DNA of 64,000 bases from Leptolyngbya sp. Heron Island J (lineage in GTDB: Bacteria; Cyanobacteriota; Cyanobacteriia; Phormidesmidales; Phormidesmidaceae). Below are positions 1-64,000 of the stretch, piece after piece. Every line of letters begins with the position of its first letter. Position 1 is the first letter of the stretch. The translations under genes and the position numbers were made by a program. The notes beneath the pieces were generated by a model that saw only the letters and a list, made by a program, of their open reading frames with translations, searched no databases and was not told the origin of the DNA. The stretch is taken from contig NZ_AWNH01000043.1 in the NCBI RefSeq assembly GCF_000482245.1, positions 62,001 to 126,000 on the forward strand, in the 5' to 3' direction.

Positions 1-897
1 ATCCCGCATATCTAAGGTCATCTCCACCCGGCCAGGAATAGTATTGGCCACATTGGGTGACAGCTTCATCGCCCCAACAGTGGCCACTTGTTCACCATAG
101 CCATCGCCGGTTTTCGTCCCAATCCGATTGACGGCCAAAACAACTTGCGAGGCGGCCACCAACGCATCCTGACGCATGGTCATGGGAGTAGTACCCGCGT
201 GGCTAGCGCTACCGTCTATGGTGATTAAATAGCGCCGCTGACCGACAATGCCAGTCACTAATCCCACTGGATTACCCGCCGCTTCCAGCACCGGACCTTG
301 CTCGACGTGGAGTTCCACAAACGCCGCCAAACTGTCAGTATCACGCTGGGCTGACGTTAGCTGCGTCCAGTCCCCCCCAATAAAACTCAAACCCATCTCT
401 ATGGGCTCATAGTGGGGGTGATCATAAAAGTTGGCATCTAAGCTAGCTTTACCAGCCATAGCCTTACTGCCAATCATAGTGCGCTCTTCATCCGCAAAAA
501 CAATCACTTCAATGGGATGATCGGGCCGAATACCGTGATCATGGAGCGTCCGGGCCACCTCGACTCCAGCTAGGACACCATAAGTGCCGTCATAGATCCC
601 GGCATTGGGCACCGTATCCAGGTGAGACCCCGTTGCCAGAGCGGGTGCGTGGGGAAATCGGCCTTCGTATCGGCCAATCATATTACCCGCAGCATCAATC
701 GATACGGTCATACCTGTAGCTGCCATCCAACGCTGCACCAGCTGCCGACCTTCACGATCTTCTGGACTAAAGGCCAGGCGTCGCACACCGCCACTGGGCA
801 AGGCTCCAATCGCTCCTACATCGCTCATCATTTGCATAAGCCGCTGGCCATTGATCAGCAGAGCGTCAACCTGGGTAGATGCAACGATATTCGACAT
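1..897 (-). CDS. N-carbamoyl-L-amino-acid hydrolase / allantoate amidohydrolase family (M20), C-terminus cut by window edge
   Basis: I read this frame directly on the minus strand: it opens at ATG 895-897 and stays open to base 1, giving 299 residues of a protein usually about 410 long, so the C-terminal part lies outside the window. Visible family motifs are GSHLDTVPNAGIYDG (metal-binding His and Asp), FADEER (metal-bridging acidic pair) and ELHVEQG (further His ligand), followed by the start of the dimerisation domain (GSASHAGTTPM). Enzymes of this family are dinuclear-metal cytosolic hydrolases that remove a carbamoyl or ureido group from N-carbamoyl amino acids, ureidopropionate or allantoate. 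The exact substrate cannot be told from sequence. It is divergent from the gene at 1114, also of a fold linked to urea-derivative metabolism, which fits nitrogen salvage (inference). Confidence 0.88.
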   Translation of the reverse strand, partial: MSNIVASTQVDALLINGQRLMQMMSDVGAIGALPSGGVRRLAFSPEDREGRQLVQRWMAATGMTVSIDAAGNMIGRYEGRFPHAPALATGSHLDTVPNAGIYDGTYGVLAGVEVARTLHDHGIRPDHPIEVIVFADEERTMIGSKAMAGKASLDANFYDHPHYEPIEMGLSFIGGDWTQLTSAQRDTDSLAAFVELHVEQGPVLEAAGNPVGLVTGIVGQRRYLITIDGSASHAGTTPMTMRQDALVAASQVVLAVNRIGTKTGDGYGEQVATVGAMKLSPNVANTIPGRVEMTLDMRD

Positions 898-1113
898 AAA
901 GAGTGTGTCCCGCTAAAAAAACTCAACAGATAAAAACGAGTGAGTGTTCACCCAGTATTTAAGCTTTATTTAGCCTATTATTCTACTGGGAGCATGTTTT
1001 TGCCATCTGTAGCGACAGTTACCCCCAGAAACCGATGGATCAGCCTTGCCGCTCCCTGAAATGCCGTAGGCTTTAAAGCGGCACTATCGCGACATTTCAA
1101 GGAGACACGATCG

Positions 1114-1509
1114 ATGGCCGATGATGGCACCAGGATTGTATTTATCTGCGGTTCAGCCCTGCGTGGGCAGCCGGATCATGGCAATCTGCAATCTGCCACG
1201 TTTATCAAAGCCGCCAGCACAACGGCAAGCTACCGACTGCATGCTGTTAAGGATGGCTGGCACCCAGGGATCTATGGGGTGGACTCTGGGGGGATTGCGA
1301 TTCCGGGTGAGCTGTATGAACTGACCGCAGCGCAATATGACTATTTGGTGTCTACGGAACCCCCCAATATGTATCCGGCAGAGGTGACGTTAGCAGATGG
1401 GGGAGTTGCGATCGCAATGCTCTATCCCCAAGCACTCATCAAGGAAAATAACTGGCCCGACATTTCTCACCACGGCGGTTGGGCTGCCTACAAAGCCGCC
1501 CAGCCATAG
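1114..1509 (+). CDS. gamma-glutamylcyclotransferase-fold protein, allophanate-hydrolase C-domain type
   Basis: 131 residues, starting at ATG 1114 with a good ribosome binding site (AAGGAGA, about 9 bases upstream). The N-terminal VFICGSALRGQPDH and the later HAVKDGWHPGIY and GELYEL segments match the small gamma-glutamylcyclotransferase-like domain that also forms the C-terminus of allophanate hydrolases. Here it is a free-standing protein with no amidase domain. It is probably cytosolic, with no signal peptide or membrane segment. Its divergent neighbour is an N-carbamoyl-amino-acid-type hydrolase, so a role in handling carbamoylated nitrogen compounds is plausible but inferred. A hairpin terminator follows at 1561. 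Confidence 0.72.
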   Translation: MADDGTRIVFICGSALRGQPDHGNLQSATFIKAASTTASYRLHAVKDGWHPGIYGVDSGGIAIPGELYELTAAQYDYLVSTEPPNMYPAEVTLADGGVAIAMLYPQALIKENNWPDISHHGGWAAYKAAQP

Positions 1510-1560
1510 TCCAAACTCGCTGGCGGATTTAACTCTGGTAAAAAATACTCTGTAATCAGA

Positions 1561-1589
1561 AAAAAAGAGGCACAACTGTGCCCCTTTTT
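1561..1589. terminator. bidirectional rho-independent terminator
   Basis: GGCACA and TGTGCC pair around a short loop and are flanked by an A-run on the left and a T-run on the right (AAAAAAGA ... CCTTTTT). It sits between the convergent genes ending at 1509 (+) and 1627 (-) and can serve both. Confidence 0.8.
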
Positions 1590-1626
1590 CTAGCGCTCAT
1601 CTGATGGACAATAGCCCGCTGGACCG

Positions 1627-2766
1627 CTATCGAACCATGCCCTGTTTACGGCTGCGTTTGGCCATCCAGACCGCCAGGCCCAGAAAACCCACAACGATGG
1701 AGGGTTCTGGGACAGCCTCGGCTTCTTTGTCACTGGATTTAAAAGCCTGTGCGATCGTAACTGGAGTCTTTGATGTCACCGAGAGCGATGCCTGGGGAGG
1801 TGTCGATTTAACCGTCTCAAGTTGCGCTACAGTCACCAAGCCCTCTGTGGTATGGGTGTCTATCTCCTCTCCATACTGAGCGACAAAGAGCTCCTCCTCT
1901 TGGCCATCCGTCGTGGCCAAGACCGTCAGCGTTCCCCCAGTCACCTCAGCAGAAACATCATCAATTGAACCATTCGGGTCAGCCGCAACAAACTGAGTAT
2001 TAGCTGCGATCGTTGATGTCACCGTAGCCAGCGTAATCGCCTCCAAGGAGGGAGCGAGCCACTGAATAAATGCAGCCGAACGCTGCAGACCAATAATAAT
2101 TTCTGTAGTCTCATCACCCAGGGCAATATTGGGATTGGCCAACAGGTCATCAGTGAAGCTAATAAATTCGTCGATCACTAAACCAAAGCCATAGGTAACA
2201 TCGGCAGTAATACCACAGTCAGCCCAAAAACAGCTGGTAGCCACTTTATTGGAGTAGCCATCAACTGTGATGGTATTAGTCTCGCTATCGTAGGTGATAT
2301 CAAACTGGCTGGGGTTATTCGGATTACCAACGACCTCGATGGCCTCAGAGGTCAGAACGCCACCCCCACTAAATTCTGTGATGGTAAATAGATCATCAAC
2401 AGACTCCAAGGTTTGATCAAGCGTTAGCCCTAACTCTTCTACCAATATCGACTCCACCGTTGCCATGTAAGAGCCATCTAGCAAATTGTCAATAAAGTCA
2501 TCATCTAGTTCGATGTCACCATCGCTCACCTGAGTCAGGTCATCTAGAACAATAAAACTGCCAGTGACATCATTTGCAGTTGCATTGAGGCTATTAGGCA
2601 CTGTGGCATTGCTGAACGTGCGCCCTGCTAAAAAGGAACTCAGCTCTACCTCAGTAGAACTATTCAGCTGAAAATCAAAGGAAAGTGTGCTTGCAGCAGC
2701 AGGGGCGGCGACAAGCAGCCCCGCAGCTGAGAGGGTAGCTCCAGCAGAAATTAGTAGTTTATTCAA
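1627..2766 (-). CDS. secreted PEP-CTERM sorting-domain protein of unknown function
   Basis: I place the start at TTG 2764-2766 because GGAG lies about 9 bases upstream and a normal signal peptide follows (LLISAGATLSAAGLLVAAPAAAS). An in-frame start at 2838 would add 24 residues unlike a signal peptide. The protein is about 379 residues, rich in Asp, Thr and Ser, beta-type in composition and without cysteine clusters. Its C-terminus has the PEP-CTERM layout: VPEPS, a hydrophobic stretch (VVGFLGLAVWM) and a basic tail (AKRSRKQ). In other bacteria such tails are cut by exosortase and the protein goes to the cell surface or extracellular matrix. No exosortase gene is in the window. The body matches no family I recognise. 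Confidence 0.78.
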   Translation of the reverse strand: MNKLLISAGATLSAAGLLVAAPAAASTLSFDFQLNSSTEVELSSFLAGRTFSNATVPNSLNATANDVTGSFIVLDDLTQVSDGDIELDDDFIDNLLDGSYMATVESILVEELGLTLDQTLESVDDLFTITEFSGGGVLTSEAIEVVGNPNNPSQFDITYDSETNTITVDGYSNKVATSCFWADCGITADVTYGFGLVIDEFISFTDDLLANPNIALGDETTEIIIGLQRSAAFIQWLAPSLEAITLATVTSTIAANTQFVAADPNGSIDDVSAEVTGGTLTVLATTDGQEEELFVAQYGEEIDTHTTEGLVTVAQLETVKSTPPQASLSVTSKTPVTIAQAFKSSDKEAEAVPEPSIVVGFLGLAVWMAKRSRKQGMVR

Positions 2767-2994
2767 GGTGATAGATTCTCCACGTACAAGCAGACTAATT
2801 TTTCTAGCGTCCCCATCGCAGAATTTTAGCCTAACCAAATTATTTTGAAGTTACTAGAAAGTTAAACCCCTGTTTTCCTGAAGCTTTAGTTAAAGATAAG
2901 TACTATCTGCGTTTGTGATGCTTAAAAATCACGACGAAAACGTATTACCCAACTGCTTCTTCTTGTCCTAAGAGAATAAAGGAACATCTAAAAA

Positions 2995-3045
2995 ATGTCT
3001 ATAATTTCTACACCACTTGAGTCAAGAAAATATGGACACTCCTGA
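2995..3045 (+). other. short overlapping ORF at the start of the 3032 gene
   Basis: ATG 2995 has the best-placed ribosome binding site in the area (AAAGGAA) and runs 16 codons to TGA, overlapping the start of the following gene in another frame. It could be an upstream peptide, or the true N-terminus separated by a one-base change. The sequence alone does not decide. Confidence 0.3.
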
Positions 3046-3403
3046 CGAAATTGCATTGCTGGTTATGGAAAAGGATGACATCCATAGTGATCACAAGATT
3101 CAATTTATTAGGAATCTAATGATGTGCGCAAGAATGACCGCAGAGGGGGTTTTTAAGTGTGAAAGTGAGATCAGTTTCTATGAGAGCAGAAAACGGTTTA
3201 ATCAACAGCTGATTGCATCTGACAATCAGACCTTACTAGTGTTATATGGGATCACCTTGAGTTCTCAGGTGCTATTTGAAACCAGTATTCCTTCGCAAAA
3301 CAATCCTGAAGAGATTGAAGACTACAAAACGATCGTCGATGAGTATTCTCACTACTTAAAAGTATTATCTTTGAGCAACCTCAAAGGAGTTCGAGACGCC
3401 TAG
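3032..3403 (+). CDS. small hypothetical protein
   Basis: About 124 residues from ATG 3032 (a TTG at 3017 is an in-frame alternative). Neither start has a convincing ribosome binding site. The best site, AAAGGAA at 2978-2984, sits before ATG 2995, which opens a 16-codon ORF in a different frame overlapping this start. The protein is mixed-charge and soluble, with an acidic N-terminus and likely helices, and has no signal peptide. I do not recognise a family. Function unknown. Confidence 0.5.
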   Translation: MDTPDEIALLVMEKDDIHSDHKIQFIRNLMMCARMTAEGVFKCESEISFYESRKRFNQQLIASDNQTLLVLYGITLSSQVLFETSIPSQNNPEEIEDYKTIVDEYSHYLKVLSLSNLKGVRDA

Positions 3404-3529
3404 CCAATCTCCCTGGTCAAAGTGCAAAAAAAGGTGGATATTGTGCGGTGAGACCCTGATGAAAACCGTAAGCTTTGTAACACGGGGTCGTACAGACCCA
3501 ATCTACTGCATAAGATCGAAATAACATAG

Positions 3530-3551
3530 GCATAAAACAGGCATAAAACAG
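3530..3551. repeat. two tandem copies of an 11-mer
   Basis: GCATAAAACAG is repeated back to back about 55 bases before the 3605 gene. It may be a duplicated regulatory site or simple slippage. No function is shown. Confidence 0.55.
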
Positions 3552-3604
3552 TAAATTCTGTTGTCTCATTCCATGTCTATAACATCCTCTACACAGTACC
3601 TACC

Positions 3605-3934
3605 ATGGTTAAGAAACTTATTCTTATCTGTTTAGTGGGGTTACTTGGGATTGTTAGTTTTATCGGTCCTGCAGGGGCCAATGCTTTATCTAGCACTACA
3701 GTTCACACTACAGTTTGGAACACTCAAATGGAAACTCCCACACAAACAGTTCCTTCAGAACAACCTCGCCCCAAAAAACAACCAGAGGCCGCACCGACCA
3801 CTGACCAGACCCCGCCCAAACAGACCACTGACCAACAACAGTCACCGCCTGTTAGAAAGCAATCTAAACCATTCAACCCTTACGATATGAAGGCCCTGGA
3901 ACGGTTTGATGCCGGTGATCATCGAGCCCAATAA
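3605..3934 (+). CDS. small exported Pro/Gln-rich hypothetical protein
   Basis: 109 residues. A clear Sec signal peptide occupies the first ~25 residues (MVKKLILICLVGLLGIV... then AGANA). The rest is a low-complexity stretch rich in Pro, Gln, Thr and Lys, followed by a short ordered-looking tail (FNPYDMKALERFDAGDHRAQ). The tail is probably the conserved part, with the Pro/Gln segment acting as a spacer. It is predicted to be periplasmic or secreted. It ends 15 bases from the convergent multicopper oxidase gene. Function unknown. Confidence 0.6.
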   Translation: MVKKLILICLVGLLGIVSFIGPAGANALSSTTVHTTVWNTQMETPTQTVPSEQPRPKKQPEAAPTTDQTPPKQTTDQQQSPPVRKQSKPFNPYDMKALERFDAGDHRAQ

Positions 3935-3948
3935 TCGTAGCCTCACTA

Positions 3949-5637
3949 CTACCCACAGCTGCTTTCGCCACCGCTGTGTGCCTCCACCATGCACTCAGGC
4001 GGTGGCACACACTGGGGAGCATCAAAGTTAGCCGGGGCTGGCAAGGGTCTAGCCGTTTCCACACAGGGCTCACAGCCTTTAGTACCAACTTGAAACTGAG
4101 TCATCATGTCATGATCTTCATGCACCAGATTGTGACAGTGGATCATGTACTTGCCTTCGTGGGGACCAAAGCGACCAATCATTTCCACAGTTTCAAAGTC
4201 ATTGACAAAGAACGTATCTTTCTGACCTTGCTCATAGGCAGCGATCGGCGTACGGCTACGGCTTAGCAGCCGGAAGTGACCCAAGTGAATATGGATAGGA
4301 TGCACCCAGCCTCCCGTGGCCACAAACCGCCAAATTTCTGTGGCGCAGGGTTCCACAAAGGCATCAACGCGGTGGGGGTCCCAGGCTTTACCATTAATTA
4401 ACCAGCGCCCTGCTCGATCAAATCGGAATGTGCGTACGGGCGCTTTAACCTCGGATAGGAGGGTTTGTAGCGGTGTTAATGTGGTTAAACGCTCAGGCAA
4501 CGGCGGATTGTCCTGGGCCCCACCGCTGACTTGAAAACACATCACCTGAGTGCTGCGCAAATTGCCGTCTATATTGCCAAAGAACAGCGGATTCACTAGC
4601 AACACTTCTTTGCCTGCATAATCGGCAAAGTCAATCACAAACTCGTAGCGCTCGGCCACACCTACCCGCAAATTGTCAGTGGCCACAGGGGCGCTCAACA
4701 AACCTGAGTCACTGGCAATCACATGCAGCATTACTGGCTCCAATGAGCCATCCTCATGTTTAACCCGTGCTTCCAGACTCAAGGTGCGTGAAGGCCCTCC
4801 ATTCAGCACTCGGAAACGGTATTTGCGGTTTTTGACCGATAACCTTGGCCAGGGGACGCCATTGACCAAGACGACATCGTCATAAACACCACGATTGGCC
4901 CGATCGTTAAAGACAAGTTCGCCGTCAGGGGTAAGGCGCTTATCTTGAATGATGAGAGGAATATCGTATTCTCCCTGGGGCAAAAGGTCTTGAGCCCCTG
5001 GATCGCAAAATTCATCGGCATCATACTCGACGATGTACATGCCAGCCAGGCCCATGTAGACGTTACGGGCAGTATGCTCAATCACATGATCGTGGTACCA
5101 AAAGGTGGCGGGGCGATCGTTGGGATAGTAGTAATCTTTGTAGTGCTGAGTGGGAATGATGTCTTCAGCATAGCCATCGTACTGAGGTAAGGAGGCAACA
5201 CCGTGGAGGTGAATCACTGAATTAATGCCTCTGCCCTGGTCATCATTGCCAAGTTCGTTGATAAATCGTACGACTGAAGCGGTACCTTTGCGCTGGCGAA
5301 TTAGGGGGCCAGGAACTTGACCGTTATAGGCCCATACTTCTGTTGGCTTACCCGGTAGAATTTCCACCTGGGCCTTTTTCATGGTGATGGTGTATCCATC
5401 TAAGTCCGAACTGACAGACGTGACAGGCAACACCTGCATGGGTTCAAAGGGACGCTCAAACCGAGGGATATCTGGACTAAAGCGCGGGTTTCGATAAGGA
5501 CCGGGAGGTTCTCCTATGCCATGGGGAACACAGTCACCAGTCTCCGCTAGGGCATAGTTGCGACCCTGCCCCCATGACCATAAACTACCGGCCCCTAATA
5601 GTCCAAGTTTTAGGGCATCCCGTCGTGTAAAGTCCAT
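3949..5637 (-). CDS. Tat-exported multicopper oxidase (CotA/bilirubin-oxidase-like)
   Basis: 562 residues from ATG 5637, chosen because GGAGGG lies 5 bases upstream; a GTG four codons earlier overlaps that site. The N-terminus has a twin-arginine signal (TRRDALKLGLLGAGSLW). Three cupredoxin domains follow. Copper ligands are visible: HLHG and WYHDH in domain 1, HPIHIHLGHF and HCHNLVHEDHDMM near the C-terminus, so the type-1 and trinuclear sites look complete. Enzymes of this type oxidise phenols, bilirubin or metal ions such as Cu(I) or Mn(II) while reducing O2 to water in the periplasm. The substrate cannot be read from sequence. The last ~35 residues are Cys/Pro rich. A perfect inverted repeat lies upstream at 5702-5748. 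Confidence 0.9.
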   Translation of the reverse strand: MDFTRRDALKLGLLGAGSLWSWGQGRNYALAETGDCVPHGIGEPPGPYRNPRFSPDIPRFERPFEPMQVLPVTSVSSDLDGYTITMKKAQVEILPGKPTEVWAYNGQVPGPLIRQRKGTASVVRFINELGNDDQGRGINSVIHLHGVASLPQYDGYAEDIIPTQHYKDYYYPNDRPATFWYHDHVIEHTARNVYMGLAGMYIVEYDADEFCDPGAQDLLPQGEYDIPLIIQDKRLTPDGELVFNDRANRGVYDDVVLVNGVPWPRLSVKNRKYRFRVLNGGPSRTLSLEARVKHEDGSLEPVMLHVIASDSGLLSAPVATDNLRVGVAERYEFVIDFADYAGKEVLLVNPLFFGNIDGNLRSTQVMCFQVSGGAQDNPPLPERLTTLTPLQTLLSEVKAPVRTFRFDRAGRWLINGKAWDPHRVDAFVEPCATEIWRFVATGGWVHPIHIHLGHFRLLSRSRTPIAAYEQGQKDTFFVNDFETVEMIGRFGPHEGKYMIHCHNLVHEDHDMMTQFQVGTKGCEPCVETARPLPAPANFDAPQCVPPPECMVEAHSGGESSCG

Positions 5638-5701
5638 ATGACCCTCCACTTTGTCTTTAATTTTTGTTTCTACAGGGGAGAATCACCCCTACCCAGTCCA
5701 C

Positions 5702-5748
5702 ACCTAGACCTGTAGTTTTTTATAATTCGCAAAACTACAGGTCTAGGT
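5702..5748. promoter_or_regulatory. perfect 18-bp inverted repeat upstream of the multicopper oxidase
   Basis: ACCTAGACCTGTAGTTTT (5702-5719) is matched exactly by its reverse complement at 5731-5748 with an 11-base spacer. It lies 65 bases before the oxidase start and about 95 bases after the kinase stop, both on the minus strand. There is no T-run of the usual terminator type after it. It could be an operator, a 5'-UTR hairpin or a kinase-gene terminator. A related half-site (ACTACAGGTATGG) recurs at about 5785. Confidence 0.6.
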
Positions 5749-5843
5749 ATGGTTTGCTGTCTTATATGCCTGTTTTAGCGTCTTACTACAGGTATGGGAT
5801 AGAAAAATTGAGAAAACGCAACCTTTGACTGCATCGCTGGATA

Positions 5844-8291
5844 TCACTGGGGTGCTGTGACGGGTAGTGTGAGAATAAACTCGGTCCCCTGATCGGGGCT
5901 GGAGTCAACGGTAATTTGCCCACCGTGGGTGTCTACGATAATTTGTTGGACAATGGCCAATCCTAGCCCGGTGCCTTTACCGATTTCCTTTGTAGTATAT
6001 AGGTGATCAAAAATATATGGCTGAATGTCTTCGGGGATGCCAGGGCCGTTGTCACGAACATGAATGGTGACGTGATCCTGTTCAAACCAAGTTGTAATGG
6101 TGATCTGATTCGGATGGGTTTCCAGGGTGTGGTAGCTCTTGTGGTGACTGTTATCGTCTAGAGCATCAATGGCATTGGCTAAAAGATTCATAAACACCTG
6201 GTTGAGCTGTCCTGGAAAACAAAACACATCGGGCAGGTTGCCATACTGTTTATGGACTTGAATAGCTGGGCGCTGTTGGTTGGCCTTAAGACGATGTTTG
6301 AGAATGAGCAGGGTGCTGTCTAAACCTTCGTGGAGGTTAAAAGCGACTTTGGTTTCTTTGTCAGCGCGGGCAAATGAGCGGAGACTAACGCTAATGTTAC
6401 GAATGCGATCGCATCCTGCTGCCATCGACTCTAACATTTTAGGTAAATCACTTAGAAGGAAATCCAGCTGAATTTCCTCAGCATGGGCCTCAATAGTAGC
6501 TGCGCTGGCCTGCTGTCGATAAAGGGCGAGATGGGTCACCAGCTCTTCTAGGCAGCTGTTTAACTCAGCCACATTCCCACCCACAAACCCCAGGGGGTTA
6601 TTAATCTCATGGGCTATCCCGGCCACCAAATTCCCTAGGGCCGACATTTTCTCCTGCTGCACCAGCTGTAGCTGAGTTTTCTGCAGCTGAGCCAGCGTTT
6701 GTTCTAACTCTTGATTTTGTTGATTAATTTTTGCTTCAGCCGCCTTACGAGCACTAATATCAGTGGCTCGAGCAAAATTGTACTGCTCACCTTCAAACTC
6801 TAGAAAATTAGTCACAATTTCTACTGGAAATATACGTCCACTCTTAGTTTGATGAAATGTTTCCAGCTGTTGATGTTGATGCTGCTTGAGAGATTGCCAA
6901 TGGGCGGGCCAGTCATCCTGAGAAAATGTGGGGGTAATATCCCAAACGGCCATTGAGGTAAATTCGGTTGGTGAATATTCCAGACTTTGACAGGCGGCTT
7001 TGTTAACCGAGAGAAAATAGCCATCCTGATTGATCCAAAATGTGCTGGTTGCGGTGTGGTCAATGGCAAATTTAGCCAAACTCAGGGCTTTTTCTGCCAC
7101 TACTCGCTCGGCCTCCAACCGTTTTCTTTGACTAATATCCTGAATTAGAGCCAAACTATAGATGGCCTGTTCACCCCGTAGTTTGACCAGATAGACTGTT
7201 GTTTCCGCCCAAAACCAGGAGCCATCTTTGCGCAGATACCGCTTTTCAATGGTGAAGTTGTCAACCGCACCGCTGTAAAGCTGTTGTATAGCTTGTCGCG
7301 ATAGGGCAATGTCGTCTGGGTAGGTGAGATCAGCAAAAGTCAGTTCGGAGAGTTCTGCCTCGCTATAGCCGATCATGTCACAAAATAGCGTATTCACCTT
7401 GGTGAATTTTTGGGTCGCCATATCCACCTCAGCAAACCCTACTGCTGCTTGCTCAAAGGCCGCTGTGGTACGGGCCTGACTTAGCTGTAGCTCGGCTTCA
7501 ACTTGTTTGCGATCGCTAATGTCACGAAAGACAACAACATTACATTCTTGTTCAGCAAAAGAAAGGTAGTTAACCGTAATCTCAACTGAATAGAGTCGAC
7601 CGCTCTTGGTGCGATGTTGAGATTCAAGGGACAAGTTCTTACTTTTTTTGATTGTGTGCCAAAGCTTTCGCCAATGCCTGAGAGAGAAATTAACATCAAT
7701 ATCTGGCACTGATAATTGCGTCAGTTCGTCCAATGAATATTCAAGTAGATTACACGCTACTTTGTTTGCGTAAAAGAACCTTGAGTTTTGATCGATCCAA
7801 ACAATTCCATCAGCCGCATTATCCACTGAAAACTGTGTCAGTAAGAGTTTGTTGTTTAGCTGGGTCAGCTCTTCGTTTTTTTGTTGTTCTAGCTTATACA
7901 GTTGACTAACATGTCTGAGCTGTAAGTGGGTTTGGACCCGTGCTAACAATTCTGGTTCTTGAAAGGGTGTACGAATAAAGTCAACTGCCCCCACTGAGAA
8001 TCCTTTGACAACACTCTCAGTGTCTGATGAAGCCGTAATAAAAATGATGGGAATATGGGCTGTCCTGGGCTTTGCTTTAATTTGCTGACAGGTGGTAAAC
8101 CCATCTATCCCTGGCATCTCAATATCTAGCAGAATCAGATCGGGGGTCAACGACCGTAACGTTTGGAGCGCCTGATCGCTGCTGAGGGCGCTGGCCACCG
8201 TGTAACCAGCTGACGATAAAACCTCCGTGAGTACACTGACGTTGGTAAGCTGATCGTCGACAACCAGAATTTTGATCTCCCTATTCGACAT
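5844..8291 (-). CDS. response-regulator/PAS sensor histidine kinase
   Basis: 815 residues from ATG 8291 (AGAGG about 8 bases upstream; an earlier GTG at 8309 has no site). Domain order: receiver domain at residues ~7-125 with phospho-acceptor Asp56 (LILLDIEMPG); three PAS domains, the first and third with DGIVWI/STFWI-type cores and the middle with a PAC segment; a coiled linker; HisKA with the phosphorylated His at about residue 561 (AGIAHEINNPLG); and HATPase with DNGPGIP and GKGTGLGLAI boxes. There is no transmembrane segment, so it is a cytosolic kinase. The receiver at the N-terminus suggests it is itself controlled by another kinase. No cognate output regulator is adjacent. Confidence 0.92.
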   Translation of the reverse strand: MSNREIKILVVDDQLTNVSVLTEVLSSAGYTVASALSSDQALQTLRSLTPDLILLDIEMPGIDGFTTCQQIKAKPRTAHIPIIFITASSDTESVVKGFSVGAVDFIRTPFQEPELLARVQTHLQLRHVSQLYKLEQQKNEELTQLNNKLLLTQFSVDNAADGIVWIDQNSRFFYANKVACNLLEYSLDELTQLSVPDIDVNFSLRHWRKLWHTIKKSKNLSLESQHRTKSGRLYSVEITVNYLSFAEQECNVVVFRDISDRKQVEAELQLSQARTTAAFEQAAVGFAEVDMATQKFTKVNTLFCDMIGYSEAELSELTFADLTYPDDIALSRQAIQQLYSGAVDNFTIEKRYLRKDGSWFWAETTVYLVKLRGEQAIYSLALIQDISQRKRLEAERVVAEKALSLAKFAIDHTATSTFWINQDGYFLSVNKAACQSLEYSPTEFTSMAVWDITPTFSQDDWPAHWQSLKQHQHQQLETFHQTKSGRIFPVEIVTNFLEFEGEQYNFARATDISARKAAEAKINQQNQELEQTLAQLQKTQLQLVQQEKMSALGNLVAGIAHEINNPLGFVGGNVAELNSCLEELVTHLALYRQQASAATIEAHAEEIQLDFLLSDLPKMLESMAAGCDRIRNISVSLRSFARADKETKVAFNLHEGLDSTLLILKHRLKANQQRPAIQVHKQYGNLPDVFCFPGQLNQVFMNLLANAIDALDDNSHHKSYHTLETHPNQITITTWFEQDHVTIHVRDNGPGIPEDIQPYIFDHLYTTKEIGKGTGLGLAIVQQIIVDTHGGQITVDSSPDQGTEFILTLPVTAPQ

Positions 8292-8984
8292 GGCCAACCT
8301 CTCTGGCACCCTGTCGCTGTAATAAGGGGTAATGACACAGCCATGGCTGATGGATTTTGGACAAACAAGTACTCATCTTTAGATAATTCCCTACCGCAAA
8401 TCGGATAAACACTACGGTATTGGTGAAAAATGCCCTAACTAAAAATTTAGAATGCAACAGCAGTAGCACAGCAGTTCAATGTTGATAGGGTATGAATAGG
8501 GCGTTTAACTGTTAAAAATCTGGGCGCTGCTGCTCCTCGGGATGATTTCATCTACACGATGCGGGTGAATGGCCTTTCTGTCCGATCGGTGCATTCCCCA
8601 AATCAGCAGCGACAAAATCTGCACCTAACCCGTGGAGTGGTCTCTCCCAGCGTTGGGAAAACGGCATCTCGATCTTTGAACACTCATAGGAGCTACTGTA
8701 CAGTTTTACCACTTCAACTACATACAAATTTTTAGGGCGTTTACAGGACGACGCAATGAGGACATGTTGGACCTAGAGACGATAGCCTGGGGCTATTGAG
8801 TTCCAGCATGCTGTATGTTTTACAGCGAGCAGCCAGCCTGTCTAATACTACAGTCAACGTTCAGATCGGCAACGCCAAAAATTTAGATTAGAAAATGTAG
8901 ACAAACCCTAAAAAAACTGGTGTTTACCGTCTACAGGGTCTCTGGCTGTGTATCGTGGAAATTATTTTCTAAAGAGCATTTACT
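8292..8984. other. 693-bp intergenic region between kinase and rph
   Basis: Divergent region. It contains one copy (8522-8612) of the ~90-bp palindromic repeat and a partial end-like sequence near 8866 (ATCGGCAACGCC). I see no convincing coding frame and no RNA gene. Confidence 0.6.
8522..8612 (-). repeat. copy A of the ~90-bp palindromic element
   Basis: Read on the minus strand it starts CGCTGCTGATTT and ends GAGCAGCAGCGCCC. It aligns along its whole length with copies at 11149, 38157, 40768 and 53177. Terminal inverted repeats enclose a short inner hairpin. Confidence 0.75.
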
Positions 8985-9707
8985 ATGGTTTGGCAGCGTC
9001 CTGATAGTCGGCAACCTCATGAGCTACGTCCGGTTAAATTTGAGCGACGGTTTACACGGTATGCTGCCGGGTCGGTTTTAGCCCACTGCGGTAACACCCA
9101 GGTGCTATGTACGGTTTCAGCCTCCGAGGATGTGCCTCGCTGGTTGAAAGATTCAGGGCAGGGGTGGCTGACAGCTGAGTATCGCATGCTGCCCAGTGCA
9201 ACCCACACCCGCTCCAGACGAGAGGTGATGAAGCTATCGGGCCGCACCCAGGAGATTCAGCGTCTGATTGGTCGCAGCCTGCGAGCGGCTATTGACCTGG
9301 AGGCGCTGGGAGAAATCACCCTGACGGTGGATGCAGATGTGATTCAAGCGGACGGGGGCACCCGGACAACAGCGATCACTGGAGCCTATGTGGCGTTAGA
9401 AGATGCGATCGCACATCTCATAGCCAATAACACGCTACAAAGTTCTCCCCTCAAACACCAGATTGCCGCTGTTTCAGTTGGGCTCTTAGAAGGTGACGCC
9501 TTCCTAGATTTAAACTATCCCGAAGATGTCGCCGCTGACATTGATTTTAATGTGGTGCTCAATGGTGATTTAGGCTACGTCGAACTTCAGGGAACTGCGG
9601 AGGCTAATAGCTTTAGCCGCCAGCAGCTCAACCAGATGCTGGACTATGCAGAAGTCGGCATTAAACAGCTGATGGTATTGCAGAAAGAGGCGCTTTTGCC
9701 GGAGTAG
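8985..9707 (+). CDS. rph: ribonuclease PH
   Basis: 240 residues, the normal length for the family. It carries the RNase PH signature from the start ([30 protein letters not shown] reads like a canonical N-terminus), then [34 protein letters not shown] and [14 protein letters not shown], which carry the phosphate- and RNA-binding basic residues and the metal-binding acids. The enzyme phosphorolytically trims 3' ends, mainly the CCA-proximal extension of tRNA precursors, in the cytosol. It stands alone. A hairpin shared with the convergent MFS gene closes the transcript. Confidence 0.95.
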
Positions 9708-9744
9708 GACAAAGGCCGGATGAGCACAAAGGCATGAGTGAGGC

Positions 9745-9778
9745 AGCTGTTTGGGGCGTTTTACGACTCCAAACAGCT
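9745..9778. terminator. hairpin between convergent rph and MFS genes
   Basis: AGCTGTTTGG pairs exactly with CCAAACAGCT around a 14-base loop. The site lies between two gene 3' ends. There is no strong T-run, so termination is inferred from position and stem. Confidence 0.6.
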
Positions 9779-9783
9779 AACCC

Positions 9784-11004
9784 CTACACCGCTGGTGCCT
9801 GATTGCCGGGAGAGTTGAGGGAAAAGGCAAAGAACGCGATCGCCAGGGTCAATCCGCCAGCCACAAAAAATGGTATGCCGTAGCCATAGGTCACTAACAG
9901 GCCCGAGATCGCCGGACCGATGGCATTGGCGATGCTCAGATATGAGGAGTTGGTCCCCAGAGCTTCACCCTGTTTGTCTTTAGAGGTACGCAGGGACAGC
10001 AGCGAATCAATGAGCGGCATGGGGAAAGCATTGACAATGCCAAAGAAGACTAACAGTATCCAAAAAACCTGAATCGTGGGAAATGAAGGATAGAGGATTA
10101 ACAACACTCCCCGCATAATCAAAGCCGCTACCAGCAGTGTGACGAGATTTACCCGCTGACGTAGGGGCTCTAGCAAGAATACCTGGGAGAGAAACGCCAA
10201 AATTCCAAATAAAACAAAGGCAAAGGCTAAATTCTTGGTGTCTTGCCCCAACACTGTTAGAAAAAAGGGCTGAAAGGCAAACGTAAAAACGGTAAATGTC
10301 GCCCCGTTGAGAAAGGTCATGATAAAAATGCGACCGACCACAGGTTGACGAAAGGAGGTAGCCAAGCGACCAAAGCCAAAATCAGCCAGGGATAGTTTGA
10401 GTTTGAGATCGCACTCAGATGGCGGTCGTGTTTCTGGCAAGATCGTAAAGCAGAGGACTGCTGCCACTAGCGCCATCACTGCCGAAACCACAAAACTCAT
10501 CCCCAAAGGCGTAATCCCCGGTAGCGGCGGCAGCGTCTGGGCAAAATAGGCCAGCGGTGGCCCTACTACAAATCCCAGACGAAACATACCGCCAAAAATA
10601 CCAAAGGCTTGGGTCCGCTGCTCTGGCGTGGTCATGTCGCTGACTACAGCCTGGGCCACCGAATTATTGCCCCCCGTCAGACCATCCAGCATGCGGGCCA
10701 GGTATAGCCACCAAGCAAAGGGACTGACCGCCGCCAGCAGGTTCGCGACCACCGTCCCCAATAAGCTAAGCACCAAAAGCGGTTTGCGACCAATCCGATC
10801 CGACAGTCGCCCCAAAATAGGCGTCCCCAAAAACTGCGACAGCGAAAACGCCGTCGTCAGCAAACTTGCCGCCAGGTCGCTGAGGCCAAACTCCTTAGCA
10901 TAGGGATACAGCGTTGGAATGATGATGGTAAAACTAACGGAGTTAATGAACGCCACCAAAGTGACAATCCAAAACTGTATGGGCAAACGTGACTGGGCAG
11001 CCAT
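9784..11004 (-). CDS. MFS transporter, drug/efflux type
   Basis: 406 residues with about 12 hydrophobic segments. Motif A is present after TM2 (GRLSDRIGRKPLL), and the TM5 region carries GPPLAYF, typical of the drug:H+ antiporter (TetA-like) group. It is an inner-membrane exporter, probably proton-driven. The substrate cannot be told. The gene is alone on its strand, and its promoter side faces the repeat-rich region upstream of leuA. Confidence 0.88.
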   Translation of the reverse strand: MAAQSRLPIQFWIVTLVAFINSVSFTIIIPTLYPYAKEFGLSDLAASLLTTAFSLSQFLGTPILGRLSDRIGRKPLLVLSLLGTVVANLLAAVSPFAWWLYLARMLDGLTGGNNSVAQAVVSDMTTPEQRTQAFGIFGGMFRLGFVVGPPLAYFAQTLPPLPGITPLGMSFVVSAVMALVAAVLCFTILPETRPPSECDLKLKLSLADFGFGRLATSFRQPVVGRIFIMTFLNGATFTVFTFAFQPFFLTVLGQDTKNLAFAFVLFGILAFLSQVFLLEPLRQRVNLVTLLVAALIMRGVLLILYPSFPTIQVFWILLVFFGIVNAFPMPLIDSLLSLRTSKDKQGEALGTNSSYLSIANAIGPAISGLLVTYGYGIPFFVAGGLTLAIAFFAFSLNSPGNQAPAV

Positions 11005-11148
11005 AAAAGCAGTGACGTAAAGTTTTGTAACCCTGTCAGAATATCAGGATGTTCGGCTCAGCAGAAAGAATTCTGAGTTTTGCATACCCCAGGCAAATGC
11101 TTAAAAAATATCTTTCTAAACCAATCACAACAGCGCCCTCAAAATTAG

Positions 11149-11238
11149 CCGTTGCTGATTTACATAATGGACCGATCTGTTAGCAACGCCATGTGTTGGC
11201 ATCTTTTAGAGAAAACTATAGTTCGAATCAGCAACGCA
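11149..11238 (+). repeat. copy B of the ~90-bp palindromic element
   Basis: Starts CCGTTGCTGATTTAC, continues GGACCGATCTGTTAGCAACGCC and ends AATCAGCAACGC. It lies directly upstream of the promoter serving the leader ORF. Confidence 0.75.
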
Positions 11239-11243
11239 TCTAG

Positions 11244-11273
11244 TTGACGTTGTCAAAAAGAGTAGGCTAGAAT
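11244..11273 (+). promoter_or_regulatory. sigma70-type promoter before the leuA leader
   Basis: TTGACG (11244-11249), an 18-base spacer and TAGAAT (11268-11273). Transcription would begin around 11280, about 30 bases before the leader ATG at 11309. I see no equally good promoter closer to leuA. Confidence 0.6.
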
Positions 11274-11308
11274 CTCTCCATTGAGTTTTTACACAAACTT
11301 TTTTTGTC

Positions 11309-11395
11309 ATGAATGCAGTCAAGCAGCTATCGCTACACAGTCTAACTAGCCTTTTCGGGCTAGGACTGCTGCTGCGCCTGGCGCATATTAATTAG
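11309..11395 (+). CDS. candidate leucine-rich leader peptide for leuA
   Basis: A 28-codon ORF from ATG 11309 to TAG 11393-11395. Nine of the 28 residues are leucine, with CTG CTG CTG CGC CTG in the second half (residues 20-24) and CTA codons earlier. No ribosome binding site is evident, but a promoter lies about 36 bases upstream of the ATG. Its DNA also holds a hairpin, CTAGCC / GGCTAG. Leaders with runs of the end-product codon are known to control leucine operons by attenuation in other bacteria. The link here is inferred from composition and position. The leader is 660 bases from leuA, with repeat elements in between. Confidence 0.5.
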   Translation: MNAVKQLSLHSLTSLFGLGLLLRLAHIN

Positions 11396-11472
11396 ACTTC
11401 ACCCAAAAACAACAAACTAGCAGGCTTTTTCTAAGCAGTTTACAGCCTAGTACTCCTATAGATAGGGGCTTT

Positions 11473-11491
11473 CATGGCTTTAGAAGCCATG
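11473..11491 (+). promoter_or_regulatory. hairpin downstream of the leader ORF
   Basis: CATGGCTT and AAGCCATG pair around TAG. With the T-run at 11426-11431 (GCAGGCTTTTT) it is a candidate part of an attenuator. No alternative pairing has been computed. Confidence 0.35.
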
Positions 11492-11543
11492 TCTGCAGCC
11501 GTAGGACAGCTCTTGCGTTCTTCGGCGTGAGACTTCGGCGTGA

Positions 11544-11591
11544 GCTTAGTCGAACGCTCAGTCGAACGCTCAGTCGAACGCTCAGTCGAAC
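11544..11591. repeat. four tandem 12-mers
   Basis: GCTTAGTCGAAC is followed by three exact GCTCAGTCGAAC units, preceded by two copies of CTTCGGCGTGAG. This is a simple array of a type common in cyanobacterial intergenic DNA. Confidence 0.8.
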
Positions 11592-11699
11592 GTACGAGGC
11601 GCAACCCCGACAAGGTTATCTATTGCTCGTTGGCGGCTCTATCGCTTGCCTGCTGCTAAAACTCTCACTCCCCACGGATACCCCATCCTCTCCTATGGG

Positions 11700-11910
11700 G
11701 CTACTGTGTATACACAAATCGAAGAGTAGCTCCAGTTTTCGAGCCCTCATCCCCCCACCCCCTTCTCCCGCGGGGAGAAGGGGAGAAGGGGAGAAGGGGA
11801 GTCAGATCAAAGTCCCTCTCCCCGTGGGAGAGGGGTTTGGGGTGAGGGCCAACTCGGAGGATGAAGCACCTTTCAAAGCACTATCTTCCAAATATGTACA
11901 CACAGTAGCT
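11700..11910. repeat. ~210-bp inverted-repeat (MITE-like) element
   Basis: The ends mirror each other: GCTACTGTGTATACA at the left, and the complement of GCTACTGTGTGTACA at the right, ending CACAGTAGC. A second nested palindrome inside (CCCTCATCCCC / GGGGTGAGGG with GGAGAAGG repeats) resembles widespread cyanobacterial G/C-rich repeats. It encodes nothing obvious and looks non-autonomous. Confidence 0.55.
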
Positions 11911-12056
11911 CTAACTCCCAGAAGCTCCGGGGTAGGTTACCCCTGTCAAAATTTTCCACCCGCCACCAACACCTAAATGTTGGCACTCCTTCGTGTGAGT
12001 AATCTGTTGTGACAGCAGCAGTTTCACTCTCTTCATCTATCCTTATCAAAATCATC

Positions 12057-13832
12057 ATGTTGCAGAATCCCACTCAAAAATACCGTCCATTTCAACCGAT
12101 CCAACTCACAGACCGGACTTGGCCCAGTCGCACTATTACCCAACCTCCCGTATGGCTGAGCACCGATCTGCGCGATGGCAACCAGGCCCTGGCTAACCCG
12201 ATGTCCATTGACCAAAAGCTGCAATTCTTTGAAATGCTCGTGCAGATTGGCCTTAAAGAAATTGAAGTGGGGTTTCCATCGGCCTCGGCAACAGAATTTG
12301 AATTTGTTAGACGTCTGATTGAGGAAGACCGTATCCCCGACGATGTCACCATACAGGTGCTCACCCAGGCTAGAGAATCGCTGATTCGCCGTACCTTTGC
12401 ATCACTACAAGGAGCCAAGCAAGCCATTGTTCACGTCTATAACGCCACAGCTCCTGTCTTCCGACAGGTGGTGTTTGGCAATAGTAAAGCTGAGACCATT
12501 GAGCTGGCGGTCTCAGCAGCAACGTTGATTCGTCAGCTGGCTCAACAACACCCTGAAACCTACTGGCGATTTCAGTATTCTCCTGAGGTGTTTACCTCGA
12601 CCGAGCTGCCCTTTGCTCGAGATATTTGCAATGCGGTGTTGGCGGTATGGCAGCCCACACCTGAGACTAAAGCCGTGATTAATCTGCCCGCCAGTATTGA
12701 GGTGGCTACCCCCAATGTCTTTGCCGACCAGGTGGAGTGGATGCATCGTCATTTGCACTATCGAGATGCGATCGCCCTGAGTGTTCATCCCCACAATGAC
12801 AGAGGCTGCAGTGTTGCCGCCGCAGAACTAGCGCAAATGGCAGGCGCTGACCGTGTCGAAGGGTGTCTATTTGGCAACGGTGAACGGACTGGCAATGTGG
12901 ATCTAGTCACTCTAGCCATGAACCTTTATACCCAGGGAGTCCATCCCGGATTAGACTTCTCAAACATTGACCAGGTGGCCACAGTCGTAAAACAGTGCAC
13001 CCAACTGCCCATTCATCCCCGTCACCCCTACATTGGCGAGCTAGTATTCACCGCCTTTTCCGGTTCTCACCAGGACGCCATTAAAAAAGGATTTGCCCAA
13101 GGACAGCCAAGTGCCCCTTGGGAGATTCCCTATCTGCCCATGGACCCGGCGGATGTAGGCCGCTCCTATGAGGCAATTGTGCGGGTGAATAGCCAATCAG
13201 GCAAGGGCGGTATTGCCTTTTTGCTAGAGCGAGACTATAGCGTAGTATTGCCCAAGCCTTTGCAGATAGAGTTTAGCCAGATCGTGCAGCAAGTGATGGA
13301 TAGCACAGGAGAGGAGATGTCATCTGTGGCAATTTGGCAGCTGTTTTGTCGAACCTATGGCACAGCGCCTGGCCCATTGGTCTATAAAAACCACCACCTG
13401 GAAACCGCTGGCGATAATCATCAGGTGCAACAGCTGGCCATGGAAGTTAGCTATCAACATCAACCGCTACATTTGCAGGGAGCTGGCAATGGCCCTATTG
13501 ATGCGCTAGTGGCGGCCCTGCGTCATGGTGGGTTTGACATTGAGATTGTTGACTATGAAGAACGAGCTTTAAATTCAGGTAGTGGGGCTGAAGCGATCGC
13601 ACTGGTTGCCGTTACTGGCCAAACCCAGTCCCAGCGATACTACGGGATGGGTACCCATCGCAATATTACGACAGCCTCCATATTGGCGGTACTCAACGGC
13701 GTCAACCATTGGCTACAAGCACAGAATAGCCGAGAAAGCGGAGACTGTTTTGTTCGCATCTCCCCTCAAAAAGATAGATTCCACAATCAAACATCTGAGC
13801 CTTATCAGGGTGGCGAGCTTGCCAACCGTTGA
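12057..13832 (+). CDS. leuA: 2-isopropylmalate synthase, long (actinobacterial/yeast-type) form
   Basis: 591 residues from ATG 12057 (a GTG at 12009 would add 16 residues unlike the family). The N-terminal YRPFQPIQLTDRTWPS stretch marks the longer LeuA subtype. STDLRDGNQAL carries the catalytic Arg-Asp, HPHNDRGCS the metal-binding His pair, and GNGERTGNVD the conserved loop. The last ~140 residues form the LeuA dimer/leucine-feedback domain. It condenses acetyl-CoA with 2-oxoisovalerate in the first committed step of leucine synthesis, in the cytosol. It is monocistronic with its own terminator. A leucine-rich leader ORF lies upstream, so attenuation is possible in addition to feedback inhibition. 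Confidence 0.95.
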   Translation: MLQNPTQKYRPFQPIQLTDRTWPSRTITQPPVWLSTDLRDGNQALANPMSIDQKLQFFEMLVQIGLKEIEVGFPSASATEFEFVRRLIEEDRIPDDVTIQVLTQARESLIRRTFASLQGAKQAIVHVYNATAPVFRQVVFGNSKAETIELAVSAATLIRQLAQQHPETYWRFQYSPEVFTSTELPFARDICNAVLAVWQPTPETKAVINLPASIEVATPNVFADQVEWMHRHLHYRDAIALSVHPHNDRGCSVAAAELAQMAGADRVEGCLFGNGERTGNVDLVTLAMNLYTQGVHPGLDFSNIDQVATVVKQCTQLPIHPRHPYIGELVFTAFSGSHQDAIKKGFAQGQPSAPWEIPYLPMDPADVGRSYEAIVRVNSQSGKGGIAFLLERDYSVVLPKPLQIEFSQIVQQVMDSTGEEMSSVAIWQLFCRTYGTAPGPLVYKNHHLETAGDNHQVQQLAMEVSYQHQPLHLQGAGNGPIDALVAALRHGGFDIEIVDYEERALNSGSGAEAIALVAVTGQTQSQRYYGMGTHRNITTASILAVLNGVNHWLQAQNSRESGDCFVRISPQKDRFHNQTSEPYQGGELANR

Positions 13833-13856
13833 CGCGTGCGTCAACTTATTTTTTTA
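13828..13856 (+). terminator. leuA terminator overlapping the stop codon
   Basis: GTTGACGC and GCGTCAAC form a perfect 8-bp stem around GT, followed by TTATTTTTTT. The leuA TGA lies inside the left arm. Confidence 0.82.
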
Positions 13857-14268
13857 ACTTCTCAGCCGCTGCACCGCTAGTCGTAGGCAAAAACTATCGA
13901 TGGTCAGTGAGCCTAATTTGTGACCAGTTTTGCGGCTGAGGGTCAATAGGGAATTTTAGCTTATGACCACTCCAACGAAATACACCAGCTTAACTGTCTT
14001 TACCTGAGGTTTTTAGCAACAAGCTCAGTCGCAGCTCACGCCTCAAACTCCTGAAGAAGTTTAATAACGTTTTTTGACCTTGAATAAGTTCTAGGCCTTC
14101 AAATCTATATACTCAACAGGGAAGTTACGGTAGTGGCATCAGTCAGGGCAGAATACAATCTTTATGCTTTCAAGCAGCCATAAGTTTCGATAAGAATCTC
14201 ATGATGTCGCCACAATTACTCAAAACGCCTCCCTAGATTTTGGCTCTCTAGTATAGAGGATTTAAGTG
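13857..14268. other. intergenic region leuA - GH16 gene
   Basis: About 410 bases. The only structure I see is a 9-bp inverted repeat, CTCAGCCGC (13861-13869) with GCGGCTGAG (13932-13940), enclosing 62 bases. No gene is visible. Confidence 0.5.
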
Positions 14269-15261
14269 ATGAAGGTCCTTAGACTTAATGTTCTTAGTGC
14301 TCTAGCCTTACTCAGTATTCTGAGTTCAAGCACGATTGCCTATGGTGCTGTGCTGTTTCGAGATGACTTTGAGGGAACTGGTAATGTTAGTGGGAATCTC
14401 TGGGATTTACCCCAATTTCCAGTACCAACGCCTGGTCCAGGAGAGCCAAACCCAACATTTTTAGGCCGAACTCAGCTCAAACTCCATGAGCGACCAGCCA
14501 TCGTTGACGGAGTCGCCCAGCTAGAGTTAAATACCTTTAATCCACGCAATAGCAATTTAGGGCCTGGCGAAGTACCATCTTTCTTTGGCTCTGAAATCAT
14601 CTCTACTCAAACATTTAGCCGAGGGAATGGGCTTGCTGTAGAAGCACGAACTCGTATAAATACACCTGATTCTCTCGGCATCTCTACCCAAAGAGGGCTA
14701 GTTGCAGCCATGTTTCTCTTTGATAGTACAGAGGTAAGTTCTAATCAATTTTTATTCAATGAGATTGACTTTGAATTTTTAACTAATGACATCAATAACG
14801 TTGAAGCTGGAGAAGCTCCAAGAGTTTTAACAAATGTTTTTGCAGATGATCCACCGGGGAGAGGTGATCCTGCCTTTATCAATGTTAATAATTTGGACTT
14901 AACAGAATTCAATACATTTCGCATAGAGTGGTTGCCAGACGAAGTTCGCTGGCTTGTTAATGGCAATTTAATTCGCACTGAAGCTGCTTTTACAGGGGAT
15001 TTAGATGTCAATATTCCAGAAACTCCCTTGAATCTTCATTTAAATTTTTGGGCACCTGCAGCTGATTTTGCTGATGCTTTTGATAATTCACTACAACCCG
15101 CATTCAGTTTGGCCGCAGATCAATCTTTCTTTTATGAGATAGATTTTGTTCAAGTAGAGCAACTACAAACCACATCAGTCCCAGAACTAGGTGCTTCTTT
15201 TGGGGTTATTCTTGGGGTCGGCTTAATTGGGTTGTGGAAGATCCATAGGCAAATAGACTAA
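14269..15261 (+). CDS. secreted GH16-like (laminarinase/agarase-fold) protein with PEP-CTERM-like tail
   Basis: 330 residues from ATG 14269 (AGAGGA 8 bases upstream). A signal peptide spans residues 1-27 (LSALALLSILSSSTIAYG). The body opens with LFRDDFEG...LWD, as in concanavalin-fold glycosidases. It contains NEIDFEFL, matching the GH16 active-site pattern E-x-D-x-E (two catalytic Glu and the assisting Asp), then FRIEWLPDEVRWLVNG, typical of the GH16 C-terminal half. It would cut beta-glucan-type polysaccharide outside the cell. The C-terminus (VPELGASFGVILGVGLIGLW then KIHRQ) resembles a PEP-CTERM anchor with PEL in place of PEP. A long hairpin follows the gene. Confidence 0.75.
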   Translation: MKVLRLNVLSALALLSILSSSTIAYGAVLFRDDFEGTGNVSGNLWDLPQFPVPTPGPGEPNPTFLGRTQLKLHERPAIVDGVAQLELNTFNPRNSNLGPGEVPSFFGSEIISTQTFSRGNGLAVEARTRINTPDSLGISTQRGLVAAMFLFDSTEVSSNQFLFNEIDFEFLTNDINNVEAGEAPRVLTNVFADDPPGRGDPAFINVNNLDLTEFNTFRIEWLPDEVRWLVNGNLIRTEAAFTGDLDVNIPETPLNLHLNFWAPAADFADAFDNSLQPAFSLAADQSFFYEIDFVQVEQLQTTSVPELGASFGVILGVGLIGLWKIHRQID

Positions 15262-15291
15262 ACGATCTCAGGCTGAAAGCTATTGAGAAGT

Positions 15292-15331
15292 TTCTTTAGG
15301 CTACTAAAAACATGTTGTGTAGCCTAAAGAA
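15292..15331. terminator. perfect 13-bp hairpin after the GH16 gene
   Basis: TTCTTTAGGCTAC (15292-15304) pairs exactly with GTAGCCTAAAGAA (15319-15331) around a 14-base loop. No T-run follows. It ends about 80 bases before the next gene, so it may be a terminator or a 5'-UTR structure. Confidence 0.55.
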
Positions 15332-15413
15332 GAGGGATAACATCTTTTCTCTATTTCGAGTTGTCTACTGCTTTAGCATGATGACCCACTGACTAATTAG
15401 GGGTACTACTTCA

Positions 15414-18400
15414 ATGAGATTCTTTAAAAAAGGTATTTGCTTATCTTTAATGACGCTGGGGTTGTTTAATTATCGTGTTTTACCAGGCATTACTCAAATA
15501 ACGCCGACATCTGATGGTATTGGCACCATCGTAACAGCTACTGAGACTGATTTTAGTATTGATGGCGGCACTCAGAGCGGCAACAATCTTTTTCATAGCT
15601 TTGAAAATTTCAGTTTGCAAGTTGGCGAGCGTGCTAATTTCATTGCTCCCCCATCTATTCAAAACATTCTCGGTAGGGTTGTCTCTGGCAATGCATCTAT
15701 CATTGATGGATTGGTTCAAGTTACCGGTGGCAGCGCAACAAACCTATATCTGCTCAATCCTGCCGGTATTCTCTTCGGCGCAAATGCACAGCTCAACCTG
15801 CAAGGCTCATTTACAGCCACTACAGCGAATGGCGTTGATTTTGGCAATAGCCAATTTAACGTTTTGGGAACAAATGACTTTTCTACGCTGGCCAGTGAAC
15901 CTTCAGGGTTTATTTTCACCGACAGTAATCCTGGCAGTGTTGTTAATACGGGATTACTGTCGGTGGAAGCAGGAAAAGTTCTAACGCTACTTGGGGGGAG
16001 TGTCATCAATACAGGTGAGCTTTCTGCACCAGGCGGACAAATTATCTTGACTGCGGTTCCTGGCAGAAATTGGGTACGTATCAGTCAAGCCGATATGCTT
16101 CTAAGTCTGGAATTAGAGACTATCTCTCAGCCAATCGAAATTGTTGATAGCTTTAGCCCTCTCTCCTTAGCGGAACTGCTCACAGGCGGGAATTTAGCCA
16201 ATGCTTCGGAGATTACCCTTAATGCAGATGGCTCACTCCAACTCATTAACAGCACTAATGGAATTGAGGTAACCACTGGAACAGTCATCGCTGCTGGAAT
16301 TCTTGAGGTGACTGACACATTAGGTGGGAGCATTCATGTGTTAGGGGATCGTGTGGCTCTGAATAATGCCACTATCAATGCCTCTGGAAATGACGGCGGC
16401 GGTATCGTTAGAATCGGTGGAGGATACCAGGGTCAAGAAAGTATCATTAATGCGACGCGCACTTATGTAGATAACAACTCTGTTATTACCGCCGATGCTC
16501 TACAAACTGGAAATGGTGGGAATATCATTGTATGGGCTGATGAACTGACTGGATTCTATGGTGATGCCAGTGTTAGCGGCGGCGTTAATGGTGGCAATGG
16601 TGGATTTATTGAAATTTCTGGCAAGGAGAGTTTGTTGTTTGATGGTTCTGTTAAATTAGATGCTTTAAGGGGTGATGACGGAACACTTCTGTTAGATCCT
16701 GCTGACATTAGAATTGTGCCTAATATCGGCCCTGATGATAATCAGCTAAGCGACGATCAGATTTTATCAGGTGATGGGCTCCCAGCTGATTTTGTAATCG
16801 GAGAAGCGTTTCTAGAGAGCTTGGCTGGCACTTTGTTACTAGAGGCGACTAATGATATTACTATCGCTTCGGGAGTAGCTCTAAATTTTGTTACGGGTGG
16901 ACCTATTACTTTTTTCGCTGAGAATAATTTTTCCATGGAGCCAGCTAGCTCTATCGTTACCAGTGGTCGTGATCTAAGTATTACAGCGGCTAGCATTAGT
17001 GCTAATCAGGCGATTATTAATGCTTCAGTTGATGGGCTGCTGACTGCAGGTGATATCACTCTGACTGCCAACGTCGGGGGTATTAGCACATCCAATCTAG
17101 ATGCATTTGCTACTAATTCGGGAAGTGGTGGGCAAATCTCGCTGAGTGCAGATGGAGATATTAACACAGGCGATATCAATACTTTTGCAGAAGCCGTTAG
17201 TGGTAATGCTGGTCAAGGAGGAAATATTAATCTCTTTTCAGAGAATGGTAACATTACCACGAATATTCTCCGTTCCTTTTCAAATTCTGCCCCTCCAAAT
17301 AGCGGAAATATTGGTTTTTCAGACAATGGTGGAGCAATTACTCTGAATACAGGAAATGGAAATATTGTCACAGGAGATATTTTTTCGTTTACCGTTGGCC
17401 GCTCAGGTAATACTGACAATACTGGAGGCAATGTTCAAATTACAGCTGAAGACGGTGCCATTACTACTGGACTTTTAGAAACATTTGCCTTTTCAGATCT
17501 AGGTGTGCCAGGTCAGGGTGGAGCCATTGCTGTAAGCGCTGATGGGACAGTTAATATTGGTGAGATCAATCCCAACTTAATTCCTACAGATAGCAATGTG
17601 GCAATGGTTTCGATTATCAGTAATCTTGATGGTGTTACTACAGGAGATATTAATAACTCAGGACAGCAGGGGGGTGATGTCAATATCAATGCTGCTGGCC
17701 AAATTACAATAGGTGTACTTGATACGCAGGGTTTCAATGGCCTTGGAGGTAACATTGTTGTTGAAACAGATTCATTGTTCAGGGTAAATGGAACATTTCT
17801 GGATCAAAATGGGTTAACCGCTAGTATCTCAAGTACAGACGATCAGACAGGTGGTAATATTTTTATTAGACATGGCGGTGGTCCTATGGATGTTCCTTTT
17901 GTAGTTGGAGATGCCAGCGTTAATGGAACAGCAGGAATCATCGCCTCTAGAGCCGATAATACAATTACCCCTATTCGCAGTTTTCCAGAAAGTTATATTC
18001 AAGATAATATCAGGATTAACACAACGATCTTGTCAGAAATGGCAACTATTCTGCCGGAGATATCTGCTGCCTGGTCGGAGACAGCCACTATTCAGCAAGA
18101 TACATTGCATAATCAGCACAGAATACGCTCCCAAGAAACTCCTGAATCCCAGCTTGATACTGATATAGCCAACTTGGTTTATAAACTTGAAGAGAACTTT
18201 ACGACTCAATATGAAACTTATTCGAGGCAGTCTGGAGAGACTCCAATTAAAACGTTAGACGAAATTCAAAATGAACTATCCCAAGTTGAGCAAGCAACGG
18301 GGGTCCGACCTGCAATTATTTATGCTTTTTTCTTGTCTCCTAATGGATATTTGTCAAGACTGTCAGGTGGCAGTAATGAAGATATTTGGAAATTTATATC

Positions 18401-19598
18401 TGATGAAAGAATTAATGATTATTCCTACTTGTTTCCATACAGATATTCTGAAGCAGAACGAGATGCTAGCAAGCTTCTCTTAATGGTAGTCACTAGTCAG
18501 GGTAGGCCTGTACTAAAGCCAACAGAGTTCACGTTTGCAGATATCGAAGAGCATGTTGATAATTTACAACTTAGTCCTATTTGGGGCTTTCATAACAACT
18601 GGATTACCCCAGCTAGATCTCTATATCAAGCCCTGATCGCTCCTATTGAAAGTGATCTTGAAAATCAGAATATTAACAATCTGGTTTTTATTATGGATAT
18701 CAAGCTGCGTTCTTTGCCACTAGCCAGCCTACAACCTGAGGAAGAGAGTCAAGAAGTCGCAAAAAATCAATCTTCAGTAACGGTATTTCCTGCAGATTTT
18801 CCTCTTCCCATCATGCAGGATTCTAACGGTAATTTTATTATTGATAAGTACAGTGTGGGTCTGATGCCCAGCATCAGTCTAACAGATACACGCTATCAAG
18901 ATATCGCTCCAACTCGATTATTAGCAATGGGCAATAGTGAGTTTGAAATTTCTGGTCCTAGGCAGCTATCAGATCTACCAGGGGTAGAAAGTGAGTTAGA
19001 TTTTCTCGATCAGCGATTTGGAGATTGGCGGCCAATTATCAGGAAAGAAAAACTATTTACTCCAGAGATATTGCAAACTCTTCTCAAGAATTTAGATTTC
19101 AATATTTTACACTTGGCCACCCATGCAACATACGATTCTAGCGATCCTGCTAATTCGTTTATTTATTTCAGTGGAAATGGCCATTTGAGTTTGAAAGAGT
19201 TCTCTAAACTTAACCTGGAGGGCATTGATTTGCTAACCTTAAGTGCTTGTGAGACAGCATTAGGGGATGAGCAGTCTGAACTAGGATTTGCCGGGCTTGC
19301 CTATCAATTAGGCGTTAAAACAGCTTTAGCCAGTTTAATGCAAGTGCCAGACACAGGCACACTGGCACTAATGAGTGAGTTTTATAGCCATTTAGAAGCA
19401 GGCCCCATCAAGGCAGAAGCGCTACGTCAAGCACAACTAGCGATGAAAGAGGGTCGGGTTAAAATTAGCGATGGCAATCTTATCATCACTGAACAAGAAC
19501 CCTATGCTCTACAAGGAAGTCTGGCTGAGGTAGCAGATCATCATTTCCAACATCCATTCTATTGGGCGGGATTTACCATGGTAGGTAATCCATGGTAG
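15414..19598 (+). CDS. TPS-secreted haemagglutinin-like protein with C-terminal CHAT protease domain
   Basis: 1394 residues. The order is: signal peptide (~1-28); two-partner-secretion domain (~30-150), with the diagnostic LNPAGILFG at about 114-122; a beta-helix region to ~870 made of Gly/Asn/Ile repeats of the GDI and GGNI type; a linker to ~950 with helices; and a CHAT domain. In CHAT the catalytic His is about residue 1236 (LHLATHATYDSS) and the catalytic Cys about 1279 (LLTLSACETALG), both intact. TPS proteins are exported across the outer membrane by an FhaC/ShlB-type pore. CHAT is a caspase-like peptidase domain. No pore gene is in the window, so it must be encoded elsewhere. It is AT-richer than its neighbours and no HIP1 site was seen in it. 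Confidence 0.88.
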   Translation: MRFFKKGICLSLMTLGLFNYRVLPGITQITPTSDGIGTIVTATETDFSIDGGTQSGNNLFHSFENFSLQVGERANFIAPPSIQNILGRVVSGNASIIDGLVQVTGGSATNLYLLNPAGILFGANAQLNLQGSFTATTANGVDFGNSQFNVLGTNDFSTLASEPSGFIFTDSNPGSVVNTGLLSVEAGKVLTLLGGSVINTGELSAPGGQIILTAVPGRNWVRISQADMLLSLELETISQPIEIVDSFSPLSLAELLTGGNLANASEITLNADGSLQLINSTNGIEVTTGTVIAAGILEVTDTLGGSIHVLGDRVALNNATINASGNDGGGIVRIGGGYQGQESIINATRTYVDNNSVITADALQTGNGGNIIVWADELTGFYGDASVSGGVNGGNGGFIEISGKESLLFDGSVKLDALRGDDGTLLLDPADIRIVPNIGPDDNQLSDDQILSGDGLPADFVIGEAFLESLAGTLLLEATNDITIASGVALNFVTGGPITFFAENNFSMEPASSIVTSGRDLSITAASISANQAIINASVDGLLTAGDITLTANVGGISTSNLDAFATNSGSGGQISLSADGDINTGDINTFAEAVSGNAGQGGNINLFSENGNITTNILRSFSNSAPPNSGNIGFSDNGGAITLNTGNGNIVTGDIFSFTVGRSGNTDNTGGNVQITAEDGAITTGLLETFAFSDLGVPGQGGAIAVSADGTVNIGEINPNLIPTDSNVAMVSIISNLDGVTTGDINNSGQQGGDVNINAAGQITIGVLDTQGFNGLGGNIVVETDSLFRVNGTFLDQNGLTASISSTDDQTGGNIFIRHGGGPMDVPFVVGDASVNGTAGIIASRADNTITPIRSFPESYIQDNIRINTTILSEMATILPEISAAWSETATIQQDTLHNQHRIRSQETPESQLDTDIANLVYKLEENFTTQYETYSRQSGETPIKTLDEIQNELSQVEQATGVRPAIIYAFFLSPNGYLSRLSGGSNEDIWKFISDERINDYSYLFPYRYSEAERDASKLLLMVVTSQGRPVLKPTEFTFADIEEHVDNLQLSPIWGFHNNWITPARSLYQALIAPIESDLENQNINNLVFIMDIKLRSLPLASLQPEEESQEVAKNQSSVTVFPADFPLPIMQDSNGNFIIDKYSVGLMPSISLTDTRYQDIAPTRLLAMGNSEFEISGPRQLSDLPGVESELDFLDQRFGDWRPIIRKEKLFTPEILQTLLKNLDFNILHLATHATYDSSDPANSFIYFSGNGHLSLKEFSKLNLEGIDLLTLSACETALGDEQSELGFAGLAYQLGVKTALASLMQVPDTGTLALMSEFYSHLEAGPIKAEALRQAQLAMKEGRVKISDGNLIITEQEPYALQGSLAEVADHHFQHPFYWAGFTMVGNPW

Positions 19599-19725
19599 AG
19601 ATTGGTTGGCTTCAGTAGTCTCTCAATCCACAGAGCATAGTCTCAACGTATCAAGACCTATTGTCTTTACCCTGCTTTAAAAACAGTTCATATCTATCCC
19701 TAGTGATTCTGCGCTCAGGGAGCAT

Positions 19726-20853
19726 TTATTGTTCATCGTTTAGGAAGGGAATGTCAGGCAAACTGTCGTAACTTATAGCGCTACCTTTGGCGTTTTGTTG
19801 TGGCTCATGGGGCATGGGGATGAGGGAGGTTTTAATGGGAAACGGCATTGGAATATTTTCATGGCGAAAGCGTGTATGCAACCGCTTGATAAACTCGTGA
19901 CGTATGACTAGATGATCAAAATATTCGCGAATGCGCAGATAAACTGTCATGGTAATCGCAAAATAGCCAAACTCTTTAAATCGAATCCAGGGATCAGAAT
20001 TTGGCACACCGCCTTCCACTTGATTCATTACCTCATGGGCAACCGCAAGGGTCACTTGTTCTACCTGTTCTAGGTCCGTGTCATAGCTCACGCCTACTTC
20101 GAGAATAATCAGGGCCTCTTGGTCCGGCAGACCATAGTTCTTAAAAACGTTATTGAGGATGCGGGTGTTGGGCACCACGACCATATTGTCGCGGATGTCT
20201 TGCAGGATGGTATGCCGCCAGGCAATATCAACCACATACCCTTCCTCGCCAGAATCAAGCTGAATAAAATCTCCCACCCGCAGTTTGTTGGATGTGGCCA
20301 GGTTTAATCCGGACAAAAAATTGGTCAAGGTACTTTGAAATGCTAAACCTAGGGACACCCCGCCAATACCCAAGGCTGTGAGTAAAGGGGTAATGGCAAT
20401 GCCAAGAGACTGCAGGGTAATCAGGACACCAAAGGTGAAGATCACAATCTGGGTCAGCATCTCAAATAGAGATGTCAGATTACCAGCGCCTTTGGTCTCG
20501 GAGAAGTAGCGGACAAACCCTACGGACAAACGGGCAACAATCAGGGTACCAGATGCGATCGCGACTACTAGCAATCCCCTTTGAATGGTCAGAAATAAAT
20601 TATTGTCGATGGGCAGTGTGAGAATGGCTGCAAAAATGCCACCAATGATAAACCATAGCAAAATCAGCCCTTTCAGGGAATTGATAATCACATCGGCACC
20701 GCCCCATCCCAGTTTGGCAGATGCGGCCTGCAGCCGATGCAACCCCTGACGCTCAACAATTATTCCTAGAAAAAACGCACCCAGGATAATGACAATGGGT
20801 ACGACAATAAGCAAAATATTGTCAAGAGTAATAGCGTTTAAAACGGCACTCAC
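19726..20853 (-). CDS. MscS-family mechanosensitive ion channel
   Basis: 375 residues from a GTG at 20853. Three to four hydrophobic helices occupy the first ~180 residues. The pore-lining helix follows the pattern LTALGIGGVSLGLAFQSTLTNFLSGL, the Ala/Gly-spaced TM3 of MscS. The beta domain then begins FIQLDSGEEGYVVDIAWRHTIL, followed by the alpha/beta C-terminal vestibule (VVVPNTRILNNVF). It is an inner-membrane channel that opens under membrane tension and relieves osmotic down-shock. A perfect 13-bp hairpin lies in its upstream region. Confidence 0.9.
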   Translation of the reverse strand: MSAVLNAITLDNILLIVVPIVIILGAFFLGIIVERQGLHRLQAASAKLGWGGADVIINSLKGLILLWFIIGGIFAAILTLPIDNNLFLTIQRGLLVVAIASGTLIVARLSVGFVRYFSETKGAGNLTSLFEMLTQIVIFTFGVLITLQSLGIAITPLLTALGIGGVSLGLAFQSTLTNFLSGLNLATSNKLRVGDFIQLDSGEEGYVVDIAWRHTILQDIRDNMVVVPNTRILNNVFKNYGLPDQEALIILEVGVSYDTDLEQVEQVTLAVAHEVMNQVEGGVPNSDPWIRFKEFGYFAITMTVYLRIREYFDHLVIRHEFIKRLHTRFRHENIPMPFPIKTSLIPMPHEPQQNAKGSAISYDSLPDIPFLNDEQ

Positions 20854-20873
20854 AGCGGTTAGCGATACATTAA

Positions 20874-20908
20874 ATCGCGGTATCTAGATGCTTCATAGAT
20901 ACCGCGAT
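20874..20908. promoter_or_regulatory. perfect 13-bp hairpin between the 161-aa gene and the mscS gene
   Basis: ATCGCGGTATCTA (20874-20886) pairs with TAGATACCGCGAT (20896-20908) around a 9-base loop. Both neighbouring genes are on the minus strand, so it may terminate the upstream gene or lie in the mscS leader, ending about 20 bases before its GTG. Confidence 0.6.
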
Positions 20909-20951
20909 CAATCGTCTTTGGCAAGTCGTTATGGGTATTGGTAACTGGGGG

Positions 20952-21437
20952 TTAAGCTAAGAAATCGGGATTACGCTTTCTGATCACACCCACCATCATG
21001 GGACTCATCACCGTAAACAGGGTAATGACTAGAACAATCAGATGCTGGTCCCATGTCAAACGCATCATAAAGTCCCAAGCTGCAGGTCGACCCAGCTCAA
21101 AGCGTCCTAACGCCACATAGGTCACATTGCAGATAAAGGATGTCCAAAAATCAAATAAAACTGCCATTACCCAGGCTAACCTGAGGAGATAAATTTCACG
21201 TTGTTTAATGCGACCGGATCCCCAAATAGAGCGAGTCGAAAAGTTAAAGGCTCCGGCAATTAAGGTGCCCACTAAACTCAAACCAATGGCAATAAAGTGA
21301 ATGCCATTGAGAATCAGCAAACTCCCTAAAAATGTAGTGAGCAAATCCCAGAGCATGCTAACGCGAAAGGCGCTGATTAGCACCAGTCGGGGTAGACCGA
21401 TGTTACGGGTGGACTGCATATCCTGTCTCATAAGCAT
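20952..21437 (-). CDS. small four-helix membrane protein of unknown function
   Basis: 161 residues with four hydrophobic segments (about residues 22-42, 45-65, 85-110 and 130-150), short loops and a basic loop after the second helix (SGRIKQREIY). I do not recognise a named family. It lies upstream of the mscS gene on the same strand with a 99-base gap containing a strong hairpin, and downstream of the universal stress gene. An osmotic or envelope role would be guesswork. Confidence 0.65.
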   Translation of the reverse strand: MLMRQDMQSTRNIGLPRLVLISAFRVSMLWDLLTTFLGSLLILNGIHFIAIGLSLVGTLIAGAFNFSTRSIWGSGRIKQREIYLLRLAWVMAVLFDFWTSFICNVTYVALGRFELGRPAAWDFMMRLTWDQHLIVLVITLFTVMSPMMVGVIRKRNPDFLA

Positions 21438-21569
21438 GATGTCCCTGACGATATGTCACCTGTGTTTTGGCGATGATTTCACGCTAGTCAAACAATATGG
21501 GGAAGTTATGAGGAGGAGACACAGTGAATCTATCCCTAAGGCCCACACCTCAACTGCCTCAGCCTGTTT

Positions 21570-22679
21570 TCATCTCAACTGAGCAGCGCTAGTTGACAAT
21601 TCCGCATTCTGAGCAGCAGTCTGGGTCTGATGAGATTTTTGGGCCGGTAGCTGGGTGCGAGTGACGAGTACTGCACAGGGCGCACGATGACTAACGTAGT
21701 AGCTAACACTGCCCATCAACAGTTCTTGCAGTCCTGAGAGACCACGACAGCCGATCACGATTAAATCGGCGGGCCAGTCCTGGGCTATTTCACAAATGCG
21801 ATATCCCGTGCGTCCTTGCATCACATCGCAGATGGCCTCAACTCCCTCTGCTTCAATTTCATCAACCCGTTGCTGCAGCCATTGCCACCAGTCATTAATA
21901 AAGTGATTCCACTCTTGCTGATACTCTGCAAATAGGCGTTCGCTATGTTGCCCAATATACTGACTGTCGCTAAAAAGCAGCTTGGACGGCATGCCGGGTT
22001 CATCCCCATCGAGAATATGCACTAATCTGATTTCAGCCTGATGTTGTTTGGCCAGGTTGAGCGCCATTAACATGGCTTGTCTGGCCATGTCAGAGCGATC
22101 CAAAGCAACTAAAATGCGCTGCATTGGCTGGATTGGTTCGCTGTCGTTGGGTTTATTTTTTTCAGGGGCGGTCTGGGAGGTGGGATGCACCAATGATTGA
22201 GAGGTGGGATGCACAACTAATACTGAGCAGGGGGCATGGTGCAATACATGGTTGCTAACGCTGCCAATGAGTAGTTCACGAATTCCTGACAGGCCACGGC
22301 TACCCACTACAACCAAATCTGCGTCCCAGCTTTGGGCTGTTTCACAGAGCTTTGCTCCCGGATTTCCATAAAGGAGTGTGCCAGTGGCGGTTATACCGCA
22401 CTGACAGGCTGTCTCTACCTGCTGGTTTAATACGGACTGGGCGTGATCAACGAATTGATTCCAGGCAGTTTGGTAGGACTCTACTACCGTGGAACTGATG
22501 CTGGGATAGAGAGGACCGCCAAAATACCCGCTGAATTGAGGTGCATCTGGTTCGCTATTGACTAAAACATGGACGAGTTTTAGTTCTGCATTATAGCTTT
22601 GGGCAAATGCGATCGCACTCTGGAGAGCCTGTGAACTCAGAGTAGATCGATCAAGACCAACCACAATTTTGCGAATCAT
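21570..22679 (-). CDS. tandem universal stress protein (two UspA domains)
   Basis: 369 residues from ATG 22679 with an AGGAG site. There are two UspA domains, roughly 1-160 and 185-350. Each begins with the hydrophobic strand and Asp of an ATP-binding Usp (KIVVGLDRS; RILVALDRSD) and ends with the G-x2-G-x9-G-S/T signature (GSRGLSGIRELLIGS; GCRGLSGLQELLMGS), so both halves look ATP-binding. A linker with a duplicated SLVHPTSQ sequence joins them. It is a cytosolic stress protein with no specific partner indicated by context. Confidence 0.9.
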   Translation of the reverse strand: MIRKIVVGLDRSTLSSQALQSAIAFAQSYNAELKLVHVLVNSEPDAPQFSGYFGGPLYPSISSTVVESYQTAWNQFVDHAQSVLNQQVETACQCGITATGTLLYGNPGAKLCETAQSWDADLVVVGSRGLSGIRELLIGSVSNHVLHHAPCSVLVVHPTSQSLVHPTSQTAPEKNKPNDSEPIQPMQRILVALDRSDMARQAMLMALNLAKQHQAEIRLVHILDGDEPGMPSKLLFSDSQYIGQHSERLFAEYQQEWNHFINDWWQWLQQRVDEIEAEGVEAICDVMQGRTGYRICEIAQDWPADLIVIGCRGLSGLQELLMGSVSYYVSHRAPCAVLVTRTQLPAQKSHQTQTAAQNAELSTSAAQLR

Positions 22680-22860
22680 TGGTTTTCTCCTAAGAGTCTG
22701 CTAATTCAACAGCTGCCAGCAAAATGATATTTGCCACTCTGTTATTAATATCAGCAGAATAAGTTGAGGAACTTATGAGGGGTAGCTACGCTTTGATATG
22801 AGTTGAGCTAGCACAGCCAGATATCACACCTAAACCAGATATAAATGTCTTTTAGCTTAC

Positions 22861-22890
22861 TTGACATTTCAATCTAAATTGAAATAATAA
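22861..22890 (+). promoter_or_regulatory. promoter with ArsR/SmtB-type operator for the arsenic cassette
   Basis: TTGACA (22861-22866) is followed by a TAATAA-like -10 at 22885-22890 with an 18-base spacer. A perfect inverted repeat, ATTTCAAT-CTAA-ATTGAAAT (22866-22885), fills the spacer. This sequence type and placement match operators bound by ArsR/SmtB repressors. No arsR gene is in the window. Confidence 0.65.
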
Positions 22891-22923
22891 ATATAGGCTC
22901 CTTGGAATGGCTTCAACCAGGCG

Positions 22924-23292
22924 ATGGCAAAAATTGCAATTAATGGCTTTGGCAGAATTGGCCGACTGGTCCTGCGGGCAGCTTGGCCAATTCTGGAGTT
23001 TGTCCATATCAACGAGATCCAGGGTGGGACAACGGCGGCCCATTTACTCAAATTTGACTCCGTCCATGGACGCTGGGCTTCGGAGGTGGCAGCAGCCAGT
23101 GATGAGCAGATAGAACTCAAAGGTAAACTTAACGGTCTTGCTGTCCGGGTGCCTTTACTCAATGCCTCCCTCACCGACTGTGTGTTTGAGGTAACCCGTC
23201 CTACCACGGTATATGACAACGAGTGGGGGTATTCCTGTCGGATGGCGGAGCTGACGCGGAAAGTGGCTGGTGCTGTGGGAGGTGAGATCTGA
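22924..23292 (+). pseudogene. remnant of ArsJ-associated glyceraldehyde-3-phosphate dehydrogenase with internal deletions
   Basis: The frame stays open for 122 residues from ATG 22924, while the family is about 330. Residues 1-67 are the GAPDH N-terminus (AKIAINGFGRIGRLVLRAAW, then FVHINEIQGG and KFDSVHGRW, wording typical of the arsenate-linked GAPDH). Residues ~71-95 are the late segment VPLLNASLTDCVFEVTRPTT. Residues 96-122 are the C-terminal YDNEWGYSCRMAEL. Two in-frame deletions have removed the catalytic Cys/His region and most of the fold. In intact systems this enzyme makes 1-arseno-3-phosphoglycerate for export by ArsJ. No arsJ is here. It is first in the cassette behind the operator. 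A retained small function cannot be excluded. Confidence 0.85.
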
Positions 23293-23318
23293 GCAAGATT
23301 AAAAACTAAGTCTCTTGT

Positions 23319-23346
23319 CGCTGGTTTCGACTCCGCTCAACCAGCG
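23319..23346. repeat. small hairpin repeat between GAPDH remnant and ACR3 gene
   Basis: CGCTGGTT pairs with AACCAGCG around TCGACTCCGCTC. The loop sequence resembles common cyanobacterial dispersed repeats. Confidence 0.5.
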
Positions 23347-23414
23347 GCATCTGTGAGTTGAGGATTGAACAACTCCACATCAATCTACCTTACAACCTAA
23401 TCAGGAGGTATCCC

Positions 23415-24560
23415 ATGACTAGTAACTCTTCTCAGGCACCACCCCAGGCCGGTGGCAAACTCAATATCTTTGAGCGGTATCTAACCCTGTGGGTGGCCAT
23501 CTGCATCGTTGCTGGCATCTTTTTGGGGCGAGTCTTGCCGGGGGTAGCCAACACTCTCGATGCCATGAGTGTTTATCAGGTCTCCGTACCGATTGCTATT
23601 TGTCTTTTTTTCATGATGTATCCAATCATGGTAAAAATTGACTTTTCTCAAGCAAAACGGGCGGCTAAAACGCCTAAGCCAGTCATCCTGACGCTGGTGG
23701 TCAACTGGTTGATTAAGCCCTTTACCATGGTGGTGCTGGCTCAGTTTTTTCTGGGCTGGCTCTTTCAACCCTTGTTAGCAGGGACTGAGATCATTCGCGG
23801 TAGCGAGGTCACCCTGGCAAATTCTTATATTGCCGGAGCTATTTTGTTAGGCATTGCCCCTTGTACGGCCATGGTCCTGATGTGGGGCTATTTGTCCTAC
23901 AGCAATCAGGGACATACTCTGGTGATGGTGGCAATCAATTCCTTGGCCATGTTGTTTCTTTATGCGCCGCTGGGGGGGTGGCTGCTCTCAGCTAATGATC
24001 TGATTGTTCCTTGGAAAACTATTGTGCTGTCGGTACTGATCTATGTGGGCCTACCTTTGTTGGCGGGAAGTGTCTCACGCACATGGATTCTGCGACATCA
24101 GGGTAAAGCTTGGTTTGAAGGAGTATTTTTGAAATACTTGGGGCCTGTGGCCATGATCGCCATGTTGACCACGCTGGTGCTGCTGTTTGCTCTCAAAGGA
24201 GAACTGATCGTCCGCAATCCGCTGCATATTTTGCTGATTGCAGTGCCGTTGTTTTTGCAGACAAATTTTATCTTTCTGATTACCTATGTGGCGGCGCAGA
24301 AGCTGGGGATGGTGTATGAGGATGCTGCACCAGCAGCGTTGATCGGGGCTAGCAATCATTTTGAAGTTGCGATCGCAACTGCTGTTACCCTGTTTGGCCT
24401 CAACTCCGGTGCAGCCCTAGCCACCGTTGTTGGCGTCCTAATTGAAGTACCCGTCATGCTGATGTTAGTAGCCCTATGCAAACGCACGGCCTTCTGGTTC
24501 TCCCGCGAACCCCACAAAGCCACCCTGCCCGATCCTCGCTGTATTCGTTCTCTGCCATAG
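23415..24560 (+). CDS. acr3: arsenite efflux transporter ACR3
   Basis: 381 residues from ATG 23415 (AGGAGG 6 bases upstream). About ten membrane helices. The family's conserved segments are present: [36 protein letters not shown] (the essential Cys of TM4) and [17 protein letters not shown]3 extrudes As(III), and sometimes Sb(III), through the inner membrane using the proton gradient. It is preceded by the GAPDH remnant and followed after 3 bases by a phosphatase-fold gene, so the three are probably one transcript under the ArsR-type operator. Confidence 0.93.
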
Positions 24561-24563
24561 CCT

Positions 24564-25019
24564 ATGTCAACACCACACTTACCCCCCATTGCCCAACAAC
24601 TATGGTGGGTGGTCCCCAAACAGCTGGCCGGTGTGCGCAAACCCACCCTGGCCGAGCTGGCTGAGCTCAGAGCTGAGGGCATAGAGGCCTTGGTCTCATT
24701 GCTGAGTGATGACTCTAACCTGAACCTATATGCCCAGCAAAACATTCCCCATATCTGGGTACCCATCATCGGAGGCACCGCCCCCAGCTTAGACCAGCTC
24801 GCGCAAATCAAAACCTTTGTAGACAATCAACACAGGCTCGGAACTGCCGTCGCCATTCACTGCTCCAGCGGTCGACGGCGGACTGGAACAGTGTTAGCTG
24901 CCCTATTAATAGCCCAGAGAACAAGCTATGAAAACGCCATCGATACCATATTGCAGGCTAATCCAGAGATTGAACTTAGAGAACCCCAGATCAACTTTCT
25001 AAAAAGTCTCTCGGGTTAA
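24564..25019 (+). CDS. dual-specificity/tyrosine phosphatase-fold protein in the arsenic cassette
   Basis: 151 residues, beginning 3 bases after the ACR3 stop. The active-site loop HCSSGRRRTG gives a full CX5R motif (Cys100, Arg106), preceded by the usual strand TAVAIHC. The N-terminal half (WWVVPKQLAGVRKPTLAELAELRAEGIEALVSLL) fits small cyanobacterial and archaeal dual-specificity phosphatases. It is cytosolic. The same fold can handle arsenate (arsenate reductases of the low-molecular-weight phosphatase and Cdc25 types), so an arsenate-related role is possible because of its place in the operon, but that is inference. An ordinary phosphatase role is equally open. Confidence 0.78.
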   Translation: MSTPHLPPIAQQLWWVVPKQLAGVRKPTLAELAELRAEGIEALVSLLSDDSNLNLYAQQNIPHIWVPIIGGTAPSLDQLAQIKTFVDNQHRLGTAVAIHCSSGRRRTGTVLAALLIAQRTSYENAIDTILQANPEIELREPQINFLKSLSG

Positions 25020-25054
25020 GCTGTCCATTCAACACCAGTGATAAAGTTCTATCC

Positions 25055-26185
25055 CTAAGCCACCATCGGCATTTCCATGGTCAGCACTTCACCATAAAAC
25101 TTTTGCAGCTGCTGAGTTGCGCCGCACCAGCCCCATCGCTCTGCTTCAATACGAGCATTGCGCCGTAACAGTTCAATCTCCGCCCGAGCAGCCAATAAGC
25201 GCTGAGTTGCCTTGATCGCCCCTTCCTCATCTTTGGGATCAAACAAAAACCCATTGGTCCCATCGGTGACAATGTCTGGGATACCCCCAGCGTTGGCAGC
25301 TACTGTCGGACAGCCTGCGGCCATGGCCTCTAGCAAGACCAGCCCCAGCGTCTCAGTACGGGATGGAAAAACAAAAGCATCGGCAGAGGCATAGGCAGAG
25401 GCCAGTTCTTCCCCACCGAGATAACCAACAAAATTAGTCGCCGTTCCCGCAAAATGCTCCTCTAGCTCTTCCCGGTAAGGGCCATCCCCCACCAACGCCA
25501 GTCGAGCCTCCGGAATAGCAGCCAAAATCGGCTTAATCCGGTCCACTTCCTTCTCAGCCGATAGTCGTCCGACATATAGCAACAAAGGCGCATCAGGATG
25601 CCCCTGACTCAAACGCCCACGCATTTCTCGACTGGCCAAACTGGGACGGAACAGTTCCGTATCCACCCCCCGCTGCCAGACTTTGACATTTTCAATTCCG
25701 TGCTCCGTCAGCTCTGTCTGCATAGCCGTAGACGTACACAGGTTGATGCGAGCGTTGTTGTGTACGGCCTTGAGTAACTCCCACAGCATGCCCTCAAACA
25801 TGCCAAAGCCATAATGTTCAAGATACTTAGGCAGGTGAGTATGGTATGAGGCCACCAGGGGAATTTCCAGCGCTTTGGCATAGTAAACACCTGCCAAACC
25901 TAGCACCGCCGGATTTACCACATGCACCAAGTCAGGTTTAAATGCTTCCAAAGCCTCACCAATGGAGGGTCGAGGTAGCGCTAACTTTAGCTCCGGATAT
26001 AGTGGCATCGGAAAGCCAGAAACGCCCTCAATTTTGGCTCCTTTATATTCTGTTAGCCCTCCCTCGGGGCAAAACACACATACGTCATCCCCCAGGGCCT
26101 GTAGCTGCTCGACAGTGTGCTTGAGGCGAGTTACGATACCGTCGACCTTAGGCAAGAATGTTTCGGTAAACAGAGCTATGCGCAT
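25055..26185 (-). CDS. sqdX: sulfoquinovosyltransferase SqdX
   Basis: 376 residues, a GT4-family glycosyltransferase. The N-terminus RIALFTETFLPKVDGIV with HTHLPKY and the C-terminal EX7E region (RTETLGLVLLEAMAAG) are as in cyanobacterial SqdX. It transfers sulfoquinovose from UDP-sulfoquinovose to diacylglycerol, making the thylakoid sulfolipid SQDG. It lies 202 bases downstream of sqdB on the same strand, the usual pairing. Confidence 0.92.
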   Translation of the reverse strand: MRIALFTETFLPKVDGIVTRLKHTVEQLQALGDDVCVFCPEGGLTEYKGAKIEGVSGFPMPLYPELKLALPRPSIGEALEAFKPDLVHVVNPAVLGLAGVYYAKALEIPLVASYHTHLPKYLEHYGFGMFEGMLWELLKAVHNNARINLCTSTAMQTELTEHGIENVKVWQRGVDTELFRPSLASREMRGRLSQGHPDAPLLLYVGRLSAEKEVDRIKPILAAIPEARLALVGDGPYREELEEHFAGTATNFVGYLGGEELASAYASADAFVFPSRTETLGLVLLEAMAAGCPTVAANAGGIPDIVTDGTNGFLFDPKDEEGAIKATQRLLAARAEIELLRRNARIEAERWGWCGATQQLQKFYGEVLTMEMPMVA

Positions 26186-26387
26186 ATGTTTAGCTGTGAA
26201 TGCGGGATATTAAGGAATGATGAACTGCTAATTATTCAACCGCGAAATTGGCCAAGACTCAAGCTTTCACAAAACTGCTTTTTTGGCAATATTCCATATA
26301 ACATCGGCTAGTTCTAGACAAAAGCAAGAAATGAGGCCAAGAGTACAGTCTCAAGATCCCCATTTCCTGCTGATGGAGTCAGCTAGT

Positions 26388-27587
26388 TTAGCCAGCTGGA
26401 ATGGGCGTAGGAGCTGAAGCAGCCTGCTTCGTCCACTTCGAAGTACAAATAATCTTCGAAGTATCGCAGCGGTCAACGTACTTCTTGGCGATTTCCGTCA
26501 CTTCTAGCATCAGACCTTTGTCTAGCTGAGTTGGCTGCAGACCCATGTCTAGGAAGCACTGGTTATCAACCACCAGCTCATTTTCGGGTGCTTCGTTACG
26601 GGGATTTTCCATGTACTGGATTTCAGCCCCAGCAATATTAGCGACAATCCTGGCCAGATCCCGCACCCGGTGGGTTTCGGTCATCTGGTTGAGAATTTTT
26701 ACCCGATCTCCCTTCTCAGGAGGATTGCTAATGGCTAGTTCAACACAGCGCACGGTGTCTTGAATGTGGATAAACGCACGGGTCTGACCACCAGTGCCAT
26801 GGACAGTCAATGGATGACCAATAGCCGCCTGCATCAAGAATCGGTTGAGGACCGTACCATAGTCGCCATCATAGTCAAAGCGATTAATCAGCCGCTCATC
26901 CATTGAGGTCTCTCGGGTATTAGTCCCCCAGACAATGCCCTGATGAAGATCGGTAACCCGGACCTTGTCGTTCTTGTTGTAGTACGCAAAGAACAGCTGG
27001 TCCTGAGTTTTGGTCATATGGTAGATACTACCGGGGTTAGCCGGATGCAAGATCTGTTTTTCAATGACCTTGCCGGTGTCGGTGACCACCTGAATATCCA
27101 GATAGCCCTCAGGAATTTTCATGCCAGCTGTACCGTAACCGTAGACACCCATGGTACCGAGGTGAACCACATGGATATCAAGCTCAGATTCAACAATGGC
27201 ACATAGAACGTTGTTGGTGCCGTTGAGGTTGTTATCAACGGTATAACGCTTATGTTTTGCCGATTTCATCGAGTAGGGAGCGGCTCGCTGCTCCGCAAAA
27301 TGCACGATCACATCAGGCGCATAGTTGCAAATCAGCTGGAGGAGTTTGTCATACTCTTGGGCGATGTCAAGATTGTAAAAATCAATGGTCTTACCAGTGA
27401 TTTCTTGCCACGTCGCCAGACGAGTAGACATAGAGCTAATCGGGGTTAGCGAAGCGATTTCTAGCTCATTGTCGATATTACGTCGCGATAGGTTATCAAC
27501 AATGGCAACCTCATGACCTGCGTTTGATAGATGTAGTGCAGTGGGCCAGCCACAAAAGCCATCCCCACCTAGTACGATTACTTTCAT
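26388..27587 (-). CDS. sqdB: UDP-sulfoquinovose synthase SqdB
   Basis: 399 residues, a short-chain dehydrogenase-fold enzyme. GGDGFCGW is the NAD-binding glycine motif. HLGTMGVYGYG and IYHMTKTQDQ hold the catalytic Thr, Met, Tyr and Lys, and HFAEQRAAPYSM is characteristic of SQD1/SqdB. It converts UDP-glucose and sulfite to UDP-sulfoquinovose, the head-group donor used by SqdX. It is first of the sqdB-sqdX pair. Confidence 0.96.
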   Translation of the reverse strand: MKVIVLGGDGFCGWPTALHLSNAGHEVAIVDNLSRRNIDNELEIASLTPISSMSTRLATWQEITGKTIDFYNLDIAQEYDKLLQLICNYAPDVIVHFAEQRAAPYSMKSAKHKRYTVDNNLNGTNNVLCAIVESELDIHVVHLGTMGVYGYGTAGMKIPEGYLDIQVVTDTGKVIEKQILHPANPGSIYHMTKTQDQLFFAYYNKNDKVRVTDLHQGIVWGTNTRETSMDERLINRFDYDGDYGTVLNRFLMQAAIGHPLTVHGTGGQTRAFIHIQDTVRCVELAISNPPEKGDRVKILNQMTETHRVRDLARIVANIAGAEIQYMENPRNEAPENELVVDNQCFLDMGLQPTQLDKGLMLEVTEIAKKYVDRCDTSKIICTSKWTKQAASAPTPIPAG

Positions 27588-27869
27588 CCTTTTAGCGCTT
27601 TAAGCCTCCTTCATGATTAGCAAGAATTATACAGAATATAGGTATAAACCGTTATCATCTGCACTGAGGAGACTTAAATAGAATAATTAGATTAACTAAT
27701 AATTATTGCCATCAGTCGAGTGAAAAAAATCTGACAGTGCAATAGCTCCAGCAGATAGTCATAGTTGCAGGATAATTACTCTTCCGGGTGATTCTGTATT
27801 CCTTCGCAGAAGAAAAATGTTTTGATTTACGGTAATGCAATGGGGGGGTCTAGCGCCTGCGCCTGTGCT

Positions 27870-29033
27870 TTAGACACCATCCAATTTAAATAGCCAAATC
27901 TGGGTTTCCTGGCGATCGTCGAAGTTATTGTCGCTGACCATAATCAGGCTCTGGCTGCCATCCTGCAGTCTGGGGCCTAAGGTCATGGCCTCAAGGTTGT
28001 CCGGCTGCAGGGGAGTCAGGTCGGCAACAAGCTGTTTGCGAATGGGGGTAAGACCGCTGGTGTCACCCTGTAATGTTGCGATCGCACTAGTATCACTAGC
28101 CACCCCAGTCGCCAGCTGATAAAGCTTTATCGATACCCCTTGCAAGCCAAACGCCCGTTCAATTGCCAAAAAATGGCCCGCCACATCAATGGATAAAATT
28201 TCCGACAGACCGTTTAGAACAGCCCCCAAGGGAGCCACATCCATGGCATACCAATGCTCTGATAACAGCGTAGATTGACCCGCACCAGAAAAGTTAGGAT
28301 CAACCAGATAGTGCAGCCAGCGGTTTTTAAAGGGAATTTCCGGATCAAGGTCCAGATCCTGATAAAGAGGGCCTTCAGTGGCTGCAAATAGGCGAAACGG
28401 TTCATAAGGGCCGCCAGGGGCACTAATGGTCAGGGCCTCAAAGCCAATATTCTCTTGAATGCCCTGGGTTTGGGGCCCTGTACTGGCTTCCTCCTTGGGG
28501 GCCAGTAAATATCGGTCTGGGAGACGAAAATTCGTTTTCAGCTGTCCCGTTTCCAGATCAAATTCCTGCAGTTTGGGTGGAATGTTCTGTCGGGGGGAGC
28601 CTTCACTAGACACAATTAAACTACGGCTCGGTGTCAGCACCATGCCCTCCGCGTCCAAGGGGGCAATGGAGTCACCAGCTTGATCGTTTAGCTCAGTAAC
28701 AGCGCCAACCTTAGCTGCAGCAATGCCGGTAGGCTTGAGGTCTAAGGCCAGGGTGTAAAATCGGGGACGCTGACGGTCGTCAGATAGGGCATAGTATTGG
28801 TTGCGATCGCGATCGTAGGCAATGGCCGATAGTCCACCAACCCGAGTGCCCTCAAACTCATCCATCGGCAACACCACATGATTAATCGCCTCCACCGATA
28901 GATCCAAAAACAACCGTTCCTCCGCACTGACCTGGGCAATCCCACAGCTACTCACCCCCAAGCCTAGCAGCACCAACCCCACACAAACACTCAAAACAGT
29001 GCCCCAGGTCCCCTGTCGTATCAGCCTAGCCAT
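27870..29033 (-). CDS. exported lipoprotein with phytase-like beta-propeller esterase domain
   Basis: 387 residues from ATG 29033 (AGAGG upstream). The N-terminus is a lipoprotein signal peptide ending in LGVSSC (lipobox Cys), so the protein is likely membrane-anchored on the periplasmic side. The body fits the esterase-like family of phytase-type proteins: VGGLSAIAYDRDRNQYYALSDD, EGMVLTPSRSLIVSSEG, NIGFEALTIS and LEAMTLGPRLQDG are its repeated blade motifs. The substrate is unknown, with phosphoesters the usual guess. It ends 90 bases or so from the GH13 gene, same strand. Confidence 0.82.
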   Translation of the reverse strand: MARLIRQGTWGTVLSVCVGLVLLGLGVSSCGIAQVSAEERLFLDLSVEAINHVVLPMDEFEGTRVGGLSAIAYDRDRNQYYALSDDRQRPRFYTLALDLKPTGIAAAKVGAVTELNDQAGDSIAPLDAEGMVLTPSRSLIVSSEGSPRQNIPPKLQEFDLETGQLKTNFRLPDRYLLAPKEEASTGPQTQGIQENIGFEALTISAPGGPYEPFRLFAATEGPLYQDLDLDPEIPFKNRWLHYLVDPNFSGAGQSTLLSEHWYAMDVAPLGAVLNGLSEILSIDVAGHFLAIERAFGLQGVSIKLYQLATGVASDTSAIATLQGDTSGLTPIRKQLVADLTPLQPDNLEAMTLGPRLQDGSQSLIMVSDNNFDDRQETQIWLFKLDGV

Positions 29034-29126
29034 TACCCACACCTCTTAACCCCATCAAACGTTCTTAAAGATAACAAACGTCTAGCTGAGATGCAGCCAA
29101 TCCTATTCACGTCCTCAAACAGCGCC

Positions 29127-30572
29127 TCACGCCTCATCTCTCACGTCCAGCACCACCCCCGACCGGCCCAACAGCGATACCTGTTGAGTCTCAACTGAAA
29201 TCTCAGCCTCTCCCCAGAGAACCGTTACCTTTTCTGTCAGACCCGACAGAGTTATCCGATCTGACTGGTCAGCCGTATTCACCAAAACAATCAGGGTCTC
29301 TTTGTCATCACTGCGGGCAAACCCATAAAGATCGTTAACAGCAGCTACCGTTTGATAAGTGCCTGTACATAGGGCCGGATGACGATGCCGGAGGGCAATT
29401 AGCTCCTGATGCAAGGTCAACAATCGCTGGTTCCACACTGCTTTATTGGGAAAACTACGACGACAATCTGGATCATGGGCACCGGCTAACCCCACTTCAT
29501 CCCCATAGTAGATACTAGGCGCACCCGGAAATGTCATCTGCAACAGCACAGCCAGTTCAAAACTGCGCTGGTCGTCGCCCATAACCGTAATTGCCCGAGC
29601 AATATCATGGCTAGATAACAGATTTAACTGAGTTAATTGAATCTCCCAGGAATAAAGTCCCAGTAGCGCCTCTATTCTCTCTGCATACCCCTGGGCATCC
29701 AGGGCAGGATAGGGAAAATAAGCCGGTTTTTCAACCAGAGACATTACCACCCGCTCCTTGGCAGTAAAGGCCAGCACGGGGCCTGTAAAGAGATAGTTCA
29801 TTACCCCGTCAAACTGAGTTCCATCCAGCCACTGACGGGCATCAGTCCAAATCTCTCCCACAATATACGCATCTGGATTGATGGCCTTGACCCGCTGACG
29901 AAACTCTTGCCAAAATCCTTCTGCCTTGACATCAAAGGGAACATCCAAGCGCCAGCCATCAATGCCCTGACGCAGCCAGTACTCGGCAATCTGCATAATG
30001 TACTCTCTGGCCTGAGAGTTGTCGTGGTTAAACTCCGGCAGGGCTCGGTTGTCGTACCAGCCTTCATAGTTGGCAGGCTTAGCGCCGTCATAGGCAGATA
30101 GGGGCCAGCCTTCTACCTTAAACCAATCGAGCCAGGGCGATGTGGGGCCATTTTCGAGAATGTCGTTAAAAAAGAAGAAACCTCGACTAGCATGGTTGAA
30201 GACACCGTCAAGGACAACTTTGATATCACGCTGGTGCGCTGCTGCCAGCAAATCCTGAAAGGCATTGTTACCCCCCAGCAGCGGATCGATCTGATAGTAG
30301 TCATGGGTATGGTAGCGATGATTACTCGCTGACTGAAAGATCGGGGTAAAGTAAATGGCATTGATACCCAAATCTTGCAGATAATCCAGGTTTTCAGCCA
30401 CACCCCACAGATCGCCCCCCTTATAGCCATCAAGGGTGGGAGGGGCATCCCAAGCTTCTAGCGGCACCTGCATGGCAGGCGGCAGTGGCTGTCGCTGGGT
30501 ACGAGCAAACCGATCAGGAAAAATCTGATAGAAGACAGCCTGTTTGACCCAGTCGGGCGTTTGGATTTGCAT
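29127..30572 (-). CDS. GH13 alpha-amylase-family glycosidase (neopullulanase/cyclomaltodextrinase-like)
   Basis: 481 residues from ATG 30572. The catalytic barrel starts AVFYQIFPDRFA. GH13 regions are clear: DGVFNHAS (region I), DGWRLDVPFDV (region II, nucleophile Asp), VGEIW (region III, acid Glu) and LLSSHDIAR (region IV, transition-state Asp). There is no N-terminal carbohydrate-binding domain and no signal peptide, so it probably acts in the cytosol on maltodextrins or glycogen breakdown products. The C-terminal beta domain is present (DLYGFARSDDKETLIVLVN). Confidence 0.9.
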   Translation of the reverse strand: MQIQTPDWVKQAVFYQIFPDRFARTQRQPLPPAMQVPLEAWDAPPTLDGYKGGDLWGVAENLDYLQDLGINAIYFTPIFQSASNHRYHTHDYYQIDPLLGGNNAFQDLLAAAHQRDIKVVLDGVFNHASRGFFFFNDILENGPTSPWLDWFKVEGWPLSAYDGAKPANYEGWYDNRALPEFNHDNSQAREYIMQIAEYWLRQGIDGWRLDVPFDVKAEGFWQEFRQRVKAINPDAYIVGEIWTDARQWLDGTQFDGVMNYLFTGPVLAFTAKERVVMSLVEKPAYFPYPALDAQGYAERIEALLGLYSWEIQLTQLNLLSSHDIARAITVMGDDQRSFELAVLLQMTFPGAPSIYYGDEVGLAGAHDPDCRRSFPNKAVWNQRLLTLHQELIALRHRHPALCTGTYQTVAAVNDLYGFARSDDKETLIVLVNTADQSDRITLSGLTEKVTVLWGEAEISVETQQVSLLGRSGVVLDVRDEA

Positions 30573-30806
30573 AGGTGCTATGGAATAGTGCAACGCTTAG
30601 GGTAGCGGTTGTTCGGGGTAAACCTGCTAGACGTTAGGATGCTTAAAGATCTGCCGCTGCAGCAACGTAAAATTCTCTCTCTGGACAGCCCCATATCCGT
30701 CTGTGCTGGTTTGTTTACGTCAAGCTTTTATAGGACTCGTGCAGGGTGGGTCAGAACAATTTGGAGTTCTGAAACTCTGCAACTTCAAGTATTTTCCTGG
30801 CATTGC

Positions 30807-30846
30807 TCCTCATTCCTCCATCCTCATTCCTCCATCCTCATTCCTC
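30807..30846. repeat. 14-bp tandem repeat, nearly three copies
   Basis: TCCTCATTCCTCCA occurs twice in full, followed by 12 bases of a third. It sits just past the sbcC stop. A similar CATCCTCA-rich stretch lies at about 48936-48966, just past the 48988 gene. Confidence 0.75.
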
Positions 30847-30851
30847 TGCCT

Positions 30852-33833
30852 TTATCCTGAAAGTCTCACCTGTGATCCGGTTTCTGTCTTCGTCACATCT
30901 ATACGGGTCTGAAAAGCTTCGCGAAAATGGGGCATGTGGGTGACGGCAAGAATACAGGCAAAATCGGGTGCGATCGCATTGATCGCCGCCACCAGCCGAT
31001 CACATCCCGCCTGATCTTGGGTGCCAAACCCTTCGTCAATAATCAACATCTGTAGCGCCATCCCTGACCGCTGGGCCAATAGCCTGGCTAGGGCCAACCG
31101 AATCGCAAAGTTTACCCGAAAGGCTTCTCCCCCCGAATAGGTTTCATAGGCGCGGGTACCCTGGGTATCGGCAATCAAGATATCTAGGGTATCGATTAGC
31201 TTTTTCCGGCCTGAGCGCTGGGTCACAAACTGCACGTGTAGCTGATGGGCACTCAGACGCCCCAGGATTTGATTGGTTTCTGCTTCTAGCTGAGGCAGCA
31301 GGTTTTCAATCATCAGGGCCTGAATCCCATTTTTACCAAAGGCTAGCTGTAATTCCTGGTGAACCTTGAGCTGGTGCTGATAGCTGTGCAGCTGCTGTCG
31401 CTGCTGGTCGACCTGCTGTTGTAGCCGATCCAACTGCTGCAGCTGCTGGTCTAAGTGCCCCAGTTGACTAATTTGCTGTTCTCGCTGGGTTTGTAACTGG
31501 GTCAGGGTCGCCTCCAACTGCTGTATGGCGGCGGTGACATCGGGCACTATGGCGGCTTCAGTCTCAGTAATGTGTTGTTGTAGCCGATCATAGTCCTGTT
31601 GTTGCTGGGTTTGGGCGGCTACCAATGTGTCCCGTTGTTGTTCTAGCTCAGGTAGGGTGGCTTGCGCCTGTTGCAATGTCTGATATCGCAGCTGCCAGGG
31701 TTGGAGTGTTTGTAGCTGGGTACGCAGCTGCTGGTGATGTTCAGGGCTGTAGTCAAGAGCGGCTAGAGCGGTCTCTACTTGCAACAGGTCTGGGGTCGGG
31801 TGTTGCTCAGCATGTTGTAGCTGCGATCGCAAGTCCTCCAACTCTTGTTCTAACCCAGGTCGTTCTGCCAAAAGTCGTGCTAACCGCTGTTCAGCCTGGG
31901 CCAGTTCTGCCTGTTTAAACTCAGCCCAGCGTAGCTTTTCAACCTGATTGCGGACCAAAGCATGGTCACGTTCATCATAGTTGAGGGCCAACAGCTGTTG
32001 GCCCAACCGCCTATACTCCTGTTGTAGATCAGCCCCATAGTCCTCAGCATCTAAACACTGTTCCAGGTGATGTCGCTCTTGCGCCAGTGCCTCTAGCTGG
32101 GTGGTAATCTCGGTCGCCGAGGTCAGCTGTGCCTTCAGCGCGCCCTGTTCTTGCAGGACAGCCCCATAGTTTTCTAGCTCCAGCTCCAGTTCTCGGTATT
32201 CGCGGCGCAGCACCTGAATCTCTCGTTCAGAGGTAGTTAGCTGTTCGCGAATCACCCAAATACGCTGCTGCAAAGTATCTCGTTCCTGCTTCAGCTGGTC
32301 GATAACCTGGGGGCCGTGGTCGGCCAGAGGACGCTCACATAGGGGGCAATGGGCCTCAGGCTGGGCCAACAGGTCCAGCCGTTGTTCCAGCTGGATGATC
32401 TGTTGTTCATGCTGCCGCTGTTCGGTCTGCAGCTGTGCCATAAAGTCTCGTCGCTCCTGACCTTTCTGGCGGACCTGGGTTTGATAGGCACGCCGCTGTT
32501 CTAAGTAGGTGAGCTGATACTGAAGCTGCTCCAGGGTTTGCTGTAGCTCCGGACGCTGTTGTGAGGTCAGGGTCGCCTGGGTTTGGCTAATGGCTTCTAA
32601 CCGAGCTTCCAGGCGGGCTGAGGTCTGTTTTAACCGCATATGAACCTGCTGACGGCGCTGCTGTAGCGGCGTCACCTCCACCTGACGCTGATCCAAGGTT
32701 TGCAGCTGACGGCGGGCTACCTGCAGCTGCTTTAGACTGGCTGTCACGGTTTCTCGCTGACTGAGCCGCTGGTTCAAGTCGGCAATGGTGTCATTCAGCG
32801 AGGCTAACTTGAGCTGGACCTGGCTGATAGCGGTCTGCAGGGCACCTCGGGTTTCCTGGTCTTGCCCCTGGAGCTGGACCTGGCGAGTTTGGAGCTGCTG
32901 ATACTGCTGAAAGCGCTGCGCGTAGTCTTTTTCTAGCTGCTGTAGCTGCTGTAGCTGGGCGTAGCTGGTGGTAATCGCGGGGGCGGCATCCAACTCAGCC
33001 TGCAGAGAATTACACTGGTGCTGGAGTCGTTGCAATTCTAACCGGCGCTGGTGCTGGCTTTGGTTCAGATAATTGAGTTGCTGACGTTGGCTTTGCAGCT
33101 GTTGGAGCTGTTGCTGGCGTTGCTGCTGCTGCTGTTGCAGCTGGTGTCGCTGTTGCTGTGCGGTTTGCTGGGTTTGCTGGGTAGCGCCAGCCTGGTGCTG
33201 CAGGGTTTGGTACTGGGTTGAGGTCGCACTGCGTTGCGCCAGCTGTTCCTCAGCCTGGGCCAACGTCGCCGTCAATGCCTTCATCTCCGCTTGATAGTCT
33301 CGCCCCCGTTCCCGCGCCTGCTCAGACAAGCGGTCATACTGGTTGAGCTTTAGCAAATCCGCTAATATTTGCTTGCGCTCACCAGGACGTTTCAGCATAA
33401 ACTCATCCGCCCGCCCCTGACGCAGATAGGCCGAATGGACAAACGTTTCATAATCTACTTTCAAATGCCGTAGAATCAGCTGCTGCGTTGCCCGTACTCC
33501 ACGCCGAGTCAGACTGCGAAACCCCTCAGGCGTTTGAATTTGAAATTCCAACACACAGCCCTGTTTCCGTTTACGTCCCCGCAATACTCGATAGACCTGC
33601 CCCTGATGCTCAAAGATAAATTCCACCCTGACCTCTTTGGCCCCTAGATGGATAACATCATCGTCAACAGCAACCCGACTCTGCCCCCAGAGCACCCAGG
33701 CCATCGCCTCCAAAAGCGAGGACTTACCGGCCCCATTCGGTCCACAAATACACGCCACATGTAACCCGGCAAAATCGAGCGTGACCTCGCGATAGCTCAA
33801 AAAATTAATTAGGGTTAGCCGTTTGGGGATCAT
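30852..33833 (-). CDS. sbcC: SbcC/Rad50-type exonuclease ATPase subunit
   Basis: 993 residues. Walker A is GPNGAGKSS near residue 35. Two very long Gln-rich coiled-coil arms flank a zinc hook (CPLCERPL) around residue 495, close to the middle. The C-terminal ATPase part has the signature YSGGEAFRVNFAIRLALARLL and Walker B/D-loop MLIIDEGFGTQD. With SbcD (Mre11-like nuclease, not in this window) it cuts DNA hairpins and protein-blocked ends in the cytosol. The Gln content of the coiled coil (CAG-rich DNA) is striking. Confidence 0.92.
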   Translation of the reverse strand: MIPKRLTLINFLSYREVTLDFAGLHVACICGPNGAGKSSLLEAMAWVLWGQSRVAVDDDVIHLGAKEVRVEFIFEHQGQVYRVLRGRKRKQGCVLEFQIQTPEGFRSLTRRGVRATQQLILRHLKVDYETFVHSAYLRQGRADEFMLKRPGERKQILADLLKLNQYDRLSEQARERGRDYQAEMKALTATLAQAEEQLAQRSATSTQYQTLQHQAGATQQTQQTAQQQRHQLQQQQQQRQQQLQQLQSQRQQLNYLNQSQHQRRLELQRLQHQCNSLQAELDAAPAITTSYAQLQQLQQLEKDYAQRFQQYQQLQTRQVQLQGQDQETRGALQTAISQVQLKLASLNDTIADLNQRLSQRETVTASLKQLQVARRQLQTLDQRQVEVTPLQQRRQQVHMRLKQTSARLEARLEAISQTQATLTSQQRPELQQTLEQLQYQLTYLEQRRAYQTQVRQKGQERRDFMAQLQTEQRQHEQQIIQLEQRLDLLAQPEAHCPLCERPLADHGPQVIDQLKQERDTLQQRIWVIREQLTTSEREIQVLRREYRELELELENYGAVLQEQGALKAQLTSATEITTQLEALAQERHHLEQCLDAEDYGADLQQEYRRLGQQLLALNYDERDHALVRNQVEKLRWAEFKQAELAQAEQRLARLLAERPGLEQELEDLRSQLQHAEQHPTPDLLQVETALAALDYSPEHHQQLRTQLQTLQPWQLRYQTLQQAQATLPELEQQRDTLVAAQTQQQQDYDRLQQHITETEAAIVPDVTAAIQQLEATLTQLQTQREQQISQLGHLDQQLQQLDRLQQQVDQQRQQLHSYQHQLKVHQELQLAFGKNGIQALMIENLLPQLEAETNQILGRLSAHQLHVQFVTQRSGRKKLIDTLDILIADTQGTRAYETYSGGEAFRVNFAIRLALARLLAQRSGMALQMLIIDEGFGTQDQAGCDRLVAAINAIAPDFACILAVTHMPHFREAFQTRIDVTKTETGSQVRLSG

Positions 33834-34124
33834 GACATAGCTTTCCAGCCTAGGCTTACCATAGCAAGTACATCCGATCTTTAGTACCTACGATCTGTTT
33901 TTTAAATAGCTAGCGATCCCATCGATCTGGTTTGCTTATACAGCTACGCAATTCCGGTTTTGCGCTCAAGAGAGAATATCCCTAGTGCCAGCAATCGTAC
34001 TTTTGGACAAAAGCCTTAAAGCTAGCTAAAAAAGTTTATTGTTGACTCAGCCAGTAGAACACTTCATCTATTCTTAATCGTGGGTTTGTAATTTTTCACT
34101 GGCAAATTAAACGAGGCTGAAACC

Positions 34125-34517
34125 ATGGATGCTGGCACAAGTATGGATCTCAAGGTCTACAGTCGTCATAATTGCTATCGTCCAACTCCTGAACAGATGA
34201 CGGCAATTCAGGACAAAGGCGTTTCAGTGACATTAACTCCCGGCATCAATGTTGTAAAGCTGCTGGAAAGTGACACGCCTTACATCACTGCAACTGGAGC
34301 CAAAGCGGAGCCCTGGGTTTTGTTATGGATTTACGGGGGTAGGGTGATTAACAGCAAAACCAATGTGGAGGTTGTCGCCACCTGGGCCTCGCTCCGCGGC
34401 TATACCGATGTGCTAACCATCAATGTTATAGAATCCGCAACCCTCTGTGCGTTATTGTTCGATGCCAGCCCAGGTCACCACAGCGGCGAGCTCACGCTAT
34501 CGGTGACAGCGCCATGA
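34125..34517 (+). CDS. stand-alone copy of the C-terminal domain of the PBP/DUF4912 protein
   Basis: 130 residues, no signal peptide, GAGG upstream of ATG. It aligns over its whole length with the last ~125 residues of the neighbouring 828-residue protein: EPWVLLWIYGGRVIN here against EPFVLLWIHGGTVIN there, then GYTDVLTINV/GYEDSLMLDV and TLCALLFDA/KLCAFFIDT. I do not recognise the domain as a named family. The likely origin is duplication of a domain within this locus. Function unknown. Confidence 0.75.
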   Translation: MDAGTSMDLKVYSRHNCYRPTPEQMTAIQDKGVSVTLTPGINVVKLLESDTPYITATGAKAEPWVLLWIYGGRVINSKTNVEVVATWASLRGYTDVLTINVIESATLCALLFDASPGHHSGELTLSVTAP

Positions 34518-34652
34518 ATCTCTCTGACCATGGGCCATCTTGTTGAGTACCCGAGGCCAAAAAAATGAAGTGTTGAAATCGGTCAGATCACTGCAGCTGT
34601 TTTCCCACCGGGCAGCACCAGTTATCCTACTTCACCCCGTTGGAGCCCAATC

Positions 34653-37139
34653 GTGTATCGAAAGATGTCTTTGGTTAAACTTGCCGCTATTGTTGTTGCC
34701 GCCGCCACAGTCTCCCAGCTGTCTGTTAAGAGTCTAGCGCCACCCACTGTCCTGGCACAGACATTGGGTGGGAATTCCGAACCGTTTCCCATTCCTGATA
34801 CCCTGCCAGATGACACCCGATTAAAGGTGGACGGTTCTCCCAGCATGCGGTTTGTCAATGAGGCCCTAGAAAATCGATTTGAGGCACAGTTTCCTAACAT
34901 TGATATCCAGCTTGATGTTAGCCGCACCGATGCAGCCTTGAGGGCACTGATCGCGGGGGATATTGATATTCTGGCTACGGGTCGCCCTTTAACTGAAACT
35001 GAAAAAGCTCAGGGTGTGATTGAAGTTCCCCTGCCACAGCGCGAAAAACTGGCCATCATTGTCGGCCTAGATAATGAGTTTACCGAGGAGCTGACCTTGG
35101 ACCAATTTGCTCGCATTTTTCGAGGTGAAATCAGCAACTGGTCCGACGTGGGGGGTCCGGATCTTCCCATTCGGGTTGTCGATCGGCCTGACTACAGTGA
35201 TACTCGCCGGGCCTTGAGTACCTACGATATATTTGAGGAGGGACCGTTTGAGACCGGGGCAACAGCTGATCCGGTTGCTGATGATGAAACCGATACCGTT
35301 GTGGCCGCGTTAGGAAACGATGGCATCGGCTATACAGTCGCCTCCCAGGCGATTGATCGCGATGATGTGCGGATTATTCCAATGCATCAGACCCTGCCGG
35401 ACGATCCCCGCTATCCTTTTTCCCAGTATCGTGCGTTTGTGTATAAGCAGGGGGCTGGACCTGGAGTTTTGGCGTTTCTGGGGGTGGCAACAACCACACC
35501 GGGGCAAGACGGTTTTGCAGCAGAGACCACTGAGATCGCCACGGCAGACTCTCCTGAGGCAGATTCTCCTGCATCAGAGAGATCTGTCGCTGTAACAGAC
35601 ACTGATGAACCAGCAAGTTCTACCGCTGAGGCAAGTTCTCCTGGAACAACAGATGCTCCGACAGCGACAGATGAGGCCGCCCCTGCCGATTCAGCGTCTG
35701 CGCCTGTTGCGACATCCAATGATGCCGTCGCGGGTACGGTCAGTCGCCGTGGGTTTCCATTCTGGATCTTGCCACTTTTAGCAATTCCACTACTGGGGGC
35801 ACTGTTATGGTGGCTGTTAAAAAACGGGGGAGGGGCGGCACCAGCCGAGGAGACTGCCGGGACAGCGGTACCGGCATCAGGCATCGTCGCCCCGGCGGCA
35901 GCGGCAACAGCAGCGGTGCTATCGCCTCGACTGGTGATCACGCCTCGCGACTCTCATCATGCCTATGCCTATTGGGAAATTCCCCAGGAGCGTTTGCTGG
36001 CCGCCAAGCAACAAGGGGGAGAAACTATGATATTACGTCTTTATGATGTGACCCAGCGGAGCCACAATGCGCCGTTACCCGTATTGGCGGCGGAGTTCCC
36101 ATGTCTTGAATCAAATCCGGATCTGCATCTACCCATCGCCCTGGATGACAGTAGCTACTGTGCAGAAGTAGGGTATCTGGATACTGACAATCAGTGGCTA
36201 CCCATTGCCAAGTCAGAGCCCGTGCGGATACGGCCTGAGCGAGGTGTGTCACCAGTAGCAGCAGGAGCGGCGCTGGCAGGAGCAGCTGTTGTGGGGGGAG
36301 TGATGGTTGGGCAACAGACAAACTCTGACGCCACTTCCAGCCGGATTGTCATGACGCCTCAAACACAGCAAACAGCCTATGCCTATTGGGAAGTCCCTGA
36401 AACAGAGAAAGCAGCACTTAAGGACGACGGTGGGCAACGGTATCAGCTGCGTATCCATGATGTGACGGGTGTTGACCTGGAGCGCCAGCCGCCTAATAGC
36501 ACCGTGACCTATGACTTGTCTGAGGACGATTGCGATCGCACCCTCTCTCTCCCCCGGGCTCAACATGACTACATCGCAGAAGTCGGCTATCAGACCGCTA
36601 CTGGTAGCTGGCAGCCACTGGCGCGATCTCTCCCCATCCAGACCGCCACCGTTTTATCACCTGCCTGGCAGAATACTGCGAACACAATCCCACTAGCGGC
36701 CGCTGGGGCCGCCGGAGCCCTAGCGGCGGTGGTTCAAACTGCTTCCCAGGACTCAACTCAGACCTTTACAATCCATAGCCGCGACCATGCACTCATGTTG
36801 GAGCAAGACCAACTACGCCACATTGAAAACAACGTCGCCGCCACCCGTGATCTGGTGCCCGGACTATATATCCTACAGTTGCGGGACGGTATGTTTAACT
36901 ACGATGCCGATAATAATCATTCTGGTGAACCTTTTGTCCTCCTATGGATTCACGGCGGCACTGTCATCAACCAAACGACTGGCGTTCCCATTAGTTCATC
37001 AACCTGGACCACCCTCAACGGCTATGAGGACAGCCTGATGCTGGATGTCAGAGAGCCGACCAAACTCTGTGCCTTTTTTATCGATACCTATCCAGACGAC
37101 AATGCCGGAGAAGTCACACTTTCAATTACCCAGCAGTAG
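34653..37139 (+). CDS. PstS-like periplasmic-binding domain / transmembrane / two DUF4912 / unknown C-terminal domain
   Basis: 828 residues from GTG 34653 (GGAG 7 bases upstream; ATG 34665 is possible). The order is: signal peptide (to ~35); a phosphate-binding-protein-like domain (~45-275: LKVDGSPSMRF, DILATGRPLT, IFRGEISNWSDVGG); an acidic Thr/Ala/Ser linker; a transmembrane helix (~365-388, FWILPLLAIPLLGALLWWLL); two DUF4912 domains (~425-525 and ~555-660, each with AYAYWEIP/AYAYWEVP and a YxAEVGY strand) joined by Ala/Gly hydrophobic stretches; and a C-terminal domain shared with the 34125 protein. The binding domain would face the periplasm and DUF4912 the cytosol (inference), suggesting a one-protein sensor. 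No kinase or transporter is attached. Confidence 0.82.
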   Translation: MYRKMSLVKLAAIVVAAATVSQLSVKSLAPPTVLAQTLGGNSEPFPIPDTLPDDTRLKVDGSPSMRFVNEALENRFEAQFPNIDIQLDVSRTDAALRALIAGDIDILATGRPLTETEKAQGVIEVPLPQREKLAIIVGLDNEFTEELTLDQFARIFRGEISNWSDVGGPDLPIRVVDRPDYSDTRRALSTYDIFEEGPFETGATADPVADDETDTVVAALGNDGIGYTVASQAIDRDDVRIIPMHQTLPDDPRYPFSQYRAFVYKQGAGPGVLAFLGVATTTPGQDGFAAETTEIATADSPEADSPASERSVAVTDTDEPASSTAEASSPGTTDAPTATDEAAPADSASAPVATSNDAVAGTVSRRGFPFWILPLLAIPLLGALLWWLLKNGGGAAPAEETAGTAVPASGIVAPAAAATAAVLSPRLVITPRDSHHAYAYWEIPQERLLAAKQQGGETMILRLYDVTQRSHNAPLPVLAAEFPCLESNPDLHLPIALDDSSYCAEVGYLDTDNQWLPIAKSEPVRIRPERGVSPVAAGAALAGAAVVGGVMVGQQTNSDATSSRIVMTPQTQQTAYAYWEVPETEKAALKDDGGQRYQLRIHDVTGVDLERQPPNSTVTYDLSEDDCDRTLSLPRAQHDYIAEVGYQTATGSWQPLARSLPIQTATVLSPAWQNTANTIPLAAAGAAGALAAVVQTASQDSTQTFTIHSRDHALMLEQDQLRHIENNVAATRDLVPGLYILQLRDGMFNYDADNNHSGEPFVLLWIHGGTVINQTTGVPISSSTWTTLNGYEDSLMLDVREPTKLCAFFIDTYPDDNAGEVTLSITQQ

Positions 37140-37194
37140 TGCCTACTAGCGTATTCACAACAAACTTGTATCTTTAGAGCAAGAGAAGAAAACT

Positions 37195-37707
37195 ATGTTT
37201 TTTGAAGTCTTGAGTGCCATTAATGACCCCAATCAGCAGGCCTCCATCAGTCAGTTAGAGCACATCACCCAATCGATAGAAAAGGTAGCCAGCAGCCAGG
37301 GGTTCAATCCGCATCAGATGCAGTTGATGATGACTATTTTAGGTGGCGTACTGCAACCGGTATTAAAACAGAAACAGGCTCAACTGGGCGCTGGTCAGTT
37401 AGCATCTATGCTGGGTCGGAGCAATGATGTTTCTATGTTGACGGCGATTATCTCACCACAGCAACAGCAACAGTTGGCCGCAGCCGTGGCTAACAAAACA
37501 GGCATGCAAGCTGCTGTAGCCCAGGCCATGATACCTCAGCTGCTGCCATTGGTGATCAGCCTATTCAATATGGGTGCTCCGACACCAGGCAGCGTTGGTG
37601 GAACAAATTCGTTACTCAGCACTTTTTTAGATAGTAATCGGACTAGCAATACTGATTTAGGGAACGTTATGAGATTCGCAAATCGTTTTTTGAGCCCCCC
37701 CAACTAA
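37195..37707 (+). CDS. DUF937-like/YidB-type small protein
   Basis: 170 residues, 55 bases after the PBP/DUF4912 gene and on the same strand. It is mostly helical and Gln/Met-rich (QLMMTILGGVLQPVLKQKQ, QQQQQLAAAVANKTGM), with a short hydrophobic helix (MIPQLLPLVISLFNMG) and a Gly/Ser/Asn C-terminus. This layout fits cyanobacterial DUF937-type proteins. There is no signal peptide. Function unknown. Confidence 0.65.
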   Translation: MFFEVLSAINDPNQQASISQLEHITQSIEKVASSQGFNPHQMQLMMTILGGVLQPVLKQKQAQLGAGQLASMLGRSNDVSMLTAIISPQQQQQLAAAVANKTGMQAAVAQAMIPQLLPLVISLFNMGAPTPGSVGGTNSLLSTFLDSNRTSNTDLGNVMRFANRFLSPPN

Positions 37708-37717
37708 AGATTTGGGG
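37698..37717 (+). terminator. hairpin over the 37195 gene stop
   Basis: CCCCAA pairs with TTGGGG around CTAAAGAT and includes the TAA stop. There is no T-run, so it is a weak candidate. Confidence 0.4.
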
Positions 37718-38520
37718 ATGGGTTGATTGCTGTTGCCTGCAGTATTAAATGCTCATGACCACCAATATGCTAAGAGTCTTGTTGTGAGCCTGTAGCTCAA
37801 TCATCTCAGCGATAGGTCTGCTCTCCAATCAGATACATTACTATACACAACATTTCAATAAAATCAGGACTATTTTTGACTGTTCCTACTGCAGTGCATT
37901 TACCTGAATCTGGTTACCTACACAGCAACCCGACCGCAATTCTGTATACAACAGCACTAGAGGTTGAGTCATAAACAAGGGTGATGTAAGGGGCTCAGGA
38001 TTTTATAAGTCCAACAATGTTGTCTGCATATTTTACGGCCCCTGGGGAACATTGAAGTTAAGTTCCGTATCTAATTCCTTAGATTTCTTAGAAACAAGCA
38101 GGGTATATCTTCTGTCTTACAAAGTTAAGTTGATTTTGAGAACAATTAGTCAATTTGCCGTTATTGATCCCCGGAATGATTGCATCTACAAGATGCAGGT
38201 GAATAGCCTTTCTACTCGATCGGTAATCCTCCCAATCAGCAACGGCGTCAATTATTTGCAGTCTGACCCAACGACTGACGTTTTCGTTTGGGCTTTTTTC
38301 CGTGAGCCAGGTTCAAATCCGTCTAGAAAACCTCCGCAATATGACTGAATTTGATCACTGAAATCCTGGTAATTTTCTTTTGCGTAGTAGAAGTTATTCG
38401 GTAAGTGTTATGCAAAGGGCCATCTAGTAGTTGAATTTCCTCTACCTTCCACTCTTGTTATACGAAATCTTATGCCCAGAAGCAGTTTAGTTTGCCTCAG
38501 GGGGTATACACCGTAATTCT
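37718..38520. other. 800-bp region before the C39 exporter gene
   Basis: It contains palindromic element copy C (38157-38245). I looked for a small double-glycine precursor gene and saw none. An open frame through 38052-38348 runs across the repeat and has no coding character. Confidence 0.55.
38157..38245 (-). repeat. copy C of the ~90-bp palindromic element
   Basis: The ends are GCCGTTATTGATCC and AATCAGCAACGGC. The inner hairpin, TGCATCT-ACA-AGATGCA, is the most perfect of the five copies (7 bp). Confidence 0.78.
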
Positions 38521-40761
38521 ATGAAGTATTCATTCGTTAGCCAGCCTAGAGAAGAAGATTGCGGAATTGCCTGTATTGCAATGATCGCTAGGCACTACGG
38601 TCAGAATTTACCGCTCTCCCGCATCCGTGAGCTTGTCGGTGCGGGGCAGTTGGGCACCTCTCTATTAGGGTTGCAGCAGGGGGCTGAAGCATTAGGGTTT
38701 CAAGCACGCTCAGGTCAGGCCACCGATGATATTTTTAATCGTATCCATCGGTTACCGCTACCCGCCATTATTCATTGGGGTCAGGAACGCTGGGTCGTTT
38801 TCTATGGCAAGCAGCAGCAGCAATACGTGATTGCCGACCCCGGTGTTGGTATTCGTCATCTCAGTGCAGAAGAGATTCAGCATCACTGGGGTGATGGTGC
38901 CATGCTCTTGCTGGTGCCAGATGAGGCGTTCTATCGTTTATCAACCGATAAGCCGAGCCGCATAACGGGTGTTCTGCAGCAGATTTGGCCCTATCGTTTT
39001 TCCCTCATCCAGGTCTTAACATACGGCCTATTTATTGGCTTTCTCTCCCTGATCGCTCCTTTTCTGGTTCAGCTAATTACCGATGATGTTCTGATTGGGG
39101 GGAATGCTCAGCTGCTGGCAAAGGTTGCGATCGCAGCGCTGGGCTTCTTTGTCATCAAGAGTCTGTTAAATCTGGTACAAATCACCCTAGTTGCCAATAT
39201 TTTTCAAAGGCTTGAGCTAGGGCTAACCCTCGAATTTGGCCATAAGCTCTTAAAGCTACCGTTAAATTATTACGAAACTCGACGTAGCGGTGAATTTGCC
39301 GGTCGATTTAAAGATATTGCCCGTATCAATGAGCTGATGGTCGACGGCACTATCCAGCTCCCTGGCCTCTTCTTTACAGCAGCAGTATCCCTGGGCTGCA
39401 TGCTATTTTTCTACAGCGCTCGCCTCACCCTGGTGTCACTGGTGACAGCCGGGGTAATGCTAGGGGCCACCCTCACCCTGCTACCCATCTTTCAAACCCG
39501 TATTCGCCGGTTACTATCGCTCAAAGATAAGAATCAGGCCCTGATGGTGGAGCTGTTCAGAGGGGCGATGACTTTTAAGACAACAACGGCCCAACCCCAA
39601 CTTTGGCAAGAGATCCAGGGACGATTTGGCCACCTGGCTAGTAAGAAAGCCGACAATGTCCAACTCAGCTTTTTTACCGGTCAATTAGCAGACCTGATAT
39701 CAGGTATTGGCTACATCAGCACCTTCTGGCTAGGTAGCACCATGGTGATTAATCAAGAGTTGACCCTGGGTCAGCTCTTAGCTTTTAGCATCATGAGCTA
39801 CAGTTTTCTGGAATTTATTAGCTTTATCGTCAAATTTTCAGACAGGCTCATGGAAATTAAAACATCGATACAGCGATTTGACGATGTTATTGATGTCGAT
39901 GAAGAGAGCCCAGACGACTGGTTAAAACCCCTGGCTGAAATCCCATCTGATGGTGATATTAACTTCAAACAAGTCAACTTTCACTACCCAGGCCGATACA
40001 ATTTACTAGAAACATTTTCACTCACCATCCCCGGTGGCAAATCATCGGCCTTAGTCGGCGCTTCAGGATCTGGGAAAAGTACAATTGCCAAAATTCTGGC
40101 TGGGTTACACCCCTATCAGGCCGGTGAAATCTTAGTCGGTCCCCACAACTTACGTGATTTATCCACTGAGTGTGTGCGGCAGCAAATTGTTTTAGTTTCT
40201 CAAACCACCCATTTCTGGAGTCGCTCAATCCTAGAAAATTTTCAGCTCTGTGCCCCCAAAGCCACCTATAACGAAGTGGTGGCTGCCTGTCGCATCACTG
40301 GGGCCGACCAGTTTATTGATCGGCTCCCCGATGGCTATCTAACTGTTTTAGGAGAGTTAGGCTCTAATTTATCAGGCGGACAACTACAGCGATTAGCCAT
40401 TGCCCGAGCCCTGGTGTTAAAGCCAGCAATTCTCATCCTGGACGAATCCACGTCAGCCTTAGATCCCATTAGTGAAGCTGAACTACTTCAAAACCTATTG
40501 ATGCATCGTCAAGGGCATACAACCGTTTTAATTAGCCATCGTTCCAGTGTTAATCGCATTGTTGACTGGGTAGCAGTGATCAATGATGGAGAGGCCGATA
40601 TCGCCGGTCCCCCCGACTATTTACTGGGTAAAGAAGGTGGGCATTTGCAATTCCTACAAGGAGAACCACCGCATCCTTTGAGGGGACAAAAGCGTTTAGT
40701 CGCCAGTAATAGCACAACAGCGGCTGATGTCCCTTCACTACCAGGGCCTCTGGACCACTAA
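38521..40761 (+). CDS. C39-peptidase-containing ABC exporter (bacteriocin/PCAT type)
   Basis: 746 residues. The N-terminal C39 domain has catalytic Cys14 (REEDCGIACIAM), His85 (PAIIHWG) and Asp106 (IADPGVG), so it should be an active cysteine protease that trims leader peptides after a double-glycine-type site. Six-helix membrane domain ~155-435. ATPase domain with Walker A GASGSGKST, signature LSGGQLQRLAIARAL and Walker B ILILDESTSALD. It acts at the inner membrane, cleaving and exporting a peptide or small protein. An HlyD-type partner follows. No obvious substrate gene is nearby. Confidence 0.93.
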   Translation: MKYSFVSQPREEDCGIACIAMIARHYGQNLPLSRIRELVGAGQLGTSLLGLQQGAEALGFQARSGQATDDIFNRIHRLPLPAIIHWGQERWVVFYGKQQQQYVIADPGVGIRHLSAEEIQHHWGDGAMLLLVPDEAFYRLSTDKPSRITGVLQQIWPYRFSLIQVLTYGLFIGFLSLIAPFLVQLITDDVLIGGNAQLLAKVAIAALGFFVIKSLLNLVQITLVANIFQRLELGLTLEFGHKLLKLPLNYYETRRSGEFAGRFKDIARINELMVDGTIQLPGLFFTAAVSLGCMLFFYSARLTLVSLVTAGVMLGATLTLLPIFQTRIRRLLSLKDKNQALMVELFRGAMTFKTTTAQPQLWQEIQGRFGHLASKKADNVQLSFFTGQLADLISGIGYISTFWLGSTMVINQELTLGQLLAFSIMSYSFLEFISFIVKFSDRLMEIKTSIQRFDDVIDVDEESPDDWLKPLAEIPSDGDINFKQVNFHYPGRYNLLETFSLTIPGGKSSALVGASGSGKSTIAKILAGLHPYQAGEILVGPHNLRDLSTECVRQQIVLVSQTTHFWSRSILENFQLCAPKATYNEVVAACRITGADQFIDRLPDGYLTVLGELGSNLSGGQLQRLAIARALVLKPAILILDESTSALDPISEAELLQNLLMHRQGHTTVLISHRSSVNRIVDWVAVINDGEADIAGPPDYLLGKEGGHLQFLQGEPPHPLRGQKRLVASNSTTAADVPSLPGPLDH

Positions 40762-40767
40762 CCAATT

Positions 40768-40857
40768 GCCGTTGCTGATTTAGAGGATGAACCGATCTGT
40801 TAGAAGTGCCATATGTCACCATCTCTCAGAGAAATTCATACCGGAGATCAGCAACGC
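40768..40857 (+). repeat. copy D of the ~90-bp palindromic element
   Basis: GCCGTTGCTGATTTAGAGG ... GAGATCAGCAACGCC. It lies 6 bases past the exporter stop, inside the exporter/HlyD gene pair. Confidence 0.78.
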
Positions 40858-40905
40858 CCTAACTAACTTACATAAAAGAGTCCTTGTCAATTTGAGTGTA
40901 ACCCC

Positions 40906-42099
40906 ATGAACAATGATGCGTCTTCTAAGGGTATGTTTGACTTGCCAATTCAGCCCAAAAAGTCAACTGCAATTGAACCAGAGGCTGACATGGACCTGGC
41001 AATTGAGCACGTCAAATCGTCTGTAGGCACCCTAGCCGCAACCCAAAATTACCCAGACAGATCGTCGGCTGGAGAAAAGCCACAGTCTTCAAAGTCGCCG
41101 GTCGTAGAGAATTTTTTACCATCACCCAACCGTCTGCTGGCATTGGGTAGTCTAGGACTGGTGGGTGCATTAGGCGTAGGAGCTGGCGCTTCAACCCTCA
41201 TCCCCTATCGCACAACAGTCAACGTTCAAGCTATGGTAGAGCCTGTAGAGAATGTGCAGTCTATCCAATCTGGATTGGGCGGCGTTGTTGACGCCATTTA
41301 TGTTCAAGAACATGACACAATTCAACCCGGTCAGGAAATAGCGACCTTTAGAAATGCAGCTCTACAAGCTGAAGTTGATCAAATCAAAGCTAAAATTGCT
41401 GGTACTGAAGAACACATCACTCAAATCGATAGTCAGTTAAACGCCCTCAAAAAGCGACGCTCGGCAGAAACTAACTGGTTGCAACAGCTGACGATAGAGG
41501 GGGTAGAAGACGACAAAAATTCATCACAATATAATGCCTCAAAGGAATGGCTACTCAGGCATCGAAACGATCTAGAAACACAGCTTAGGGAAAATCGTAA
41601 CGAATTAGCCAAGGCTGAACAACAGATTGATAATTTAACCATCCGTGCTGCCCATGCAGGGAGCATTTATCAGCTGGGGCTCAACAGACCAGGTCAAATC
41701 GTCAGTGCTAATGAAACCATCGCTAACGTTGTGCCAGATGGAGCAGCCCTAGAAATTCAAGCCTTAGTCCCGGCAACTCAAATAGACACTGTTGAAATCG
41801 GTGCCCCTACACGGATGCATTTAGCCAGCTGTGCGTTTTTAAGCTTTGGTTCTTTACAGGGACAGGTCACCTCCGTTGAACCCGTTCAAACAGACGCAGC
41901 AATTACGCCAAATCCATCAGCAACCCGTTCAGAACCGGCCTATTTAGTAACGGTAGAGACCAGTAGCAAAAACCTACAATCTGGTTCACGTACGTGTGAA
42001 TTGTTACCTGGGATGGAAGGAGAGCTTAAAATTATTACACAACAGGAACAACTTTTAACCTTCATTTTAAGGAGGCTACGCCTCAAGACCAGTATTTAA
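40906..42099 (+). CDS. HlyD-family membrane fusion protein
   Basis: 397 residues. It has a cytosolic N-terminus of ~85 residues, one transmembrane helix (LLALGSLGLVGALGVGAGAST), a lipoyl-like half (GLGGVVDAIYVQEHDTIQPGQEI), a helical hairpin (~160-250) and the second half (TIRAAHAGSIYQLGLNRPGQIVSANETIANVVP). It links the C39 exporter to the outer membrane or periplasm. The last ~10 residues are encoded by a GGAGGCTACGCCTC palindrome and look like a small repeat-derived tail. Confidence 0.87.
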   Translation: MNNDASSKGMFDLPIQPKKSTAIEPEADMDLAIEHVKSSVGTLAATQNYPDRSSAGEKPQSSKSPVVENFLPSPNRLLALGSLGLVGALGVGAGASTLIPYRTTVNVQAMVEPVENVQSIQSGLGGVVDAIYVQEHDTIQPGQEIATFRNAALQAEVDQIKAKIAGTEEHITQIDSQLNALKKRRSAETNWLQQLTIEGVEDDKNSSQYNASKEWLLRHRNDLETQLRENRNELAKAEQQIDNLTIRAAHAGSIYQLGLNRPGQIVSANETIANVVPDGAALEIQALVPATQIDTVEIGAPTRMHLASCAFLSFGSLQGQVTSVEPVQTDAAITPNPSATRSEPAYLVTVETSSKNLQSGSRTCELLPGMEGELKIITQQEQLLTFILRRLRLKTSI

Positions 42100-42113
42100 A
42101 AACTTATATCAAC

Positions 42114-42755
42114 ATGACTGTGGGCAGACCTGACCAGCAAAACTCCAAAGATACGTTCCCATTATCAGCTCACAACCTGGCACTAAGAGATATAACCCTG
42201 GTAGCTGATGATTTGATGCCAGATGTAACATCGCTGCCCCAAGTCAGTTCAGCTTCCACAGGACCTAAGCCAAATTCATATACTGTAGAGCTGTTTCGAG
42301 ATGAAGCCAGGGTGACGGCAACTGAGTTACTCTATGGCCATAGCAGCTATGCGCTCAAAGACATTGACTCACTACAGATTTCCAAGCTGCACCGCAAACG
42401 CTCAATTTTCCAAAAAAAAGTAAACACTTTCCTCGCTAGCATAGTGGCCACCGCTGGCCTACTGCTACTGCTCAATGCTCTTACCTGGTTTATCTATGTG
42501 TTGAATCTAATCCTAATTATTGGCAGTATCAGCTATGCCATCTATTTTAACTGGTGGATTGAGCAGCGCAGACGGGGTGAGTTTGGCTTGGTGATGACAA
42601 TGAAACCGAATGCAAAAGTTGTCATTACAAGTCACAGCTTGAAAGCCATTCAAACCCTTTATCAGCTCCTGTTTCGTCGTATGGATATGAGCCCCCACAC
42701 CAATGAGTCTTTGACAGTCAATATGTATACAGGAGAAATACTTAACGATTACTAA
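42114..42755 (+). CDS. small membrane protein, DUF6232-like
   Basis: 213 residues, 14 bases after the HlyD gene, so likely the same transcript. The first ~60 residues are polar. Two close membrane helices lie at about 103-145 (VNTFLASIVATAGLLLLLNAL and FIYVLNLILIIGSISYAIYF). A short cytosolic tail, VMTMKPNAKVVITSHSLKAI, follows. The layout fits DUF6232-type proteins, but I am not certain. It may be an accessory of the exporter or an immunity-type protein (inference from position only). Confidence 0.6.
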   Translation: MTVGRPDQQNSKDTFPLSAHNLALRDITLVADDLMPDVTSLPQVSSASTGPKPNSYTVELFRDEARVTATELLYGHSSYALKDIDSLQISKLHRKRSIFQKKVNTFLASIVATAGLLLLLNALTWFIYVLNLILIIGSISYAIYFNWWIEQRRRGEFGLVMTMKPNAKVVITSHSLKAIQTLYQLLFRRMDMSPHTNESLTVNMYTGEILNDY

Positions 42756-43472
42756 ACTGGAGACCATCGTCACCAGTCATAGGGCAGCCCCTACCTGACA
42801 ATGCCTAATATCAACATAAAACAGGTTTATCGGTGCGTAACCCGATCGTCAGACTAACGGTTGCCATGCTTTTGGTAGAGCCACAAACAACTATCTTTAC
42901 AGATACTTTAACAATGTGAGGAAAATCTTCACTCAGTGACAGTAGGACCAGTTAATCCACTTGAGACTGGTACTTGCAAGCCATCAGCCATTCATTTTTA
43001 AAACCGTACTTGAGTCAAAACCTTGCCGCTATACAGCCAGTTTTCAAATTGCCCCATCTGGTTAGAAGAATGGCACACAGCTGTACTGGATAGCTGCCCT
43101 AAAAAAATAGACTATCTTTCTGTAGCCTTTGAAAAGGCAGAGAAGTATTACGCGATAATACTGAAGTTTTTCCTTGATCTTAAGGTTGAAAACCACTTAA
43201 AAAATTGGTCTACAGCATCTTGTCCTAGGTAGTCGTCGTAGGGTTGAATCACATCTAAGGTCTTCTAACCAATCGCTTACTACAGACCGAGCATACCGAT
43301 CGAACATATTGTTATTCAAATCGGGGTGACTGACTCAGATGTTTTAGAACTGTTGAAATTCATGACGATTTTATCGTCTAATTACCCCAAGCAAAGATCC
43401 GCATCAATCGCACTTGAAATTGGGGACAGACAATCATCTGTGTGAAAATGTTTTTGATTAAAGGATTTGAAC
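42756..43472. other. 717-bp intergenic region before the SLH protein
   Basis: No gene that I can support. A 69-codon frame at 43023 starts with TTG, has no ribosome binding site and has ordinary composition. I saw no Gly-Gly precursor peptide on either strand. Confidence 0.5.
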
Positions 43473-44429
<957 letters not shown>

Positions 44430-44443
44430 GCAGAACAGTTCAT

Positions 44444-44464
44444 CTTGTATGGCATGCCAACAAG
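44444..44464. terminator. palindrome between convergent genes
   Basis: CTTGT and ACAAG flank the perfect palindrome TGGCATGCCA, in the 47-base gap between the SLH gene and the minus-strand dehydrogenase-like gene. There is no T-run. Confidence 0.4.
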
Positions 44465-44476
44465 CTGTTTAATGCA

Positions 44477-45604
44477 TTAGTTTCTGCCTCCAAACTCCGA
44501 ATTCTGGGGGCAACATATCGTGTTGTTGATCACTAATCCACGTGCTGCCAGCGTCTTTTCAAAAAGAGACGTTGGCAGTGCTTGTTCTACCGACCATACG
44601 CCTGGTCGAGAGAGCTGACCGGACAGTACTAGTTGAGCCATGCTGCCGGTCCCATAGCCAGCGGCGGCAGCTGTATCTGGATGGGTGGCTGTGGCCAGAT
44701 ATCTTGCAGCTTGTCCGCGCTGTTGTCCATCAATAGCGAGACGCATGGCAATGCCAGTGCCACTGAAGCGATCGGTGACCTGGGTCATGGCATAGCTGAT
44801 TTGCGAGAGACTCTCTATGACAGCCGTTGATGTTAGCCAGCCTGCGGGTAACCGCGTCATCAGGCCGGTCAGACGATTGTAGGCATCAGGCAGCGAGCCA
44901 AACTTGGTGATGACGCTGTTTAGCTGGGGAAAGGATTGCGCCAGGGTGAGGGCTTCAACAGTATTAAACCAATAGACGCCAGCCCCTTGGTTGTAGGGTT
45001 CAGGAAAGGGAAGCACTTCTCGCTCGCTGTAGGGCTGAATCGTGACGTGCTGGCCGTTAACTTTGGCTGTAAACGGGGTTTGTAGCTCGATAAATGTGGT
45101 GCGCATCACCGTGACACCCGCCCCCCCTGAACCTGCCACCAGATAGCTCAGATGCACCTGATCAGCTGAGTCCAACTGCTCAATCCCCTGGCGGACCATG
45201 CTGTTGGAAATACCGGGAAATACTCCTGTACTGACAATACAGGAGACACCAGCAGCCTGGGCGACATCGCTCAGGGCCAGGGCTTCACTAACGTAATCAG
45301 GGCTATCGGCGATGTCAATGTAGGGGGTAGCCTGCTCAATACACTGCCTGAGAACCTGGAGGTCTCGGGTACGAAACGGTCCAGCACAGTGGATGACTAA
45401 GTCGTGAGCTGCGATCGCAGCCCCCACCTGGGCCTGATCCTCTAATCGCAAAGCGCGATACTGCTGACGCGGCTCCAACTTAAACCTAGGCTGGGGTCGT
45501 CGTCCGGTTAGGGTCAGAGTAACATCCGTGTGGCGTAACAAATCCAGGGCCACGCTACGACCAATCCGACCGCTACCACCAATAATTAAGACAGTTGAAG
45601 CCAT
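44477..45604 (-). CDS. saccharopine dehydrogenase-like NAD(P)-binding protein
   Basis: 375 residues from ATG 45604 (an earlier TTG adds 13 residues). Rossmann motif IIGGSGRIGRSVALDLL, then DLVIHCAGPFRTRDLQVL and YIDIADSPDYV, typical of the saccharopine-dehydrogenase-related proteins of cyanobacteria and plants. It is probably a cytosolic oxidoreductase. The members of this group have mixed or unknown substrates, and none can be named here. It is divergent from the permease gene with 74 bases between the starts. Confidence 0.8.
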   Translation of the reverse strand: MASTVLIIGGSGRIGRSVALDLLRHTDVTLTLTGRRPQPRFKLEPRQQYRALRLEDQAQVGAAIAAHDLVIHCAGPFRTRDLQVLRQCIEQATPYIDIADSPDYVSEALALSDVAQAAGVSCIVSTGVFPGISNSMVRQGIEQLDSADQVHLSYLVAGSGGAGVTVMRTTFIELQTPFTAKVNGQHVTIQPYSEREVLPFPEPYNQGAGVYWFNTVEALTLAQSFPQLNSVITKFGSLPDAYNRLTGLMTRLPAGWLTSTAVIESLSQISYAMTQVTDRFSGTGIAMRLAIDGQQRGQAARYLATATHPDTAAAAGYGTGSMAQLVLSGQLSRPGVWSVEQALPTSLFEKTLAARGLVINNTICCPQNSEFGGRN

Positions 45605-45678
45605 GGTTGGGGCAAGCAAAACACAGTACAACAGTTGATGCAACGGTCAACTATGGCTGACAATAAGTCAACCCATTG

Positions 45679-47364
45679 ATGTTGACTGCAGCGTTCATGA
45701 TCACCCCCACAACGACGGAAGTGTCTCGCCTCCCTTTGCCCCGCTTCAATGGCTGGACCCTGGTGGTATGGCTGATCGCATTGCTGGTGGCGTCACCCAT
45801 TTTAGTGGTTTTGGGCAGTATCTTCTCGCCCAGCGAAGGGGTTTTTAGCCATCTGGCTTCAACCGTGCTGACCCAGTACATTACCCATTCTTTACTGTTG
45901 ATGGTGGGAGTGGGGGCAGGGGTACTGGTTTTGGGAATTGGCACCGCCTGGCTGGTGACCATGTGTCGCTTTCCCGGCAGTCGTATATTTGAGTGGGCGC
46001 TGCTGCTGCCGCTGGCTGCCCCCGCCTATTTGTTGGCCTATACCTACACGGACTGGTTGGATTATTTTGGGCCGGTGCAGCTGTGGTTGCGATCTCTCTT
46101 TGGCTGGCAATCCGTTAACGATTACTGGTTTCCCGATGTTCGCTCGGTGGGCGGGGCAATTATCATGTTTAGCCTCACCCTCTATCCCTATGTTTATATG
46201 CTGACGCGGGTAGCCTTTCTAGAACAGTCGGTTTGTACCCTAGAAGCCAGCCGTTCCCTAGGGTGTGGCCCCTGGCGCAGTTTCTTTAAAGTTGCCCTAC
46301 CCCTGGCCCGACCAGCCATCGTCGCCGGGCTCTCCCTGGCATTGATGGAAACCTTGAGCGACTTTGGCACCGTTGACTACTTTGGCGTAGCCACCTTTAC
46401 CACGGGTATTTATCGCACCTGGTTTGGCATGGGAGCCCAGATCGCCGCAGCCCAGCTATCAGCCATGCTCATGGTTTTCATTTTGGTGCTGATTATCCTA
46501 GAACGTTGGTCACGCCGACAGGCCAAATATTACCAGGCCAAAAATAGTGTTCAACGGCCCCAAACCTATTCCCTCAAAGGCCTACGAGCCTTGGGAGCAA
46601 CCCTGGCCTGTGGTCTGCCAATTGCCCTGGGTCTGTTGTTACCCGCCGGGTTACTAATGCAAATGACCGTGACCCATCTTGATGAAACTCTGGACAACCG
46701 ATTTTTGGAACTGGCCCGGCATAGCCTGATTCTAGCTGGGCTCACCGCCGGTTTAGGCGTGGTTATTGCCCTGGTACTCGGCTACGGGGAGCGCCTGAGT
46801 AAACAACGGCTAGTTAACCTGGGGGTACGGCTCGCGTCCATGGGCTATGCCGTACCTGGTGCTGTCATTGCTGTCGGTATCTTGATTCCTGTTGTTAGCT
46901 TCGACAAGCGCCTGGCTAACTGGGTGGAAGCCACCACCGGCAACAATATTGGGCTCATTCTCAGTGGTACGATCACTGCTCTAATTTTTGCCTATTTAGT
47001 TAGGTTTCTCGCGGTGGCCCTGGGAACCGTCGAGTCAGGTCTGGCTAAAATTCGTCCCACTATCGATGATGCAGCCCGCAGTTTGGGCTGTTCCCCCACC
47101 CAAACCTTGATCAGAATCCATACACCGCTGATGGCCAGTAGTCTCCTGACAGCGATGATCCTGGTCTTTGTGGATGTGATGAAAGAACTGCCCGCTACGC
47201 TAGTGATGCGGCCGTTTAATTTTGATACCCTAGCAGTCAGGGTGTATCAATATGCCTCTGATGAACGCCTGGTGGAAGCCTCAGCTCCGGCGTTAATGAT
47301 TCTGTTGGTGGGGCTGTTGCCCGTCATTCTACTCAGCTGGCGAATTGCCAGAGAGCGCCAGTGA
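45679..47364 (+). CDS. ferric-iron-type ABC transporter permease (FutB/AfuB-like)
   Basis: About 561 residues; ATG 45697 is an alternative start. About twelve helices in two homologous halves, each with an EAA loop (EASRSLGCGPWRSFFKVALPLARP and DAARSLGCSPTQTLIRIHTPLM), as in fused BPD permeases. ETLSDFGTVDYFGVATFTTGIYRTWF is characteristic of iron(III) permeases. It forms the inner-membrane channel of an Fe(III) importer. The binding protein and ATPase are not in the window, so they must be encoded elsewhere. Confidence 0.88.
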   Translation: MLTAAFMITPTTTEVSRLPLPRFNGWTLVVWLIALLVASPILVVLGSIFSPSEGVFSHLASTVLTQYITHSLLLMVGVGAGVLVLGIGTAWLVTMCRFPGSRIFEWALLLPLAAPAYLLAYTYTDWLDYFGPVQLWLRSLFGWQSVNDYWFPDVRSVGGAIIMFSLTLYPYVYMLTRVAFLEQSVCTLEASRSLGCGPWRSFFKVALPLARPAIVAGLSLALMETLSDFGTVDYFGVATFTTGIYRTWFGMGAQIAAAQLSAMLMVFILVLIILERWSRRQAKYYQAKNSVQRPQTYSLKGLRALGATLACGLPIALGLLLPAGLLMQMTVTHLDETLDNRFLELARHSLILAGLTAGLGVVIALVLGYGERLSKQRLVNLGVRLASMGYAVPGAVIAVGILIPVVSFDKRLANWVEATTGNNIGLILSGTITALIFAYLVRFLAVALGTVESGLAKIRPTIDDAARSLGCSPTQTLIRIHTPLMASSLLTAMILVFVDVMKELPATLVMRPFNFDTLAVRVYQYASDERLVEASAPALMILLVGLLPVILLSWRIARERQ

Positions 47365-47388
47365 GACGGCATGAGTGAGACGGCATGA
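47361..47388. repeat. two tandem 14-mers at the permease stop
   Basis: GTGAGACGGCATGA is repeated exactly, the first copy containing the stop codon. A third partial unit (GTGAGAGGA) follows. Confidence 0.7.
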
Positions 47389-47420
47389 GTGAGAGGACTA
47401 GGAGAGATTTTTTAAAGTGG

Positions 47421-48737
47421 CTAGAGCCAGGCTTGTAACATCAGATAGCCGATACTTAAACTGGTAAACAACACACTGGGAGAGAGCCAGGTTGCGACCA
47501 CCTCGCGATGATGGTGAATTTGACTATAGCCACTGTGCAAGGTCAAAAATGTGTGGTGGCTAGTCACACACAGCAGCAACAACCACAGCCACGGTAGCCT
47601 GAGGGCAACAGGGCTAATCAGGACAAATATGCCCAGGGGGAGGACGGTGGCTCCAGCAATAAAGGTATCACCAGCCCAGTTTCCCTGACGGCGGAGAAAC
47701 AGGCGTGAGATCCCTAACATGATGATCAAACTTAAAAATGTTGCACTTCCTGATAGCCAGAGAGCACTAAGAGCCGTATTTCTACTGGCTTCCAGGGAGG
47801 CAAACTGTAGCACGTAGCCTCCCAGGGTAAAGCCGCTCAAACCCACCCCCGCTAGCAGACAGCCAACCGGCAGCGCCTGACGTGAGCCGAGATGGCTGTA
47901 TATCGCCGGCAGTTCTGCTGCTGGATTGCCCAAGAGGCCAAACACCAGACGATTAAACTGCCCTAACAACTGCAATCGTCTGGGGGCGACTTTGGAACCA
48001 GCTGGGGAACTGCGCTTAAACCGTCGCTGCTGACGTAGGATCTGAATGCGATCGCAGCTGCGATGATACCCTTCCAAATCTCCTTGGGCCTGATAGTGCA
48101 TTGAGGCCGTTTGCAAATCAGTAATCGCCTCGTCCCACTCATGAATATCTTCATAGGCCACGGCCCGCTGAAAATAAGCCTGGGGATCATCGGATTCCTG
48201 GGCAATGGCTTCGGTAAACGCGGCGATCGCACTTTCGGTATACCCCAGCCGATATCGCGCTAGCCCCAGGTAGTAATAGGTCTGGGGTAAGATTTGGGTA
48301 AATTGCAATAATCGCTGACAGTCGGCCAGTACCCCCGCATCATCCTCTAAGATGTAGCGGACCTGAGCCCGTCGCAAATAGGCTTCCGCCAGGCTCGGCT
48401 GTAGCTCAATCGCCCGATCAAAATCAGCCAGCGCTGCCTTATAGTGGCGAGTCAGCGTCTGCTGAATTCCTCGTAGATAAAAATCATGGGCGGTTTGGGG
48501 TCGAGTGCCATCATACTCAGTTGTCCCCGTGTGGTCGTAGCGCTGCCGCTGCACCTGATCGGTCAATACTTCATAGGCCTCATGCAAGGCTCGAAACTTT
48601 TCTAACGCACCGGGATCATCTGGATTTAGATCCGGGTGATAGCGTCGTGCCAATCGTCGAAACGCCGCTTTTATTTCCGCTGGAGTGGCATTGGGAGATA
48701 TTTGTAACCGGGCATAATAGTCGTCAGGAATGGCCAT
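47421..48737 (-). CDS. DnaJ-domain protein with TPR repeats and C-terminal membrane segments
   Basis: 438 residues from ATG 48737; the frame continues upstream, but the J domain begins here. J domain ~3-68 with the HPD motif (YHPDLNPDD). TPR-like helices ~85-225 (AALADFDRAIELQPSLAEAYLRRAQV, SAIAAFTEAIAQESDDPQAYFQRAV). Then a basic linker and about four hydrophobic segments (~290-435). It would recruit Hsp70 to a membrane site, and the TPRs may bind clients. Such DnaJ-TPR-membrane proteins are common in cyanobacteria. Specific role unknown. Confidence 0.85.
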   Translation of the reverse strand: MAIPDDYYARLQISPNATPAEIKAAFRRLARRYHPDLNPDDPGALEKFRALHEAYEVLTDQVQRQRYDHTGTTEYDGTRPQTAHDFYLRGIQQTLTRHYKAALADFDRAIELQPSLAEAYLRRAQVRYILEDDAGVLADCQRLLQFTQILPQTYYYLGLARYRLGYTESAIAAFTEAIAQESDDPQAYFQRAVAYEDIHEWDEAITDLQTASMHYQAQGDLEGYHRSCDRIQILRQQRRFKRSSPAGSKVAPRRLQLLGQFNRLVFGLLGNPAAELPAIYSHLGSRQALPVGCLLAGVGLSGFTLGGYVLQFASLEASRNTALSALWLSGSATFLSLIIMLGISRLFLRRQGNWAGDTFIAGATVLPLGIFVLISPVALRLPWLWLLLLCVTSHHTFLTLHSGYSQIHHHREVVATWLSPSVLFTSLSIGYLMLQAWL

Positions 48738-48987
48738 AGACAACCAAACAAGTGGGATATCAATATAAGTGATGATGCACCCATTGTAGTCATTCCACAC
48801 TAGGGACCACACTAGGGAAGGGAAAATGGGGTCAGCCATAGGCAGACGACACCCTAACCTTCCTACCTATTGTTAGATCTTCAGATATTTTGCCGTTCAG
48901 TCCGTAGAATTTAAGCCACTTACACAAAGTTAAGTGACTCATCCTCACACTTCCATCCTCATACCTTTGTCCGCCGCTATCCTTTAC

Positions 48988-51405
48988 CTACAGCAAGGTT
49001 TCAACAACCGTAGCGGCAAGAGAGTTTCCAAAATACTCAACGGTGACAGCGGTACCTGGTGTTGCGTAGCCGAGGGGTAAATACGCATAGATAATACATC
49101 GGCCTAAACAATAGCCATAGCCAGCACTGGTGACATAGCCCAATACTTTGCCATCTGCCACCACTGGTTCCTTCCCCATCACAACCGCTGTCGGGTCATC
49201 CAGGGTGAGATAACATAGCTTGCGACTGGGATAGTCCCGACGTTGTAACAGGGCTTCTTTGCCAATAAAGTCTCCTGGCTCAGGTCTGACGGCAAACCCT
49301 AAACCCGCTTCGTAGGGATCATATTCAGTATGAATATCGCTACCCCAGAGCAAAAAGCCTTTTTCTAAACGCAGTGTGTCAAACGCGCCCATGCCAGCGG
49401 CAACCATCCCATGGGTTTGACCCGCTGTCCACAGCATATCCCAAAGCTTTAGGCCCGATTCGCTCAGGGCATAGATCTCCCAGCCTGCTTCACCCACATA
49501 AGAGACTCGTGATGCCAGGACCGGAATATTGCCGATATAAAATGACCGATTGGTAAAGAAACCAAAGGCTGATTTTGATACATCCACCTGAGTCAGGGAT
49601 TGGAGAACGGCCTCGGCTTTTGGTCCCCACAGACCAACACAGCAATAGCTGGAGGATACATCCACAATTTGTACCGAGCTGTCTGCGGGCACATGGGCTT
49701 TCATCCAGGCTAGGTCGTGACCGTGAGCTGAACCGCCAGTAATCACCCAGTATTTTTGGGGACCCAGACGACTCACGGTCAGATCGCACATAATGCCGCC
49801 ATTGGCGTCTAGCATAGCGGTGTAGATCACTTTGCCCACGGGTTTATCGATGTTGTTGGCACAGAGGTTTTGCAGATAATCCACCACACCAGGGCCGGTG
49901 ATTTCAAACTTGGCAAAGGGGGTAAGGTCGTAGAGAGCGACGCGATCGCGAGTGGCCAGATGCTCTGCTCCCTGAATCGGTGACCAGTTTTTAGCGGCCC
50001 AGCCCTGTCGCGCAGGAATAGAATACTCCTCCAAAAGATTGGCATTCGTTTCAAAATACTGGGGCCGCTCCCAGCCCGCACTCACTACAAACTGGGCTCC
50101 CAGTTCCTGCAGACGTGGATAAAAGGGACTCACCCGTAAGCCCCGTGAGTGGGTCTGCTGGTCCAGCGGGTGAATGATGTCGTAAACCTCGTCATACTGC
50201 TGGGCTCCCGCTTTGAGTACATAGTCTGCGCTTTTACACACATCGGGAAAGCGGTGAATATCCATCTCATGGAGATCAAGGCTCGTGACACCGCTCGTCA
50301 TCAGTTCCGCCACCAGTTTGCCCACACCGCCACCATGGGTCACCCACACGGCTTCTGCGACCCAAAAACCTTTGGTCTTGGCGGATTCACCCACAACAGA
50401 GCCGCTGTCTGGGGTAAAGGAAAACAGGCCATTCATCTTGTCGGTTAGCTCAGCCTGGGCAACAGCCGGAAACAACTCCTGGGTGGATTTCCAGGCCGGA
50501 GCAAAATATTCTTCTGTAAACGGCATCACAGAGGGCATCACGGGCGCATCGGCGTAGGGCAAAATGTTATCTGGGTCCACCAGCAGCGGTTCGTGCTGAT
50601 AGGAGCCAATCCCCCAACAGTTCTGATGCTGTCGGAAATACATGGCATGATCCTGGTGGCGCACAATGGGCATCGCCACTTCTGCAGTTGCCGTTGCCAG
50701 TTCAGGGATAGGGCCTGTTTTGACATACTGATGTTGCACAGGAGTCAGGGGAATAATCTCCCCCACCATGCGACCGATGCGCGGTCCCCAAATCCCGGCA
50801 CAGACCAGCACCTTATCGGTTTTAATGCGACCTTCATCGGTCACCACCGCCTGCACTTGACCATTGACCACCTTAATATCTGTAACCAAAGTCTCCCCAT
50901 AGAATTTAGCCGCAGCGCCAGCTCCCTTGGCCAACGCCTCAGCCGCTCGCAGGGCTTTAGCGATACCATCGGTCGGCACATAGTAGCCCCCGAGAATTTT
51001 AGCCGCATCGATCAGGGGTACCTTAGCTTTCACCTCAGCTGGAGTCAGCAGACAGGCTCCCTCTAAGCCCCAGGATTTTGCCCAGCCCAACTTACGTTTG
51101 AGTTCCTGCAGACGGGCTTCGGTATAGGCCACTTCCACCCCACCCACTGGATAATAGGCCGGTCCCTCCTCGGTGCTGAGCTGGCTGTAGAGCTCAGCTG
51201 TATACTTAGCCAACAGCGTCATGGTTTTAGATGAATTGGTCTGAAACACCAGACCAGGGGCATGGGAGGTGGACCCACCAGTGGCAAATAGGGGGCCTTG
51301 ATCAACCACAACAATGTCGGTCCAGCCAAGCTGGGCTAGGTGATAGGCAGTGCTACAACCAACAATACCCGCGCCAATGATGACAACAGATGCGTTTGTT
51401 TTCAT
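48988..51405 (-). CDS. dimethylglycine/sarcosine dehydrogenase-like flavoprotein with GcvT domain
   Basis: 805 residues from ATG 51405 (AGGA upstream). N-terminal FAD oxidoreductase (VVIIGAGIVGCSTAYHLAQLG) with GGSTSHAPGLVFQTN, the conserved His region where FAD is covalently held in this family. A middle domain follows, then the GcvT folate-binding domain (~440-700: LYDLTPFAKFEITGPGVVDYLQ, GEAGWEIYALSESG) and the GcvT C-terminal barrel. Such enzymes demethylate dimethylglycine (or sarcosine) and pass formaldehyde to tetrahydrofolate. It lies 83 bases downstream of the Rieske oxygenase gene, same strand. Beside that gene and the betaine transporter, dimethylglycine is the likeliest substrate (inference). 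Confidence 0.88.
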   Translation of the reverse strand: MKTNASVVIIGAGIVGCSTAYHLAQLGWTDIVVVDQGPLFATGGSTSHAPGLVFQTNSSKTMTLLAKYTAELYSQLSTEEGPAYYPVGGVEVAYTEARLQELKRKLGWAKSWGLEGACLLTPAEVKAKVPLIDAAKILGGYYVPTDGIAKALRAAEALAKGAGAAAKFYGETLVTDIKVVNGQVQAVVTDEGRIKTDKVLVCAGIWGPRIGRMVGEIIPLTPVQHQYVKTGPIPELATATAEVAMPIVRHQDHAMYFRQHQNCWGIGSYQHEPLLVDPDNILPYADAPVMPSVMPFTEEYFAPAWKSTQELFPAVAQAELTDKMNGLFSFTPDSGSVVGESAKTKGFWVAEAVWVTHGGGVGKLVAELMTSGVTSLDLHEMDIHRFPDVCKSADYVLKAGAQQYDEVYDIIHPLDQQTHSRGLRVSPFYPRLQELGAQFVVSAGWERPQYFETNANLLEEYSIPARQGWAAKNWSPIQGAEHLATRDRVALYDLTPFAKFEITGPGVVDYLQNLCANNIDKPVGKVIYTAMLDANGGIMCDLTVSRLGPQKYWVITGGSAHGHDLAWMKAHVPADSSVQIVDVSSSYCCVGLWGPKAEAVLQSLTQVDVSKSAFGFFTNRSFYIGNIPVLASRVSYVGEAGWEIYALSESGLKLWDMLWTAGQTHGMVAAGMGAFDTLRLEKGFLLWGSDIHTEYDPYEAGLGFAVRPEPGDFIGKEALLQRRDYPSRKLCYLTLDDPTAVVMGKEPVVADGKVLGYVTSAGYGYCLGRCIIYAYLPLGYATPGTAVTVEYFGNSLAATVVETLL

Positions 51406-51487
51406 GAAAAATCCTGGGACTAAAAGGTAGAGGAGATAAAGGGGGAAGACGGTGCCCACCGGACCAAAGGGGGGGATCAGGGCAAAA

Positions 51488-52702
51488 TCAGCTCCCTACC
51501 GCCCTAGCAATGGCCTGTTGAAATTGATAGACAGTTTGTTCCAGTTCAGGCGAGAAACACCCGCCGTCAAACCCAGGAGATTGGCGACCGATCTGCATCC
51601 GTTCAATCATGGCGATATCTTCATCGTTGGTTACCTGCCACAGGTCGATGGGCAAATGACGTAGGGCTTGGTTCTCCGGCGTCATGGCCCCGTCTCCCAC
51701 AAAGTAGAAAAGCATCCGCTCTGCGGTTTTATCAGGGCTGATGGGGTTGGCCAGAAACACCAGAAAGTAGTCGGGGTGAACCCCCAACATAAGATTGGGA
51801 AAGACGGTAATGTATTCGGCTATGGTTTGTTTTCCCGACGATTCTAAGTTGGGAAAGGTTGGTAGTGAACGCCCGTCTACGACACCGCTTTTATACTGCA
51901 GACTGCCCTGACCCACATGTGGACCGCCGAGATCAAATCCAAAGTGGTCTTCCATCCGAGAACAGCTGTTGAGGGCCGGATGCACCCAGCTGAGGTGATA
52001 GCTTTCCGAAAAGTTTTCTACTGCTAGCTTCCAGTTGGCATTGCACTCCAGACCAACTTCCCGTGACTCCCGTCTGAGCAAGCTGAGGTCATAATCAGAC
52101 CAGCGCTCGATTGCCGGTTTTAAATACTCGGTGAGCGGTGGGGCATCCCCCGATAGATTGACAAACACCAAGTCTAACCATTGCTCGCATCGAATCGGAA
52201 TCAGGCCTTTGCGATCGCGCTCAAAGCCACTGTAAGAATCCTGATAGTATCCACCAAAGTGGGGGGTGCCTTTGAGAGTGCCGTCTAGCCTGTAGGTCCA
52301 GGAATGGTAAGGACACTGGATACGACCGCTGACATTACAGGGCTTGTCCACTAGCTGCAGCCCCCGATGACGACAGATATTGTGAAAGGCTCGCAGCGGT
52401 GGCGGGCTGGTTGAATCGGGATGAATGCGATCGCGCACCAACACAATCGATATCCCAGCCACATCCGTGGGATAAACATCTCCTGGATTCGGCAAATCCG
52501 ATGCCAGGCCCACACAAACCCAAGCCTGGCTAAACACTGTCTGCCGCTCTCGCTCTAGATACTGAGCAGAGGTATAAGCTGCCGCCAAAAGACCGGATTG
52601 ACGATCCTGGGAGGGAACAGCAGAGGACTCTAAACAAACGTCAGACGTTTGCCGACTGACAGAATCACTGACGGGTTTTGAAACGACGTGGGGGGAATTC
52701 AT
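51488..52702 (-). CDS. Rieske non-haem iron oxygenase, candidate glycine betaine monooxygenase
   Basis: 404 residues. Rieske [2Fe-2S] ligands are exact: Cys110-x-His112, 17 residues, Cys130-x2-His133. The catalytic iron site follows at NWKLAVENFSESYHLSWVHP (two His) with a C-terminal acidic ligand region. Such alpha subunits hydroxylate aromatic rings or N-methyl groups. Members acting on quaternary amines remove a methyl from betaine, choline or carnitine. Its neighbours (dimethylglycine dehydrogenase-like, BCCT transporter, sarcosine oxidase) make betaine to dimethylglycine the best guess. The required reductase (GbcB-like) is not encoded here. It is divergent from the transporter gene across a 672-base control region. 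Confidence 0.82.
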   Translation of the reverse strand: MNSPHVVSKPVSDSVSRQTSDVCLESSAVPSQDRQSGLLAAAYTSAQYLERERQTVFSQAWVCVGLASDLPNPGDVYPTDVAGISIVLVRDRIHPDSTSPPPLRAFHNICRHRGLQLVDKPCNVSGRIQCPYHSWTYRLDGTLKGTPHFGGYYQDSYSGFERDRKGLIPIRCEQWLDLVFVNLSGDAPPLTEYLKPAIERWSDYDLSLLRRESREVGLECNANWKLAVENFSESYHLSWVHPALNSCSRMEDHFGFDLGGPHVGQGSLQYKSGVVDGRSLPTFPNLESSGKQTIAEYITVFPNLMLGVHPDYFLVFLANPISPDKTAERMLFYFVGDGAMTPENQALRHLPIDLWQVTNDEDIAMIERMQIGRQSPGFDGGCFSPELEQTVYQFQQAIARAVGS

Positions 52703-52766
52703 ACTCTGCCTCAGTGGTCATGCACCCTATCTCGAATAATGGTGGATGCTCTTGATTATTTTTAGG

Positions 52767-52801
52767 TTGCAATTACAAAAATTAAACTTGTAATTACAAG
52801 T
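52767..52801. promoter_or_regulatory. paired palindromic operators, candidate GntR-type sites
   Basis: ACTTGTAATTACAAGT (52786-52801) is a perfect 16-bp palindrome. TTGCAATTACAA (52767-52778) is a near-copy. Their centres are 21 bases apart, two helical turns. They lie 65-100 bases upstream of the oxygenase start. Confidence 0.6.
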
Positions 52802-53099
52802 CCTGAAACCACAGAATATGGATTCAAACTTTTATTTAAATTGTTATGTTTTTGACAATTTATAGATTTTTGTTAGAAAATAAACTAAAGGCATTTGGCA
52901 GGGTTTGAAGCATAGGTATTTTAGGAAAAGCCTATCTAAAATAGGGATTCAGCCATTTATATTGAGGTCAAACCCAATTCCAGACATTGTTTTAGGCTGT
53001 TATTATTTTCAAGATTTCCAGACATCTGAACCATTGCCTGATAAAGTTTAATCGTCCTAAAAAGTTATTTTTCCATCAGCAACCTGTGACATTTAAAAC

Positions 53100-53111
53100 T
53101 TGTAGTGACAA
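53100..53111. promoter_or_regulatory. third candidate operator
   Basis: TTGTAGTGACAA matches the outer arms TTGT/ACAA of the two sites at 52767-52801. It is nearer the transporter gene. Confidence 0.4.
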
Positions 53112-53176
53112 CTGTATAGATAAAGACAGAGGCGTCATAATGCTCCCCTTATCTTGAAGCTAATGTTGAAATCTAA

Positions 53177-53266
53177 GCCGTTGCTGATTTAGAGGATGAA
53201 CCACTCGATTAGAAACGCTATAGGGTGGCGTCTTAAAGACGAAATCATGCTGAGGATCAGTAACGC
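53177..53266 (+). repeat. copy E of the ~90-bp palindromic element
   Basis: GCCGTTGCTGATTTAGAGG ... GAGGATCAGTAACGC. Inner hairpin CGTCT-TAA-AGACG. It lies about 110 bases before the BCCT gene. Confidence 0.78.
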
Positions 53267-53374
53267 TGAAGAACGCGCTGCTGTTTTGAAGAGCACCATT
53301 GCTGATGGTCAATCCATAATTTTTCCATAGAGCAGATATTCTATGCTCGCTCTACCCATTGGAGTAGTACTACC

Positions 53375-55027
53375 ATGACCCCACAAAAACCGATTGCCCA
53401 GGGGAAAGAGGGTTTTGACTCCCCCAGGCGATCTCAAAGTGGTCGTCGTCCTGGCGATCGCAACATTGCCGGCTACGGCTTTGACTTTCACCCAGAGGTG
53501 TTTTTAGTCTCCGCTGGTTTAATTTTGTTGTTTGTGCTGATCACCCTGGTTTTCCGTGAGCCAGCCGAGAACGCATTTGGAGCTGTTCAAACCTTTATTG
53601 CTGAGGCAATGGGCTGGTTTTTAATCCTGTCCGTCAGCGTTTATCTGGGCATCGCCATTATTCTCGCCTTTAGTAAATTTGGCAGAATTCGTCTGGGGGG
53701 GCAAAATGCCAAGCCCGAGTTCCCTACCTTTGCCTGGATTGCCATGCTGATTAGTGCAGGCATGGGCATTGGCCTCATGTTTTGGAGTGTGGCAGAACCG
53801 ATATATCACTTCCAAGACCCGCCAGCATTAATTGGCGCAATTGAGCCACTCTCTCAGGATGCAGCTCAGCAGGCACTGGGGATCACCTTTTTTCACTGGG
53901 GACTCCACGCCTGGGGCATCTATGCCATCGTGGGTCTGTCCCTCGGATTTTTTGCCTATAACTGGGGATTGCCACTAACGATTCGCTCCGTGTTTTATCC
54001 CATTTTGGGCGATCGCATTTATGGCTGGGCCGGTAACGCCATCGATATTTTAGCGGTTGCCTCTACCCTATTTGGTTTAGCCACATCCTTAGGATTTGGC
54101 GTTCAGCAGGTCAACGCCGGGTTTAATTTTCTTCTAGGTCTACCCATTAGCACCCCGATCCAGATTGGTCTGATTGCCATCATTACCGGGTTTGCCACCG
54201 CATCAGTTGTCTCTGGATTAGATGCGGGTGTCCGTCGTCTGAGTGAACTCAACATGATTTTGGCGGCCCTCTTTATGACCTTTGTGCTATTGGTGGGGCC
54301 AACATTGTTTATCCTAGGTTCTTTTGTCCAGGTGGTTGGCTACTATGCCGCTTCTCTACCCACCCTCAGTTTCTGGACCGAAACCTTTGAAGGAACAGCA
54401 TGGCAGAACAGCTGGACTGTGTTCTACTGGGGCTGGTGGATTTCCTGGTCTCCCTTTGTCGGTATTTTTATCGCCCGTGTTTCTAAAGGACGAACCGTTC
54501 GCGAATTTCTTTTAGGGGTACTGCTACTGCCGACGATGCTGACATTTTTGTGGATGTCCGTGTTTGGCGGCACCGCCATGTCCATGGAACTGGGTGGCCT
54601 ATCTGGTGTGATCAGTGATGCCGTCAGTGAGAATGTGGCCACAGCTTTATTTGTGATGTTGCAAGAGCTACCGCTGACCGCCATTACGTCATTTGTGGGC
54701 ATTGTGCTGGTAGTGGTTTTCTTTGTCACATCATCGGATTCTGGCTCTTTAGTAGTAGACAGTTTAACCTCAGGCGGCAAGATGGATTCGCCAGTGCCCC
54801 AGAGAGTATTTTGGGCCGTTACAGAAGGCGTAGTTGCAGCGGTATTGCTGCTAGGCGGCGGCTTGCAGGCATTACAGACCGCGTCGATTGCCACAGGACT
54901 ACCGTTTGCAATTGTGTTGTTGGTGATGTGCTATAGCCTCTATAGAGGATTAAGCCAGGAATTGGCCATGCTCGAAGGGAAAGAAATGCAGATGGCTGAA
55001 AGGGCTGTTGAAAAAGTCGTTTCGTAG
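53375..55027 (+). CDS. BCCT-family transporter, probably glycine betaine
   Basis: 550 residues, twelve helices, the usual BCCT length. The glycine-rich substrate/ion segment reads SAGMGIGLMFWSVAEP. The G-x-G-x-G form is that of betaine carriers such as BetP rather than the Asp-containing form of choline carriers. The aromatic box helix is present (VFYWGWWISWSPFVGIFIARVS). It is a secondary importer, likely Na+-coupled. The C-terminal tail is short, with no long osmosensing extension. First gene of the rightward half of the betaine cluster. Confidence 0.9.
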   Translation: MTPQKPIAQGKEGFDSPRRSQSGRRPGDRNIAGYGFDFHPEVFLVSAGLILLFVLITLVFREPAENAFGAVQTFIAEAMGWFLILSVSVYLGIAIILAFSKFGRIRLGGQNAKPEFPTFAWIAMLISAGMGIGLMFWSVAEPIYHFQDPPALIGAIEPLSQDAAQQALGITFFHWGLHAWGIYAIVGLSLGFFAYNWGLPLTIRSVFYPILGDRIYGWAGNAIDILAVASTLFGLATSLGFGVQQVNAGFNFLLGLPISTPIQIGLIAIITGFATASVVSGLDAGVRRLSELNMILAALFMTFVLLVGPTLFILGSFVQVVGYYAASLPTLSFWTETFEGTAWQNSWTVFYWGWWISWSPFVGIFIARVSKGRTVREFLLGVLLLPTMLTFLWMSVFGGTAMSMELGGLSGVISDAVSENVATALFVMLQELPLTAITSFVGIVLVVVFFVTSSDSGSLVVDSLTSGGKMDSPVPQRVFWAVTEGVVAAVLLLGGGLQALQTASIATGLPFAIVLLVMCYSLYRGLSQELAMLEGKEMQMAERAVEKVVS

Positions 55028-55175
55028 GGCTTGGTTTTGCCTTTGGCTTTGGTAGTGCTGATCGGTTCTTTTGCCGTTGTAGTTCTAGGGGTGGGCTGAT
55101 GGTGAGGAGGGCTGCTCAGGGCTTTCCTCCCTGTAACCCTCCTTGTCTTTAAAGCAAACAAGGAGACATTTACCT

Positions 55176-56333
55176 ATGGCCCAACATTTTGATGCGATTG
55201 TCATCGGCGCAGGCGGTGTCGGCAGTGCGGCTGCTTACTATTTAGCCAAAGCAGGCCAGCGCGTTTTACTCTTAGAACAATTTGAGCTGAACCACCAAAA
55301 CGGTAGCTCTTACGGCTACTCTCGCGTTATCCGCTATACCTATGACAATCCCATTTACATTAACCTGATGCGGGATGCCTACCCGCTGTGGTTTGACCTG
55401 CAAGCACAAGCGGGGGAGCAGCTCTATGTCAAAACCGGTGGTTTAGACTTTGGCTTTCCTGATACCGACACGTTCCAAAAACTCAAGACCAGTATGGACA
55501 CAGCCCAGCTGGACTATGAGCACCTGAACCGGGCGGAGATCCAGAAGCGCTATCCTCAGTTTGTGCTCAAAGAAGGCATGGAGGGATTGTTTCAATCTGA
55601 GTCTGGATTGTTGCGCACCTCCCGCTGCCTGTTGGCCCATGTTCGTTTGGCTCAGCAGCACGGAGCGGAGATGATGGACCAAACGCCCGTGGTTAAAGTG
55701 ATTCCTGGAACCCATGGGGTGGAGGTGCATACGGCAAAGGAGGTGTTTAGCTGCGATCGCATTGTTCTCACGGTCGGCAGCTGGGCCAAATCCCTCCTAG
55801 CCGCACAGGGCATCGAGCTACCTCTCAAAATCATGCCCTGTCAGCTCGGTTTCTACCAGCCTAATAACACGGCAGACTTTACCCCCGGCACCTTCCCCGT
55901 CTTCTTTGCCCACATGAACGGCATCTATGGTGAAATGCCCTACGGCATCCCCCATATGGACTCCAGCCTCGGTGTTAAAATCACCACATTTTATGGCTGG
56001 GAGACCGTCAGTACACCTGACGACGTCGACTATACCCCCAGTCAAACCTGGACTGAACATATCCGCGACTGGGCCAGGGAGTATATTCCCGGTACTGCGG
56101 GTTCCTTACTCAGCACCCGCCGCTGTCTCTATACCCTCACCCTCGACAAAGATTTTATTGTGGATCAACACCCTGACTATCCCCATGTAATCATCGGTGC
56201 AGGCTTTTCTGGTCACGGCTTTAAGTTCACCACCTTGTTAGGCAAGATGCTGGCGGACCTGGCAATCGATAGTCACACTCCCCACGACACCAGCCTGTTC
56301 AAAATTAGTCGATTTCAATCAATCGCCACCTAA
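55176..56333 (+). CDS. monomeric sarcosine oxidase-like flavoprotein
   Basis: 385 residues from ATG 55176 (AAGGAGA upstream). GxGxxG FAD motif (IVIGAGGVGSAAAYYLA), then SSYGYSRVIRYTYD, a loop typical of MSOX/N-methyltryptophan oxidase. Near the C-terminus, RRCLYTLTLDKDF holds the Cys that covalently binds FAD in this family, and GAGFSGHGFKF closes the domain. It oxidises sarcosine (N-methylglycine) to glycine, formaldehyde and H2O2. It lies 149 bases after the BCCT gene and 65 before the GntR gene, which makes it the last step of the proposed betaine pathway. Confidence 0.87.
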   Translation: MAQHFDAIVIGAGGVGSAAAYYLAKAGQRVLLLEQFELNHQNGSSYGYSRVIRYTYDNPIYINLMRDAYPLWFDLQAQAGEQLYVKTGGLDFGFPDTDTFQKLKTSMDTAQLDYEHLNRAEIQKRYPQFVLKEGMEGLFQSESGLLRTSRCLLAHVRLAQQHGAEMMDQTPVVKVIPGTHGVEVHTAKEVFSCDRIVLTVGSWAKSLLAAQGIELPLKIMPCQLGFYQPNNTADFTPGTFPVFFAHMNGIYGEMPYGIPHMDSSLGVKITTFYGWETVSTPDDVDYTPSQTWTEHIRDWAREYIPGTAGSLLSTRRCLYTLTLDKDFIVDQHPDYPHVIIGAGFSGHGFKFTTLLGKMLADLAIDSHTPHDTSLFKISRFQSIAT

Positions 56334-56398
56334 GCCCCTCCTTACCTATCACCGCCTACTCCTTTTTTCCGCTAGGATATCTGGAGTAGCCTCTGGAC

Positions 56399-57181
56399 AT
56401 GCCTTCATACCCCATGGTTCCAAGTGAGCCGTGTGCAGATAAACAACCGCTGCACATTGTTATTTCGGAGCAACTAAAACAAAAAATTGAAGCGGGTCAC
56501 TATGAGCCGGGACAGCGTCTACCCAGTGAATTTGACCTGGGAGAACTCTTTGGCGTTAGTCGAACTACCATACGTAAAGCTATCTCAAATCTGATTCAGC
56601 AGGGGTTGGTCAGTAGTCAGCAGGGTAAAGGCAGTTTTGTCAGCGGTCATCACAAGATCAGCATTTCCATCTCTAACCCCATGACCCACTTCGATGTTGC
56701 CCTGCAAGAACAGGGCTATGTGGGCCAGATTCAATCACTAAATTTCTATCGTATTCAGGCATCCTCTGAAGTGGCGCGGACTCTCTCCGTATCTCCAGCC
56801 GCTATCGTGTATCAGCAAGAAAAAATTATTTATGCAGATCATATTCCCATCGCCTTAGAAATTGACTATTTCCCCGAGTCCATTGGCGCAGGGTTAACAG
56901 ACTCATTACAACAAGGATTTACCTACAGCACGCTCAAAGCAAACGGCATTTATCTCAATGCTGGCAAAGTGAATTTAGGGTGTATACCGGCCACCTATGA
57001 CTTGACCAAACACTTAACTATTCCCTTGGGGATGCCGCTACTGGTGCTCGACTTTGTTGCCTATGCAGACAATAGTCTGCCAGCTGTGTGTGGCAAAGTA
57101 TTGTCGCGTTCCGACTGGATCTGCTACACATCCGAGATCACCGATCTCAATTCTGGGGATTTGAGGCACACTGGACTGTAA
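56399..57181 (+). CDS. GntR/HutC-family transcriptional regulator
   Basis: 260 residues. Winged-helix N-terminus (~18-85: QLKQKIEAGHYEPGQRLPSEFDLGELFGVSRTTIRKA, then QQGKGSFV). UTRA ligand-binding domain ~105-245 (YQQEKIIYADHIPIALEIDYFP). HutC-type regulators sense a small metabolite and usually repress the adjacent catabolic genes. Here the ligand is probably betaine or a demethylation product, and the palindromes at 52767-52801 are candidate operators (inference). It is the last gene of the rightward betaine set. Confidence 0.88.
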   Translation: MPSYPMVPSEPCADKQPLHIVISEQLKQKIEAGHYEPGQRLPSEFDLGELFGVSRTTIRKAISNLIQQGLVSSQQGKGSFVSGHHKISISISNPMTHFDVALQEQGYVGQIQSLNFYRIQASSEVARTLSVSPAAIVYQQEKIIYADHIPIALEIDYFPESIGAGLTDSLQQGFTYSTLKANGIYLNAGKVNLGCIPATYDLTKHLTIPLGMPLLVLDFVAYADNSLPAVCGKVLSRSDWICYTSEITDLNSGDLRHTGL

Positions 57182-57219
57182 ATACTAGTCAAAGAGTATT
57201 AGCTGCTTAATAGTCAGCA

Positions 57220-59253
57220 ATGCCGTTCTTGCACGTTCTTATGGTCACACCTCGAGCAGCCAATGCTAACTCGTCAATGGTCGGCAGCCTTGATGCACTC
57301 ACCCACCGGCGGCAGCAAGCTGCCCAGGCATTAAGTCAGATTGCGATCGCAATGGACCGGGCCGAAACCACTGAACAGTCTGGCCAGCTAGGGTTAACCC
57401 GCCACATCCGTCCGCTGCAAAGCACGGCTGAGCAGCTGCACCAGGGCAAGTATCGCATCGTTGTCTTAGGGGAAATGAAGCGGGGTAAAAGCACGCTGAT
57501 CAATGCCCTGGTGGGTGAGTCGCTGCTGCCCAGTGATGTCAGCCCCTGCACCGCCTTGCTGAGCCTGCTGCGCCATGGCCCAGAGCCACGGGTCATCCTG
57601 CACTACAACAATGGCACATCCCCTCAAACCATTGATTTCGAGACCTTCCGAGCCGATTACACCATTCCGGCCGATGAAGCGCGTCAGCTGGAGACCAATG
57701 CATTTCCCGACATCAGCCACGTCGTGATTGAGTGCCCCATACCATTGTTAGCATCGGGGCTAGAAATTGTTGATACCCCTGGTCTCAACGATACTGAAAC
57801 CCGCAATCAGCAGGTACTCAACTATCTCAGCGAAGCCCAGGCAGTTTTGTTTGTGTTGGATGCACTGCAGCCAATTACCCTAGATGAGCGCCGCTATCTA
57901 CAAAACTATGTTCAAAGCCGTGATCTGGAGTGCTTCTATGTCGTCAATGGCTGGGACCGGATTAAGCGAGGGCTGGTAAACCCGGCAGATGAGACGGCGC
58001 TAGCCGAGGCAGAACAACGTCAGCGTCAGGTATTTGCCCAGGGTCTACCCACCCATTGGTTTGAGGTATCGGCTCTCAGCGCCCTCCGACAGCGACGTCA
58101 GGGAGACTCCCTGGCCGGTAGTGGGGTGGATCAGCTGCTGACTGCGCTGGAGACTTTTTTGACCCAAGAGCGGGGGCAGGCCGAAATTCAGCAGGCCGCT
58201 AAGCTGGCACAGCGAGCCTACAGTGCCGTACAAGCAGCCGTGGAGCGACGGATTCCGCTGTTAGACGCAGACCTGAGTGAACTGCAGCGACGGTTAGCCT
58301 CGGTGGAAGATGAGTTTGGCAAGCTAGAAAAGATTCGGGATAACTATCGGCAGTTGATCAGACAACGGTGCGATCGCACCGCCCAAGCCATTGCCAATTC
58401 CTTCAAAACCTATATCCTCAGTCTAGAAAAAACCTTTGACACCGACTTTGTCGCCTCCCAGCCAGATCTCGACTTCCTTAATTTTCTAGACGAAAACCAG
58501 CGGAATAACTTTTACAAAGAATTTAAGCGAGCCTTTGAACGCTACATCAACGATCAGCTGACCAAATGGGAATTGACCGCCACGCAAACGATCAGTGAGG
58601 TGTTTGCAGAGCTAAGCGAAAGCGCTATCGATTACCAAGCGGCCTATACCCAAGTCGTTGAAGAGATCCAAAAGAAAATGACGGGACCCAAGTTTTATGT
58701 CCCCGCAACCGGAGCCGCTGATGATATACGTCCCTGGATTGACGATATTCGCGATCTCTTTGATGCAGTACCCGACACACTCAACAATTCGGTACAACCG
58801 CTGAATCGGTTTTGGAAATCTGTTCTACAAATGACCATTAGCTCTGTTTGTGTGGCCATTATTCTACAGTCGTTAGGGCTAATCTTTACTAGCCTATTTT
58901 TGAATATTGTTGGTGTGATTGCGGCCTTAGGCGGGATTTTGGCAGTCCAAGCAGAGTTCGTGCGGCAGGAATTTATCCGGGCAACCCGCAAAGAGTTTGT
59001 CAAACATTTACCCCAGATTGCTGCAGACCAGTGGCAGTCGATCTACAAAGCGGTAACAGACTGTTTTTACGCTTACGAAGAGCAGACAGTTGAGCAAATT
59101 AGCGCTGATATTGCCGCCCGGCATTTGGAGTTAAGCAGTCTAATAGAGAAAAAACAACAAAATGAAATTAACCGAGAGCAAGCAGTGGCACGCTTGCAGA
59201 CATTGGAAGAGACTATTCAGCAGGAATTAGAAATATTGCAAGTGATGATTTAG
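57220..59253 (+). CDS. bacterial dynamin-like GTPase
   Basis: 677 residues. G1/P-loop GEMKRGKST at about residue 84, switch-I Thr in PSDVSPCTALLSLL, G3 DTPGLND at ~185 and a G4-like NGWD. A helical stalk of ~370 residues follows. A hydrophobic paddle or membrane pair lies at about 536-577 (VCVAIILQSLGLIFTSLFLN... VIAALGGILAV), then a C-terminal coiled coil. This matches cyanobacterial BDLPs, which remodel or fuse membranes in a GTP-dependent way. The start is uncertain, with ATG 57241 also possible. It stands 39 bases after gntR but is unrelated in function. Confidence 0.85.
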   Translation: MPFLHVLMVTPRAANANSSMVGSLDALTHRRQQAAQALSQIAIAMDRAETTEQSGQLGLTRHIRPLQSTAEQLHQGKYRIVVLGEMKRGKSTLINALVGESLLPSDVSPCTALLSLLRHGPEPRVILHYNNGTSPQTIDFETFRADYTIPADEARQLETNAFPDISHVVIECPIPLLASGLEIVDTPGLNDTETRNQQVLNYLSEAQAVLFVLDALQPITLDERRYLQNYVQSRDLECFYVVNGWDRIKRGLVNPADETALAEAEQRQRQVFAQGLPTHWFEVSALSALRQRRQGDSLAGSGVDQLLTALETFLTQERGQAEIQQAAKLAQRAYSAVQAAVERRIPLLDADLSELQRRLASVEDEFGKLEKIRDNYRQLIRQRCDRTAQAIANSFKTYILSLEKTFDTDFVASQPDLDFLNFLDENQRNNFYKEFKRAFERYINDQLTKWELTATQTISEVFAELSESAIDYQAAYTQVVEEIQKKMTGPKFYVPATGAADDIRPWIDDIRDLFDAVPDTLNNSVQPLNRFWKSVLQMTISSVCVAIILQSLGLIFTSLFLNIVGVIAALGGILAVQAEFVRQEFIRATRKEFVKHLPQIAADQWQSIYKAVTDCFYAYEEQTVEQISADIAARHLELSSLIEKKQQNEINREQAVARLQTLEETIQQELEILQVMI

Positions 59254-59323
59254 GCGGGCGGGCAGTGCCCACTCTTCGGGGTGATGAGACCTAGATAAAA
59301 CATGGTAATAAGACACGGTAGCG

Positions 59324-59848
59324 TTACCTGTAAAGCCATCTTCTCAAATCACGCCAGGATAGAAGAGTCCCAAGGAATACTAAAACTAGCCCTAGCGTAT
59401 AGATGATTGCGATCACAAGGTAGATGCTAAAGGACATATTTGACGAAAAACCTGACATAATCTCTGACGTGGACGATGCAATTACGTCAGGGGCATAGGT
59501 ATAGGCATCAGCTGTAACCACCAGCTGTGTCAGTACTACTCCACCCAAAAATAAAAGCGAGAACCATAGATAAGTTATTGAATTAAGCCACCCTTTTCGA
59601 GTTATGAGACTTTGATGCATTAACATCGAAATAGCAATAAAGATAGAGGCTGAAACTATCAGAATATGAATATTAGGGACCGAAACAATGAGGTTCTGAG
59701 GCAGTAGAGTCAATATACTACCAAGCTGAAAGACACACATTAGAATCAGATAACAGCTAGTCACCTGAATAATCCTGGGTAAAACAGTTTGTCTCCCTGG
59801 AGGAACAATCCCCAAAGCATAGAAAAGTTCTCTAATAGATAGAACCAT
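59324..59848 (-). CDS. hypothetical four-helix membrane protein
   Basis: 174 residues with four hydrophobic segments at about 22-45, 57-75, 85-112 and 140-162, and a polar, Ser-rich loop between the last two. The start has AGAAC-like sequence but no strong site. I recognise no family. It is isolated on the minus strand between the dynamin-like and HAD genes. Confidence 0.6.
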   Translation of the reverse strand: MVLSIRELFYALGIVPPGRQTVLPRIIQVTSCYLILMCVFQLGSILTLLPQNLIVSVPNIHILIVSASIFIAISMLMHQSLITRKGWLNSITYLWFSLLFLGGVVLTQLVVTADAYTYAPDVIASSTSEIMSGFSSNMSFSIYLVIAIIYTLGLVLVFLGTLLSWRDLRRWLYR

Positions 59849-60136
59849 GGTGAGCCAGAAAGATTTCGTACGGTGCTAGTCATCTCCAAAGATCAAACTG
59901 CCATCGCTTTATAATTGGAGATCGCTATTGGAGATCGCTCCATTTGTATATTTCCCCTGGTTTGAAGCTGCCTCAACCTGAACAAGTAGCCCCTATCGGT
60001 TTTGATGACCATGGCAACAGCTGAACGGTCAAATCCAAACCTGGCTGACCAATGTTCCTATGCTCAAACTCCGAGCCTCACTGCGCGAAGACTCTCAGCT
60101 CACCGTCAACTTCCTGGTTTTGCCTCAAAATCACCT

Positions 60137-60985
60137 ATGCCCACACTGTATGTTTCGGATCTCGATGGCACTTTACTCACCCCCACAGCCACCTTATCAA
60201 ATTACACACGAGATACCCTAAATCGCTTACTCGCCTCTGGTTTGCCGTTTACCGTGGCCACATCCCGCAGTATCAGTTCTGTCGGTCCCATTTTTCAGGG
60301 TGTCTCATTACCATTGCCAGTAATTGAGCTAAATGGAGCCTATATTACTGATCTAGCGACAGGAGAGCATTTAATTGTTAATGACATTGCCATTGACCTG
60401 GCGGCTGAGATTCTGGCGCTGGCACAATCCCACGGTATCAAACCGTTAATTTCTAGCTACAACGGTCAAGATGACCATGTATACTTCACCACAGACGTTA
60501 ATCCTGGCATTCAGTGGTATATCGATGATGCCGAGGCCAATGAAGATGGTCGCTGGTCCTGCCGTGGTGATCTAACCGAAATTTTTGACGAACAGGTGAT
60601 GCGATTTACGCTGATTGACACCCAAGCCCGGTTGACAGTCCTGGCGCAAGCATTAAAGCAACACTTTCCTGAACGTCTCGATATGCATCTGTTTGAAAAT
60701 CTCTATCAGCCGGACTGGTACTGGCTAACACTGCAGGATAAGTCGGCCACCAAAGCCAATGGCATTCGCGAGCTGCAAATGCTGCATGAACTGCAGGATC
60801 ACAATTTGACCGTGTTTGGGGATCATAACAACGATATCTCCATGTTCCAGCTGGCAGATGTGGCAGTAGCAACGGCCAATGCGACGTCAGAACTGCAACG
60901 GCATGCAACCGAAATTATTGGTCATCATGGTGAAGATAGCGTAGTGAAGTATTTAGAATCCCGTTGGTCCATGGTGAATGTCTGA
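60137..60985 (+). CDS. HAD-superfamily Cof-type phosphatase
   Basis: 282 residues from ATG 60137, where family alignments begin (PTLYVSDLDGTLLTPTA); starts at 60005 or 60011 would add ~45 residues. Motif I is DLDGTLL (nucleophile and acid Asp), motif II TVATSRSIS, motif III the Lys in the DKSATKANG segment, and motif IV FGDHNNDISMF. The Cof type II cap lies between. It is a cytosolic hydrolase of small phosphorylated metabolites. Its stop overlaps the next gene by 8 bases (ATGTCTGA), so the two are translationally coupled. Confidence 0.85.
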   Translation: MPTLYVSDLDGTLLTPTATLSNYTRDTLNRLLASGLPFTVATSRSISSVGPIFQGVSLPLPVIELNGAYITDLATGEHLIVNDIAIDLAAEILALAQSHGIKPLISSYNGQDDHVYFTTDVNPGIQWYIDDAEANEDGRWSCRGDLTEIFDEQVMRFTLIDTQARLTVLAQALKQHFPERLDMHLFENLYQPDWYWLTLQDKSATKANGIRELQMLHELQDHNLTVFGDHNNDISMFQLADVAVATANATSELQRHATEIIGHHGEDSVVKYLESRWSMVNV

Positions 60986-62270
60986 CGCTAATCCCTCTTC
61001 TTCTGGTAAATCCTCGGATACATTATCTAAGCGCCGTTTACTCCGGGCTAAATTGGCCCGGCGCAAACGGCGACGCTATCTGGCACTGTGGATTGCAGTG
61101 GTGTGGCTAGTGCTGGCCAGCTGGCAGGCTCCGGCTGTCAAGCTGACCACCAGCAGCCAAATCCGGGGTGTCTGGATGACGAATGTGGCGGCGGCCATTA
61201 ATTACTACAGCTTTCGTTTAGATGATGCGATCGCAAATCTGGCGGAACATCGGATCAATACCCTGTATCCCAGTGTTTGGAATCAGGGCTATACCCTGTA
61301 TCCCAATCAGGTGACTGAGCAGGCAGGCGGCCAGTGTTGCGATCGCATCGCCAATGTCCCCCTCTATCCCTTTGACGACATTCTCCACAGTCTTACCCGC
61401 CAGGCCCATCGCCACAATATGCGGCTGATTCCCTGGTTTGAATATGGTCTGATGATACCGGCAACATCACCCATCGCCAGAGCCCATCCCGAGTGGTTAA
61501 CCACCAACCGAGCTGGAGACATAATCCCAGCACCGCTGTCAGCCCATCCTTTGCTGCCCCAGCCCCTCAAAAATTTTCAGATGGAGATTAGCGGTGGCAA
61601 CATTGCCTGGCTCAATCCCATGCATCCAGAAGTGCGTCAGTTTCTCACCGATCTGATTGTCGATGTTGTTAAGCGCTACCCGGTGGATGGCATTCAGCTA
61701 GACGACCACTTTAGCCTGCCGATTTCCATGGGCTATGATCCCTATTCGGTGCAGCTTTACCAGGACAGCCATGGCGGTGCGCTCCCTCCCGACGATCCCA
61801 GCGCCCCTGGCTGGATAGCCTGGCGGGCCCATGCCATTACCACACTACTCACCGACATTACCCAGGCGGTAAAACAGGTACGACCCGAAGCAATTGTCTC
61901 TGTATCCCCTAACCCTCCTGGCTTTGCCTATCGCAAGTATCTGCAAGACTGGGTCCAGTGGGTCAACCTGGGCATTGTGGATGAAGTGGTCGTCCAGCTT
62001 TACCGGGATGACCTCAACATTTTTGAACAAGACTTATACAACAGCGGCTTTCACAATCTGCGCACCCAAATTCCCATTGCCATTGGGCTTTACACAGGAC
62101 CGTTAAAATCAGCCAAGGAGTTTAACCGCACAGTAGATGAGATTTCAGCGGTACAACAGGCTGGCTATCAAGGTGTCTCATTTTTCTCTTGGGAGACAAC
62201 CTTTTGGTTTCTCAAAAAAGCATCCGATTTAGAAGTTAAACAAACACTCCTGAGATTGTTTCCAGCCTGA
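60978..62270 (+). CDS. GHL10-type glycoside hydrolase, membrane-anchored
   Basis: 430 residues. A basic N-terminus (LRAKLARRKRRRYLALW) precedes one transmembrane helix (IAVVWLVLASW), so it is likely a type II anchored periplasmic protein. The barrel carries family landmarks: IRGVWMTNVAAAI, EHRINTLYPSVWNQGYTLYP, RLIPWFEYGLM, DGIQLDDHFSLP (probable catalytic acid region) and VSVSPNPPGFAY. GHL10/YngK-type enzymes act on cell-surface glycans. The substrate here is unknown. Coupled to the upstream HAD gene. Confidence 0.85.
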   Translation: MSDANPSSSGKSSDTLSKRRLLRAKLARRKRRRYLALWIAVVWLVLASWQAPAVKLTTSSQIRGVWMTNVAAAINYYSFRLDDAIANLAEHRINTLYPSVWNQGYTLYPNQVTEQAGGQCCDRIANVPLYPFDDILHSLTRQAHRHNMRLIPWFEYGLMIPATSPIARAHPEWLTTNRAGDIIPAPLSAHPLLPQPLKNFQMEISGGNIAWLNPMHPEVRQFLTDLIVDVVKRYPVDGIQLDDHFSLPISMGYDPYSVQLYQDSHGGALPPDDPSAPGWIAWRAHAITTLLTDITQAVKQVRPEAIVSVSPNPPGFAYRKYLQDWVQWVNLGIVDEVVVQLYRDDLNIFEQDLYNSGFHNLRTQIPIAIGLYTGPLKSAKEFNRTVDEISAVQQAGYQGVSFFSWETTFWFLKKASDLEVKQTLLRLFPA

Positions 62271-62284
62271 TGCTGAGTAGTTGG

Positions 62285-62329
62285 CCTATCTGAGGCGAAC
62301 TATGATGTCATCTGCTCCCCTCAGATAGG
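62285..62329. terminator. 11-bp hairpin after the GHL10 gene
   Basis: CCTATCTGAGG (62285-62295) pairs exactly with CCTCAGATAGG (62319-62329) around 23 bases, starting 15 bases past the stop. No T-run. Confidence 0.55.
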
Positions 62330-62518
62330 AAGTGATGATGTGGCAACAGTGGTTGGGGTGCGCTGTATGAGAAGGACTTATGGAATAACTGATGAACGCT
62401 AATTATTAGTTCAGCAAACTCTCAGGTTCAAGGGAGGGCTTGATGCCAATATAGCTGTGGCGCTGCCAACCTACTGCTGCCAACGTACTAATCTCTAGCT
62501 TCTAGGAATATTAGATCC

Positions 62519-63259
62519 ATGAAAATTAAGTATTTTTCTACACTTGTTGCGGCTTCGATTGTCAGTTTTACAGCCTTAGTAGGTCCCACACCATACACCA
62601 CAGCTCAGGCTAATCCCTGCGCAGCAGAGGCTGTGAATCCCTGCGCGGCCAATCCTTGCGCGGCCAATCCTTGTGCAGCGAACCCTTGTGCGGCTGATCC
62701 TTGTGCAGCGGCAGCTGATCCTTGCGCGGCTGATCCTTGTGCGGCCAATCCCTGTGCAGCTGATCCTTGCGCGGCTGACCCCTGCGCCGCTGCGGCCGAT
62801 CCTTGCGCGGCAGCGGCGGCAGCTGATATTCCTACCGTCTTTTCTGATCCCCAGGCAAATGATAATCTTGCCATCCGAGGGTATGACCCCGTAGCGTACT
62901 TTACCGTTGGTGCGCCGGTTGAAGGCAGTAGTGACTATGAGTATGAGTGGAACGGTGCGACCTGGCGTTTTTCTAGTGCGGCCCACAAAGACATGTTTGC
63001 CAGCAACCCGGAGGCCTATGCCCCCCAGTATGGTGGTTACTGTGCCAAGGCGCTGAGTGAAGGCAACCTGGCGTCAACAGTCCCTGAGGCATGGGAAGTG
63101 GTTGATGGCAAACTGTATCTCAACTACAGTCTGGATGTGCAAAAACAGTGGCAAGAAGATGTCCCTGGCAACATTACTAAAGCCGATGCACAGTGGCCTA
63201 GTATTTTAGACACATCTGATGTTGTTTTTTACGACACCGTTGGTGCTGTCTATTTTTAG
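62519..63259 (+). CDS. exported YHS-domain protein with Cys-rich [ND]PCAA repeat
   Basis: 246 residues with a clear signal peptide (IKYFSTLVAASIVSFTALVG). Residues ~32-102 hold twelve Asn/Asp-Pro-Cys motifs spaced mostly five residues apart with Ala between. The YHS domain follows (~118-175): NLAIRGYDPVAYFTVGAPVEG, WRFSSAAHKDMFASNPEAYAPQYGGYCAKAL. YHS domains are linked to copper and other metals, and free periplasmic Cys at fixed spacing should bind soft metals or form disulfides. Similar pairings are known among YHS proteins, but the role is not settled. No metal transporter is adjacent. Confidence 0.82.
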   Translation: MKIKYFSTLVAASIVSFTALVGPTPYTTAQANPCAAEAVNPCAANPCAANPCAANPCAADPCAAAADPCAADPCAANPCAADPCAADPCAAAADPCAAAAAADIPTVFSDPQANDNLAIRGYDPVAYFTVGAPVEGSSDYEYEWNGATWRFSSAAHKDMFASNPEAYAPQYGGYCAKALSEGNLASTVPEAWEVVDGKLYLNYSLDVQKQWQEDVPGNITKADAQWPSILDTSDVVFYDTVGAVYF

Positions 63260-63283
63260 GCTGAGATTGTTGTGTAATTCCAG

Positions 63284-63303
63284 GGGCGCACATGAGTGCG
63301 CCC
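63284..63303. terminator. hairpin between convergent YHS and threonine aldolase genes
   Basis: GGGCGCAC and GTGCGCCC form a perfect 8-bp stem with an ATGA loop. It serves both gene ends by position. No T-run. Confidence 0.65.
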
Positions 63304-63305
63304 GC

Positions 63306-64000
63306 CTAAGTCTCGATGAGAGCTAGTTCTACTAGATGGGGAACTTGTTGAATCTGTTCTGCTGACACCATCAGATTAGTGACAGCTCGAATAGATTTTG
63401 GTCCTACGGCCAATACGTAAACGCCTTTTTGTTTTAATCGCTCGACAAGGGTTTGGGCTGACAATGAGGCAGTTTGAAAGACAACAATGTTGGTTTCTAC
63501 TGTCTTTGGCTCAATGACAATGCCTGGAATTGACTGCAGGCCTTTAGCCAGGTTTTGGGCATTACTGTGGTCTGCTTGTAGGCGGGGGCGATGGTGTTTG
63601 AGGGCATAGAGGGCTCCGGCGGCAATCATGCCAGCCTGACGCATACCGCCCCCAAACATTTTGCGAAACCGCCGGGCTCGTTGGATAAATTCGTTTGACC
63701 CGGCCAGGGCTGAACCAATGGGGGCACCGAGACCTTTGGAAAAGCAAACGCTGACGGAATCAAATGCTTTCACATAATCGGCTGCGGTGATGTCAGTGGC
63801 GATGCATGCATTCCACAGTCGGGCTCCGTCAAGGTGAAGTTTAAGCTGATGCTGCTGACACAGTTGTGCAATCGCATCAATCTCCACCAGGGGATAAATT
63901 TTGCCGCCGCCGCGATTATGGGTATTTTCGAGACAGACTAGCTTTGTGTGAGGAAAGTGAACATTGCTGGGGCGCAACACCTGGGCTAAATCGGTGGCCC
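63306..64000 (-). CDS. low-specificity L-threonine aldolase, N-terminus cut by window edge
   Basis: The minus-strand frame is open from base 64000 to the stop at 63306, giving about 231 of roughly 345 residues. The missing part is the N-terminus. Visible features: LVCLENTHNRGGGKIYPL, LHLDGARLWNA (Asp that contacts the PLP ring), CFSKGLGAPIGS (the PLP-binding Lys) and FRKMFGGGMRQAGMIAAGALYAL. This PLP enzyme splits threonine or allo-threonine into glycine and acetaldehyde in the cytosol. It may also supply or consume glycine, as does the betaine cluster 7 kb away, but no link is shown. Confidence 0.92.
   Translation of the reverse strand, partial: ATDLAQVLRPSNVHFPHTKLVCLENTHNRGGGKIYPLVEIDAIAQLCQQHQLKLHLDGARLWNACIATDITAADYVKAFDSVSVCFSKGLGAPIGSALAGSNEFIQRARRFRKMFGGGMRQAGMIAAGALYALKHHRPRLQADHSNAQNLAKGLQSIPGIVIEPKTVETNIVVFQTASLSAQTLVERLKQKGVYVLAVGPKSIRAVTNLMVSAEQIQQVPHLVELALIET

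Follow-up and report, generated by a model that had tools for sequence, protein, structure and literature searches.

Amino-acid attenuation by leader peptides is textbook knowledge for the Proteobacteria and Actinobacteria, and several described systems can be set beside the element reported here, a leader (leader 1) upstream of a leuA gene in the window, i.e., the whole stretch of 64,000 nucleotides that was analysed. According to the accessible part of their description, the classical trp, his and leu attenuators resemble leader 1 in having regulatory codons in a short open reading frame (ORF), stall-sensitive hairpins and an operon promoter (PMC1183508). Unlike these attenuators, as far as the same text goes, leader 1 has control codons that stand at the ORF's end and belong to the 3′ arm of its first hairpin, its second hairpin overlaps the ORF, and it has no demonstrated terminator/antiterminator pair (PMC1183508).

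As for the ilvB-II motif of Corynebacterium, the available sections of its report describe a P2 that is an intrinsic terminator, a uORF that spans P1, and a proposed antiterminator formed by the P1 loop and P2 (PMC10272879). On this partial account, ilvB-II shares with leader 1 the stem-loops P1 and P2, a uORF for branched-chain amino acids that varies by whole codons, a U-run after P2, and its occurrence as a single copy per genome before one biosynthetic gene. Gene and phylum are different, and, unlike in ilvB-II, P2 of leader 1 starts within the Leu run, often lacks an adjacent U-run, and has no conserved antiterminator. Assignment to an ilvB-II-like motif was rejected because P2 is not regularly followed by an immediate U-run terminator: of 56 leaders, 34 have TTTT no more than 16 nt from P2, and the one in the window is not among them.

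In the actinobacterial LEU element, as presented in the accessible portion of its report, the Leu run and the Shine-Dalgarno box of leuA pair with each other, forming the basal stem of a pseudoknot that adjoins the gene (PMC1262725). This element and leader 1 both have a leader peptide with a Leu run before leuA, paired Leu codons and no obvious terminator. However, the run of leader 1 pairs with an upstream segment of the leader, and the leader stop lies 135–839 nt from leuA, so that the base stem with the Shine-Dalgarno box is missing, and the LEU element was rejected as a candidate. Also comparable are the Burkholderiales leaders L088, L113 and L124, which precede a homologous long leuA and have a Leu run in a short ORF; the cyanobacterial leader model matches none of these three. 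Unlike leader 1, L088 and L124 have, by eye, a different peptide and, further down, a hairpin CGGCCCGT..ACGGGCCG with a T-rich stretch behind it. This hairpin resembles an ordinary terminator.

Attenuation had been said to be rarely reported in cyanobacteria, and the accessible part of a 2016 paper agrees, stating that there were no reliable data on it in these organisms (PMC4833913). A literature survey of titles and abstract openings, covering few subscription papers, returned no leucine leader described for cyanobacteria, and the ends of cyanobacterial transcripts are described, in the part of one report at hand, as poorly understood (PMC13289151). Judged from sequence comparison, leader 1 is probably a leucine-sensing, ribosome-dependent leader, an attenuator-type cis-regulatory RNA, of a second, long-type LeuA in a phylum that lacks Rho. 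If so, ribosome-based sensing would become directly testable in a Rho-less phylum, by means of a covarying, leuA-specific leader that spans relatives of Leptolyngbya, Phormidium, Microseira, Fischerella, Chlorogloeopsis and Calothrix, and this would point to the second, long LeuA as the isozyme under regulation.

The long-type leuA and the reading frame upstream

The leuA gene occupies positions 12057–13832 of the + strand and encodes 591 amino acids. Its product scores 751.1 bits against the equivalog cut-off of 697.4 of TIGR00970, which bears out its earlier assignment to the long subtype of 2-isopropylmalate synthase. Genes for a citramalate synthase and for a homocitrate synthase are found elsewhere in the genome, as is one for a short LeuA that scores above the cut-off of TIGR00973, which makes the LeuA of the window a second isozyme. 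Five of the six genus loci of the short leuA were scanned upstream of the gene, and none has a leader-like ORF. On the + strand of the window the order is a promoter-like site, the leader ORF, about 660 nt of non-coding DNA and then leuA. On the opposite side, a divergent MFS transporter gene is found on the − strand at 9784–11004; in NCBIfam it comes nearest to the Tet(A)/(B)/(C) family, with 146 bits against a cut-off of 475.

The promoter-like site, TTGACG-18-TAGAAT, is of the sigma-70 type and lies on the + strand at 11244–11273, ahead of the ORF, where the sequence-only reading had placed it; it would serve the leader/leuA transcript. It is the single site of its type in 10800–12400, and shuffled sequences give 1.7 on average, so that, taken alone, it is no better than chance. 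Its support comes instead from relatives, since a site TTGAC[GCT]-17/18-TANNNT recurs at an equivalent position upstream of the leader in 31 of 33 leader loci. The two loci that miss it are L051 and L030, the latter cut by a contig end, and in L049 and L050 the site stands at a different distance from the leader.

The ORF of leader 1 covers 11309–11395 (+ strand) and has the 28 codons and nine leucines attributed to it earlier (CTA four times, CTG four times, CTT once). Its peptide is MNAVKQLSLHSLTSLFGLGLLLRLAHIN. The probability of nine or more Leu in 27 codons is 0.002 at the Leu frequency of the window, a post hoc value that makes the ORF mildly unusual. The run CTG CTG CTG lies at 11366–11374. 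Thus, what a classical attenuator needs at this place, a short putative leader ORF enriched in Leu codons between promoter and operon, is present. The leader peptides matched no NCBIfam or Pfam family.

Distribution and RNA structure of leader 1

How far is this arrangement shared? At a loose cut-off, a LeuA match is found in all eight genomes of the genus, seven of these being true long-type orthologues. At E ≤ 1e-100, long leuA occurs in 33 of 63 genomes of the family and in five of 386 genomes sampled from the phylum. In this genome search leader 1 was recovered at all 34 long-leuA loci with upstream DNA, 33 by peptide and one (L055) by the RNA model; G054 and G057, which also have long leuA, stand outside the leader 1 counts. 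In a collection of named organisms the leader peptide is present in 13 of 15 cyanobacterial loci, a DNA pattern adds L069 (14 of 15), and the fifteenth locus, L064, has just 310 nt of upstream sequence. The hosts include Leptolyngbya cf. ectocarpi LEGE 11479, of the window's own genus, and members of Fischerella, Chlorogloeopsis, Scytonematopsis, Calothrix, Phormidium and Microseira. Some named loci duplicate unnamed ones (L056, L058, L059, L060, L065, L069, which equals L180, and L114, which equals L175), and the two sets were tallied separately. Non-conservation of the leader in relatives had been named as grounds for discarding the idea; with 34 of 34 and 14 of 15 loci, the leader is conserved.

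The association with leuA is also specific. When 388 genomes of the class were searched with R1, a covariance model built on leader 1, 61 gave a match at E ≤ 0.01, at 62 places. At E ≤ 2e-5 there are 46 places. An intact long leuA, in the same orientation, follows directly in 44 of them; the other two are G020, before a leuA without its middle, and G597, at a contig end. The 16 places with E above 2e-5 are uncounted, among them G627 (L184) and G153, whose locus L185 is identical with L055. The window's own genome has one R1 match. These data indicate that leader 1 is a conserved leucine-codon element tied to the long leuA. In the G020 locus (L166) the leader-bearing leuA is at 740–1649, and its alignment skips query residues 70–317, through either an internal deletion or an assembly fault.

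Three helices can be drawn in the RNA, all on the + strand. In P0, a 5′ arm AGCAGC at 11322–11327 pairs with GCTGCT at 11368–11373, within the Leu run itself. Hairpin P1 (CTAGCC/GGCTAG) is at 11346–11363, and hairpin P2 (TGCGC-CTG-GCGCA) at 11373–11385, with a 5′ arm that begins in the last codon of the run. The RNA of the window folds by itself no better than its shuffles (z −0.66), and since its promoter, Leu count and fold are each unremarkable or mild when taken alone, the support is comparative. It is drawn from an alignment, A6, of 62 rows (56 distinct), in which the model had fitted the rows to the structure, so that the covariation counts for P1 and P2 lean towards the structure. In A6, P1 and P2 together are paired in 94.1% of cells, with 8 of 12 pairs changed on both sides; none of 500 shuffles was as high by any measure, and slid controls were far lower. 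A6 was used in place of an earlier MAFFT alignment with RNAalifold, which had mis-registered P2 (1 of 11 pairs changed on both sides). Independently of A6, a simple stem rule locates P2 in 56 of 60 leaders, a count that includes L180 (L069) and L175 (L114).

P2 takes many forms: besides that of the window there are TGCGCC-TTG-GGCGCA, TGCCC-GTT-GGGCA, TGCGC-GGGC-GCGCA, TGCGC-TAGC-GCGCA and TGCCT-TTA-AGGCA. It starts in the final codon of the Leu run, or immediately after the run in L053 and L057, and it overlaps the end of the ORF rather than following it; the stop codon lies within P2 in L057, L072 and L178, and elsewhere up to about 28 nt past it. The 3′ arm of P2 is found in all three reading frames among the leaders, and the stem is thus conserved as RNA while the peptide after the run changes. 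P0 is the weakest of the three helices. An upstream segment of the leader, usually AGCAGC, pairs with the Leu run over at least five contiguous pairs in 48 of 56 rows, and its partners are replaced in L181 (AGTCGC/GCGACT), L183 and L072. When P0 is added, the paired share of cells is 90.5%, and both sides have changed in 10 of the 18 pairs.

The codons are conserved as well. Between the P0 arm and P2 the spacing preserves the reading frame in 50 of the 56 distinct rows, which come from the RNA model and not from an ORF search, and the Leu run is extended by entire CTG codons in L005 and L007. This spacing and this growth by whole codons point to conservation of both the Leu codons and the hairpins. 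CTA and TTG codons are tolerated in the run. Taken together, the comparisons indicate that selection acts on the RNA of leader 1 as well as on its codons.

No Rfam family matched at the gathering score in 10500–12500 or in eight related loci. Of the hairpins proposed from the sequence alone, P1 and P2 are those conserved in relatives, and a palindrome at 11473–11491 is, by eye, absent from the relatives' downstream DNA. In L031–L048 (genus g7) there is an extra conserved stretch, AAAGGC..GCCCTGAATAG followed by ACTCCCC...GGGAGT, 20–100 nt past the leader stop, which by eye resembles additional, genus-specific stem-loops.

A second reading frame before leuA

Outside the window's family, most loci carry another short reading frame, ORF2, of about 40–75 codons. 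It has the form ...LLRLxxGCQ...WQPDSP..., and its stop overlaps the start of leuA (ATGTTGA in most); examples that overlap the leuA start codon are L062 (2355–2507), L066 (2367–2507) and L072 (2367–2507). ORF2 is present in 25 of 31 loci outside the family, which include the betaproteobacteria Zoogloea (L072), Noviherbaspirillum (L071) and Cupriavidus (L090). Within the family it is found only in L030 and L035 and is absent in 28 of 30 loci. A pattern count had given 27 of 31 and 4 of 30, and these values were lowered after the rows were read, L050, L051, L183 and L071 being false; in L071 the ORF ends short of leuA. ORF2 had no Pfam or NCBIfam match. Behind its Leu codons it has an inner hairpin, GGGTTGTCAG/CTGACAGCCC, of 11 positions, with pairs kept in 17–21 of 21 rows per position and replaced at several; the 21 rows exclude L030 and the length variants L053, L168, L170, L171 and L173. 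The comparison indicates that the window's genus has lost ORF2 and retained leader 1 alone.

Where did the block come from? In a quick tree of LeuA, all but one of the 27 cyanobacterial rows group together (SH-aLRT 99). The exception, L183 (G466), is a cyanobacterial long LeuA placed elsewhere, yet its locus has a leader-1 match (32 bits), P0 and a P2-like stem. Zoogloea (L072) has leader 1 by the model (22 bits, E 0.002) in addition to ORF2, and is the only plausible leader-1 match among 65 non-cyanobacterial loci; in Noviherbaspirillum (L071) the leader is rich in Leu and the proximal hairpin is similar, with no match to the model. These two are placed at two other positions in the LeuA tree. 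Of 64 non-cyanobacterial loci with long leuA, 29 have a Leu-rich leader before the gene, mostly of another kind. It is reasonable to infer that gene and leader were transferred together, and since Zoogloea, elsewhere in the tree, shares both leader 1 and ORF2, the regulatory block may have moved between phyla.

Transcript ends, a proposed mechanism and its rivals

The sequence-only reading had seen a T-run after the hairpins. One is indeed found at 11426–11430 of the + strand (GCAGGC-TTTTT), 40 nt past P2, and a T-run at about +40 is kept in just four of seven genus members (L002, L003, L004 and L008). It is possibly the counterpart of a second T-run that other families have at +20 to +29. Across 38 representative leaders, runs of at least four T after P2 begin at +5–9 nt in 21 cases and at +20–29 nt in 14, whereas a control stretch farther along has 28 runs in a total of sixteen bins of 5 nt. 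By the rule applied, the first T-run is absent in six of the seven genus members; L007 has TTTT at +11, among the matches listed.

Terminator-like hairpins occur between leader and leuA in 32 of 33 loci and in 81 of 99 shuffles. A 2:3 antiterminator, made of the 3′ arm of P1 and the 5′ arm of P2, was tried over 33 representatives and rejected: its own pairing energy was −8.79 kcal/mol and the swapped one −8.89 (sd 0.27), 201 of 300 permutations were as good or better, and the two arms thus show no conserved, mutually exclusive pairing. The bases before the second T-run are suggestive of pairing with the Leu run and P2 (own −4.52, swapped −4.01, with 5 of 500 as low), by a statistic that ignores relatedness. 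A Rho-dependent attenuator was ruled out, because none of 19 genomes, the window's own included, has a Rho above the TIGR00767 cut-off, the weaker matches reaching about 19–40 bits against 509. The locus had been said to have the anatomy of leucine attenuation, and in the classical sense the data do not bear this out: no antiterminator is conserved, the terminator-like hairpins are barely above shuffles, and P2 overlaps the end of the ORF.

What could the leader do instead? Transcription would start about 30–40 nt before the leader ORF, to judge from the conserved promoter, and the nascent RNA would fold as P0 and P1, with the Leu codons themselves base-paired, and as P2. When leucine is plentiful, ribosomes would traverse the run and leave, and P2 would re-form and favour pausing of transcription, or its premature end, at the U-runs that follow. 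A shortage of leucyl-tRNA would hold a ribosome on the CTG run, where it would cover the 5′ arm of P2 and keep P0 and P1 open; the masked hairpin could not form, and RNA polymerase would continue into leuA. In this scheme we infer the transcription start, the leucine response and its direction, and termination as the output. Its difficulty is one of position: a ribosome at the stop codon would cover P2 as well, so that termination at P2 requires release of the ribosome before RNA polymerase advances. Ribosomes could also stall ahead of the run, at the Leu codons near the start of the ORF. A wider reading, put forward tentatively, is that these leaders are a family of leucine sensors in Rho-less cyanobacteria, without a classical terminator/antiterminator pair, in which a Leu run within one hairpin abuts a second that the held ribosome masks directly; most lineages outside the window's family would add ORF2, giving two-step control, transcriptional and translational, of a back-up LeuA, and the block may have moved between phyla.

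The coverage of P2 by a ribosome at the stop codon makes a post-transcriptional output a serious rival, unlikely as we hold it to be. The position of the ribosome would then set the folding of P0, P1 and P2 and, through it, decay or processing of the mRNA, or the translation of ORF2 and hence of leuA. Such an output would suit the overlap of the ORF2 stop with the leuA start and the covarying hairpin behind the Leu codons of ORF2, at 25 of the 31 loci beyond the window's family, as well as a P2 that is conserved even where U-runs are missing and the lack of any conserved terminator or antiterminator. However, 28 of the 30 loci of the window's family have no ORF2 and yet keep leader 1, leaving the stability branch alone in such lineages; a leader 135–839 nt from leuA is too distant and too variable in its distance for direct effects on translation initiation, and the U-runs do cluster after P2. 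The sensor could also be the peptide itself, with a C-terminal GLGLLLRLGRK/N that stalls the ribosome on a metabolite, and the strong similarity of GLGLLLRLG in most families agrees with this. Past the run, however, the residues differ by lineage (RLGRN, RLAHIN, RGRA, PVGH, CL, P, or R alone), and the hairpin is kept in shifted frames; because the hairpin persists while these residues vary, the peptide appears to follow the RNA, and arrest by the nascent chain is scarcely credible.

Another question is whether the leader still works in this strain. Its stop codon lies 661 nt before the ATG of leuA (12057), close to the 660 bases first given, and the idea that repeats had widened this gap was confirmed by two elements found in it. 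Tandem repeats of 12 nt lie at 11520–11591 (+ strand), with similar stretches at five other places in the genome, and a miniature repeat element of 221 nt, with imperfect terminal inverted repeats of 26 nt, lies at 11695–11915 (unstranded); the latter has 54 matches in the genome, nine others of which span at least 190 of the 221 positions. The insertion may, as the sequence-only reading had proposed, weaken the leader's hold on leuA. The leader might therefore be a relic, functional in ancestors and cut off from leuA by the repeats, with leuA read from an internal promoter, and the degradation of the second T-run in three of seven genus members points the same way. Against this, the window has an intact promoter and ORF and an intact P0, P1 and P2, the seven genus members retain the leader at gaps of 218–839 nt (135–839 nt over 33 loci), and the gap has no second promoter-like site, all of which makes a relic quite improbable. 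An inverted end similar to that of the miniature element (GCTAC.GTGTATACACAA) was also seen, by eye, upstream of leuA in L069.
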